Shown here piece after piece: positions 1 through 64,000 of a stretch of 64,000 nucleotides of DNA. The stretch's first letter is position 1. Every line of letters begins with the position of its first letter. Origin of the DNA: Mermis nigrescens (lineage: Eukaryota > Nematoda > Enoplea > Mermithida > Mermithidae); the NCBI GenBank assembly GCA_036768485.1, contig JAVLUZ010000654.1, positions 1 to 64,000 on the forward strand. Reading direction: 5' to 3'. Below the pieces are notes generated by a model. That model was not told the DNA's origin. It was given only the letters and a program-made list of their open reading frames with translations, and did no database searches. The position numbers and the translations under genes were made by a program.

Positions 1-194
1 CATAGGTAGCGCGATAGCGCTACCTATAATATACTTGGCCACCCTTTTTTCTTATATGTTCTTCACAGCGAGTGCGAAATTTCTGTCCCCCCTCACAGCT
101 ATAACGGCACACATCTGAGAGGTGCGGTTTTTTTTAAAAGGTAGATAATAAAAAAACTTAGTGCCCCCATTTTTTTTCTTGTTTACACTCAATA

Positions 195-1197
195 CCGAGT
201 GCGTCGTGAGTGTGTAAAGTTTACACCAAAAATTCAAATAATTTGCGGAGGGCCAATTTTTTTTTAAAATGTTTTCCCTAATTAGTAGGTTACGAATCTG
301 GTCTTAAAATTTCTTTACACTCATTGATTGTTGCACAGGAGTGTAAACTAGACGGTTTTTTACAGTTTTCGTGTGCAAGAGCATATCTAACTCAGTTTTA
401 CATTCTATGCAGTCTGATTGGTCTCAAAAGGTAGACGGTCAAAAAATCTAGGGACGACTTTTTTTAATTTTTTTCAAAAAGTAATATTTTCGAATTTAGA
501 GGCGGTTTATTGTAAAGAGTCTGGGACAAAAAACTTTTTCCCTGCCATATTCTCCACTTGGTAGACAAAACGTGGTAACTACCCTTAAAATGTGCCTCGT
601 CTTAAGCGCTACACGTCAAAATTTATTTTGTTTCTTTACAATCAATATTGCGTTATTAGTGCAAGTGTAAACTTTACACTGAAAAAATTTTTTCCACCCA
701 TAGCGTCGTGGATGATGAATTTTTTAAAAAATGTTTTCCCTAATTAGTAGGTTACGAATCTGGTCTTAAAATTTCTTTACACTCATTGGTTGTTGCACAG
801 GAGTGTAAATTAGACGGTTTTTTACTGTTTTCATGTGCAAGAGCATATCTAACTCAGTTTTACATTCTATGCAGTCTGATTGGTTTCAAAAGGTAGACGG
901 TTATAAAATCTAGGAGAAACTTTTTTTTATTTTTTCTTAAAAAGTAATACTTTCGAATTTAGAGGCGGTTTATTGTAAAGAGTCTGAGACAAAAAATATT
1001 TTTTCCCTGCCATATTCTCCACTTAGTAGAAAAAACGTGGTAACTACCTTTAAAATCTGCCTCGTGTTAAGCGCTACACGTCAAAATTTATTTTGTTTCT
1101 TTACAATCAATATTGCGTTATTAGTGCAGGTGTAAACTTTACACTGAAAAAATTTTTCACGCCCAGAGCGTCGTGGATGATGAATTTTTTTTAATGT
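195..1197. repeat. Tandem array, about 462-bp unit, two copies plus partial
   Basis: The stretch from 271 is repeated from 733 with few changes (for example attagtaggttacgaatctg and gcaagagcatatctaactca). Partial units flank it on both sides. No coding. Diverged relatives are at 3120-3480 and 11500-12130 (recurring gtgtaaactttacact). Confidence 0.85.
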
Positions 1198-1540
1198 TCT
1201 CTGTGAGGTTAGAATAACGAATCTGACCTTCAAACTTTTCTACAATCAATACACAGTACCAGGGATTCAAACTTTACACTCTAGTGGATGAGTAAAAAAA
1301 CAGATTTTGTCCAAGATTTCTCTGCCAACTTTTTCGGTTATGAATTAAGATAATTTATATAGATAAAAATAAAGTAACTTTTAAGGGCTACACGTCGAAA
1401 CAAACCGCGTTTAAAAAAATGTAATATTGAGTTGTTTATGGGGGTGTAAAGTTCGAAATCTGAGGTGTAAAATGGGCGAAAAAAACAGGTTTTTTTCGTA
1501 TTTAATTGGTAAATCATATCAAATATTTTGCGGAACATAA

Positions 1541-1895
1541 GTTTGGCACATACAAACGTACTACAATCAAAGGGCTACAAACTGGCCCAAGCCGAATTTA
1601 TTTACACTCAATGGGGCGTTCAGTTCAGATTTTTAAAGTTTACAATGTGGTGGACAGCGAAAAATACGTGTTTGTCCATATTTTTGTTCGCCACCCCTTA
1701 AAAAGTACTTTATTTTTATCCTATTCGACCTCTCCCGACTTCTTCACTTCATATTTTTGTTCGCCACCCCTTAGAAAGTACTTTATTTTTATCCTATTCG
1801 ACCTCTCCCGACTTCTGAACAGAGAAAGTTAAGTGTAAATAAATTCGGTTTGGGCCAGTTTGTAGCCCGTTGATTGTAGTACGTTTGTAACTTAT
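1541..1895. repeat. Foldback element with tandem duplication in its loop
   Basis: The arm at 1541-1609 (tacaatcaaagggctacaaa) is inverted at 1831-1895 (tttgtagcccgttgattgta). The loop holds two 73-bp direct copies starting at 1677 and 1750 (catatttttgttcgccaccc). Confidence 0.75.
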
Positions 1896-2160
1896 GTTTG
1901 TAAACTTTACACTGAAAAAATTTTTTGGGAAAAAAATCGGTTTGGGTTTTTTTTGAAACAGATGAAAAAAAAACCGATTGATTGCCCCAGATGTGCATTC
2001 TTGTGCTCAATTTCCATGCGCACGTACACGACCGTTAAGCGCAACGCTTAAGCGAGTCGCCCGGGACCACCTTCCCCTAAAAATTATCATATTTTTAATT
2101 CCTTTCCCACACATATTTTCAATCAAAATCCGGGATAGGAAAATGGGCACTCGGGCTTAA

Positions 2161-3635
2161 TGCGACTTGAGTACAAATTGGTATGTGTGTTATCATATCT
2201 TACGTGTTTTAAAAGATCATATGTGTGTGCCTCAAATTTGTGCCTGTCTCGTTTGTACATACCTTTACCGTAAGCTTTTGCCCATAGGCCTATTGTCGTA
2301 TTCATAGATCCTTTTCATATCTCTTGGTTCGTGTTGTTACGCCTCTTTTTCCGCGTCAGTTAAAACTGCGTGCGAGCGCAGTTTTGACGGCACTTTAAGA
2401 TTTTACATTTTACAATTAGCTTTTGAGCCTGAGAGCCTCTCCGCCAGCTTCCGCGCTGAGCGTATCTTTTTTTCCTTTTCGTCGCCGTACGTGAGCAGAC
2501 TCCGTACGTGCCTTTTTATCTGCTAGGCTGCAGAACTCGTCGTGTTTGTGCAAATTGGCATCAGTTGTTGTATGCCTTTGGCAGGGCTTTGTGCCCTTGT
2601 TTAGTAATATTGTTTGATTTTATCCGATTAGCGTAACACGACGGTCAGCAGCATGTATCCTCCATGCTGTCGCTTTTTAATTGCTTCATAATTTTTCTGT
2701 CGAAAAAATATTGTAAAAATTAATTATTTAATTAACGGTTGAATTTCCGTGCTGTTGAATTCTGTCCTTGTGCTACACTATACTTAGGAACCCTTAATAT
2801 TTTCAAGCACCGGAATTCGGTCCAAAACAAATTAATTAATAATCTTTTTGAGCCCTCAATCAGGTTTCCGGGGAACTTACTTTAATTAGGTACTTAATCT
2901 CAAAGGGGTTAAATAAGTAAGTTTCACTAGGTGCGTGCGTAGAGGGACGGGCTACCTTGAATAGGCTGGGCCGCTTACCCCCCCCCCCCGAATCGCCGCC
3001 TGGTGATCGACCTCCTAAAAAGGGCGAGAACCCCCGTGTGAGCGCATAAGCTTGAGATTATGGTTAAGTAAGCGAAGTGAACGTAGCTTGAGTCTACGTT
3101 AACACATCTGATATTTACTTGTCCTTGGGCCATTGTGGAGACTTAATTTTTTCATAAATGTTGATCGTAATATCAGAATTACGAATCCGACTGAAATTTT
3201 CTTTGAACTCTGTGGTTGTGTAAAGTTTAACTGCCTATTAACTCAACTCTTGTTCTAGAGTATTGCGGAAGCTTAATTTTTTCAAAATGTTCTACGTAAA
3301 ATCAGAATTGAGAATCTGACTATTAGTTTTCTCTACACCTAGTAGTTGTGTGAAGTTTGCACTAATCATTTGTTGTTAAATGTAGTTTATACTACAAATT
3401 TATTTTACTTCCAAATCTGAGCGTTAGTGTTCCTTACACTTGATATTTGCGTAGAGTTAATGCTGAAAAACTTTGATCTGTTAAAATAATGTAAGGTTGT
3501 CTTGTTTGAAAAGGATAATGCTGATGTTAAGAACATTATTGTTTTCCGTGTTCTTGGACTGCTGTCATTATAATGGCATGTTACTGTATGTGTTTACTGA
3601 CTGATGTTCTCTAATCATACTAATTAAAAGTGGGG
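2161..3635. other. No gene recognised; unclassified, partly GC-richer
   Basis: 2340-3080 is less AT-rich than its neighbours, has a C-run at 2980-2990, and could be a solo LTR or unique sequence. I found no ORF or clear termini. 3120-3480 is a diverged relative of the 462-bp array. Confidence 0.4.
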
Positions 3636-4387
3636 TACTAGCAAAGAAAAATGCTCCGATGGAACAAAAAAGATGAATATACTTGGAATTGTGGATTATT
3701 AAGGATGTAAAAGGAGGGGACTAGGAAAAGTCTACCTAAAGTCGCAAAATCTGCTAAAAATCAGACTTTCTCTAAGCAACGCAAAAAATCGATGTATATT
3801 CTGCGGCCTCTAAAAAAGTGGCTTTTTTAAATAATGTTCGAAGTTTCAGATAAGAGTGTACGAAATCTATCAAGGTTACTTTTTCAAATTGCTGGCACCT
3901 GATTGATTGAAAACTAAGAGGTTTGTTTTATTTTGTTATGAGCATTATAGCAAGCAAAGCAGGGGCCGATTGATTAGTGCACACAATCGTTTCGGGCAAG
4001 CTAGTGTATCTACATTTAGTCTGTTTCAAGTCAACTTACGCGTTTCCTACTGTTTTTAACCAACCATGTCTCCAATGGTCTTCGATGTTTGTGTTTTTCA
4101 TTCAATTGGCTTAGAAGACTGTTAGATTACTCAATATTATTTCCCATAGCTACTGCATAGCTAACGTGCTGCTTTTTCAATCATTTTTATGGTTAAATAT
4201 TTATTTTAATCTGTTGGCCGCAGAATATACATCGATTTTTTGCGTTGCTTAGAGAAAGTCTGATTTTTAGCAGATTTTGCGACTTTAGGTAGACTTTTCC
4301 TAGTCCCCTCCTTTTACATCCTTAATAATCCACAATTCCAAGTATATTCATCTTTTTTGTTCCATCGGAGCATTTTTCTTTGCTAGT
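3636..4387. mobile_element. Foldback DNA element with about 178-bp inverted ends
   Basis: 3636-3806 (starting actagcaaagaaaaatgctc) is reproduced inverted at 4208-4387 (ending gcatttttctttgctagt) with few differences. The 400-bp middle has no ORF. Confidence 0.85.
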
Positions 4388-4692
4388 GATTAAATGATTT
4401 GCTCAATATGTAATGGATTTCAAACATTTCTCTAAAACAAAGACACTATTGCTTACAGTATCGTAATAGATTGATAAAAGTAAAAAAGATCTATTAAATA
4501 CTATGAATATTATGCGGCATTATTAGGTTTATTAACGGAGAAGAACGCTTGTTGACAATTTTTATGATGTACATATCTAATTCTGAAACTTTCGTGTCCA
4601 AGTTTTGCAACCGACGTTAAGCGTTTCTAACCAAAAAGTTTTCAATCTGAACATGTGCATTTAGAGTTTTTCATCGAAGAAGTGCATATTTA

Positions 4693-4861
4693 TAGACTGT
4701 TTCACATAAGTTTGGGTTCGAATTTTAAGAATTTTCTCGTAAGTTAGGCGACGGATTACGTTAATTGTATATCAAATCAATGCTATAATCGCAATCTGTC
4801 GGCTTATTGTTGGACATAGTTTATTAAATTTATGCTCAAACTTATGTGAAACAGACTGTAA
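4693..4861. mobile_element. Mariner-like MITE, about 170 bp
   Basis: Ends AGACTGTTTCACATAAGTTT and AACTTATGTGAAACAGACTG are near-perfect inverted repeats next to TA. Related copies lie at 15248-15417 and 16996-17209, and a fragment near 10355. Confidence 0.8.
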
Positions 4862-5485
4862 TTATTTAGGGTTTTTCTATTCGTTATTCGACAGCGCCTT
4901 AAGACTTACAGACTGAAATAAATTAGTTAGTACAGAATGTCCTCTCAGTGATGTTGAGAAGCAATGTCATGCGAGAACTATCAAAAAAGTCTTCTACGGT
5001 CTTTTTCACGGAAGCTTATGCATGGATCACTATTTCTGAATTCTGAAAAGAAAAAAATTCTTTTCTGAAAAGCAAGTCAATTTCAAAACCGGTTCAAACT
5101 GAAGCCAAAATCACGATACTGTGCATAACTGATAAGAGTAAGAAGTAAGTTTTGCTGAGCAAAATTATATTACAGTAGGCTGCCTAGAAATATTTTTGGC
5201 AACTACTTGTTTGAGTGTTGAAAATTTATTCCCATGCACAATGCTTCGTGAAATCGACTATAGATCGGTGATATAAGCGACCTATTATATGTGCTGAATT
5301 CCCATTCTGCACTTTCCAAATAACAAACGCTTAAAACTTTGCAAAACACTACATGAGACATATCCGCACCAGTGATCTTAATTTGGAATACATTGAAAAA
5401 TTTAGATTTGTAATTAAAAAGGAACGATGAATAGGCCAACATCATAGATGTTCTTAGAGATGAAAGATTTTCACTTCCCTCACCC
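4862..5485. other. No gene; dispersed repeat fragment
   Basis: 5170-5290 is related to 40610-40715 (shared tgcacaatgcttcgtg-like and tattacagt tracts). Nothing coding seen. Confidence 0.4.
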
Positions 5486-5958
5486 ATGAATTTTCATCCC
5501 CTCTACAGAATACGCGATTTTCCGAAAGTCTCCAAAAATTTGCCGAAAATTCGTATAAAAGGTGCTTTTTAAGCGTTTTCAGTTATACATTTGCCCAAAA
5601 GTGTCAAATTTTCGGCGCTTCGCACCATTTGCTCATGTTTTTGCTATATTTTGTTCCATGTTTTTTGCTCTAGAAAGATAGAGCATAGTCAGAAATGCCA
5701 AAAAAACAGTGTTTTTGGTGCGTATTCACCACACATGGACGTGCGGGGGCTTCACGGGGGGTTATCAACCCCCGCAGAGGTTAAGAAACCCCCGCAGATC
5801 TATAAGTTTTTGCAACATTTCGGCAATTTTCGGTTATTTCACCCAAGCAGACCGCTCAAAATTTTCTTGCTGCCCATGCATAGTCCACCATTTTTCGGCC
5901 CAAAAAAATCACTTCAAATAATTTACCTTCCCCAAAACTCCTATGCTGTGCATGTCTG
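5486..5958. mobile_element. Family A MITE, interrupted
   Basis: Reverse orientation: CG-palindrome variant ggcgcttcgcacc at about 5613, right end atgctgtgcatgtctg. A smaller element with ends CACACATG and CCATGCATAG sits inside at 5721-5882. Confidence 0.65.
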
Positions 5959-6383
5959 GCTAACATCAAAATCACATTTTGCATATTAATCATACACTCT
6001 GTACTGTTTTTCGTCCGGAACAGTTGGTCAGCTAGTGCGATGGTCAAATGGGATTTTTTCGATCAGCATATCTACGTTTATTTCTTAAGGCCGATCGCCC
6101 GGGACAGTCGGCCACCCGAAACGCAGCCACCCAATTCTGGGTGTCCGAGTGCAAAATCGCCAAAAATAGAAACGAAGTTAAATTCTGAGGTGTATCGATT
6201 TTCGTGCAGGGAGGTAGATACTTAGGAGGCTGAGGGGCACGCTCAAGCGTGAACAGGACCAATAAAAATGGTTTACTCACAATTCGTTTCAGTAGAATCA
6301 TTTTACCGTCTCTGCTTTAAATTTGTGATTTTTTTGCATTTTTTATGAACATACTTAATAATTAAGCATCAAGTGGAGATCAA
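5959..6383. other. Upstream region of the secreted peptide gene
   Basis: No clear TATA or ORF; 6080-6240 is GC-richer. It presumably holds the promoter and 5' UTR of the gene starting at 6384. Confidence 0.3.
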
Positions 6384-12962
<6,579 letters not shown>

Positions 12963-13079
12963 TGAAATTTCATGAGAATATTGATTTCAGCGGTTAAATA
13001 ATAGGTGTTATAATCAATTATTTTTTCGACTTAATCCTTTTTCGGGCGGGACACGGGTGCACAATATATAGTTATTATT

Positions 13080-13400
13080 ACCATACATGCACAGCATGAA
13101 AATTCGAAAATTCTGGTAGGGGGGGGGGCTAACAAACGATGGGTGCACGTCGAAAACAATGTTTTTTTACGTTTCGGACGATGTTCGTTCTTTCTAAAAT
13201 ATAATAACATAAGGAAATTCCGTAAAATTTTAAAAACATGAAGTAATTTAGGCAAAATATAGTCAAAAAATGTGTAAATGGCGCGAGTGTCGAAAATTTG
13301 TGACTTTTGAGCCGAAAAATGAGCTAAAAACGCTCTAAAAGGCAAACCTTTTACAATTTTTAGGAAAAATCGACAACTCTGGGAGTTCACAGCGATATTG
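13080..13400. mobile_element. Family A MITE
   Basis: Starts CATACATGCACAGCATG, palindrome decayed to ggcgcgagtgtcg. A reverse-end fragment (ctatgctgtgcatcg) lies at 13900-13930. Confidence 0.65.
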
Positions 13401-14158
13401 CGGGGGAGGTCAGTTGCCATTCTGTGGGTCAACCAACCAACCGCCACCATAGAACACGTACACTCAACATCACTATAATTACATGGACGGAGAGGGTTCG
13501 TCTGAGGAAAATATGGCAAAATAAAGGCCAAAAATTGATGAGTGATTTATTGCGAAAGCGTGAAACTAAATCAATATGCAGTTTCTAGTCAAATTCAAGC
13601 ACTTTTGCAAATAATTTTCCATTTTTCTCTATTTTTTGCTTTGTCTTGCCTTATCTTTCCGAGAAAATTTTCCGTTTTTATTCTGGAGTTTAGAACCAAG
13701 CTTTCTCAACAAAGGGACAATAGTTTAGAGGGACTACACCCTAAGAATAACAAACAGGAATTTTATGGTGAGAATGGATCAAACTGAAAATTTTGTAAAA
13801 AAGTGCTCGAAATTAGTTTGGTTTAATATAGTTTTAACGCTCAAGCATTTATAAGAGTTTTTGATGTCATTTTGACCCAATAAGTTTACTAACTGACCCC
13901 CAACCCAGAACTTCTATGCTGTGCATCGATAATCAGCCGTACATAAGCAGTGACTAAACCCTGGAATATGATGTGACAAAATCGCGAAAAAACACCGAAA
14001 CTTCAATTACGGACGTCTATCAGACTCTGCGAGTCTAAACCCCCACGTCGATACCTTTTGGTCATAACACAATTTGTTGAAAGTGTATTTCTCGCACTCT
14101 GGCCCGATGCTTTTGTTTTCTGTGCACCCACTTTCAGGCCTTTTAAATCACAATTATT
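13401..14158. other. No gene seen
   Basis: Sequence between a family A copy and the Penelope-like pair. Includes the family A end fragment at 13900 and otherwise nothing recognised. Confidence 0.35.
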
Positions 14159-14342
14159 GGATTGGCTGAATTGGCTTTCCTGTAGCAAATGAGATGCCAG
14201 TATGTTCTGCAATTCTACTCCCAAAATGTCGGCGAGTTTCGCCAATGTAACTAGCCATACAGCTAGAACACGTATACTTATATACTAAATTTGAGAGTAG
14301 CTTAGCAGGTACAGCATCCTTGTTCTTGAAAAACCGGCTTAT
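14159..14342 (-). mobile_element. Penelope-like element, inverted partial copy
   Basis: A near-exact inverse of 14366-14537: same KDAVPAKLLSNLVYKYTC and YIGETRR segments on the minus strand, ending after GKPIQ. The two copies meet head to head around 14343-14365, with about 20 bases between arms. Such inverted pairs are usual for Penelope-like insertions. Confidence 0.8.
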
Positions 14343-14361
14343 ACACATGACAGGTTTGTAA

Positions 14362-14727
14362 ACAAGCCGGTTTTTCAAGAACAAGGATGCTGTACCTGCT
14401 AAGCTACTCTCAAATTTAGTATATAAGTATACGTGTTCTAGCTGTATGGCTAGTTACATTGGCGAAACTCGCCGACATTTTGGGAGTAGAATTGCAGAAC
14501 ATACTGGCATCTCATTTGCTACAGGAAAGCCAATTCAGGGTGATAGCTTATCTGCTATTCACAAACATGTCTCAAATAGCAATCATTCAATTACATCAGA
14601 TTGCTTCAAGGTTATCAGTCGAGCATCCAATTCTTTTGATCTTTTAATCAAGGAGTCGTTATACATAGCACGTGATCGTCCTATTCTCAACAATAATGTT
14701 TCATCATATCCTCTAAATTTGTTTTAA
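14362..14727 (+). mobile_element. Penelope-like element, 3' GIY-YIG endonuclease fragment (plus copy)
   Basis: An open frame from about 14362 (ATG at 14446) to TAA 14727 encodes the C-terminal GIY-YIG nuclease of Penelope-like retroelements. It shows LVYKYTCSSC (in place of GIY, with the CxxC of the CCHH finger), ASYIGETRRHFGSRIAEH (YIG and catalytic Arg), SAIHKH and NSNH (His pair), and then the conserved Glu in LLIKESLYIARDRPILN. The reverse transcriptase is missing, so this copy is 5'-truncated. Confidence 0.85.
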
Positions 14728-15247
14728 TTTACTGAAATCCCACCTTTTTCATTTTCTTCTAGTTTAAAATATTTTATAATTCTCTTCATAATTTAATGGT
14801 ATGTTTAAACTTTAAGTTTTTCTCTTGGTTTACAACTCTCGCTTAACAAGCTCATTTTTCAAAACTATTACCTAGTGCACAGTCGCTTCTACAATTATTT
14901 CTACTGGGAAAAGCGATATTATTTTTTTATATCTGCTTGCTTGTTATGATTTATATCTATGTGTCGAATTAATTGACGCTCTAAATAGAATTAACCGTCG
15001 AAAGGTGCACCTTACTTGAGACAATCTCAAAATAAGTTAGCGAAAATAGATTGCGAACTTGTTTACTTTCTCCTTTGATGCAGAAAAGATGCTGTAAGCT
15101 CACGTAAATCTGCAGGAAGGATTTGAAATTTATTTCTATATCTATATATTGCTAATGTTGTACAATAGTACAATAACCAGGCTTTGCACATAACAGGCAG
15201 GTACCAGTACATAGAACGACCTCGTAAATGATACCGATTGGAAAATT
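14728..15247. other. No gene; possible Penelope-like 3' UTR then unclassified
   Basis: AT-rich sequence after the endonuclease stop. No ORF or repeat recognised. Confidence 0.35.
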
Positions 15248-15417
15248 ATAGTCTGTTTCACACAAGCTCGTTCATAAATTTTAAAACTGCCTTCGACAAT
15301 TAGCTGACAGATTGTGATTATAGCATTAATATGATATATAATTATCGTAACCCTCGGCTTACTGTCGATAAAAATTCTTAAAATTTATGCACGAAGTTAC
15401 GTGAAACAGACTATAAA
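15248..15417. mobile_element. Mariner-like MITE
   Basis: Ends tagtctgtttcac and gtgaaacagacta. Same family as 4693-4861. Confidence 0.75.
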
Positions 15418-15470
15418 TGAAAGCAAGTGCAAATATGACTACTTTTGACATATTTTACGTTATTCTTCTG

Positions 15471-15637
15471 GGGTAGGTTTCTCATAAGACGTCTAAGCTT
15501 AGTCGCGTCTAAATTTTTAGATTTAGACGCGTCGATTCTTAACTGTGTTTCTCATTATACGTCTAAGTTAGACGCGTCGAAATTTCGTCGAAGTTAGACG
15601 TGATTTAGACGAATCATTCTAATGAGAAACCCACCCC
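15471..15637. mobile_element. MITE with GACGTCTAA repeats
   Basis: Inverted ends GGGGTAGGTTTCTCAT and ATGAGAAACCCACCCC. The 165-bp body is built from repeated and inverted gacgtctaa/ttagacgcg units. Confidence 0.8.
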
Positions 15638-16195
15638 CGTATTACTGTGGCTGTGCTATGGCCGGTTATTAAAATTGTTTTAGATGCGATATTTATTAGG
15701 ATATTGAAACAATTTTAGCTGCGATATTTATTATTTAAGAAATCGTATTCCTTTTTTGTGCGGGTTCGACTTTTTGACCGCCATTTCCGAAGTTTAGCTA
15801 CATATGTAATTCTACCGATCCGTTTAGAGAAAAAGCACAAAAGTGTGTTTTTTAAGCATTTTTTGTTTTTTTCTGGCCCGAAATTACAAACATTTCAGGT
15901 AGGAGGCAAAAAGCCTCGAAAAAGAGTAATTATTAAGCTTTGACAACATTGTTTGCGATTAATCCATGTCAAGTTGACAAGTTTCCTACGTTTTTAATTG
16001 AATACCGAGAGCGCACGAGGATGTGAGCAAGCTGTCATTAATAACTTGATTGCGTATAAAATTAATAAACTTAAAAAATATGTACACATAGGCTACTTTT
16101 TGATTGTGTCGTTTTTTGAGTCATTGTCTCGTTACTAAAGCCCGAACCTAGAGAATTTTCATTTTTATTTTAATTTTTATTCATTGTTCTTCAGA

Positions 16196-16330
16196 TGCAA
16201 TTACGTGGTCGGTACTACTCTCAGACAAATAGATAAATTCTGTTCGCGTGATAAAGTGTTAAACGAAGTAATGCAAATAGGACAAAAACAAAGAAATAAA
16301 ACATCGTGTGAAATCGAGCCGGGTGGGTAG
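16196..16330 (+). CDS. Candidate exon after a strong acceptor, unrecognised
   Basis: A good 3' splice site (attgttcttcag) at 16195 is followed by a 43-codon open frame beginning CNYVVGTTLRQIDKFC. AATAAA is at 16296. The phase-1 reading gives only a dozen codons. Could be an alternative 3' exon or chance. Confidence 0.2.
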   Translation, partial: CNYVVGTTLRQIDKFCSRDKVLNEVMQIGQKQRNKTSCEIEPGG

Positions 16331-17532
16331 AAAGACTGAAATTAATTTCGCTTCGGTTTGAAACTTGCCGAAAAAATAATACGCGACACAATGCAATGCG
16401 TCAGACAAAAAAAGCGAACGCCTTCTCGATCTTTAATCAAGATATGTAAATAAGATGATTACTGTTTTATGGATAAGTTTAGGTAGGCATTGTGTTACAA
16501 GGAGACTAATTTCCTGCGTTTATAAACATAATCAATTCAAGTGTGAAGTTAAGAAAAGTGAGGAGAGATGGCGTGGGCCTCTATAAGCGACTATCAAAAG
16601 AATACATTTTTCTGACAATTCAAGAGATTTTAGTCATTTTCGGTCTTAGGTCTTTTACCGAAGAAATCATGTGCATGCATATGTTTTCAGGTGGCCAATA
16701 AAGTAAATAAAGGTAATTAATATGTACTATCCGGCGAAAAGCACTGGAAAAAATGACATATAAGGGTCAAAAATTATTGCGAATTACATACCCATTCGTT
16801 ATCCCGCCAATTACTTTGGGCCAATAGGAAGGCCGGGCCCCCCGCCCCCTCCTTGAATCTGCCCCTGCATGCAACCGCAGATTTCATATACTAAAAACGA
16901 AGTATACAAAAAATGATACAAATTTTGGCATAAAAAAATCGTCATCGAAGGATTCTTATCAATACAATAATCTATAATGAATATTTTTTATCCTGCTTGC
17001 TTACAGTTTAGTTCGGATTAAAGCTAGACAAAAATTTTATTTCTAACCGACAATTAGCCGACAGATTACGGTAATTAATTATGGATTAGCTGAATTCACT
17101 TATCGTAATCTATTAACAATAATTTAATTAATTTTTTATTTTTTAATTTTTCTATTATTATTTATTTTATTTTTAATACATACTCAGTTATTTAAAACAG
17201 ACTGTAGATAATTTTGTTTGAGTTTTAACATCTGACTGTTTTGTAAAACGAGCTAGGATTGCGGATCATAGAATTAAATCAAGTAAATGTTTAGTTTAAA
17301 ATATTGTCTAACGAATATCAGACTGACTGACTGGTCCGTATTATTTATATTGTTCACGCGAGCGCATCTTAAACTTAGTTTCGCGTAAACCAATGCATCC
17401 GACAAGTTTTACAATCAGCAAATATCTACAAGAAATAATTATATTACTGTAGCTTTAAACAAGGAAACTTTCGAATAAAAATTTTTAAACACTTCTTACA
17501 TGCACAAACGCTTGAGACTACGAATATTCATA
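16331..17532. other. No gene; MITE fragment
   Basis: 16800-16865 is the end of a GC-rich repeat, and 16996-17209 a decayed copy of the 4693 MITE. I looked here for the missing COA7 exon and did not find it. Confidence 0.4.
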
Positions 17533-17757
17533 CGTGTAACACGGGGTAAGGGATCCCCCAACCAATAGTTAGTTGCCCCTTGCAATCCCCCTGAAGCCAA
17601 AAAATTTTTTGACCCCCGCCCCGATTTTTGGGAAAAATTGAATTTTTAGGCCATTTATTTCTGGTCGTTTTGGCCGAAAATTAAGGCCATTTACCCTCCC
17701 CTCCTCAAATAATCGGGGACCCCAATCCCAAATTTCGCGCCCTCACTTGTATGCCGG
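17533..17757. mobile_element. Family B MITE
   Basis: Starts acgtgtaacacggggtaag, ends ctcacttgtatg, with the family's ttttggccgttttt core. Confidence 0.7.
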
Positions 17758-17785
17758 TATACATTAATCGCATGATGTAGCCTAC

Positions 17786-18001
17786 CTTTAGCGAACAGGT
17801 AATGAGCCGCAAAACATGCACCTTGGTGTTGCAATTCGCAAGCTTTCTCCAGCAGGCTAGCGAATTTTTTTACATCTTTAGGCCTATTCTTCGTTCCAGA
17901 ATACGTCAAACCGCTTTCAAAAAAACAAGCCGCAGCGTCATTATTTTCGCAAGCTTTCGACATTAAGGTAAGCGCCCTCGCGCGGTCTTTCTTGTATCCA
18001 C
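17786..18001 (-). CDS. COA7: COA7-like exon 3
   Basis: Acceptor ccctttaag, donor GTAGGC, phase 1 in and out. It holds two Sel1-like repeats; GYKKDRARALTLMSKACE corresponds to human TQDLKAAARCFLMACE. Confidence 0.88.
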
Positions 18002-21000
18002 CTTAAAGGGCAAAATAGTCGAAATTAATTCAGCCATACATGATCTGGGGGTCGGAATTAAGTTTCACCAGAAAATTTTTAATCCCCCCTCCGAAAATTC
18101 ACATCCACCCAACATTCTCGATTTTCCGGAAAATTCCAAAAAGTTCGTAGATAAGGTGCTGCTTTGAACAATCTTAGCCATCTGTTTGCACAAAAGTGTC
18201 GAATTTTTCAGCGCTTCGCGCCACATACCCATTTTCTGATTATATTATCTTCAATTTATTCGATTTTTTTGATTTTTTCAAATTTCTTTGCTAGTAAGAT
18301 AAAGCATCGTCAGAAACGTCTAAAGACGACTTTTTTTATTTTTGAGCACAAAAAGGAACTTTAAAATTTCACCCTCCAGAATTCCCAGGCTGTGCATGTC
18401 TGAATCAAACTATAGTTTTTTCTTGTAATAATTCATATATTCCGATTTCATAAATAGTTTAAGAAACATTTATTCGCACTCATAGTGAAGTAAATAAAGG
18501 AAACTCCAAGCTGAAATTTTTTTCAGAACATTCAGCTGAGTTTTATGCGTTCCACAGCGAGAAAATATTTAAAATTTCGGCGCTTCGCGTCATTGATTGC
18601 ATAAATATAGCCATTTAACATTCTTATCTCCATAAATGTGCAAAATTGAGCTTAAAAGGATAAAAATGTCGAAATCTGCACTGCTTACCATTACAAAGCT
18701 ACAAAATTAAGGTTAAAGGGATAAAGATGTCTAAGATTTCCCACCACACATGGGCATAGGTTTTGGAAAATTAGGTACTGTACTGTCAGACGATTTTGAA
18801 AAAACGAAAGGTGCTGCAAGCCAATTTTTGAGCTTACTGCGGAAAAAAGGCCGAAAATCATACCTTATAAGAGTAAAAAATTTTTCGGTGCTTCGCGCCG
18901 TATCGATAAATTTTTCGATTTTTTTATCGCTAGAAACTCGCGAATCGGTAAGGCTTCACTAATGAGAGCCAAGAAATCCACTTTAGCGCACACATGTAAC
19001 CATTTTACAATACCCTAAAATTTACATGCGCAGAATGTACATTGACTCATGAGGACCGTATTTGTACTTGTGCAAGCAAACCTTGTACAAAAAAACAATG
19101 ACCACAATTTACTGTGTGGCCATTCCTGAATTAAACCCCCTCTGGCCACCTCTACCTTGCCCATGTATGTGTTCCATATAAGATTTTGCATTGTTTGATC
19201 TCAAAAAGACTACAAAATTAAATTTGAAAGACTCAAAAATACTGAAATTTTTCCTGAATCTCGTAATTTTCTATCTTTTATCACCACAAGCTGGATCCGA
19301 AAATGTAAACGGGTCGAGAAATATCTTCTTTTTACGTAAAATTGCGTCCGAAGGATTTTCGAAATTGTGACGCTTCCCATTCCTGGAATAAAATCCTGGA
19401 TATGAAATTGCATTGATTTAGATATATATTTAACCTAAACATGTTATTATCACGTCACATATCCAGCTATCCAGAACAGAATATGAAACTATTAATCAAC
19501 CAGACGACTTATTTGGCCAAGGCCGAAAATTAGCCGCGAAGTATAATATAAAAGTCAGTATGATGGGCGACATGCGCAGCTATGTCATGAAATAAAAAGT
19601 ATTGAATCCTATATAAAATTTTTCCGTCTGACTGTATATCTGAATTATATATTTGTTCTTGTGGATGACCTGGCTCCTAGATATACGCTGATTTCTTACT
19701 AAGCAATAGCTACTATTAGCATGTTAGAGATCATACATGCACAGCATAAAAATTCGAGGGCAGGGGTTCAAAACCAAAAAAATTTTCTAAAGTGCCCTTT
19801 TTAGGCTCAGAAACGATGGGTATGCGTCAAAAACAACATTCGTTGACGTTCTGATGATGTTGTGTCTTTTTAGAACACAAAAGTAATAAAAAATCAAAAA
19901 AATATATAAAGAAAATCGAGTAAATTGGACAAAATATAGTCATTCTATAGGCAGCTAGACTTATTATACGAAAATCATACAGGGAAGATGTTTTTTCTTA
20001 CTAAGTCCAATTTGGCACGGACACGTGATTGAAACATCTTCAGCAAGTTCTTACGTAATTGGGCGAAACAATATCAACACTAGTTGCAATTTTCAGTATT
20101 TTAACAAATTAGTGGTATCATTCAATCTTATCTAATATCTTTATATGACGACTGAGTCGTACACATTTCGGTGTATATACATTTATGCGTAATTATCCAC
20201 ATTTGAGATAAGGGAGGAAATGATACATTCTGCGCAGGTCGTCACGTCACTAATTATTATGCCAGGATCACGTAATATAGGTCAAATTACGCACAAAAGG
20301 CAACTATGCAATTTTGAGGTCAACAAATGCAATTTTAGATAAGGAATTTTATGAAGATTATCACTAACGTAATCAACGTGAAAACGCATTTTCACATGAT
20401 TCTTTATGACAAACATGAGGAACGAGCATAAGACTTAGCACGAGACTGCATTAGTCATGGTTTTGAAATAAGCTAAGCATTTAATTCTCGATTAAAACGA
20501 TTCGAATAGTGAACTGATGTAATAAATCTGTTAATGAGCTTACGGAATCTAAACGGCAGGGGCAAATTTAAAGGTCCAGTGGACGGCCACCCCTCCCCCA
20601 CTGACATAACATAGTTGGCGAAGAAATGAACGGACATGTAATTAAATGATTTTTGGCCATCAATTCTCGAATTTTGCCGGATAATACCTAGTGCACAAAT
20701 TTTGAAATTTCGCGAAGCTGAGCGTGAAATGCTTCAAAGGGCTTGTGTATATGTGACTGCAAAAGCACAAGTTTCTGATCGTCCTTCTGCCTAAATTTCA
20801 CAAATTTTCAGGTGCTTAACACCGGATTGTCGCTGAAGTCAAAAAATTTGATCGGTCAGATTTAGTTTATATGTATCAGGGCAGTAACTTGATCAGTTTT
20901 TAATTTATATGCATACGACTAGCGATTTAACGGCAATTTAACTACGAATTAGGGTAAGGATTTGCATATTTCTACTTCTACGAGGATTTGCTACTATAGC

Positions 21001-24000
21001 TAGACTAGAACGATCTATTTCAGTTTAGGAAATAAATTCATTCCCCATCTGTATGATTTGTCTTCTGAACATTTCGTCATACAAAGATTAATACAAAAAT
21101 TCAACGCATTACGAAGATCATGCGTATAAAGGAGTTGTGTGCCAAAAGATTGATGTGACTATGACACGTTACTATCGTGTTCGCATATTGGCTAGCAAAG
21201 CAGGAATGTGTAAGAAACATAATTTCAAAAATTTATCGAGTTAATTGCCCTTTCTAAATATTTAAATTTGAAATGTGACCAAAACAAGATAATTTATACA
21301 GAATTTCACAAAAATTTTCCTCTTAATAGAATTTTTTTCTTTTTCAATTTTCAATTCACAATTTCTTTTAATTCTTAGTACTCTTTATTTTATTAATCCT
21401 TATTAAAAAACAGTGTTTAAGGGTATACCTTCACTGCAAGCAAGTACAGGGTGTCCCACCTAACTATCCCAACTACTTTTTCGTAATAACTCTGCTAATT
21501 CTTGATATTTGTTGATGATTTTCTGGACATAGTTGGAAAGTCCAATAGGAAACTGGATGACATGATAAAGTTGCGTTTGCTCGTTCATGGTGTAAGCCAC
21601 AAAAGTTTGTGTAAACCTTAGTTTTTGCAGGCTATCCCACCTATGTAGTTATCCAAACAACATATTATCTCGCGTTAGGTCCATCAATACTTGATATTTT
21701 TGAAAAGTTTTTTGAACGAATGTAGAAGATATAATAAGCCATCGACTTATAAAGTTAAGGCATGATTTGGTTACATACTGTCTAAAATACAGCATTTCTA
21801 CAGAACTAACTTTTTTAAGCCATGCAAAAATTGTTGTACTAACTTGTGACAGCAATTTCTCATGAACTTGTGCAAACCCATTCAACAATTTATTTTATTG
21901 GTTCACAAGCATTCTTATGGTTTGAATCGTGGACTACGAATTGATCGCAAAATGCATTTATTTTTGAAAGGGCATGCTATCAAAAATCTAAGGTTTACAC
22001 AAAACTCCGGCAGTTTACATCACGAACTAGCAAAACCGATCAAACCTTGTCAGTCAGTTTTCTATTAAACGAAGTTATTAAGAATAAACATGTAGGATTG
22101 TAAGGCGGAACAGACACCCTGTATATCCAGAAGAAAGGAAATCATATATATGAAAAAACCAAAATTTTCATGACAGTAGAACTGAGGCAAAGCTTGTATA
22201 ATAAATAATCCATTTTTAGGTACGAGTACACGGCTATCAACTTAATATTGACGCTGATCGTATGATAAAAAATAATAACATATCATTATCAACTTCTAGG
22301 GAAAGGTATAAGGCTTCAAAAATCTACTTCATGGAGTGTTTCGCTCGTTACTTTTGTTTTATTCCATCCATATATGTTAACATTTTTCATAAAAATCAAA
22401 ATAAATGCAGCGAAACCATTATCATAAGGAGTATGAGATCACCTTAAAAGCATATGCAGGAAATTGTGAACGGGCAAGCGCAAAACCGAACAATATCAGA
22501 AAGATCTTCCTTGAAATAAATGTTATCTAAGGAAATAATTAGGTACATACATGTAAGAGGGGTGGGGATCCCCCACCTAAAGTTGGTTGTCTTCCCAGAA
22601 CCAGAAAATTTTTGACCTCCAATTTTTGAAAAGAATTGAATTTTTTGGCCGTTTTTAGGTGTTTTCGGGCCAATTTTAAAGCCCTAACATGTATGACTAG
22701 GTACCTATGAATAATAATGTATTTTGTGGAAGCCTGAACATCTTCAGAGTGAGTGTAATTCCAACGAATTGTCTGGGTAATACAAATAGTGCCTCTTGAG
22801 AAAGAACTATCCTAAATGGCAATGGTGGGCCCAATATTTTCGTACAGAAAATAATACTGTAACTTTTCATGAATATTTATTTGACTGCTATTTACCTGCA
22901 GAATAGCGTTTTTCGTCGCGCATGTCTCGATGATTTTACTTTGGCCATTTCTGGCGCGAAAATTTTCGCAAAATTTTCTAGAAATTCTTGAAAATTTTAC
23001 AAAAGTTATATACAGGGTGGCCCATAAAAAAGGCTACATTCCAATTTGACAGGTCATTACTTCGGCTCATGTAAACTTCAAACTTTCAAACTGGCTGCGT
23101 TCGATAGATAAAAGTCTCTTCTTTCTAAATGTGCAAAAAATTTTAGCCAAGTTACAGTGTTTCGGGCCCTAAGGCAATTTGTTTACACCCTACTTCAATA
23201 TTGTGTAAACGCCAATAGCGTCATTGGTCCTGCCATTAATTTGCACCCTGTTTTAACGATATCCAGAGATTTTTAACTCGATAGGACGCGTATCTATTCC
23301 GGAGATTTAAAAATGTGCTAATTAATTTTTGTGACTGGAAATATTGTCAAAAATATCAAAAAATAATAACAACATACACGGTAATGTGATTCAATGCAGA
23401 AACCCTGGGGTTTAAGCAGTGAGGTGTAAACAAATTGCTGTATTGCAGGTACCGCTGAAAGCTGGCCAAGATTTTTAATGTTGATCAAATAAAGACATGT
23501 TTACCTATCTAATGCAGCTGAGTCTTAAAATTTTATTTTAAGATGACCTAAGGTTATAGCGTATTAACAAATGTAGCCTTTTTAATGGGCCACCCTGTAT
23601 AATGCTGTCAAAGTTGAACTTATATTGTTTAGGCACAGTGAGTGCGGATAGAGAATTTGTAATATAACGATTTAGTTTCAATTGTAGTCGGCATATAGCT
23701 ATAAGATGCAAGCGATCCAGATATATTCCTACAAAGTGTTTCATTATTAATTCATCCTTAAAGTATTATTGATAAACAACAAAGTAATGAAAATACAAAT
23801 AGTGCCTCTTGAGAATACAAATAGTGCCTCTTGAGCAAGAACTATCCTAAATGGCAATGGTGGGCTCAATATTTTCGTACGGTAAACGGTACTGTAACTT
23901 CCTCATGAATACATTAACAAAGTCTAAACAAGAAGTAAGGATCAAGCGCCTTGAAAGATCACTGTTGGAAGAAATAAGCAAAAAAATAAATGCTAGCAGC

Positions 24001-27000
24001 ACAAAAGCAGAACTAATTTTAAAAGCATTTGGTCAAAGTAAAAGTGGAATAAGTCATATAAAACTTCATATGTTCCAACTTGAAATTTTACAAAGTCTAA
24101 ATTATAAAATTTATTTAACAAAAAAGAACGGAACAGATTACCAGATCATGTTGCTGCATCTCAAAACAGTGGTTTGTTCAAAAAAGAGCTGCGTAACATT
24201 GATTATTACAAATTTCATGATGGGGCATACCTAGTATCACTCCGTGATGTGTATGTCCTTTTGTTCAATCGCCATTTTCTTATGTATTCGTGTTTTACTT
24301 AATTTCGTGTATTACTTCTGAACAATAAATACTTTCTTGTCTTGTCTAAATGTAATTACCTTCGTCTCTCTAATATTCTTTTCGGACCAGTGGCGGATCT
24401 AGGATTTTCTGAGAGAGGGGAACCCAAAATTTTTCTACAAAGTGTCGAACATTTTTCAAAAATTCGTACCTATATTATGCTCAAGGTACCGCTTTTTGCT
24501 CTCTTTTGATAGGCAGAATTATTTTTGATGCAAAAAATGAAAAATTTTCGAAATTCCCGAAGTTTCCTACGAAAAACTGGCGAAAGTAACAAAGAAATCG
24601 ACACAAATTGACGAAAAACACTTTAGAATTCATTGTAGGAGTTAAAAAATGTTTGTTTTGCACAAAAATACTCTTATGACGTAAATTCAAGTCTTTTAGA
24701 GCGCCAAGAGAGTCAGTAAATGTCATTAATGAGTACTATGCCGGTGCGAAGCTCCATAAAAATTTGAAGAATCATGATAAAAACGGCTAAAATCATCAAA
24801 AAACACAAATCTATTCTTCATTGCGCCCAAATAATTTTTGACGACAGGGGGAGGGCCGAAATCCGCCAGGGCATCGGACCCTTTTTTGGAAAAGCGGCGT
24901 GCCACCCCCTCTTAAATCCAGTGGCGGACCTAGGATTCTCCTAACAGTGAGCGGTACCCCAACTTTTACAAACACAGTCGGGAATAGGTCCGAAAAATTG
25001 TCCTCCACGTGCGAATTAGCGTTTTTTCGGCGTTTTGCGTTGTCTACTTTTATTTAAAATCGCTTTTGGTGCTACATTGATTCGAGAAATTTTCAACAAT
25101 TTTGCTCGAATCAATCATAAAATTTATCTGACTTTAGTGAAAATCTGGCGCGAAGCGCCGGAAAATTCGTGAAATTAAAAAGGAAGACGTTTAAAAGCTT
25201 CAATTAATGCTCTATCACCTGTATTTGTAGCGTTTGACGAGGGACGTCTAAATTTTTTTGAAGTTATGCTTGAAAATAGAAGAAAACTATATAAAAAAGA
25301 TTTTCTATTTAATTCGCTTTTAAACCTATTTTCAAAAAACATAACTTCAGCGCTACCAGGAAAGTACATAAATGTCAATAATAGGATATGTCCACCGCTG
25401 TAAAAATTTGAGAAATTAAGATTACTGAGGGCCAAAAATCATTGCAAATTATAATTCCATTCTTTGTCTTGCCAAATATTTTTGGCCGATTATGGAAAGG
25501 GCGGCCGCCCACTCCCTTAAATCCGCCTAAGCAAGCCATACATATATCTGATCGGTAGTGATTAGGCAAGCTTCTACTCACACCTTCTAATATAAGGATA
25601 GGAAATAGAATTATTTAAATTAATAAATGATTTTAAATAGGTGGTGCTTTTCCTAGTTTAGTTTATACGCGCTTTTATAACAATTCACCTTGCCCTCGCA
25701 TTAGATAATTAGCAAATTTTCTACAGCTAACTGGATGACCAGTTCTCTCGCAGTTATCTTCCCAGACCTTCATTGCTGATGATACATCCTTCTTTATCTG
25801 TTCGTAATAATTCCCCAACAGCTCACAACCTGAAAAACGATGACTGATAAATTTTACCGAAAAAATTTTAGTTTGACAAATATCTATATACAAACAGGTA
25901 GTAAAGTCAACTAGTGCGTTGAAAAATTTGTATTGTAATTTCAACTAAATATTAGCCCTTTAATAGATAGCCGCAAACAAAAATATTAATCTGGCAAAGA
26001 GTTAACATTTCGCTACTTTTCAACTCAATTTTAGACATTTTCGCAAGCTAATCGACGCTTATGGCATTTTCATCATTTCGAATCAATTCAAGGGCATTTA
26101 GTTCATGCGAAAAGATGCAGAAAAAAATTATGGCATTATTTATATTTTTGTCCCCAAAAATTTTGCGCCAGCTGAAAAAACTTAGCCAGATATAAAGATG
26201 TTTTTGCTCAATTTTGTCCAGCACCAAGCAACTGAAAGTTTCAGTACTTGTTCATCCAAAATAGTTATGTCCGTTACCATACATGTACCGCATGGGAATT
26301 CTAAGAGGTCAGACCAAAAATTTTTTAAAAAGTGCCTTTTCCGGGATTAAAAACGATAGGTTACCGTCAAGGACACTGTTTTTGACGTTTTAAACAATAC
26401 GCTTTGTAAGAACATAAAAACAAAAAATCACGAAAAAAATTTGAGAAAAAATCGATTAAGTTGAACAAAATATAGTCAAGAAATGTGTTAATAGCGCGAA
26501 GCAAAATTTAAAATGCTTTTAAAAACATGATTCACAATTTTTGCGAGAAATCGAAAATTTCAGGGAATGGGGGTCAAAGCGAGCCATTCCGGGGGAAGTC
26601 ACCCCCCAAGAACCGTACCTGTCTAAAGGTGACAACCCTTCCTCATTCACTCATTCCTCGAAATCGTTTGAATTTTCAAGTTCCTTATTCTCCTCATGAG
26701 ATACAAAAAGTGCTATTTTTCAACAGCGAACTTTTTTCTCTACATTTTCTTTCATTTTTTCTCCGTCTTTCTTCCCGCTTTTTTCTCGTATTGATGACTT
26801 CTTATTATTCGCAACAACGTTGAGGAAAAAAGCAAAAAGTCGTCCACGCACGACTTTTATTATTCTATAACAATAATTTTTGACTTATAATCTATTCCTC
26901 ATTCAATGATTCCTCGAAATCGTTTGACTTTTCGAGTTCCTTATTCTCCTCATGAGATATAAAAACTGATATCTTTCAACAGAGAACTGGCAGTCATTCG

Positions 27001-27651
27001 TTCTCACAATCTAGAGAATACTGAATTGATATAAAGATCGGCTTCAGAATTCAAAATTATAATCTCTAGAATTTTCGAATTAAAATCTCAAGTAAACGTC
27101 GGCTCAAGATTTTAGAATTAGAAATTCTAAAATCTCGAAGAATGTTTTTGATGTAGCTATGATTTACTGAATATTTCAAATTTTTTGATTCCGGGAATTT
27201 TATTTTTGGCTTTGCTTTGCTCAACTATATGTTGACTTTTCGGTAAAGCATAAAGCGCTGAAAAAATCTGCTACTCTGGTGAAGAGACGGACTTAAAATT
27301 GCTTGCTTTCGACGGGAAATCACATAAATTACGCGATAATTAGATTAAACCGGATAAAAAGACATTCCAATTCGCTTTTATTCTTTTTGTTCAAGCAAGT
27401 TCTCAGCAAAATCTCCACTATTTTCTCAATTCAACTACTTTTGTAGTCGATTTACATTAATTTAACAAATTGTCTATTGTGAATAGGGATTGTGAAATCC
27501 GTTGGTGAAAAATAAACGGAATCAAAAATCAAACAGAATTGGTACCTTCAACGTTCTTTTCACTCAAGCAACTGAATCTGTATTCCGTAAACAAGTTTTC
27601 CAAATATTCCAAAACCTCTGGTTTTTCAAATATGGTGGATGGATAGGCCAT
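17786..27651 (-). CDS. COA7: COA7-like cytochrome c oxidase assembly factor, exons 1-3 (3' end not found)
   Basis: Minus-strand exons 27651-27546, 25829-25689 and 18001-17786 join in phase 1 each time into 154 residues. Vertebrate COA7 has 231, so about 70 residues are missing. COA7 is a Sel1-repeat protein of the mitochondrial intermembrane space needed for complex IV assembly. The fit covers the N-terminus (LEYLENL against SFLENM, then SCLSEKN), the first repeat GCELLGNYYEQIKKD with paired Cys, and two further repeats with A-C-x(n)-A-C-F spacing (KACENNDAAACFF, KACELQHQGACFAA). Each middle exon is roughly a Sel1-repeat module with symmetric 1-1 phase. The donor at 17785 (GTAGGC) demands another exon below 17.78 kb; I could not find it, so it may be short and hidden or outside the window. 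Introns hold DNA elements and a LINE tail. Confidence 0.85.
18033..18400. mobile_element. Family A MITE
   Basis: Starts CATACATGATCTGGGG, has gcgcttcgcgcc at about 18212, ends ggctgtgcatgtctg. Confidence 0.75.
18726..19172. mobile_element. Family E MITE
   Basis: Starts CACACATGGGC, ends ttgcccATGTATG. Matches 42418-42877 through most of its length; palindrome ggtgcttcgcgcc. Confidence 0.75.
19173..21444. other. No gene; family A fragment
   Basis: 19731-19945 is a truncated family A copy (CATACATGCACAGCAT start). The rest is AT-rich and unclassified, without ORFs that look real. Confidence 0.4.
21445..22124. mobile_element. DNA element with TACAGGGTGTC ends
   Basis: Left TACAGGGTGTCCCAC, right gacaccctgta, TA at both edges. 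Two internal ctatcccac-type tracts. No transposase. Confidence 0.6.
22547..22697. mobile_element. Family B MITE
   Basis: CATACATGTAAGAGG start and taacATGTATG end; short version. Confidence 0.7.
22783..22880. repeat. Direct repeat, left copy
   Basis: From aatacaaatagtgcctcttg through cctaaatggcaatggtgggc to actgtaact. The second copy at 23793-23905 has its first 22 bp duplicated. Confidence 0.85.
23011..23600. mobile_element. Mariner-like non-autonomous element, 590 bp
   Basis: Inverted ends TACAGGGTGGCCCATAAAAA and its inverse at 23569-23600 extend about 31 bp and sit next to TA. No transposase. Confidence 0.85.
23793..23905. repeat. Direct repeat, right copy
   Basis: Second copy of 22783-22880, with ATACAAATAGTGCCTCTTGA present twice in tandem. 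Confidence 0.85.
24129..24302 (+). mobile_element. LINE-like tail fragment
   Basis: Frame RNRLPDHVAASQNSGLFKKEL to TAA resembles the C-terminal N-x-LP-x-x-V...FK motif of non-LTR retrotransposon ORF2. AATAAA follows at about 24327, which fits a LINE 3' end. The upstream 23.9-24.1 kb is probably the same decayed element. Confidence 0.4.
24389..24915. mobile_element. Family D element
   Basis: Opens cagtggcggatctaggattt and ends in a GC-rich aaatccagtgg that overlaps the start of the next copy. Confidence 0.65.
24918..25540. mobile_element. Family D element, tandem neighbour
   Basis: Opens agtggcggacctaggattc, has ggcgcgaagcgccgg at 25148, ends cccttaaatccgcct. Confidence 0.7.
25689..25829 (-). 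CDS. COA7: COA7-like exon 2
   Basis: Acceptor gtttttcag, donor GTGAAT, phase 1 in and out. It encodes one Sel1-like repeat with Cys in NCERTGHPVSCRKFANY, matching human NCEENQHSDSCYKLGAY. Confidence 0.9.
26277..26620. mobile_element. Family A MITE
   Basis: Starts CATACATGTACCGCATGG; the palindrome is half lost (gcgcgaagc at 26492). Confidence 0.65.
26638..26985. repeat. Direct repeat pair near the COA7-like promoter
   Basis: 26638-26735 and 26893-26985 share ttcctcgaaatcgtttga and gttccttattctcctcatga. Origin unknown. Confidence 0.75.
27546..27651 (-). CDS. COA7: COA7-like exon 1
   Basis: 35 codons plus one base from ATG 27651, ending before GTACCA. A good acceptor (cattttcag) lies just 17 bases upstream of the ATG, so the 5' UTR is probably spliced (cis or trans). 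Confidence 0.8.
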
Positions 27652-28320
27652 TTATTGGAATCGGAACCTGAAAATGTACGAAAGAGATCGGATAAGTGGG
27701 ACGAAAACGCAAACAGGCAACTACACTAGACAGCGAAAATATGAGGAGAGGTATACACAAAAAGCGCAAAACTACCACACAATGGCAAGAAAGTTTAGAC
27801 CCCCAGGATCCAGTAGACCCCTAATATTGAATTTCGGCATGCTTCTTTGGGGTATTTGCCAGTTTTGCACCATACAGACCTCCACAATTTGGTCGCTGCC
27901 GAAATATGATCACTACTCGTATTTCAAGCAAGTATAGGATGCATAAGAAATTTCATTGGAAATATACATATACACACCCGTATTCAGGCTCGAAGTTATG
28001 TAAGGTCGTGTGATTTGGGGTAAGGGTAATTGATAAGGGCTGTAGCTTGTAATGTCATTAAGTTTAGGCAATATACGACTCTAAAACATTTGTAAACATT
28101 AGCTGGAAATTCACTAAAACGCCTTAAGATCTAACAATCACACCAATCTAAATTGTATATAATTCGGATGTTAGATATTCCATCATCTAATTGCACAAGC
28201 GTAATCATAAAATTTTCTTAAAAAGAGCTCAAAAAGGTTAGAGAATCAAACAATAAAACAGAAAATTACATAAGTGGAAACATTCTTCACTAACACGTAG
28301 GAACTCTGATAAGATTCAGC
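27652..28320. other. Upstream region of the COA7-like gene; no other gene seen
   Basis: Holds a splice acceptor at 27668-27676 (minus strand) for a 5' UTR intron. No other recognisable content. Confidence 0.35.
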
Positions 28321-28665
28321 CACACATGATCCGGAGGGTTCATCCCCAAGAAATTTGTAACTTCCTTCAGAATTCGCAATTTTCGTAAAAAATGCGCTGT
28401 TTTAGGCGATTTCAGCTACATATCTGTTTGCTCAAGAGTGTAAAATTTCCGCGCTCCGCGCCATTTACTCATTTTATAAACTACACATCGTTCAATTAAC
28501 TCGAATTTTTCTGGTATTTTTTGTTTTTACACTATGGAAAGATAGAAAAACGTCATAAACGCCAGAAAATGATGTTTTTGACGCATATCCACCGTTTTTG
28601 AGCCCCAAAAATGTACTTTAAAATTTAAATCCGCAGAATTCCATGCTCTTTACGTCTGAATCCAG
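28321..28665. mobile_element. Family A MITE
   Basis: CACACATGATCCGGAGG start, gcgctccgcgcc at 28460, end ccatgctctttacgtctg. Confidence 0.7.
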
Positions 28666-29085
28666 TTGTGACTCCATGTTTATCTTCACTCCTAGACAAT
28701 CATGCTAATAACATGAATCGTCTTGCGACCGCTGGCGCACAAATATTAGCAGCATAAAAATATAAACAAGCATTAAGCATATTTATTGAAAGAAATATTT
28801 GATAAATGCACAAGTAAAAGGCATAAGGCGAGGAACTTTATTTGAAGATTCGATCAAGACTATTAAAACATGATTTCGAACAAGTCAAATGGAATCGTCG
28901 GCAAAATCAAAAACGCGTCTGCACTAACGAATAACGTGAGACTAACGTAGTCAACAAAGAACGTGAATCCAAACTTCGTTCAAAACATGTCTGATTCATT
29001 CTTTACATTTTCTACAGCTGATATTATCGCCTCGAAATAATTAACCTTAATTCTAGAAAACTTTGTATTGTTGTACTCAGACATG

Positions 29086-29366
29086 CACATCATAGGAATT
29101 CAGGGAAAGGGAAGAAATTAAAAGAAGCCAGTTTTAAGTCCAAAAATGCCGTGTACGCGTCAAAAACATCGTTTTTGGCATTTCTGACTATGCTCTATCT
29201 AGCCGAAAATTTGACACTTTTGAGCAAATAATTAGCTAAACACGCTTAGAAACATAAGTTTTCTAAGAACTTTTAAAATTTTTTTTAAAAACTTTCGAAA
29301 AATCGTCAATTCCGGGGGGAACGAAAAAATTTCTAAGTTGGGTGATTTTTCTGGGAAGGGAGATAC
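29086..29366. mobile_element. Family A MITE
   Basis: CAGACATGCACATCATAGG start. Its right end abuts the family J inverted pair. Confidence 0.65.
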
Positions 29367-30024
29367 CCATACGTGGGCAGCAAGAAAATTCTGGGGGGGG
29401 TGCAAGATTTTTTTGAAGGTCGAAAAATGACCTTAAAAATGGTGGTATGGCGATAAAAACACCATTTTTCGACGTTTCTCATCAAGCACTATCCATTGGC
29501 ATCAAAAAATTGCGAAAAACACGAAAAAAATTTTCAAAAATTGAATTCTGGGGGGGGGGTATTTTGGTTTCTGGGGGGGTGCATACCCCCCACGCCCAGG
29601 TGTGGAGATACCTATAAGATCATGTGTGGTTGTACTACACTTTATATATATATGTAGCTTTTTCAATTTTTCATGTACAAAAGCATTATTAAAGGAATAC
29701 AGATAAATTCGAAAGACAAGAAGCCAGCACTTATTTGATCCCTCTAAGCACAATGCGTTATCAGCACACCTGGGCGTGGGGGGGTTTGGGGGTATGCACC
29801 CCTCCCAGAAACCAAAATACCCCCAGAAATCAAAATACCCCACCCCAGAATTCAATTTTTGAAAATTTTTCGCTTTTTTCGCAATTTTTGATGCCAATGG
29901 ATAGTGCTTGATGAGAAACGTCGAAAAATGGTGTTTTTATCACCATACCACCATTTTTAAGGCCATTTTTTTGACCTTCAAAAAAATCTTGCACCCCCAG
30001 AAATTTCTTGCTGCCCACGTATGG
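29367..30024. mobile_element. Two family J units in inverted orientation (composite foldback)
   Basis: 29368-29609 and 29763-30023 are inverse copies with outer ends CCATACGTGGGCAGCAAG and CTTGCTGCCCACGTATGG and inner CACACCTGGGCGTG ends, around a 150-bp loop. Confidence 0.85.
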
Positions 30025-30220
30025 TTATCAGTCGGCGTAATCCTTGTAATGGCAAGAAATTTTGAGAGGGGTCCTCGTCCAGTTTTAGGGGTCAAGTAAC
30101 CTCTAGTTTTTTGGCTAAACATTTCAAAAAAGCAAGCACCTAGAAATGACAAAAAAAACACAAGTTTTTGCCAAAAATCGAGGGAGTCAAAACTATACTG
30201 CTTACATACCAACATTAACA

Positions 30221-30452
30221 TACATGTAACAGGGAGGATAGGGGGATCCCTCATCCAAAGTCGATTGTCCCCCCATCCCTCCAAAGCCAAAATTTTTGAC
30301 CCCGCCCCTATTTTAGGAAAAAAATTTGAATTTTTGGCCGTTTCAGGTGTTTTTTGACCGTTTTTGACCATAAATTGGAGTTCATTTAACCCCTTCCTCT
30401 ACATAACCAGGGACCCAGACCCAAAGTTTTGAGCCGTTGCATGCATGTATAT
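30221..30452. mobile_element. Family B MITE
   Basis: CATACATGTAACAGGG start, end gttgCATGCATGTA. Confidence 0.75.
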
Positions 30453-30549
30453 AGCATACATATCTAATTCGCGCAATTCGAATCAAGTCATGACATAATG
30501 CACTTGATTTACAATGACGTACGTTATGAGAGCGGAAACATCGAGATCA

Positions 30550-30693
30550 TCAATTTCCTTCACAGGCCCAGAATGACTGTAAGCGTTCGAGCCATTTATG
30601 CCAATACTTCTGCATGGCAATTTCATCGATAGCAAGCAATGTTGCGGGCTGATATTCATTCGGGTAGCAGACTAATATTAGACCACTTGTTAC
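30550..30693 (-). CDS. MGME1: MGME1-like exon 5 (C-terminus, stop)
   Basis: Acceptor atttag, phase 0. It encodes VTSGLILVCYPNE and then MQKYWHKWLERLQ, matching the human C-terminus (QCGLIVVAYK, SQYWTKWLLRLE), and ends in TGA. Confidence 0.92.
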   Translation of the reverse strand, partial: VTSGLILVCYPNEYQPATLLAIDEIAMQKYWHKWLERLQSFWACEGN

Positions 30694-33600
30694 CTAAATA
30701 ACAAAATAGTATATTTAGTCTCAATCAGTGTTTTTTGTACAAGGTCCCTTTGTACATGAAAAAAGATGGTCCCCAAAAGTCTTTGTACATTTTGTACATG
30801 CAAATTTTTGGGTACATCAATGAGTTGCAGTAGCAATTTTAGTGTGGTGAAAACAGGGTTTTTCGACCATCAGTAGTGTATTTTAGCTGATTTCTGGGTC
30901 TCTGACGCCAGAAATCACTAGGGATTGTCTCAAAACAGCGAAAAATTTAACATTTTCCATTCTGAATGCAAATTCTGTCATTATAAAGACATATAGGACA
31001 AACAATTACTCATTTCGGCGCGGAGCGCCGAAAATTTCTGAGAGTTTCAGACCTTTTTTACAATGTTAGTCTTCCCAAAAAGTCTTTGTACATCGGGAAA
31101 AATCTTTGCCGAATACAAAAAACCGTGGTCTAAATTCTTTTGTACGGGACAAGGACTTTGAGGCTCGTACAAAGATTTTAAAAGCGATCTTTGTGAATCT
31201 TTGTACAAAGTACGGGCGATTTTGTCTGATATCCGATTGAACAAAAAAATCGAAGTTTTCGTACACAAAATCGTGTTAAGTCAACATACCTACCACTTAA
31301 CTTAAAACCAATTTGTATCGATCGACTTAAATCGACCACATATAATATGAAATATCGACAATGGGAAAGAAGAAGCACAATATTATACACGGCATGAACC
31401 ATTAAGATTTCTTGTCTGATTTCTCATTCAAAAATATACATTAACTAGCCATTTTTCCAGGTTTGTCCAAATCATTGAGCGAAAGCTGACTTTTCCACAT
31501 TTTTCAAACAACAATTAGATTTTTCAAGTCTGAGTGGGAACTAACATTTTCAATTTTTGATCGAAGGACTAGATCTCCTCATTTTCGCATTGAAAACAAT
31601 CAAATATTGTACTACATTACACTTTGTCGGACATTGCCAGAAGATACATATACAAGATCAATATTTCTTTGACGTGGTAAACTGGAAAAAATAATTTAAA
31701 ATATAAATTTTAAATTTAAACTAAATTTATTTTTACAGACCGTCTTTGCGCATGTACAAAGAGACCTTTTATTATCAAAAAATAATGACTATAATTTGCT
31801 ATATGGTCATTTTTAGATTTCGCCCCTCTGGCCACCTTAACTTTACCCATATAAGGCAGCTAGCCATTCTTGGAATGTGTAGCTTCTAGCTGTTTACTTT
31901 TTCCAAAAAAGAGCTAGAAAAGCCAAAACATTAATATCAAAATCGTAAAAAAAATTAAGAAGCAATCTTTAAACTAAATTATGTACGAAGTAAAAAGACC
32001 GTAGTCCTTAGAAGAGAGCAAAAGTACGGCCATTTTTTGCACAAAAAAACAATGGCAAGAAATCCTAAATAGAACACTGATCTCTTCATTAATTAAGATG
32101 GTCTTTGAGCGGCAAGAAGATAGCAGGATAACTTTATTACAATAAAAACTAATCAAGACGGCTGGCTATTTCGCCTTATTAGTTAAACTTTTATTTTGAT
32201 GCCGCTTCAGAGACTATTTTTTATACAATTGATCAGCATCCAAGCAAAAACATGCAAGACAATTTATAAAAAAACAGTATTCTAGGTACATGGACGTAAG
32301 CAGGAAGCGACTCCCCCTTCCTCCCCCCATAGGTCCAAAAGTATTGGAAAGGCAAAATAATGATGAAACATAATAAAAATGTACATATTTTTATCGGAAA
32401 ATCTCAACATTAGGCTCCTTATCTCAACAGTCATAGTTTTTTTCCGCCGGCAAATGTCAATTCTTTATGACCAAGACGTAATTCGAAGGCATTCTCTTCT
32501 ATAGACACAAAATTTTATTCAAAAATATATAGATTCGTTTTGGGGCGAAAATTTCGACGCACAGTACACATAACATAGGTTCTAAATTTTTTTCGAAACA
32601 ATGTTTTTTTAGTTTTAATCGACAGAGCATCGTCGGAAACGTCAGCAAATGCATTTTATTTTAAGTACCTCCGAATATATCCTATAATATAGAGCATACA
32701 TGCAAGAGAGGGATGAGGAGATCCCCCTCACCCAAAATCGGACACCCCCTTCATCCTCCAAAGCCAGAAAAAATCTGACTTTCTCCCGATTTTTGGAAAA
32801 AATCGAATTTTTCGGCCGTTTTTAGCCAAAAAATGGAGATTTTTTTAAAACCCCCCCAATTTCGAGCCGATACATGTATGATATAAAGTCACAAATTTTT
32901 AGACCGCCCCTTAAAAAAATCCTGCATACGTCCTGACTAGCAGGGGAGAATAACGGGGGAGGAGCAACCCTTCTACTAGCCAAAAATATTTGGCGAGATA
33001 GAGTTTGGTCATCGACCATCGTAATTTCTCAATTACATTACCTATTTATTATATTAATTCGATTTTTTCGAGGCGTGCGAGCCTTACTTTTGTAGTTTTC
33101 TTCCATTTTTTAGCATAAATTCTAAGAATTTTCTTCTCTTCGTGTCAAATGTTTCAATTTTCAATTGTCTTTGCTCCAAGTACATAACACAATAAAACAC
33201 GAAGTGTTTCATGTTTCTATCTAAATTTCATCAATTTTCCGCCGCTTCGCACCGCGTTTTAGCTGAAGCTAAAAAAATTCAGCACTTTTGGCACAAAAAT
33301 TTCGTATAATTGTGGCGTGAGTAAAAAATTTAAAGTAAAAGACAGACAACGCATAACGGCGAAAAAAGCTACTCTGTACGTAAATAGCGGGGTTTTGGAC
33401 CTATTCTTGACTGAGTTGAAAAATTTGGGGTACCGCCCTTCAAAGGCGTACGCAGGATTTTTTAGGGGGGGGGGTCTAAAATTGGTGACCCTATATTTCA
33501 GGATTTGTCCGCTAGGACACCAAATGAAATGCCTTCGCTGACGTTTCCGAACATACTCTATCTGTTAAGCTCATAAAATTCAAAATTGTTCATAAAAAAA

Positions 33601-36600
33601 TTCGTTCCTCTGAGTAGCCATAAAAATGACATTTTGGCTGCGCTTGGGCCTAAATTAACGAAAATTATCCTATGGCAAAAATTATGAGATTTTTCAATGA
33701 AAAGATGCCGATTTTCATGCATTACCTTACCTGTTCAAAATTATTTTTGGGCCAAGGGGGTGGCCGCCCCCTCGCCTCCCCCTTCGTACGCTCATGAAAA
33801 TCATTGACCCGCCACTGCTGACTAGGAATTCACCTGAGTATTGAAAATAGCCCCATTGTAGTTCACTATGCCAGCATATGCAGCCACCTGAAGTGGATAG
33901 TCGTACGAGTCCTCAAGACGATGTTTCAGCCTCTCGCTAGTTTTTATCTCCAGCAGCACCAAATGGTTCCTAAAAACGGCATACCCTCACTCATTGCAAG
34001 CTCACACTTATACATGATTTTGGGGGGAAAAATCGAATTTTTCGGCAGTTTTTGAGGCGTTTCTGGCCGAAAATCGGAAGTCTTCACCCCCCCCCCCGAG
34101 ATTTCCAGCCGTTACATGTATGGCTCGTTGTATGTATCACATAAATACGCCATAATAGGAACTAAACATAATTATGGGGTTAAGTTCGGAGGTTTTGGCC
34201 CACCCCCTTCCCCGCCACCGCAGAAATTTTTTCACCCCTCCCTCGAGAATTAGCGATTTTTGTAAGTTTCTAGAAAATTTCCTGAAAATTCTTGAAACAG
34301 GAGCTTCTCGAGTGTTTTAGCTATCTATTCGCTCAAAAGTATCAAATCTTCGGCGCTTAGCGGCTAAATACTCATGCCTTGACTATATTTTGTTCAATTT
34401 ATTCGACTCTTTTTGTTTTTTCCGAGATTTTTTATGTTTTTTATGATCTGTAATATAGAGAATCGTCAGAAACGCAAAATGACTACGTTTTGACGCGTAC
34501 CAACTATTTTTTGGCCCAAAAAAGGCACTTTAAAATTTCACCCCCGAATTTCCACGCTGTGCATGTCTTGGAACTCTTGCCTACTTATATGTCGCTATAG
34601 CATCGAAAACACCTTTGTAGCATAATAAAGGATGAGACAACTTCATTTCAACGTGCGTTAAGGCATCAATGTCATCAATAACACTTCTGGCGCTCTTCCA
34701 ATACGATGCTACGTTATCTGATACGTTGACAGCGATATCGTATTCCGATTCGCCAGTTCGGCTATGTTTTTCGGTGAGGTATTTGTAACAAGCGCTGTGT
34801 AATTCTCTCCCGATCTGCATGCGTTCTGAAAATTATGTTAATCTTTTACTATTAAACGCGCAAAAGTTGATTGAATCATACAGCAGAATTAGTGTCGCAC
34901 CACCATCGTTCAAGAAATAAGGAGATGGGAGAGATCAGACTACTCTAAAAAATCGATATGTCTATTGTTTACCATGTTTCACTCGAGCTTGGACTTTTTG
35001 GCGGAAAACAATTATTTCGGGCAACTTGAAACACTACTAAACACCTCCTTTAACGATCATTTGATACACTCAGAAAATTAATTAATTTTTTATAAGGTGA
35101 TTTTCATTGACTGTCTGCATGTAGAATACTGATCATGTAATTTTTCCTTAGATTTCGGAAAATGCGAGGAATTTTAGTAAATGAATCCTCATTCCTCAAT
35201 TCATTCTAATAATTTTTTACAGAAGTCGAGAATACTGTTCTGTGGTTACATACCCATCATACCAATTAAGAATGTGCCGTGCCGTGCGGGATATCCAAAC
35301 CCGAGTCAGATAATACAAAACCCTTTCAGTATATAAGAACTGAGAAACTATGTAATCTATTTTTCGGCTTTTTTCGGGTTTAGACAAGTAAGGTATGTTA
35401 AGGAACGTAAAACTCAGATAGCGTAGATACCACACATGCACACTGGTGGGGTATCCTCATACCAGGACTTTTGAGAAGCATACCCCCCTCAGGCCATTTT
35501 GGACCAGAAACGATCATTTGAACTAGTGATCGAGCGGGGCCCTGGCCCCGGTTATCCCCGGCCATTTTCGACCTCCCCGGCCCCGGCCGGGGCAAGTCTC
35601 AAAAATGGCCGGGAGCCAGGGAAAATTAACTTGATTTTTTTCAGTTCTTTCATACTGTGATAACAACAGCGTTCTTTTCACTAAATAAGCCAGATTAGTC
35701 ATTTGCTTGCTTTGAATAATCATATGATCATTGTTCAGCTGGACATTGAATGATTGCCTAAGACTGACTGAAACGGTTAATCTGTTTTTCTCAAGAATTT
35801 GGCGCACTTGTTCTAAGATATAGGTTTTATGATCAATCATCCTGAGTCGGTGTCATTTGGCATTTGATTTGCAAATGCATATTCCCACAGGAGAATCAAA
35901 CAAATTTAGTCTGAGTTTAGAAACCCTAAAGCGCAAGTACTAGGGTCATATTTACGAGTATATATGTATCTGCTGAAAAACACACTTTCACGATTTTCTG
36001 CAATCATATTACTAAGCTAGAATTTTGTTAATTCAGCGTGAACATTTGGACTGAAATGCAGCAAAAGGAAGTAATATTTAGACGAATCGCCCAAACAGTC
36101 TTTCAAAAAAGAAAACTTTCACTCACTTTTTCATGGCTAAGTCTATACTATTGGATTGGTTTATATCTAATTGTAAATGTCACCCTAGAATGATGGAAGC
36201 GATGACCTGCATAGAAAATCTTTCAGAAACTTGAGAATCGTGAATGTAGTAGCAAAAACATAATTTAGCAATGCAGCTGAACTTGAGGTGTATTAAATGC
36301 ACACCAGGGCAATACCCTGTTTCTGCCCGTTCATATGAACCAAAAGTTAGACGAAGAGAAAGAATCGTTTGGACGGGGATATCTTTTCTACTGTAAAGCC
36401 TAAAAATCCAATTCTTGAACCTAGACAACGACGTTTCAAGCTAAACAACCACTTTCTTAAAACCAGGCGAACCCATTTTGGACTTGGACAACCGTTTTCT
36501 GGGCCAAACCAACCAGTTTTCAAGGCTGGATAAGCATTTTTCAAACCACGAAAGGCAATTTTCAGCTTAGTAATTGGACAACCACGTTTTGAACCAGAGC

Positions 36601-39600
36601 AACCACATTTTATTTGGAAAGTTGGACGGGGAACCATTGATAATTGCTCACGTATGATTAAAGAACAATAATTAATCACTGCTTGCTAAGCAAAATGCAA
36701 ACCGCAAGTTGCCTGTCACTACACTATACATACCTGCTTAGTTTGAATATTTGTTTACTATACTATGTTGAATATACAACATACTGTTATACTCATACAA
36801 TATATAATATAATATATTATACCCTGTACACCCCGGCCGGGGCCGCGGATTTTTTTCAGCCCCGTCCCCGGCCAAAAAAAGTCGCCCTGGTCGATCACTA
36901 GTTTGAACCATATAAAAGCGGCAAATTACGTCTACATGTACCTTTTTTCGAGCAGTCGACTGTTCAATTAATTCATTCATACTTTTCTTCGATTATTTTG
37001 AATATATTTTATGTAGCCGGTCATTCCGTTCCTCTTATTGTATATTTTTTCATTCAAATTTAATTATAAATATTAATGAAAAATAAAATATGATGAATAA
37101 AGTACAAAAATTTGACATTAAATTGGTAAAAAATTACTCATTTACCCCCCCCCCCTTCAGGAAACTCGGTCTACCCCCTCCAAGTGCTTTTGACCGTGTG
37201 CGCGTATGGCAGATATCACACATGCACACTGGGGGGCATGGGGGAACTGTCCCCCTACCACAACTTTTGGAAGGCATACCCCCTCAGGCCGTTCTGGAAC
37301 CAAACCTGTTGCTCGAACCATGAAAAAGCATTAAATGACGTCCAATAGTATAGTTTCAGGTACATATACTAATTTTTCGAGCGGTAGCCTGTCCAATTAA
37401 TTCTTCCAGACAATTTTCTTCCATTATTTTGTATATTTTTGATATTGCAGGTTATTTAATCGCCCTTATCGTTACTGTTTTCATGCAAATTTAACCATAA
37501 GTATTCATGAAGAATAAAATAAAACGAATTAAGTATCAAAATTTGTCAAAATTTAACATTATATGGGTAAAAATTACTCATTTGTCCACCCCCAAACAAA
37601 CCCGCTTTACCCCCCTCCTTGAACTTTTGACCGTGTGCATGTATGGTATATGGTAGATATGTTTATGCAAAAATGCTTTTAAATTTCGATTTACTGTGTT
37701 GTGTACGTTCTATATGCTCTTTACAAGGAGCAAAAATGTTTACTGACAGTAATGTCATACCCTTGCACATAACAAAGTAAGAGGGGGGTGTGGGATCCCT
37801 CAACTAAAGTTATTCGTTCCCCAATCCCTCCCAAAGCCAGAAAATTCTTGACTTCCCCCCGCCGCCCGATTTTAGGGGAAAAATTTAAATTGTTGGCCGT
37901 TTTTAGGCGATTTTTGGTCATTCTTGGCCAAAAACTGGAACCATTCACCACCCCCTACCAAAACCTGGCCGGGGACCCCCACTCAAAATTCTGAGCCGTT
38001 ACATGTATGCTTGCACAACGCTAAATGTTGAATTTTAAATTTTGAAAGTTTTTCATCTAAAGAAGCAAACCATACATACATTAGCCTCATTTGCCCTCAA
38101 AGTGCTAATAAGCTTTTATTTCTTAGTCAACAATGTAGGTGACTGAAATTACAAATGAGACGAAGGCAATTCCGTACGATATTTTACAAGAAAATTTTCC
38201 GAATCACCAGCAGGCGCGTAGCTGGTCTTCGAAATTGGGGGAGGAAGAAATTTTTGAAGTTAAACAAAAATAATCGTGTTTTTGAGGGTTTCTCAGCAAG
38301 TAAACATAAGAGGAAGAAATTCTTTTTTAAATCCTAATAGTTCAATTTGGTTTCATTCAATATATTGAGAAATGCATAAATAAGCTCGAACGATTTCTCT
38401 CTACTAGAACATAGTCAAAAAACGAGCATATAGTGTGAAGCGCCGAAAATTCGACATTTTTAAGCCAAAAAATCGTAAGAAAGGCTTAAAGCAACATCTT
38501 TTGTACGATTATTCAGAAAATCTAGATCTCTGCGGTAGTGAAAAAATTTCTGGGGGTCGAAAATATTTAAGGGTGAAACCCAAGATCATGTGAGATATAG
38601 ACCAATATAAGACACACTTTTGCAATAATGCGTTTATGCTTTATGCTGCCGTAAAGCTTTTATTCATTTTATTTTTTATCACTATCACAAATTCGACACT
38701 TTTTAAAATCGAAAACCCGAAGCCAAAATTCAATCGAACCCGACAATTCCCTAGCACCAATCGCTTGTCCTACAAATCGAGTTATTCGCTTGCGCATAGT
38801 TATAAAAAATACATTTTATTCAACAAAATACGTTACAAGGTCGATTTTCTATCTTCTTCCACTTAAGACATTTTAGATTGCTGAATACATGAGTTGTTCG
38901 TAATGTGTAGCTCAGATTACATATATATGTTTATGTTATGTTATACGTAAAAAATGATAACATTGATAATTATTTAATAATAATAATATTATAATTAATA
39001 ATAATAATTACGCAAGGCCGGTAAAAAACTTTTTTGCGGGGGAGGGGCTGAAGGAAGGACTTCTAAACCCCATCCCAGATCATGCTTAGTATTTTAATTT
39101 AATTTATTACCTTTCATAGTCCTCTCAAAGTCTTCCAATCCCATTATTTCAATTTGTCTCTGGCGCCATATTTCGAGACGTTTCTTGTCCTTCGCGCTTC
39201 TGGTTTTTTCGCTTATCAAAGTAAAGCTGGGATAGAATCTTTCCAATGGTTGCTCGTCTTCCTGGAGTATGCCTTGAATATTAATATGTATGAAGATACC
39301 TATTTCTACGTAAAAGATCGTGGCTTTTTTGTTTTTCACAATGCAAATGGAAAATCACATGTAACAAACACGTTTTTTTGTATTCGGCAAAGATTTTTCC
39401 CGATGTACAAAAACTTTTCGGGACCGTCCTTGTACATGAACAAAGATTTTTGGAAAGACAAAAACTGTAAAAAAAAGTATAAAATTCTCGGAAATTTTTA
39501 GCGCTTCGCGCCGAAATGAGTAATTGTCTGTTATATAATTCTTTATGACGACAGAATTTGCATTCAGAAAGAAAAATGTCAAATTTTTCACCGGTTCCAA

Positions 39601-42600
39601 CCTTTTTGAGACAATTCTTAGTTTTTTTGTCGTCAGAAATAAAGAAATATTGACTAAAATCCACTACCAAAGATCGAAAAAAGCCGTTTTACCACACTAA
39701 AAAGCTCTACTGTACCTTATTATAGTACTCAAAAAATTGCATGTACAAAATGTACAAAGACTTTTGGGGGCCATTTTTGTACATGTACAAAGGAACGTCG
39801 TACAAAAACAAACACTGGTACAGAAGCTGATTTTCTCACAATCTCTAAATCATACATGCACATAGGGGGGTGAAGGGGGTATTACCCGCTTGAAGGGTCA
39901 ACCGGACAGGTACTACCCGGCAATTTTAAGCCGATGAAACGTTTTTTGCATCATTTTTGAGGTCAAAAGCAGTAAAAACATCCAAATTTTTCCGGCACTT
40001 CCCGCCAGATTAGTACTTTTAAGTACTTTTCACTCAAAAGCGCCAAACTTGATAAATTTTTGCATTTTTTACCGTTAAAAGTGATATAATGCAGTCAAAA
40101 TGGACTAAAAATGCTTTTAAAATGCGATATTACCACGAAAAAACGTTTTATAGGCTATTTTGACCATTTTGATCCTTAAAACAGCAGAACAAATTGTGAA
40201 CATTAAATTAACTGTTTTGGATTTTTGGGATTTCACCCTCCCCCTGCCGACCCTGACCTTGTGCAACTATGATATGAATAATCCTGAAAAGACATAAAGG
40301 ATCACTTGAGTAATGTAGGACTATTATGCACAGAAATATGCAAAACGTTATTCATTTCACTTAAAAAAATGAACTCATTTTCATACGCAATTTTTTTAAT
40401 TTCAGCTTTTCCAACATAGGGCCGGCATCCAAGAAGCCCAGCTTCGCGTCCCGTCCCGACTAGCCACATGCTTTTTTCACTAATCATAATTATTTTAAAA
40501 ACTCGTATGTAATGTAAATCGATTACAGAAGCGGTGTAAACTGAAGTAACTATTACGATAATGGGCACAGCAATTGATACGCGTATGAAATTTAAGTATG
40601 CGAAATTGTATTACAGTCGACGGCCTAAAACCTATTTTTGTAGCTACCTACTTGAATGCTGAAAATTGATTTTCATGCACAAAGTTTCGTGGAATAGACT
40701 ATAGAATTGCAATAGGCTACTGTCAAGATGTTTGTATATTCAATGACACTAATTTAATTCCCATACATAAAGACATAACGAGCGCTTACTATTTCAGTTT
40801 GCTGACTAAATGTCCTTATAAAATAATAGTCATGATCATGCATGTAACAGGGGGATTAAAGATCCCCACCCGAGCATAGTTGTCCCCTCATCCCCCAAAG
40901 CCAGAAAATTTTTTGACCTTCCCCCCCAATTGTTAAGAAATGGAATTTTTTAGCCGTTTTCAGGTGTTCTTTGGCCGTTTTTGGCCAAAAATTGGAAGTC
41001 ATATACCCCCTGATCCCAGTTTTTAGGTGTTTCTGGCCGATTTTTTGACCAAAAATCGGAAGCCATTCACGCCCCCCCAATGACCGGGACCCCCATCCAA
41101 GATTTTGTGTCCTTACATGTATGATCATTACTTGTATTCAACGGAAATGCATGATCAAAGTGCGCATGAACGGTTGGATTACCTACTCAAAAACAGGAAA
41201 GTTAAATCCAGGCACGCATCTCTGGGGGATGGGGGGGGGGGTTCGGACCACGGTTTTTTTGTACTCGGCGAAGATTTTTCCCGATGTACAAAGACTTTTC
41301 GGGACCGTCTTTGTACATGTACAAAGATTTTTGGGAAGACAAAAATTGCAAAAAAGGTCTAAAATTCGGGAAAATTTCGGCGCTTCGCGCCGAAATGAGT
41401 AATTGTGTGTTCTATATATCTTTATAATGGCAGAAATTGCATTTCAAAAGTAAAAATGTCAAATTTTTCGGCGCTTCGCGCCGTTTTAAGACGATTCTTA
41501 GTGATTTTTACCCTTAGAGACTCAGAAATTAGCTAAAACACACTATGAAAAGTTGGAGAACTCTGTTTTTACCACACTAAAGTCGCTGCTATACCATATT
41601 ATAGTGCCCAAAAATTTTGTGTGTACAAAATGTACAAAGATTTTTAGGAAGACAAAAACTGTAAAAAGATGTAAAACTCCCACAATTTTCGGCGCTTCGC
41701 TCCGAACTGATAAATTATTTGTCCTATATGTCTTTAAAATGGCAGAATTTGCATTTAGAATGGAAAAATGTCAACATTTTTCGGCGCTTCGCGCCGTTTT
41801 CAGATAATTTTTAGTATTTTTTGGCGTCAGAAACCCAGAAATTAGCTATAATACACTACCAAAGATCGAAAACCCTGTTTAACCACACTAAAATCGCTAC
41901 TGTACTATAGTATAGTACACAAAAATTTGCATGTACAAAATGTACAAAGACTTTTGGGGACCATCTTTGTACATGTACAAACGGACCTTGTACAAAAAAA
42001 ACACTGGTTCGGACACCCCCAAAATTCAGAAAAATCGGAAAAATATGACTTTTTAAACGTTATTTTGTGCTATTTTTGGCTTTTTTGGGCTTAGTCCCCC
42101 CAAAATTGGTGTTGGTCCCCTCCCCAAAATAGGACGGCCAGCTACGTGCCTGGCTAAATCGACTCGTGTGAAGATAAATGCCCAAAAATAAGGATCAGCT
42201 GCCCATAATTCTCGATTTTACAACATACCTGAAAATCTGACTTACCTATTTAATTTAGGAACATGTACACGACTTTTAAAAAAATTTAAACAGTAATATC
42301 AAAGGATCAGTGTTGCAGAGGTTATCGTATTGCAATGCTCTAGAAGACCGATTTATACCATTCATGCACGATTTATTCAGAAGTGTGTTGTGCATGCCAT
42401 TCTTTGTGACCCTCGTGCACACATGAGCACAGAAGGGAGGGGTGAGAGGGGGTATTACCACTACCTGAGAATCAGGCGATTTTGAAAAAATTAAAGGTGC
42501 TGCAAGACAATTTTTGAGCTAACTGCAGAAAAAAGACCGAAAATTCTATCTGAAAACGGTAAAAATATCAAAAATTTCCGGCGCTTCGCGCCTTATTGAT

Positions 42601-43311
42601 AGTTTTTGTATTTTTCATTGCTATAAATTAACGAATTGGCTAAATTTCACTAATAAGGACCAAGAAACGCAGTTTACCAAACATAAAGTGCTCCTGTACC
42701 ACATTATAATTATAGTGCACTAAAATTTATATGTGCAGAATGCACGTTTACTTATGGGTACCGTTTCTGTACTTGTCCAAGCAGACCCTGTACAAAAAAT
42801 GACTACAATTGACTATATGACCATTTCTGAATTTCACCCCCACCCCTCTGACCACCTCTACCTTGCCCATGTATGCCCTCGTGATACTTTAATAAGACTG
42901 CCTTAACTCACCGAAATCATATACCGGTTGCTCGTAGTCATTCGGTGGTACTAAAGGTACTTTCATAATGTCATTCAAGTCGCCAGGAAACCAGCTTAAG
43001 TACTTTTGTGGCGACTTTATACTATCATAAAACATTTTATCGAACAATCGCTCATTAGCACCAGGCTTTCGAGGCGATATAATGTGAAATCCGGCAGTTG
43101 AGCAGCATAATCTTTTGAACGAATAAAAATAAGGATAAAAGCCTGTTGTGCTAAGACCGTCCCTGAAGTAACGACGTACATTTTGAAACGAATGACCGTA
43201 AGGATGAAAGCCCATGGTAGAAATATCTAAAAACCATATTTTTTGAAAATGCAAGACATAAGCGCTTAGATTTTTTGTATCACGAGAAAAAGATGTAAAG
43301 GGCAATGACAT
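30550..43311 (-). CDS. MGME1: MGME1-like mitochondrial genome maintenance exonuclease, 5 exons
   Basis: Five minus-strand exons join in phase: 43311-42912, 39272-39111, 34825-34585, 33969-33834 and 30693-30550 (phases 1, 1, 2, 0), giving 360 residues (human 344). MGME1 is a PD-(D/E)XK single-strand DNA exonuclease of the mitochondrial matrix that trims 5' flaps and 7S DNA. Visible core: D262 (VFDAIATY), E275 and K277 (LLEIKTS, where human has D-W-K), and Q295 to Y299 (LQVAAY). The 134-residue N-terminus is rich in Phe, Tyr, Ser and Arg, as expected of a mitochondrial leader, and has no clear counterpart. Start chosen at 43311 because the frame upstream runs into a repeat; 43215 is the alternative. 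All introns have GT-AG ends and are filled with MITEs. Identification is strong; exon 1 is weaker. Confidence 0.85.
30732..31270. mobile_element. Family C MITE (TGTACA-rich)
   Basis: Begins ttttttgtacaaggtccctt, has ggcgcggagcgccg at 31017 and repeated ctttgtacat blocks at both ends. Confidence 0.75.
31271..32693. other. MGME1-COA7 intergenic sequence, downstream of MGME1 exon order; no gene seen
   Basis: Part of MGME1 intron 4. 31740-31855 is a family E end fragment; the rest is AT-rich and unclassified. Confidence 0.4.
32694..32881. mobile_element. Family B MITE
   Basis: CATACATGCAAGAGAGG start, cgaTACATGTATG end. Confidence 0.75.
33400..33800. mobile_element. Family D-like element
   Basis: Starts near tacgcaggattttttagggg, carries the ttttgggccaaggggg tract and ends ccttcgtacgctcatg. 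Diverged. Confidence 0.45.
33834..33969 (-). CDS. MGME1: MGME1-like exon 4 (active site)
   Basis: Acceptor tttttag, donor GTGAAT. It carries LVLLEIKTSERLK and YPLQVAAYAG, the E-x-K and Q-x3-Y motifs of the nuclease family. Both introns preserve the frame. Confidence 0.92.
34012..34126. mobile_element. Family B MITE, short
   Basis: Internal deletion: tatacATGATTTTGGGG start, gttACATGTATG end. Confidence 0.65.
34182..34570. mobile_element. Family A MITE
   Basis: gttcggaggttttggcccac start, end cacgctgtgcatgtcttg; between MGME1 exons 3 and 4. Confidence 0.7.
34585..34825 (-). CDS. MGME1: MGME1-like exon 3
   Basis: Acceptor ttttcag, donor GTAGGC. It encodes the QIGRELHSACY helix (human QGKRFHEALE) through GVFDAIATY, with the metal-binding D262. 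Confidence 0.9.
35431..37207. mobile_element. Family G MITE split by the 35524-36900 hAT-like element
   Basis: Pieces 35431-35523 (CACACATGCACACTGG start) and 36901-37207 (ccgtgtgcgcgtatgg end) together match the intact copy beside it. Confidence 0.75.
35524..36900. mobile_element. hAT-like element, 1.4 kb, GC-rich CCGGCC ends
   Basis: Inverted ends TAGTGATCGA and TCGATCACTA flanked by 8-bp ATTTGAAC and GTTTGAAC (7 of 8 match). Subterminal CCCCGGCC-type repeats lie at 35540-35600 and 36830-36890. It interrupts a family G repeat whose uninterrupted version is seen at 37217-37652. A degenerate tandem repeat of about 40 bp (built on 'caaccattttggac'-like units) fills 36420-36620. No transposase ORF found. 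Confidence 0.7.
37217..37652. mobile_element. Family G MITE, intact
   Basis: CACACATGCACACTGGGGG start, ccgtgtgCATGTATGG end; directly follows the split copy. Confidence 0.8.
37769..38008. mobile_element. Family B MITE
   Basis: gcacataacaaagtaagag start, gttACATGTATG end. Confidence 0.7.
38385..38600. mobile_element. Family A MITE, partial
   Basis: gtgtgaagcgccgaaaattc at 38431, end aagatCATGTGAG. Confidence 0.6.
38636..38866 (+). CDS. Small ORF with signal peptide (76 residues), possible secreted protein
   Basis: Begins MLYAAVKLLFILFFITIT, a signal-peptide-like or membrane segment, followed by a basic, Asn/Pro/Ser-rich 55 residues without Cys and a stop. It lies on the plus strand inside MGME1 intron 2, directly after a family A repeat end. 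Single exon, no homologue recognised. Such an ORF can arise by chance in AT-rich DNA. Confidence 0.3.
   Translation: MLYAAVKLLFILFFITITNSTLFKIENPKPKFNRTRQFPSTNRLSYKSSYSLAHSYKKYILFNKIRYKVDFLSSST
39111..39272 (-). CDS. MGME1: MGME1-like exon 2
   Basis: Acceptor attcaag, donor GTAATA, phase 1 in and out. It encodes YPSFTLISEK and then RLEIWRQRQIEIMGLEDF, matching the helix before the nuclease core of vertebrate MGME1 (LERWKQRMILELGEDGF). Confidence 0.85.
39370..39815. mobile_element. Family C MITE, opposite orientation
   Basis: gcgcttcgcgccgaaatgag at 39508; tgtacaaag blocks at both ends. Confidence 0.7.
39850..40272. mobile_element. Family F MITE
   Basis: CATACATGCACATAGGGGG start; ends in a GC-rich cctgccgaccctgaccttgt stretch. 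A truncated copy is at 43570-43836. Confidence 0.7.
40838..41124. mobile_element. Family B MITE with duplicated core
   Basis: CATGCATGTAACAGGGGG start, ttACATGTATG end. The cagttttt-ggccg core occurs twice (40950 and 41015). Confidence 0.75.
41255..42012. mobile_element. Family C MITE, expanded
   Basis: Four ggcgcttcgcgcc-type palindromes (41380, 41469, 41688, 41782) show an internal duplication of the unit. Confidence 0.75.
42418..42877. mobile_element. Family E MITE
   Basis: CACACATGAGCACAG start, ttgccCATGTATG end; ggcgcttcgcgcc at 42580. Ends 11 bp before the MGME1 exon 1 ORF stop region. Confidence 0.75.
42912..43311 (-). CDS. MGME1: MGME1-like exon 1 (N-terminal leader)
   Basis: 133 codons plus one base, ending before a consensus donor GTGAGT. 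The leader holds three imperfect copies of an STxGF unit (residues 31, 54, 71), suggesting an internal expansion. The end (KVPLVPPNDYEQPVYDF) leads in phase 1 into exon 2. Confidence 0.6.
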
Positions 43312-43339
43312 TATCGCCAATAAAGTTATCACAGCAGTC

Positions 43340-43836
43340 AGGGTCGTATTTAAGGGAGTGAGGGGCGGCCGCTTCCCCCCTTGGCCGAAAAAATTTTTTG
43401 ACAGGTAAGATAATGCGTAAAAAAGATGGAGTGCATGTCTTTGACGTAAAATCTTCAAATTTTTGGCGCTCCGCGGCTTACATAAAACATTTTCCATAAT
43501 TTTGATTCAAGCGCGACCAAAAAACGACATTTTTATAGCCGTTTTAGTAGAAAACATTTTTCGTAAAGTTCGAATCTCATGTTCTCACTCAAGGGTCAGC
43601 CAAACAGGTACTAAAATTGATTAATTCCTGTCTTTTTAGTCTTAAAACCGATATAATGCGGTCAAAACGGACTAGAAATACTTTTAAAATGTGATATTAC
43701 ATACCACGAAAAAACGTTTTATAGGCTATTTTGACCATTTTGGTCGTTCAGACAGCAAAAAATCGTGAAATTCACTGTTTTGGATTTTTAGGATTTTACC
43801 ACCCCCTGCCGACCCTGACCTCGTGCACCTACGATA
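43340..43836. mobile_element. Repeat block upstream of MGME1 exon 1, with truncated family F copy
   Basis: gcgctccgcggc at 43466, then a family F body from 43570 to ctcgtgcacctacg. This explains the false upstream extension of the exon 1 frame. Confidence 0.55.
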
Positions 43837-44479
43837 GAGCATATCGAAAAACGTCGGAAATGCAGTTTTTACGAGCTATCCCGACAATTTTCCGAGATAT
43901 AGACCAATTTATGTTGGGTCCACCCCACCCCTCCAACTTAATCGAATCCTGGATACGGGTCTAACAGCAGTCAGAGGCATATGCTTAATTACAACAGGTC
44001 TTACATGAATCTCAAGCGCGTTTTCGGATAGAATTGGTTCTGCTTAGACCGACTAGTCGACATTTTGGACCGAAACCTATTGCCCGAACCATGAAAAAGC
44101 ATAAAACGGCGTCTAATAGCATAATTTGAATTACCTACATACAGTCATTTTTCTAACATTAAACTTATTTATAAATTCCGTCATTCAGGAACATTTCTTC
44201 CTCATTTCATATTACTCAGTTCCTTAACATGTCAAAATTTTCTCCAGGAGAGGGGAATTCCACCTTTCCCCCACTGGCTACGCCAGTAGATATTTCGGAT
44301 CAAAACGATGTCAAAAGCCCAAAAAACACGTTATTTTACTGCCCCCACCCGATTTTCCATGTTTTTTATATGAATCAAATTTTGGGATTCTCCCCCAGGC
44401 GAAAATCCTGGCTACGCCCATAGGCGTAGTCAGAATTTTCGCTCGCCAAGGGGAATCCCGACAAAATGTTTATCTAAAA
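43837..44479. other. No gene; fragments of GC-rich repeats
   Basis: 44040-44220 matches the family G body (gaaccatgaaaaagcat). 44230-44480 holds pieces of the 44480-45265 element. Confidence 0.4.
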
Positions 44480-45265
44480 AACCCGTAAAAATGGGCGGGG
44501 CCGTTAAATAACGTGGTTTTGGGCTTTTCACATCGTCCTGCACTATTTAAACAATTAAAAAATTAATTTTTTTCCGGGAATTTTTTTACGTTTTTGACGG
44601 AAAAATGATATTACATAATGCGCGCGAAGCGCTATTGTTTTTCTACTTTTCTTGCAATAAAGCGATAGAAATTGCCAAAAGTAAAAAGAAATCGGCGCGG
44701 AGGGCCGAATTTGTCGAATTTATTTCGCAGAACAGCATCTTGCAACCGTATTCAACTTGTCAAAATTTTCCCCAGTGGGGAGGGGATTCCCCCTTCCCCA
44801 CCCCCTCCCATTGGCTAAGCCAGTGGCTACGCCTATCTAGGATTTGTGAGAACAAGAAAGCTCGACTTTTTTACGTTAGTCTCAAGAAATCATCGCAGCA
44901 CAGCTTTATGCAAACGCAAAGCTCAATTTGTGAAACTTTCGAAATTTCTTTCAGGGGAATCCAATCTTCCTCCTCCATCTACGCCATTGGGTCTTCTGCA
45001 CTGGCTTATCCAGTGGGGGGACATAAAATCGAAAAATTCGGTGCTTCGCGTCTATTTCTTCTATCTTTTGGCAGTTTCTATCGCTTTATTGCAGGAAGAG
45101 TTCAAAAAATTAGCGCTTCGCGCGCATTATAAGTATTTTTTACGTCAGAAACGTAAAAAATTTCCAAAAAAATACATTTTTCTATTGCTTAAATAGTGCA
45201 GGACGATGCGAAAAGCCCAAAAAACACGTTTTTACCGGCTCCCGCCCCGTTTTTATGGGTTTTTT
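44480..45265. mobile_element. DNA element with about 75-bp inverted ends
   Basis: Left cacatcgtcctgcactattt and right aaatagtgcaggacgatgcg are inverses, embedded in longer matching arms (gggcggggcc; cgccccgttt). Interior ORFs look accidental. Confidence 0.75.
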
Positions 45266-45299
45266 ACACAAGAGCATGAAGGGTGAGGGGGCTTTGAAA

Positions 45300-45655
45300 A
45301 ACTGATAGCTATACAGCGATATTGGCCGAAAAATTATTGCTGTATAGCCTTTTCTGGGCTCAGAAAATTAGCTATATATACAGCCTTGTTGGGCTCAGAA
45401 AACTAACAATAGTCTTTTTTGAGCTCAGAAATTCTATTTGGTTGTCGTTTCTGAGTTTCAAGAGGATATATAGCTGTTTTCTCGACTCCAGAAAGGGATT
45501 AATAGCTATTTATAGTCCAAAAAGGCTATATAGCTTTGTTTGTGAATCCAAAAAGGCTATATAGCTAGTTTTATGAGACCAAAAAGGCTATACAGCTAAT
45601 TCTCTGACTCCAAAAGGACTATAGAGCTGTTTTAACGAAGTACATAGCTATCTAG
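45300..45655. repeat. Minisatellite, about 40-bp degenerate unit
   Basis: Repeated aaaaggctatatagct and tgagctcagaaa motifs, roughly eight units, inside a MITE that ends ttgcgcacctatgg. Confidence 0.75.
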
Positions 45656-46264
45656 CAATTATTGAATTTCACCCCCCCCTGAAAGTTTGACCTTGCGCAC
45701 CTATGGTTTTTTAACTTAAATATTTTTTTTGGATTGCTTTTTGGCGAAAATTTGGTCACGCTTATGGTCTCCTGTCCATCTAATCTAACTTTTCGCCTGT
45801 TTTTCCTTGCGTTTCGTCACCATTTTTTTCACATTTTGGGGTTTTTGTGAACCAAAATTTCGAGATTTGGAAAAAAAATTTTGGGCTTAGTTCACATTGT
45901 GGAAAATTTTTGTAATGCAAAAATGCCTAACTTCACTATAATTGAAAATCCTTATCTACTGAACAGATTTGATCAATTTTGTAATGCACAAATGCGTGTT
46001 AGAGAGCCAGAATATCAAAATTTTCCTGCGCTTCGCGCCGGATTGATTTTATCTTATACTTGTTCTTGATGTTTAGGCCGTGCCATGCCGATCGCAGCAC
46101 TTTTATCGACAACTTGTTCCAGAACATTGCTAAGATTGAAAATCCTTATCTTCTGCACGGATTTTCTGACAATTTTTGGAGTGAAAAAATGCGTTTTAGA
46201 GAGGTAAAATGTCAAAATTTTCCGGTGCTTCGTGCCGAACCGATTTAATTTTATTAGTTGTCAT

Positions 46265-46700
46265 CAGCCCATATCCAGGGGGATAGGGGGGCACGAGGTC
46301 CCCCCTCCGAAACGAAATATGAGAATGATTTTTTGCTTCACTCCCCCTTTGCTTTTTTAGCCAAAATTCGCAGCGCCGAATTTCAAATTATAATTAGAGT
46401 CTATTGAGTCCCAAGCGCGCGGTTTAAACACTCCATTTTTATTCTCTATGCAACCTAAAGCGTATTTTGCATCTATACCTTCTGTTTTTCACAGGTTTTA
46501 TGCAAAAAATGAGATTTGTTTAAGAGGTTGTCCATTGGATTCTCACCATATTTAAGGCATCTGGGTAGCAAAATTTACAAAATGTACAGATCTAATGGTC
46601 GTAAAACGTCTTCTTTGATCCATCCTTTAGTCCCCCTTAATTTTTGAAAAATTTTGGTCGTGCTCCCCCCCCCGAAACAAAATCTAGGATACGGGCCTGC
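46265..46700. mobile_element. Family I repeat
   Basis: Same sequence in opposite orientation at 52870-53176 (aagcgcgcggtttaaac against gtctaaaccgcgcgcttg). Confidence 0.7.
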
Positions 46701-46735
46701 TTGTCATTGGTGTTTAGGCCGCGCCGGATTAGCCC

Positions 46736-46852
46736 AGTACGAACGATGCAAGAGAGTATAAAACGTACGGTCAATAAAATGAAAGCGTACAGCAAAAGGC
46801 GACGAGCGAGTCATAAAAATGACGATTCAAGCTCGCTCTATAATAAATTTGG
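46736..46852 (+). CDS. Candidate 3' coding exon, unrecognised
   Basis: After tttag at about 46715 a frame reads ISPVRTMQESIKRTVNKM, then a basic SKRRRASHK tail to TAA. It is in non-repeat sequence, and AATAAA occurs at about 47101. No partner exon found on the plus strand. Confidence 0.2.
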
Positions 46853-47351
46853 ATAAGTCGACATCAATTAATCTAGATTTGAATATATTTAAGTTAGGGG
46901 AGAAACTACAAAATCAGGTAGGTGATTCCAAACAGGGATATACTTATTTTAAAAAATCGAATTGTTGTAAATTAGAACGAACAAGAGGAACAACTAGCTA
47001 AAAACGATTTGTGTAGCGAGTAGAATTTTTATTACGCACAAAAAAATCTGCCAAGGAAAAGACAAGATTTTTGACTAATAATTTGATAATAAAAAAATAA
47101 TAAATAAACTAATAATAATTAGTACCTATTAGTATTAGTCTGAAAATGCAGTTTTAGGAGTTAGAAGAAAGAAAGAAATAGTTTATTGCGACAGAGACGG
47201 AATTAAAACAATACAAATTTGGTCAAATCAAATAAAGAAAGAATCAGAGTAAATACACTGAAATGTCAATGCAATGAAATATATTATCAAAAACCTGCGC
47301 AAGGACTATAAAGGCGGTTTGCACTTACTTATAGTCTAAGGTAAAACTAAT

Positions 47352-47642
47352 TTACTCTAAACGACTGCTGAAGGAGGGAAAGTTCGGGGCATTTAAAACT
47401 TCTTCTAGCAAATCATTCCAAAGAGGAGGGAGTCTATTTGCAAAACAATACATTTTCAAATTTAAGCGAGATTTAGGTATTTTTAGCTTTACCGAGTTAA
47501 CTGATCGAGTGAAGCCATTACACGCCGTGTTATATTCATCGCAGTACACTAAATTTACAATAACAAAATGTTCAAAAACTAGTTTTGGGTCTCGCCATTC
47601 TATGTAGGAATGACGGTACTTATGCAGTTTAATGCCCATCAA
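47352..47642 (-). mobile_element. LINE tail: C-terminus of non-LTR reverse transcriptase ORF
   Basis: The last about 60 residues (FTRSVNSVKLKIPKSRLN, FANRLPPLWNDL, NAPNFPSFSSRL) fit the end of jockey/CR1-like ORF2 proteins (R-x-x-x-F-x-R, WN-x-L, F-x-x-x-L). It is truncated at its 5' end and followed by a short 3' UTR-like stretch. Confidence 0.6.
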
Positions 47643-47719
47643 ATTTTTTCCATCTTTTTTAACATTAGGGTATAGGCCATGTTAATAGAATGCTTTTCCT
47701 AAAGAAATAATAACTTTCA

Positions 47720-47792
47720 ATCCCTGGGATTCGATCCTCAGACCTTCCAATCTAAAGAGCAACGCCCTCAACCACTAGGCAACGCCACCTTA
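47720..47792 (-). repeat. tRNA-like SINE head
   Basis: On the minus strand it begins GGTGGCGTTGCC, has an A-box-like TAGTGGTTGAGGGC and a B-box-like GATCGAATCCC at tRNA spacing. The stems pair badly and the sequence runs on into non-tRNA, so it is a tRNA-derived SINE or decayed tRNA rather than a working gene. Confidence 0.45.
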
Positions 47793-47958
47793 TTTTGCAG
47801 ATGTATCTTACTAAAATATAACAGAAACAAGCGTCACGAATACAATTCATGAGCTGCCCACATGTTTGGCACTGAGGATACTGCCATTGCCCATCGGATT
47901 TTTTCTCATCGGGCGTTGCACGTAAGGTCGGATAATATAAAGCCACGGGCATCAAAGA
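47791..47958 (-). CDS. Candidate Cys-rich coding exon, unrecognised
   Basis: A minus frame with YPQCQTCGQLMNCIRDACFC and a donor-like GTAAGA after the Ile-Leu codons near 47820. It has two CxxC-like pairs and unbiased amino-acid use, unlike the flanking repeats. It lies between a SINE-like head and an inverted repeat pair (47620-47680, 48060-48138), so it may be transposon-derived. Function unknown. Confidence 0.25.
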
Positions 47959-48839
47959 GTAAAGCCATTTTAAAAAGCCTATAATACAAGTAATAATTAA
48001 GTAAAGACATTTTGAGAGCTATAAGGCAAAAGAAATAATGTACAAGTACGTCATGTCGAATGGTATATACCCTAATGTTGAAAAGGATAGCAAAAATTCG
48101 GTGGGCACTAAACTGCATAAGCGCCGGAGAGACTTTCTGCAAAAGAACATCGGTTTTTCAACATGAGCGCTCAATTTTTATACGTCTGTTAGACCCCCCA
48201 AAAATGTGAACAAAAATTTAAAATGTAGAAAAAATTTTGGGTATGGTTCTTATTACGAACCAAACCGCTAGGAAAACTGCCAGTGTGGTTAAGCATAGGA
48301 GTGAAAAACTTCCAAAAAATCAAGAAACTGCCAAAATGGAAGGAAAACTGAAACCCGCAACACTAGTTGCGTTCAGTGTTGCCAACCCAAATTTTCAAAA
48401 ACCTCAAATCACTGGCCAAAAAAACCTCAAAAATTAGGGTAAAACCTCAAAATTTAGAAATGAATTCTATCCAGTAAACAATAAGGTTTACAGGCTTTGT
48501 AGCTATTTTCATTTAAGCTTAGCCCAAATTTATGTGGTTCTGCTTAAATGGATCTAATTTTATAGCTTTTACTCAGTCCAGGGTGGCCACTGGTTTCCTA
48601 AAATAAAATTCCCGGGTTTTTTCCCGGGATTTCTCGGGTGATTTATGGACAATTTCCCGCTTTTAAATCATGCTTCAAACGCACACGATACACGCAGAAG
48701 TGTCATGATAAGAACATGAAAAAGGGTAAGGCACAAGCAACTTTTAATCAAACAAATGCAAATACTACACGAAACGTTTTGGAACAATCATAATTTCTTT
48801 TTCAATGATGCTAACGAATTGTCAATAGCAGTTCTCGCA

Positions 48840-49030
48840 GCATATAATATAGTACAGTAGCGATTTTAGTGTGGTAAAACAGGGTTTTCGATCTTTGGTA
48901 GTGTATTTCAGCTAATTTCTGAGTTTCTCAAGCCAAAAATTACTAAGAATTGACTCAAAACGGCGCAATGCGCCGAAAAATTTGGCATTTTTTCCATTCT
49001 AAATGCAAATCCTGCCATTTTAAAGATATA
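48840..49030. mobile_element. Family C MITE, truncated
   Basis: tagtacagtagcgattttag start, stops at atatatagga where a family D element begins. Confidence 0.65.
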
Positions 49031-49475
49031 TAGGAGCAGTGGCAAATCTAGGATTTGCCTAAGGGGAGGGGCGGTGTTCCAGCTTTTCCAAAAACAGTCA
49101 GAAATAAATCAAAAAATTTGTCCTTAACGCGCAAAATAGCGTTTTTCGGTGTTTTACATTGTATACTTTTCCATAAAATCACTTGACGCAATATTTTTTC
49201 TGAAAATTTTAAAATGTTAGACAATTTTGTGCGAGAAAATCATTAAATTTCTTTGACTTTAACAAAACTCAGGCGCGAAGCGCCGAAACATATGTGAAAT
49301 TAAGGCGGATAGACGTCTAGAAGCATGATTTACTGCTTGATTTCCTGTATTTATATCATTTGATGCGAAACATCGAAATTTTTGATTGAAAATAGAAGAA
49401 AACTATGCAAAAATAGCTGTTAAATTTGTTTTGAAACCTACATGAATAGAAAATGGCTTCAAGGCAGTGTTTTTT
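49031..49475. mobile_element. Family D element, truncated
   Basis: gcagtggcaaatctaggatt start, ggcgcgaagcgccg at 49273. Confidence 0.6.
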
Positions 49476-50324
49476 TCGTACAAAATCCGTTTGTACATAT
49501 GCAAAGATGGTCCCTAAAAGTCTTTGTACATTTTGTACACACAAATTTTTGGGTACTATGATATAGTTCGGTAGCGACTTTAGTCGTAAAAACAGAGTTG
49601 TTCGACCTTTGGTCAGTGATCGGACCGAGGGTACTTTTTGGACCCTCGGCCGAGGCCGAGGCCGAGGCGCCTTAAAATCCTTGCCTCGGCCGAGGCCGAG
49701 GGTAATGCCGAGGGTCAAGCTTATATACCTATACCCATAAATAGTGCTCTTAGAATATTTTGTATGCACATTAGCTGGAGAATAATCGTAATACTGAACA
49801 CTTTATCGAATGTCATTTTCAATAATAGTAGATTAAATGTTTGAAGGATTTATTGAATAAAGTCAGCAGAATGAAAGCATACTTAATTTAACAAGTTGCC
49901 GTTGAAGACTTGGAAAAGTTAATAGAAAATATGGCTGAACAAGCACTTAAAAACTTTTATTACTATACATAAATAAGAAAACAGTGTCAAAGAAATAAAC
50001 GAACAAACGAAATAAGCTAAGTAAAGACAGAACTGTAACCATTGTTTTGCTCGCTTTTGCGGTAATGCATGCTTAAACACGCTTTTTCAGTCATCCAATT
50101 CTGGTGTGGTAGGTAGTATGACAGAAACTGCACTGTACTTTCCGATCATAGTTTCCGAAGGTCCAGAGTTGAGGGAAGGGTGAAATCCCAAAATAGGGGA
50201 CCAGTAAATGAAGTAGTGTCTTTGTATGAGCGAACAAATTTTTGTAGATATTTTATATAAATATATTTTTAAACATACACATTTTTACATACTGCCAGTG
50301 TGTGACCTGCAACCGGCATGCAGT

Positions 50325-50735
50325 CCTAAACAGTGTTTTTTTGTGCAAGATACCTTTTTACATGTACAAAAATGGTATCCAAAAGTCTTTGAACATTTTG
50401 TACATGCAAATTTTTGTGTACTATTATAGTATGGTACAGTAGCGATTTAGTATGGTAAAACGGGTTTTCGACCTTCGGTAGCGTATCTTAGCTAATTCCT
50501 GGGTCTCTGAATATTTGACATTTTTTCCATTCTAAATGCAAATTCTACTATTTTAAAGATATATAGGACAGACAATTACTGATGCGCCGAAAATTTTCGG
50601 GAATTCTACACCTTTTTACAGTTGTTGTCTCTCTAAAAATCTTTGTGCATGTACAAAGACAGTCCTGAAAAGTCTCTGTACATTATGAAAAATCTTTGTC
50701 GAATACAAAAATCCGTGGTCCTAAATGTGATAATT
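50325..50735. mobile_element. Family C MITE inside the nested hAT-like element
   Basis: Opens cagtgtttttttgtgcaaga, contains agatatataggacagacaat. This is a third level of nesting. Confidence 0.7.
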
Positions 50736-51249
50736 CGGAATGGATATAGTTCATAAGATTATTTGGCGCGAAGCGCCGAAATTTTTATGAGCTTTTGATG
50801 AAATTTACACATAAAACTTGACTGAGAAAGCTAAAACAACTCGTATCACAAAATCAGAAATATTACAGATATTGTAATGTGCCAATTAAATCTTGTAATA
50901 AGCACTACTGTGCTTAGAAATCCAATGCAACATCAGGATAAATTAGTCAATTTTATCTTTGAACGGCTAAATGTGCCGAGTTATTAAATAGTACTTGTTT
51001 TGCATGAAATTTTTTAAAACAGTATAAATGGATACAAAAGATATTTAAATCTGCATAAAGATGCCTAGATTACACAAAAATTGATTTTTGAGCGTTTAAT
51101 GCCTCTGCTTCAATCTAAATACAGTATATTAGCGATATTTTGCGCGAAGCGCCAAAATTTTTTGAAATTTCCTAAAAAAATACTGAAAAACGATATAATT
51201 ATTATCACTTTGTCCAAGACAGTATTTTTAACATTGTATAAAAATGGCT

Positions 51250-51640
51250 CCGGAAAATGCACGAGCCGAAATTGAATTTTGGCAAAATCTGCATTTATTG
51301 GCCATTTTTAGATGCTTTTGCGATTTTCGGCCGAAAATTTGTAATCATTTACGCCCTCTCCCATAAAAATGGCCGAAAACCATACGTGTTGCAGGAAGGG
51401 CTTTGGGGAATTCCCCACCCACCCAGGGTTGGACGTCTCCCCTAACCCTTCCCTCCAACGTCAGAAAATTTTGACCCACCCTCCCCACTTTGGGCGAAAA
51501 TTTGCGCTTTGTTGGCTATTTTAGGTGCTTTTGCCATTTTGACATAGCAATAGAGTCGCTAATCCCCCACCCGAAATTTCTAGCCGTTACATGTATGCCG
51601 AGGAGCCCCTCCCAAAAATTTTGAGCTGTCACATGCATGT
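51250..51640. mobile_element. Family B MITE(s), overlapping copies
   Basis: Two ttggccattttt cores and ends gttACATGTATG (51590) and gtcACATGCATG (51635) suggest two overlapping copies. Confidence 0.6.
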
Positions 51641-52514
51641 TTTATAGTGACAGTTTGTCTATTTACTCTTGCTTACATTCAAAAATACTCTATCACTTCG
51701 GGAAATTCTAATAGTTAGCTGCACTTTTGCCTTAGTAAAAATTAGGTTCAAAAATATTCAAAAGGTTTTCACCAAAAATCGTCTGACAGTGACTTGAGTC
51801 TTGTACCCTGAGAGGGGTAATAAACCTCCCTCACCCCTCCCTTCGGGAATGTGTGCTTCCGATCCATGTAGCAAGCATGAGAATTAAAACTTAGTCATCA
51901 CATGAATAATTAATTGGCACTTTGCTGTATGTAACTTCGTGTAACTGGGTACGCGACTAAAACCACAAGAAAAGTCTATATGTAAAAAATAGCCTTTGTA
52001 CTGCAGATGCATTCTAAATAGTTAATATTCAACGGACATATTAAACTTATTCAAATTTGATTTTAACCCTCGGCGCCTCGGCACTTTTCAGCTTTGCCCT
52101 CGGCGCCGAGGCCGAGGCTCCAAAAACGCCGAGGCTTGCCGAGGCCGAGGCCGAGGCCTCGGTCCGATCACTGCCTTTGGTAGTGTATTTTGACTAATTC
52201 CTGATTTTATGAGAGCAAGCAAAAATCATTAAGAATCGTCTTGAAACAGCGTGAAGTGCCGAAAAATTTGACATGTTTCTTTTCGAAATGCGATTTCTGC
52301 TATTATAAAGATATATAGGACACACAATTACTCATTGCGGCGCGGAGCGCCAGAAATTTTGCAAATTTCATACCTTTTTTGCAGATTTTGTCTTTCCGAA
52401 AATCTCTGTACATCTACAAAGACGGTCCTGAAAAGTCTTTGTACATCATGAAAAATCTTTGCCGAATACAAAAAACGTGCTTCCATGTCGCCAAGAAAGT
52501 AAATAAATGTCATT

Positions 52515-52840
52515 AACCGTGGCGGATCTAGGATTTTCCCAAGAGGGGGCGGTACCCCTAAGGGGGCGGAACCCTGACTTGAGCGGAAAAATTAGTCGTT
52601 ATAACCCGGAAATCGCTAAAAATCGCTCAAAAATGCTTAATTTTGCGCACTATTTTGGGCCAATGGGGGGCGGCCGCCCTCCCCCCTAAATCCGCCCCTG
52701 GTCATTAATAGGTATCATCCGGCGCGTAGCGCCGAAAAAATTCGAGAAGTTATGGTCACTGACGGCCAAAAATCATTGCACATTGCTTATCCATTCTTTA
52801 TCTCGCCAAATATTTTTGGCCAATAGGAGAAGGGTGTCAA
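52515..52840. mobile_element. Family D element
   Basis: cgtggcggatctaggatttt start, ggcgcgtagcgccg at 52722. Confidence 0.65.
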
Positions 52841-52869
52841 TATGACCACTAAAGCTGTGCGATTCGTAA

Positions 52870-53176
52870 ATTTTGCTACCCAGATGCCTAAAACATGGTG
52901 AGAATTAAATAGACACCCTCTTGAATAAAGGCCATTTTCTGCATAAAACCTGTGCAGGACAGAAGAAATAGATGCAAAATACGCTTTAGGCTGTATAAAG
53001 ACTAAAAATCGAACGTCTAAACCGCGCGCTTGGGAATAAGTAGACTCTAATCATAATTTTGAAATTTTTTGCGATTTTGGCTAAAAAAGCGAGGGGGAGT
53101 AAAGGGATAAATCATTCTTATATTTCATTTCGGGGGTCACGTGTTCCATCCCCCTGTTCCTTGAGATACGGGCCTG
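52870..53176. mobile_element. Family I repeat, inverse of 46265-46700
   Basis: Ends gagatacgggcctgatt; ctacccagatgcct shared in inverse. Confidence 0.7.
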
Positions 53177-54000
53177 ATTACCCCTGTTAGATTAAGATTA
53201 TTGGACAAATAGTTCTATACCCACCTAGTCAATACAAACAATCAAACAGATTTTACTCCAGTGAAAGGAATTTAGAGATTCTAAGCTGCGTACAATAAAT
53301 GCTTTGTATGATTAGAAAATCGAAGATAAATTTGTTATTCATACTTAATTATAATTACGTTTGGCACACCGTTCCGCAGTCAGGTCAAGTGTTTTACCAA
53401 ATGGGACAACGCAAAAAAGAAATCCATTTTACTTATAGAAAGATGAAATTCACAAAACAGTTTTATTTATTTATTTTTTTCAAATCAAGTTTTACATTGC
53501 GAACATGGGCCTGACTAAAAAAAGAGCGCAACACATGTTTAGTAGATATAGATATGCGACGTAGGTAGGTATGCGGAATCAGAACGCATGCGTGTATGAA
53601 CATTATTCAATTGGAAATAAAAGCTAATATTGACGTTAAAACAAATGACTAAATCCAACTCCTGCACAAGCCACAAAGTGAGCAAAAAAGGTTAATTCGA
53701 ACTTCTTCAGTTTGGGGTTAGTAATAAAATTTCTTGTTGTTATTGTGCTTTTCATACGTTTTATGTATGTGGTAGCACTCCTGCTTAGGTTATAACTCCC
53801 ATGTTGGTCGATTATTAAGTACTCCAGCTTACTTTGAGATTATAGGCGTTACCATGAAACTCACTAGCAGGTTTTAGGCAGTTCACTTCAATGTCACTTC
53901 CTCCAATTCAATTAATTGCGGCACGAGCAAAGCGACGTTAAAATTAGCTACAGTATCTAACACAATATTTTAACTGTAATCGATATCTAGCTCGCTTATT
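53177..54000. other. hAT-like element interior; no gene seen
   Basis: AT-rich, no transposase signature, no other repeat recognised. The only stretch of the 5.8-kb element that could be original interior. Confidence 0.4.
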
Positions 54001-54390
54001 TTAGAAAACCTCGAATTTTCACCAAAACCCCAAAAAAACCTCAAAAATTTCCGAAAACCTCAACGAAAACCCCAAAAAATAAAAACCTCAAACGTTAGAA
54101 AACACCTCAAAATTTGAGGTAAATTCCCACGGTTGGCAACCCTGGTTGCGTTGCGTGCGAACATTCGTAACATGCGAAACGACAGTAAAACATGATTTCT
54201 TGAAAACAGCAATTATTTATATCTTGCCGCCATACCTGAACTGATACCTAGGTATTTCACGCTTATATTGTCTTTTGAGTGTGCTGTCTTTTTCCTTTAA
54301 CTTTGCAGTTTTCCCTTAAATTTAATCCGTGCAAATCAGGCTAAAACACGAGTTCAGGATTTTTATACAGTATTTTAGGCTTCTCTCCAT

Positions 54391-54408
54391 GACTCGATAT
54401 AAATACTA
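54391..54408 (+). promoter_or_regulatory. Candidate TATA box of the retrotransposon LTR
   Basis: TATAAAT at 54398-54404, upstream of the leader and about 140 nt before the candidate primer site, the usual place for a U3 promoter. The 5' LTR limits could not be fixed, because the 3' LTR lies outside the window and a hAT-like element appears to interrupt the left part. Confidence 0.3.
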
Positions 54409-54537
54409 TGTGTAACTGCTACAGCCGAGCTGATCAATCATCGTAAAATTATTTTTCGACCCAAAAAATTATCATTTTGGCCATCTAAGAATGTGTAACA
54501 TTTTGTTCACCTTTGTTGTTGTATCGACCCGCGATCG

Positions 54538-54555
54538 TGGCAGTGCGCAATTTAA
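54538..54555 (+). promoter_or_regulatory. Candidate primer-binding site, followed by a 5' splice donor
   Basis: A TGG-starting 18-mer (TGGCAGTGCGCAATTTAA) in the leader upstream of the first ORF, where a tRNA primer site should be. I cannot match it to a specific tRNA, and the usual CA end of an LTR does not lie immediately before it. GTAAGC follows directly at 54556 and is a good donor that could pair with the acceptor at 62572. Both are inferences. Confidence 0.3.
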
Positions 54556-54976
54556 GTAAGCGTCCGTGGTAAAGATTTTGTGTATCGTGGTAAAGCCATC
54601 GTTATTTTTCTATTTCCGTCGGATCTCTATCGACGAAGGCAGCTCTCACGCTCGCATTTTTCTATAAACGTCGACCCTCAGGCGACGATTCATCATTTTT
54701 CTCAACTGACGACGAAATTCCATCATTTAGGTTCTTACCTAATTGTTTTTCTAACCACGTACACGTTCTTGCGCTTTAGGCTTAGTCCTATCTGCTTTCG
54801 ATCATTTCACGTCAGGTATATCTTACTGAACGTAAGGAAGTACTATTTACGTGAAAAAACCGGTTTTTCGGATCGACAAAGGCCTAATTCGAAACATTTA
54901 TTTTGGGAAAAATTTCGACGTACTGAAATTTATTTTACCCAAAGGCACATTTTTTTGACATAGTTGACACATAAAA

Positions 54977-55411
54977 ATGGCAGGAAAAAAGGTTTTGCGG
55001 ACACCGCCCGCTAAATTGAAAAAACCTTCTACGCCACCTGCTTCAGCTCGCCCATTACCTACCGCGCCTGTTGACTCTAATAGCGCGTGTAATTCTGCGA
55101 GTAATGACACAATTACGAGAGACGTAACGACTAAGGTGAATAATGATAAATTACCCGCGTCACTACATGCCGCGAGTAATACACAGTCTGAAGATGAATT
55201 ATCATTGAGTACCATGCGATCTCGCATTAATCAATCTTCGCTAACTAGATCGGATCCTAATATTGACAATTCATCAAGTCACACAATGATCGATAATACG
55301 ACTACCATTAACACGGCAAATAATCCTGAAACCAGTTCAGAGCGCAAAATTCACGATTCTGACGTAGAAAGTAATCATAGTCGCAGCATACGTCATTTTC
55401 ACACAATTTGA
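54977..55411 (+). CDS. First ORF of the retrotransposon: possible gag N-terminus, cut by an insertion
   Basis: 144 residues beginning MAGKKVLRTPPAKLKKPS, basic at first, then Ser, Asn and Thr-rich. It is the first substantial ORF after the leader, and its composition matches the following gag segments. It stops at TGA 55409. The next 800 bases look like an inserted DNA element, after which gag-like coding resumes. Start chosen because this is the first in-frame ATG and has a purine at -3. It may instead be a separate small leader protein. Confidence 0.45.
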   Translation: MAGKKVLRTPPAKLKKPSTPPASARPLPTAPVDSNSACNSASNDTITRDVTTKVNNDKLPASLHAASNTQSEDELSLSTMRSRINQSSLTRSDPNIDNSSSHTMIDNTTTINTANNPETSSERKIHDSDVESNHSRSIRHFHTI

Positions 55412-56240
55412 TAATTTGAGTACATTTATGAGTATAACTTTTGATCCGCTGGTTTTTATTATGAGAATAAATACAATAAATGATCTCAATTCATTCAGCA
55501 TGCTCAAAAATTAGTCCACGTTTCATGTTATAACATGCCTACACTTTGACAGTCGGTAAAAGCTGATGAACCTGCTCACCATTGAATAACTCATTTCAGT
55601 GAAGTGAGGTTTTTTGAGATGAACTCAAGAACCACTGAACAGATTTTCATGAAATAATGTGTTTTAGGTAGAAAATTTCAAAATGAAACTATTTTGCCAA
55701 AAACAGTATAGCTAGCTTATGTCTACAGTATGCTAGGCTCAAAAAAGTGCTCAAACTTTGCTTGGTCACTACAGTATACAGGTTAAGTTTCATATTTCAG
55801 AAAATAGCAAAATAGTTAGATATTTTTGTGCTCTTGATTTCACCTTTTTGTTTTTCGTGTTTTTGAATACTTCATCCTGCAAATCCAATTTAATTTTTTT
55901 CCAATATGGCTGCCCCCCAAAGGTGTGCATTTTACTCGCGCTATGTTCCATATTTTTCGATGTTTAAGCACATTTTAGAAAGCCCAAAAAAGCTCATTCG
56001 AACGATATATTATTTGTCTGATTTACTAAAGAATTCCAGTTTTTCAATATGGCCGCCAAGAAGACTGTCATACTGTAGCTTTTGATGTTTTCAGCTATTA
56101 TTCTGTGAGTTTCTGACATATTTAAAATTTTTCAGTAAATAGCTAGAAAATTTTATGTTCTTTCTAATGAACTATGTCTTATGTTCTGAATCTTTCTAGT
56201 TCTTTCAGGGAAGTTCAAAAACCTCAAAATTATTCATTGT
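55412..56240. mobile_element. MITE-like insertion splitting gag
   Basis: No coding in any frame. Left edge TGATAATTTGAGT and right edge ACCTCAAAATTATTCA are imperfect inverted termini. Inside, two similar tracts (caatatggctgcc near 55900 and caatatggccgcc near 56050) suggest an internal duplication. Coding of the same style lies on both sides, so it reads as an insertion into gag. The exact ends and target duplication are uncertain. Confidence 0.45.
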
Positions 56241-56555
56241 ATGGTGAAAACAGCGTGCATGAATGCCGACAGAGAGCGTGCTAATGCTAATGTGACTAAT
56301 GATCTTATTTTGAAAGCGCTACAAGCTATTCATTTGCAATTTTCGGATCTTTCTACGCGCGTTGATCAAGATAAAAAGGAAAATGCGGATGAAATGCGTA
56401 AACTGCGTTTGGAGCTAAGCACTATGCTTAAACCCCAACCAGTTCTGAATCGCATAGAAACTAATGTATCTGAGCGCGTCAACCACTCAATCAATAGCGC
56501 AAATTTTTCTGAATTCAATGCGCAAAGTGCGGAATCGTGCGCAAAGTACGCATAG
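56241..56555 (+). pseudogene. gag: Retrotransposon gag, helical N-terminal segment
   Basis: 104 residues, with a heptad-like acidic/basic stretch (LILKALQAIHLQFSDL, then a DQDKKENADEMRK-like helix) suggesting a coiled coil, as often seen ahead of the capsid in gypsy-type Gag. It runs directly into the 56464 frame near 56530. Its ATG at 56241 may not be the true start, because an apparent insertion (55412-56240) separates it from the upstream 54977 ORF. Confidence 0.5.
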
Positions 56556-57312
56556 GGCATCTTCACTGTTGTCTACTAGCAACAGAGCATCGAATTCACG
56601 CTCACCTTCGGAAACTGTTCCAGAAAATATCTCTCAAAGTTGTACGAATCGCGCGCCGGAAATATGTAATTTGTCACAGAATCCTGTAAACACGGGTTTG
56701 CAACCAGTACAAAACTCAGGTTTTCCGGAGAATATATCTACAATTTCGCAGCCGTCGGTATCAATTTCGCAGACGTCGCGATCTCGGCCTTCGCTGCCAT
56801 TAAATCTTAATGCGCCTTCCTTCGTACCTAATCCTTCTATTGCGAATTTGCAGCAGCAACTAAATCCACCACCGCTGCAGTATTTTCCACCTCAAGGAGA
56901 AATCTTAGCCAATAATTATGTACCTAATCCTATAAATGTAGAAATACCACCTAATAATCCTATCTTGCATTCTTCTAATATCGAAATGCAACCAGTTGAG
57001 ATAAATTTATCTGGTATTAATAATGAATCTGCAAATTTGCAAAATGAATCTGCTCCTCAATCTGAATCATCTAGTAGGAGAAAACATGTCAAATTCTCTG
57101 ATGACAGCTCATCTAATAGTTATGATCGCCCGCGCAGTCGTCGCTTGCGTCGCAAATCTCGATCGCACAGACGACGTCATAGGCATAGTTCAGGTTCTTC
57201 ATCTGAAAGCTCGCGTGGTGATTCACGTCTCACTGATTCCTTGAATCATCGGACCATTTTGCAGCAGATGCAATTTGCAATTGCAAATAAAAAATTTTTT
57301 GAGCGGCAATAA
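56464..57312 (+). pseudogene. gag: Retrotransposon gag, N-terminal/matrix-like part with RS-rich tract
   Basis: Low-complexity Ser, Asn, Pro and Gln-rich protein. It ends in a strongly Arg/Ser-rich tract (about 57075-57230; SRRLRRKSRSHRRRHRHSSG), then enters the capsid domain in another frame. It continues from the preceding 56241 frame. The RS-rich tract recalls nuclear or RNA-binding linkers. No catalytic domain is visible. It is read as part of Gag from its position and frame continuity. Confidence 0.55.
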
Positions 57313-57601
57313 ATCAGATATAAAGGCATATTTTGCAGAATTTGAAATGCTTGCCAATACCTATGATATTGACAAGGCTGATCGTTTAAAATTCGCTACT
57401 GGATTTCTTGACCCTTATGTTTTGTGTTTATACCATTCGTTACCTGCTGATATACAACAATCTTACTCAAAAATGAAACAAGCGCTAATAACCGAATTTT
57501 GTCCTATGGACACTGGTGCGCTCTTTAATCGTTTTTGTCACACAAACAGCAGCCTAACGAATCGGTTAAAGCTTATTATCTATCGCTTCGCGAAGAGTTA
57601 A
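57275..57601 (+). pseudogene. gag: Retrotransposon gag, middle part: capsid domain N-terminal half
   Basis: This frame holds a Gag capsid signature: NFLSGNKSDIKAYFAEFEM, then LKFATGF, then a short helix ending LITEFCP. These are the usual features of a Ty3/gypsy capsid domain. It enters from the 56464 frame around 57290, at a run of six A then six T, and leaves to the 57535 frame around 57540. The homopolymer at the first junction could be a real 1-nt indel or a sequencing indel. Confidence 0.7.
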
Positions 57602-58100
57602 TTAAATCGGATCCCTATCTTGAAGTTGACTTGCTGCATTTTAATAATTTAATGCGACATCAACTAAAACAAGGGTTATTACCACACATTTCGAAAGAGG
57701 CATATCATAAAAAACCTAGAGCATCATTAGCGGAATTTTTGGACAATGCGCTTAGCGCTGAATTTGCTAATAAAGAATTTGAGGATAAAAAGGCAGTAAC
57801 GCCTTACGTATCGGTAACAGCTGCTCCAGTAGGCAGCGTAGTACCTAAAGATACTCCTCGCGCATCTAACCAAAATGATCCAAATCGTTCACGTCATCAA
57901 ACGTTTCATCGCTCATCGCGTGCTGAGAAACCAGAAAATTCTTCTCGTAAATATTGTACCTTTTGCAAGCGCATAGGTCACATTTATGAGGAATGTTTCA
58001 CGCGTCAAAGGCAAGAAACGTCTAATAATGCTAATTTTAATAATCAAGCTGATCGGAATACTAATTCTATGGCGCGCAATCGCAGCCAATTGCGTTCTTT
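57535..58100 (+). pseudogene. gag: Retrotransposon gag, 3' part: capsid C-terminus and CCHC nucleocapsid
   Basis: Contains the second half of a retrotrans_gag-type capsid domain (the stretch beginning QQPNESVKAYYLSLRE resembles the conserved Q-x-P-x-E-S-V region). A CCHC zinc knuckle C-x2-C-x4-H-x4-C follows at C141, C144, H149 and C154 counted from ATG 57535. After about position 58100 this frame stops looking like protein, and sensible composition moves to the protease frame. The knuckle packages the element RNA. It follows the 57275 segment in another frame, so gag is broken in this copy. Confidence 0.8.
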
Positions 58101-59396
58101 TCGCGACAAAATCGTTCGCCATCGCGTTCGAATTCGCAAAATAGGCATCGATCTCAATCACGATATCGTAACTCTAGTCAACATCGTTCATCTAACTATG
58201 CGAATAATGATAATCGCTTTGAATCAAAGCAATCACGATCGAATTTTCGGCAAAATCGTAATGATCATTACCAAAATTCGCATGCTAATTATCAAAATTC
58301 GCGTTACGATAATTGTTATAATAACCAATCGCGCCAAAATACACCTTTTGTGCAATTTCCTAATGAACAGCGTGGGACATACTATAACTCTAATTATCGC
58401 AGCGATAATAATTTCAATCGCCCGTATGTCACATATACTGCAGACAACCAACCCGCCTTGAATGTACCCCCACCGCAGCCAACCCTTACATCTCCTCGTG
58501 ATGTGAACACGGTTACTGCGAAAGAGCAAGAATCTAGCGCGCGTCCTAATTTATTCGCGTCGCAAGAATTTCTTGAAGAGTACGAACGTCTACAACGTCG
58601 TCTTGCAACTTACGAAAAAATTAATCTACCTCCATCTAAGACTTTCGATCCTAATATTCCTATCGTAAGCCATGCTGGGACAAATTTACCCACTATTCTC
58701 GTTAAAGTTCATGGCGTTGACGTGCCTGCTCTGATAGACACGGGTTCACAGGTCACCATGATGACCACGTCTGCATTCTTACGTCTTGGTTTTAATTTAC
58801 CACCTAAGCAAGTTTCACAAGTCGTACATGGTGTAGGCGAAATCACTGCAGTAGTTCGTTATCGAGTAAATATGACGTTAACCATCGCAGAACAATCTAT
58901 CTCTACCTCTGTATCTATAATTGATCACTTGCCGGAAGACATGCTTTTAGGATATGATTTTTGCGAATCCGCACTCATGTGGGTTAATCCTATTGAGCGT
59001 TGTGCTTTTATAAACGGCATAAAGGTTAATTTACTTTCATCTCACGAAAAATTGCAATTTCGTGCGAAACCCAACGCAACTACCTCTGGTGTTGTGTGTG
59101 TGCATGTTTCGCTACCTGAGCCTGTTATTATACAACCTAGGCATGAATTAATTACACCTGGCTATATAAGTCACGGTTCTTGCAATTTTGATTTCGCATT
59201 ATTCGAACCAAATCCCGATTTTATGGAAAAAACTTCACTTTTTGTTGCTCCGTCTATAGTCGATGCTTCACAACCTCTAATACCTGTTCGCGTTTGTAAC
59301 ATCTCCAAAGCGCCAATTCGCATTGACTCTGGCGAAATAATAGGTTCTTTAACCTCTGATGCTGAAGTCGTGTCACATGTTTCATCCTTTGGATGA
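58065..59396 (+). CDS. Retrotransposon aspartic protease region (with Arg/Ser/Asn-rich linker)
   Basis: The frame opens at 58065 after a TAA; the first ATG is at 58350. Counting from that ATG, D130-T131-G132 inside VDVPALIDTGSQVTMM is a retropepsin active site, followed by the family-typical LLGYDF near the domain end. It matures Gag and Pol. The N-terminal part is an Arg, Ser, Asn and Gln-rich linker that fits the composition of the nucleocapsid region just upstream, so Gag and protease were probably one frame or joined by frameshift. The frame stops with TGA at 59394, 38 nt inside the pol frame. Whether the two frame changes are programmed or are indels in this copy cannot be told from one sequence. 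No clean XXXYYYZ slippery heptamer was found at the upstream change near 58065-58100. Confidence 0.85.
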   Translation, partial: FYGAQSQPIAFFSRQNRSPSRSNSQNRHRSQSRYRNSSQHRSSNYANNDNRFESKQSRSNFRQNRNDHYQNSHANYQNSRYDNCYNNQSRQNTPFVQFPNEQRGTYYNSNYRSDNNFNRPYVTYTADNQPALNVPPPQPTLTSPRDVNTVTAKEQESSARPNLFASQEFLEEYERLQRRLATYEKINLPPSKTFDPNIPIVSHAGTNLPTILVKVHGVDVPALIDTGSQVTMMTTSAFLRLGFNLPPKQVSQVVHGVGEITAVVRYRVNMTLTIAEQSISTSVSIIDHLPEDMLLGYDFCESALMWVNPIERCAFINGIKVNLLSSHEKLQFRAKPNATTSGVVCVHVSLPEPVIIQPRHELITPGYISHGSCNFDFALFEPNPDFMEKTSLFVAPSIVDASQPLIPVRVCNISKAPIRIDSGEIIGSLTSDAEVVSHVSSFG

Positions 59397-62300
59397 TAGG
59401 ACACCAGAACTTTTTGCATCAATAAATAAAGCTTTAAACGGCTCCGCCGTTGATTCTAGACAGCAGCAACAAATTTGTGAACTTTGCTTAAAATACGACT
59501 CAATTTTTGCATTAAAAAATGAACCTCTCGGTCGTACCCCCTTGATGAAACATCATATTGACACAGGGGATAATCCACCCGTTGTTGGAAAAACTTATCG
59601 TGTTGAACATTCTAGAAGGGAATCCATGCAGAAAATTATAAATGAAATGCTTGCGGATAAAATTATTCGACCTACAACTAGCCCATGGGCAAGTCCATTA
59701 TTTCTCATTGGAAAAAAGGACGGTTCCCTTAGGCCAGTCGTCGATTATCGACGGTTAAATGACGTCACTAAAACGCAAGTTTACCCTCTTCCACAATTAG
59801 ACGATTATTTCGATACTTTAGGCAGTGCTGCATATTTTAGCACACTAGATTTGAAATCTGGATATTGGCAAATTCCACTCGATAATAAATCTCGCGAAAA
59901 AACAGCATTTATATGTCCTGTTGGTCATTACGAATTTGAAGTTTTACCTTTTGGTTTAAAGAATGCGCCCGCAGATTTTCAAAGACTAATGGAGCTTGTG
60001 CTCGCAGGTCTAAATTGGAAATCTTGTCTCGTTTACATCGATGACATAATTATTTTTTCACGTACTTTCGAAGAACATTTAAAAGATCTTGAAAATGTCT
60101 TCATTGCTCTTAAAAAGGCAAACTTACGTGTCAAGCCTGATAAATGCCATCTTGCGCATGCAGAGGTAAAATTTCTTGGCCACAGCATCAGTGCAATGGG
60201 CATCGCTCCCGATATGTCTAAAGTCGCAGATTTAATCTCGTTTCCCGTACCAAAAACCGTTAAATCCGTGCAGAAATTCCTTGGCTTAGTCCAATGGTTT
60301 AAGAAATTCGTTAAAGATCTCGCTAAAATCGCTAAACCGCTATTCCATCTTCTTCGTAAAGATGTCGAATTTTGCTGGAAGGCTGAGCACCAAACCGCTT
60401 TTGAGCTTCTGAAGAAAGCATTTACATCTCCACCTATTTTGCAATTACCAAAATTCGATGATGAGCACCAATTTATTTTAACAACTGACGCAAGTAACTA
60501 TGCGTTAGGTGCTATTTTGACGCAAAAACATTTGCCATCCAAAAATCGTTTTATTCTTAGCTACGCTAGTCGTGTGCTAAATTCTGCTGAATGTAATTAT
60601 GCTACTTCAGAAAAAGAAGCGCTAGCGGTAGTGTGGGCCATCAAGCATTATCGACATTATCTTTACGGTAAAAAATTCATTGTCGAAACTGATCATCAAG
60701 CGTTAACCTGGCTAGTAAATGTTAAAGACCCATCGAGTCGATTACGCCGTTGGGGTCTCAAATTACAGGAATACGAATATGATATCGTTTACGTTCCTGG
60801 TGCATATAACTGCGCAGCTGATCTTCTTTCACGTCACCCTAAATATGATCATGCAGAACGCAAATATAAAGTAGAGCGCAAAAATATCGTTAACATCGCA
60901 AATTTAGAATCCGAAGATTCTGAGTCAGATGATGAATCGGTTCCACCTGACCGATCGTGCGATAATGCGCCTACTGCGCCAATTAATCATCCAAACGCAC
61001 AAAATAATAATCCTACTGCGCAAACCGATCCTATTAATTCTAAACCACCTACATTTCGCGAACGCTTGTTACTTACCGATGCAGAAAAAGCTGAAATGCT
61101 AACACCTGCGCGTTTACTCGCTGAGCAACGTGCAGATGACGAATTGCATAAAATTCGCATCGCATTGAATGACTTAACAACGAAAAAATATCGTGACGAA
61201 TTTTTTCTCGTAAACGATGTACTTTTTTGTCGTTTTCAACCTAAGCGTTCACCAACTGTCGTTCATCAAATTGTCATACCCAAATCTTTGCGTCGCTTCA
61301 TATTAACGGAATTTCATGACTCTATTTTCGGAGCTCATTTTTCATCGCGCAAAATCTTGCCCGCCATACAAATGCGTTATTGGTGGCCGCGCATGGAAAA
61401 TGATGTGATCGCGTGGTGTAGGAATTGTGATGTGTGCTTACAACGTAAGGTCGCATTAAATTCCACATCCGTTCCGTTGCAACCAATCGAAGTATCCGCG
61501 CCCTTTGAACTCATTGCGTGCGATTGCTTGCATATGCCGCGATCCCCCTCCGGAAATGACCAAATTGTAGTTTTTATGGATTATTTTACAAAATATGTGG
61601 AAGCTTTTGCTGTTTCTGACATAAAAGCAACAACTATTGCAAATTTATTACTAAGAGAAATTATACCACGTTATGGAGTCCCCAAGAAATTTTTGACAGA
61701 TCAGGGGTCAAATTTTACATCTACCCTAATTTCGGAAGTTTGTAAACTATTAAACGTTCAAAAAATATTTACAACCCCATATCACCCCCAGTGTGATGGG
61801 TTGGTGGAACGTTATAATCGTACATTGATTGATGGTTTGTCTAAGCTGAGTGCGCGATCACAGTATGATTGGGAACAATTTTTACCCTTCGCATTATTTG
61901 CATACCGCGCGACTCCACAATCATCAACTAATATATCTCCTTTTGAAATGCTTTATGGTCGTGAACCAGCATTTCCTCTTGACACTTTACTTATAAATGA
62001 CTTCGTGATAAATCCGAATTTACCATCTGTTGCGGAAAAATATGTCATTGATTTAAAGCTGACTTTACAAGATCTACATGAAATCGCGTCTCAAAATCTA
62101 ACTCAAGCGCGTAAGCAGCAAAAATCGCAATATGACAAATCCGTAACGCACACAAATTTTAATCTCTCGGATATTGTCTACCTCAATAATACCTCAGTCA
62201 TTCAACCTGAAATCGGTAAACTATCACCCAAGCGTGTTGGTCCATACCGAATTATTGACTTACCTACGCCTGAAACTGCGAAAATCGCATATGTCTATAA

Positions 62301-62667
62301 TCCTCTCATCATTCATCACGTTCACAGGAATAGACTTTTGCCTGAACCTAAATTACCTTATTCTGACTTAATTGTGGAAAAACACGCGTACGTCCCTGGC
62401 GATTTTGTGTTGGTAAAGTTACCACATCGCCCTCTTGCCCCGGCAGTTGTCATAAGTTTTGAGGATTTACCGGGCAGGGAACAAAAAGCTAAGGACTGCG
62501 CGCCTGTACGTTTATTAAATGGTTCTAAAACAGCACATGCCGTACCATTATCTAATGTTTTTCCTTTTGCAGACCCATGGCTGCACAAGGTACCCCTAGC
62601 AAGGAGGCATTGTTGGAAGCAGCTGGTCGCCGATGCAAATTCGAGGGGCGTGATCCCGCGTCCCTAG
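59353..62667 (+). CDS. pol: Ty3/gypsy-type pol: reverse transcriptase, RNase H, integrase
   Basis: 1102 residues from the ATG at 59359; the frame opens at about 59353. Reverse transcriptase spans roughly residues 85-275 with SPWASPLFLIGKKDGSLRP, LPFGLKNAP and the catalytic YIDD at 227-230. RNase H runs about 374-494 (D377 in TTDASN, E419, D445, D488). Integrase has an HHCC zinc finger (H653, H660, C690, C693), a core with D722, D781 and E817 (D,D-35-E spacing) and a GPY motif (RVGPY) near 955. The order RT-RH-INT puts it in Ty3/gypsy (Metaviridae-like), not Ty1/copia. It makes the cDNA and integrates it. The protease lies upstream in another frame with a 38-nt overlap, so this copy has a frame break between PR and RT. 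Pol itself is undamaged, implying a fairly young copy. Confidence 0.95.
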   Translation, partial: PLMLKSCHMFHPLDDRTPELFASINKALNGSAVDSRQQQQICELCLKYDSIFALKNEPLGRTPLMKHHIDTGDNPPVVGKTYRVEHSRRESMQKIINEMLADKIIRPTTSPWASPLFLIGKKDGSLRPVVDYRRLNDVTKTQVYPLPQLDDYFDTLGSAAYFSTLDLKSGYWQIPLDNKSREKTAFICPVGHYEFEVLPFGLKNAPADFQRLMELVLAGLNWKSCLVYIDDIIIFSRTFEEHLKDLENVFIALKKANLRVKPDKCHLAHAEVKFLGHSISAMGIAPDMSKVADLISFPVPKTVKSVQKFLGLVQWFKKFVKDLAKIAKPLFHLLRKDVEFCWKAEHQTAFELLKKAFTSPPILQLPKFDDEHQFILTTDASNYALGAILTQKHLPSKNRFILSYASRVLNSAECNYATSEKEALAVVWAIKHYRHYLYGKKFIVETDHQALTWLVNVKDPSSRLRRWGLKLQEYEYDIVYVPGAYNCAADLLSRHPKYDHAERKYKVERKNIVNIANLESEDSESDDESVPPDRSCDNAPTAPINHPNAQNNNPTAQTDPINSKPPTFRERLLLTDAEKAEMLTPARLLAEQRADDELHKIRIALNDLTTKKYRDEFFLVNDVLFCRFQPKRSPTVVHQIVIPKSLRRFILTEFHDSIFGAHFSSRKILPAIQMRYWWPRMENDVIAWCRNCDVCLQRKVALNSTSVPLQPIEVSAPFELIACDCLHMPRSPSGNDQIVVFMDYFTKYVEAFAVSDIKATTIANLLLREIIPRYGVPKKFLTDQGSNFTSTLISEVCKLLNVQKIFTTPYHPQCDGLVERYNRTLIDGLSKLSARSQYDWEQFLPFALFAYRATPQSSTNISPFEMLYGREPAFPLDTLLINDFVINPNLPSVAEKYVIDLKLTLQDLHEIASQNLTQARKQQKSQYDKSVTHTNFNLSDIVYLNNTSVIQPEIGKLSPKRVGPYRIIDLPTPETAKIAYVYNPLIIHHVHRNRLLPEPKLPYSDLIVEKHAYVPGDFVLVKLPHRPLAPAVVISFEDLPGREQKAKDCAPVRLLNGSKTAHAVPLSNVFPFADPWLHKVPLARRHCWKQLVADANSRGVIPRP
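62556..62572 (+). promoter_or_regulatory. Strong 3' splice-site sequence just upstream of the exonuclease ATG
   Basis: A pyrimidine tract ending TTTTTCCTTTTGCAG finishes at 62572, and the ATG of the exonuclease ORF begins at 62577. It lies inside the pol reading frame, where it encodes a plain SNVFPFA. Such an acceptor would allow a spliced subgenomic mRNA, as known for env of gypsy-type errantiviruses. Use in vivo is inferred. Confidence 0.5.
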
Positions 62668-64000
62668 ATGAGTTTTGTTCGGCGTTGACCAGTATGGCTT
62701 TGGAGCGGGGCTTGGTCGTACCAGACCCGCTGCCCCAAAACAATAATAGTCGTGTTGGCGGTCTAGAATCACTTACCGCAAAATGGATAAAGCATAAAGC
62801 AACACATAAAATCGCAAATCACAGAAAGCGTATAAACGACCAACAACTCTGGTGGGAGAATCGGCTTGGTAGATGTCCTTTGGTAACCCCTCGCGTACCA
62901 AAGAATAGACTTCTACCCACCGTCATAGTCTCCAACGACCAGAAGTCGTTTGACGCCATTTTGGCGTTAATTCAGCCATCAAATATGACTAATGGCACTT
63001 TATTTCTAGGCTACGACTCTGAATTTGTGAATGACAGAAAAGGCAGGCATTATAAGACCTGGGACTTGCGTTTTCAGCAACTATGTCCCACTTACCAGGA
63101 CCTCCATGGCCCATTCGTACGCTACGTCCAAGTTGCGAGCGCGAATGGCCATGTGTTCTGTTGGGATCTAGCGAAGTTCCCGCAACCTCCGTTCGGGCTT
63201 CACCAGTTGCTTGAAACGCGCTTACCTAACGTATATATGGTTTGTTACGATCCGACGCAAGATCGACTTGCGTATTTCCATGTCTACGGGCCAACCTTTG
63301 AGGAAATTGTGGCAATTCCGGATGCAGAAATTCGCAATAAACTGCACTGGAAAGATCCATTTATTGCAAATTTTATTGACATTCAGCCATTGGCGAGAAC
63401 ATTTACTCGTCGTTTACGCATTAAAGCGCAATCGCACTCGTTAAAGCGCTTGGCAGAATTCTTTTTTGACATGTATATTGATCCGAACGCGCCTGGTAAC
63501 TTCGGACAGGCGTGGAGCTTACCCTTAACTCGGGACATGCAGCATTATCTAGCGATGGACGCCCTCATAACTATCGATGTTTTTATATTGATAGAAGGGT
63601 GCTCGCAAGATAATCGCATTACTGACGATAGAAAGCCCATGTCGGTTTCTTTCGTAGGCGATGAGTTATACATTAAGGCTAGTGGCCCGAAAGCCAAAGT
63701 ATGCATACCATTGTCAACTAGTAAGCCACCACAAGGACAGTCGACCAGCGCAGCTGTTGATGCTGAAGTTGATTCAAATGGCGAAGAGTTAATCCTAGCT
63801 GAGGAATTTTATTGCCCAGCTCCGCAACCGCAAGTAGCTATAGCGGCAGCCACCACCATTGCCTCAGTAACGGAAGCGTTGGCTCACGCTAACGTGTTTG
63901 ACAATCCTGACTTACAAGTGCAGGCTTCGCAAACCGTTGCCGACACAGTTTCGGGCCCGGTAAATGCGCCTGACACGGAACCTAAGTCAAAACCAACCAG
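62577..64000 (+). CDS. Third ORF of LTR retrotransposon: DEDDy 3'-5' exonuclease (partial, runs off window)
   Basis: Open for 474 codons to the window edge with no stop. It starts at ATG 62577 and overlaps the pol 3' end by 91 nt in another frame. Residues about 140-345 read as a DnaQ-like DEDDy exonuclease of the WRN/EXD2 type. Exo I is YDSEF (D147, E149), Exo II has D229 in CYDPTQD, and Exo III is YLAMD (Y324, D328). Between them are a family-typical D-x-x-x-L-A stretch, an SLKRLAE helix and a W-S-x-x-L-T step before Exo III. The N-terminal 140 residues (basic, WIKHKATHK) and the tail after 350 (Ala/Pro/Thr-rich) are not recognised. A polypyrimidine tract and CAG end at 62572, just before the ATG. 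Hand-counted GC in four 60-nt lines is about 51%, against 38% in three pol lines. Known of the family: these enzymes remove 3'-terminal nucleotides from DNA or RNA. Its role in the element is inferred, not known. It sits where env would be. Confidence 0.85.
   Translation, partial: MAAQGTPSKEALLEAAGRRCKFEGRDPASLDEFCSALTSMALERGLVVPDPLPQNNNSRVGGLESLTAKWIKHKATHKIANHRKRINDQQLWWENRLGRCPLVTPRVPKNRLLPTVIVSNDQKSFDAILALIQPSNMTNGTLFLGYDSEFVNDRKGRHYKTWDLRFQQLCPTYQDLHGPFVRYVQVASANGHVFCWDLAKFPQPPFGLHQLLETRLPNVYMVCYDPTQDRLAYFHVYGPTFEEIVAIPDAEIRNKLHWKDPFIANFIDIQPLARTFTRRLRIKAQSHSLKRLAEFFFDMYIDPNAPGNFGQAWSLPLTRDMQHYLAMDALITIDVFILIEGCSQDNRITDDRKPMSVSFVGDELYIKASGPKAKVCIPLSTSKPPQGQSTSAAVDAEVDSNGEELILAEEFYCPAPQPQVAIAAATTIASVTEALAHANVFDNPDLQVQASQTVADTVSGPVNAPDTEPKSKPT

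Follow-up and report, generated by a model that had tools for sequence, protein, structure and literature searches.

In bdelloid rotifers, a DEDDy-type third open reading frame (ORF3) downstream of pol has been described both in the Juno and Vesta LTR retrotransposons and in the Athena/Terminon elements (Rodriguez, Kenefick and Arkhipova 2017, PMC5408684), and a 2019 paper refers to the DnaQ-like exonuclease as a well-known accessory domain of LTR transposons (PMC6338049). In the rotifer study, a role in 3'-end processing or in silencing was proposed for ORF3, the activity is yet to be demonstrated, and no unambiguous link between the ORF3s and copy number was seen (PMC5408684). A preliminary description of the locus reported here had held that no element like it was described, which is contradicted by what these sources state of Juno, Vesta, and Athena/Terminon (PMC5408684) and of LTR transposons in general (PMC6338049). 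For nematodes, no published report of exonuclease-bearing LTR elements was found in the open-access literature searched.

The window analysed is a stretch of 64,000 nucleotides from the nematode Mermis nigrescens (bases 1-64000 of contig C610), which was studied along with the adjoining stretch L009 (C610:62001-72000). The genome searched comprised 523,963,438 bases in 860 contigs, while the published assembly is summarized as 524,220,005 bp in 867 scaffolds with 83.98% repeats (PMC10989877). The window carries a Ty3/gypsy element, whose features are collected in Table 1. The RT, RNase H, and integrase domains of its pol scored above the Pfam cut-offs (PF00078 125.2, PF17917 123.1, PF17921 69.6, and PF00665 45.3 bits), and the order of protease, RT, RNase H, and integrase is that of Ty3/gypsy (Metaviridae) elements, in agreement with the complete gypsy-type RT-RH-INT that had been read directly ahead of ORF3. 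No dUTPase was matched at E 0.1 in the protease and pol ORFs of the window by Pfam. The last of the gag-like frames (57535-58461) contains a CCHC-like knuckle, recognized by eye, and the gag-like frames of this copy may have been broken through mutation or assembly indels. As well, an AT-rich stretch of ~830 bp without long frames (55412-56240) lies between two gag-like frames and is possibly an insertion in the window copy. Rfam gave 0 matches on the window.

Table 1. Features of the window element and of the related group A frames (window positions unless a locus is named).
Feature	Position	Strand	Remark
144-aa ORF, possibly an N-terminal piece of gag	54977..55411	+	candidate element part only
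Gag-like region	56241..58461	+	overlapping frames 56241-56555, 56464-57312, 57275-57601, 57535-58461
Aspartic protease ORF	58350..59396	+	PF13650, 48.2 bits
pol, 1102 aa	59359..62667	+	RT, RNase H, zinc-binding (H2C2) and core (rve) integrase; Pfam
Splice-acceptor-like TTTTTCCTTTTGCAG	62558..62572	+	candidate acceptor; ends 4 nt ahead of the ORF3 ATG
ORF3, codons 1-474 of 1364	62577..64000	+	ATG at 62577; open up to the window end; goes on to contig 66671 (L009:4671)
DEDDy 3'-5' exonuclease domain of ORF3	62754..63659	+	
Motif I, D147-x-E149	63015..63023	+	D in 9/10 and E in 9/10 aligned ORF3s
Motif II, D229	63261..63263	+	10/10 aligned ORF3s
Motif III, Y324-x3-D328	63546..63560	+	10/10 aligned ORF3s
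Group A gag-pol frame with PF24664	L012:1558-7602		Pfam
Group A gag-pol frame with PF24664	L016:1382-8860		Pfam
Group A gag-pol frame with PF24664	L025:1154-8143	minus	Pfam

ORF3 is one uninterrupted frame of 1364 aa, and its start overlaps the end of pol by 91 nt (62577-62667) in a different frame. When ORF3's 4.1 kb were shuffled 2000 times under a first-order Markov model, the longest open frame seen in any of the six frames was 330 codons. The open frame of at least 474 codons that had been noticed behind pol is, therefore, real, but its length was understated, as the full ORF3 is almost three times that stretch. The C-terminal part of ORF3 comprises an acidic segment rich in Ala, Pro, and Ser, a middle part, and a very basic Arg/Gln-rich tail. 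The middle part was found without known relatives (best PDB match at E 0.091), and residues 681-1010, modelled alone, gave a mean pLDDT of 37.1, which is not interpretable.

The residues D147, E149, D229, Y324, and D328 were each found where the preliminary description had placed them, and all five catalytic residues are present in eight of ten aligned ORF3s from divergent groups; the exceptions, L037 and L039, are close relatives of each other with different residue losses. The Pfam family PF01612, to which the preliminary description had turned for a check, matched the window ORF3 at 13.3-16.6 bits, under the cut-off of 23.6, and the window family is absent from the 22 places returned by the PF01612 search of the genome, while the relatives L003 (40.4 bits) and L006 (35.3 bits) lie above the cut-off. 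This cut-off is an aid to detection, not a defining feature of DEDDy exonucleases. Since the window ORF3 alone falls below it (15.6 vs. 23.6 bits), its DEDDy identity rests on within-genome profiles and on the fold. The within-genome ORF3 profile was built from nine sequences, with near-identical or partial rows omitted (L002, L004, L007, L008, L031, L035, L036, L040, and L041). When the window ORF3 was compared with the other loci by tblastn, the sole match at E 1e-3 was itself, and its kinship with them is detectable through profiles only. Against 5.8 billion predicted proteins, neither ORF3 residues 60-400 (1446 candidates) nor alignment A2 (3189 candidates) found a homologue at E 0.001, a negative that says little because the collection may hold few animal genomes.

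The structure model, whose confidence is moderate (mean pLDDT 57.7, pTM 0.63), adopts a DnaQ-like fold. Its top Foldseek match was Rrp6 (E 4.9e-7), with WRN at rank 19, while a DNA polymerase I (15.0) was level with WRN in the Z ranking. Profiles, motifs, and the modelled fold bear out the earlier reading of a WRN-like DEDDy exonuclease in the third ORF and support the prediction that ORF3 carries a WRN/RNase D-like DEDDy exonuclease domain, although the nearest cellular relative differs between the structure rankings. Host-like DEDDy genes are also present in the genome, including an EXOSC10/RRP6-like exon at L042 and a stand-alone PF01612 frame at L043:3778-4260 (35.9 bits), which is possibly a host relative. 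The latter reached 37.2 bits against the ORF3 profile, while none of 300 shuffles exceeded 4.4, and it might point to derivation of ORF3 from a host gene, which we regard as a lead only.

ORF3 copies occur in at least 90 genome places, the window copy included, which are 93-100% identical (best 90 of 2665 candidates). The full query of 474 window residues is covered in 89 of these 90 best matches, and stop codons interrupt three of the 90; part of the listed copies may be assembly duplicates. The putative 3' LTR of the window copy starts with TG at contig 67541, after the purine-rich stretch GTGGGGGAG, and a TGTA start behind purines was also seen in seven of the eight LTR pairs listed for other groups. 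A 300-base query taken from contig 67541 gave at least 40 full-length matches and one partial match in the genome. On the same strand, LTR sequence lies 8318-8618 bp upstream of nine of the 90 listed ORF3 places, 4500-4970 bp downstream of ten (the window copy included, at 4964 bp), and on both sides of six, in which the two LTR starts are 13.27-13.59 kb apart. The listed ORF3 places explain 19 of the 40 listed LTR matches, 21 have no listed ORF3 nearby, and 77 of the 90 listed ORF3 places have no LTR among the matches listed. Paired LTRs around gag-pol are, by position, found in six other copies, and the near-fixed distances to both LTRs in these six confirm that ORF3 is a third ORF within the LTRs. 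A 3' LTR right behind pol in other copies, which the preliminary description had named as the sign of a neighbouring host gene, was not found in any of the ten copies with a listed 3' LTR.

Only the 3' LTR of the window copy was found, and BLAST gave no match for a 5' LTR. From the spacing of the other copies and a guessed length of ~680, its 5' LTR is expected at 54227-54907, where no similarity to the 3' LTR was seen; as well, no 5' LTR was found in the 2.5 kb read upstream of the C41 copy. Window 53726-54415 could be aligned loosely with L045 by a local method (score 521 vs. a shuffle maximum of 385), but this alignment was set aside for its lax gap costs, and the score was not used because other pairs shown aligned end to end below the shuffle maximum. 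Inverted arms of ~325 bases with 79% identity (L044:1392-1713 and 1860-2184) follow the C41 copy, and one inverted-arm sequence (L009:6120-6442) also follows the window copy.

Three LTR-element groups of the M. nigrescens genome contain the exonuclease gene, since flanking repeats were found in two sister groups, A and B, in addition to the LTRs of the window family. In groups A and B, repeats of 490-637 bp that are 99.2-100% identical flank pol and the exonuclease match in eight of ten locus pairs, and the remaining two comprise one pair with a 118-bp repeat and one without a repeat; group B is represented by one of the ten pairs only (L026/L027). Each of the three group A gag-pol frames that were scanned over their whole length matched the Monjiviricetes fusion glycoprotein family (PF24664) at 56.7-63.9 bits (cut-off 27), and the match lies behind the gag region and ahead of the protease inside one long gag-pol frame. 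L012, L016, and L025 thus have a viral fusion protein of class III in addition to the exonuclease. No fusion glycoprotein was matched in the group B piece L026:5639-7720 or in the protease, pol, and ORF3 frames of the window. As well, the integrase C-terminus of the group B element L026 (7737-9635) carries a PWWP domain at 41.8 bits (cut-off 25.6), which is possibly a chromatin-reading targeting module, and a weak PWWP-like integrase C-terminus in the window (62398-62571) scored 18.3 bits, under the same cut-off.

Besides the candidate acceptor of the window copy (Table 1), TTTCCTAG directly adjoins the ORF3 ATG in L003/L004, and TTTTTCTAG ends 21 bases ahead of it in L033/L035, while in the other 12 of the 17 ORF3s compared the 25 nt next to the ATG contain no such site. 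In the group A locus L018, ~0.75 kb without long frames (8964-9712) separates pol from the ORF3 ATG, where the window element has an overlap instead. The acceptor-like sites near the ATG and the L018 gap suggest that ORF3 may be made from a spliced mRNA. As for selection, substitutions were analysed in 10 ORFs and in the 24 of 45 pairs with >45% identity, with L034 and L041 frameshifted near their ends. Between group A families, pS is 0.80-0.89 (saturated) and pN 0.24-0.38, and long-term constraint on the ORF3 protein is indicated because silent differences are saturated while pN stays low. In the three youngest ORF3 copy pairs, dN/dS is 0.66-0.89; therefore, no strong recent constraint is visible.

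We propose, with about an even chance of being right, that ORF3, as third gene of a high-copy Ty3/gypsy element, encodes a predicted active DEDDy 3'-5' exonuclease whose likely task is to trim the element's RNA or single-stranded cDNA at the 3' end. The ORF3 mRNA would be cis- or trans-spliced at the acceptor-like site beside the ATG, and its product would cleave nucleic acid, be held on it by the basic Arg/Gln-rich C-terminus, and do this trimming while the element replicates. A related cellular activity makes another substrate conceivable: mut-7 and Nibbler act on small RNAs, and by analogy the ORF3 exonuclease might counter host silencing by degrading or over-trimming small RNAs or their precursors, a reading we consider possible but rather doubtful. 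By the same kind of analogy, Egalitarian and Exd1 use the exonuclease fold for binding, so ORF3 might bind nucleic acid in a structural or transport role for which catalysis is dispensable; this appears unlikely, as the five catalytic residues are kept in most of the aligned ORF3s and the losses in L037 and L039 differ. A far bolder reading, for which we see very little probability, would make the element a 'proofreading retrovirus' in a nematode, in which ORF3 would work with the element RT, correct or trim cDNA, and permit genomes of 13-14 kb, parallel to nidovirus ExoN; the sister elements would have gained, within Gag-Pol, a class III fusion glycoprotein as well.

Two further readings concern the nature of the gene rather than its function. 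The absence of a detectable 5' LTR from the window copy and the presence of host-like DEDDy genes at L042 and L043 would fit a neighbouring host exonuclease gene next to a truncated element, but near-identical copies in at least 90 places over dozens of contigs, together with the LTR copies that flank six of these places at near-fixed distances on either side, refute this explanation, whose remaining probability is negligible. Alternatively, the position after pol is that of env, and ORF3 might be a decayed or unusual env-like protein with incidental similarity to exonucleases; this is hardly credible, because the exonuclease motifs and fold are intact, the highest 19-residue Kyte-Doolittle mean in ORF3 (1.68, residue 325) falls within the exonuclease domain, and a separate fusion glycoprotein is encoded in all three of the group A frames examined in full.

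Trimming of element 3' ends remains the reading that we prefer. With this locus, a feature described for rotifer elements is seen in a nematode as well, and the family concerned counts at least 90 near-identical ORF3 places, the majority with an open frame. That the same enzyme type recurs in LTR elements of different kinds suggests some benefit of a 3'-5' exonuclease to a retroelement, and a high-copy family with open frames provides material for testing that benefit. Moreover, the combination of a viral class III fusion glycoprotein with an exonuclease in the sister elements would be of interest for retrovirus evolution.

Compared with cellular enzymes, ORF3 has its catalytic motifs and fold in common with the WRN exonuclease domain, RRP6, RNase D, EXD2, Nibbler/mut-7, and Egalitarian, with ~12-21% identity to cellular DEDDy proteins over the fold. 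To our knowledge, cellular DEDDy exonuclease genes have no RT neighbour. Among transposons, KolobokD likewise carries a DnaQ-superfamily exonuclease, but it is a DNA transposon with a DEDDh rather than a DEDDy nuclease (PMC9587614). Terminons/Athena share DEDDy 3'-exonucleases as accessory ORFs (PMC6431247), whereas they have an Athena-type (Penelope-like) RT and are telomere-associated and not LTR elements. The closest likeness in layout is to Juno and Vesta, which are LTR elements with gag, pol, and a DEDDy (RNase D/WRN-like) third ORF behind the integrase, and in which exonuclease ORF3s occur in several element groups of one genome (PMC5408684). Unlike the M. nigrescens element, in which Pfam detected no dUTPase, Juno and Vesta have one between PR and RT, their motif is changed from DEDD to DEED while the third residue of the present ORF3 is D, and they average 1-2 full-length copies per family (PMC5408684) as against at least 90 ORF3 places here. 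The ORF3 length of 1364 aa is a further difference, and the hosts are bdelloid rotifers in one case and a nematode in the other. The M. nigrescens element is an abundant form of an already described element type, not a new type.
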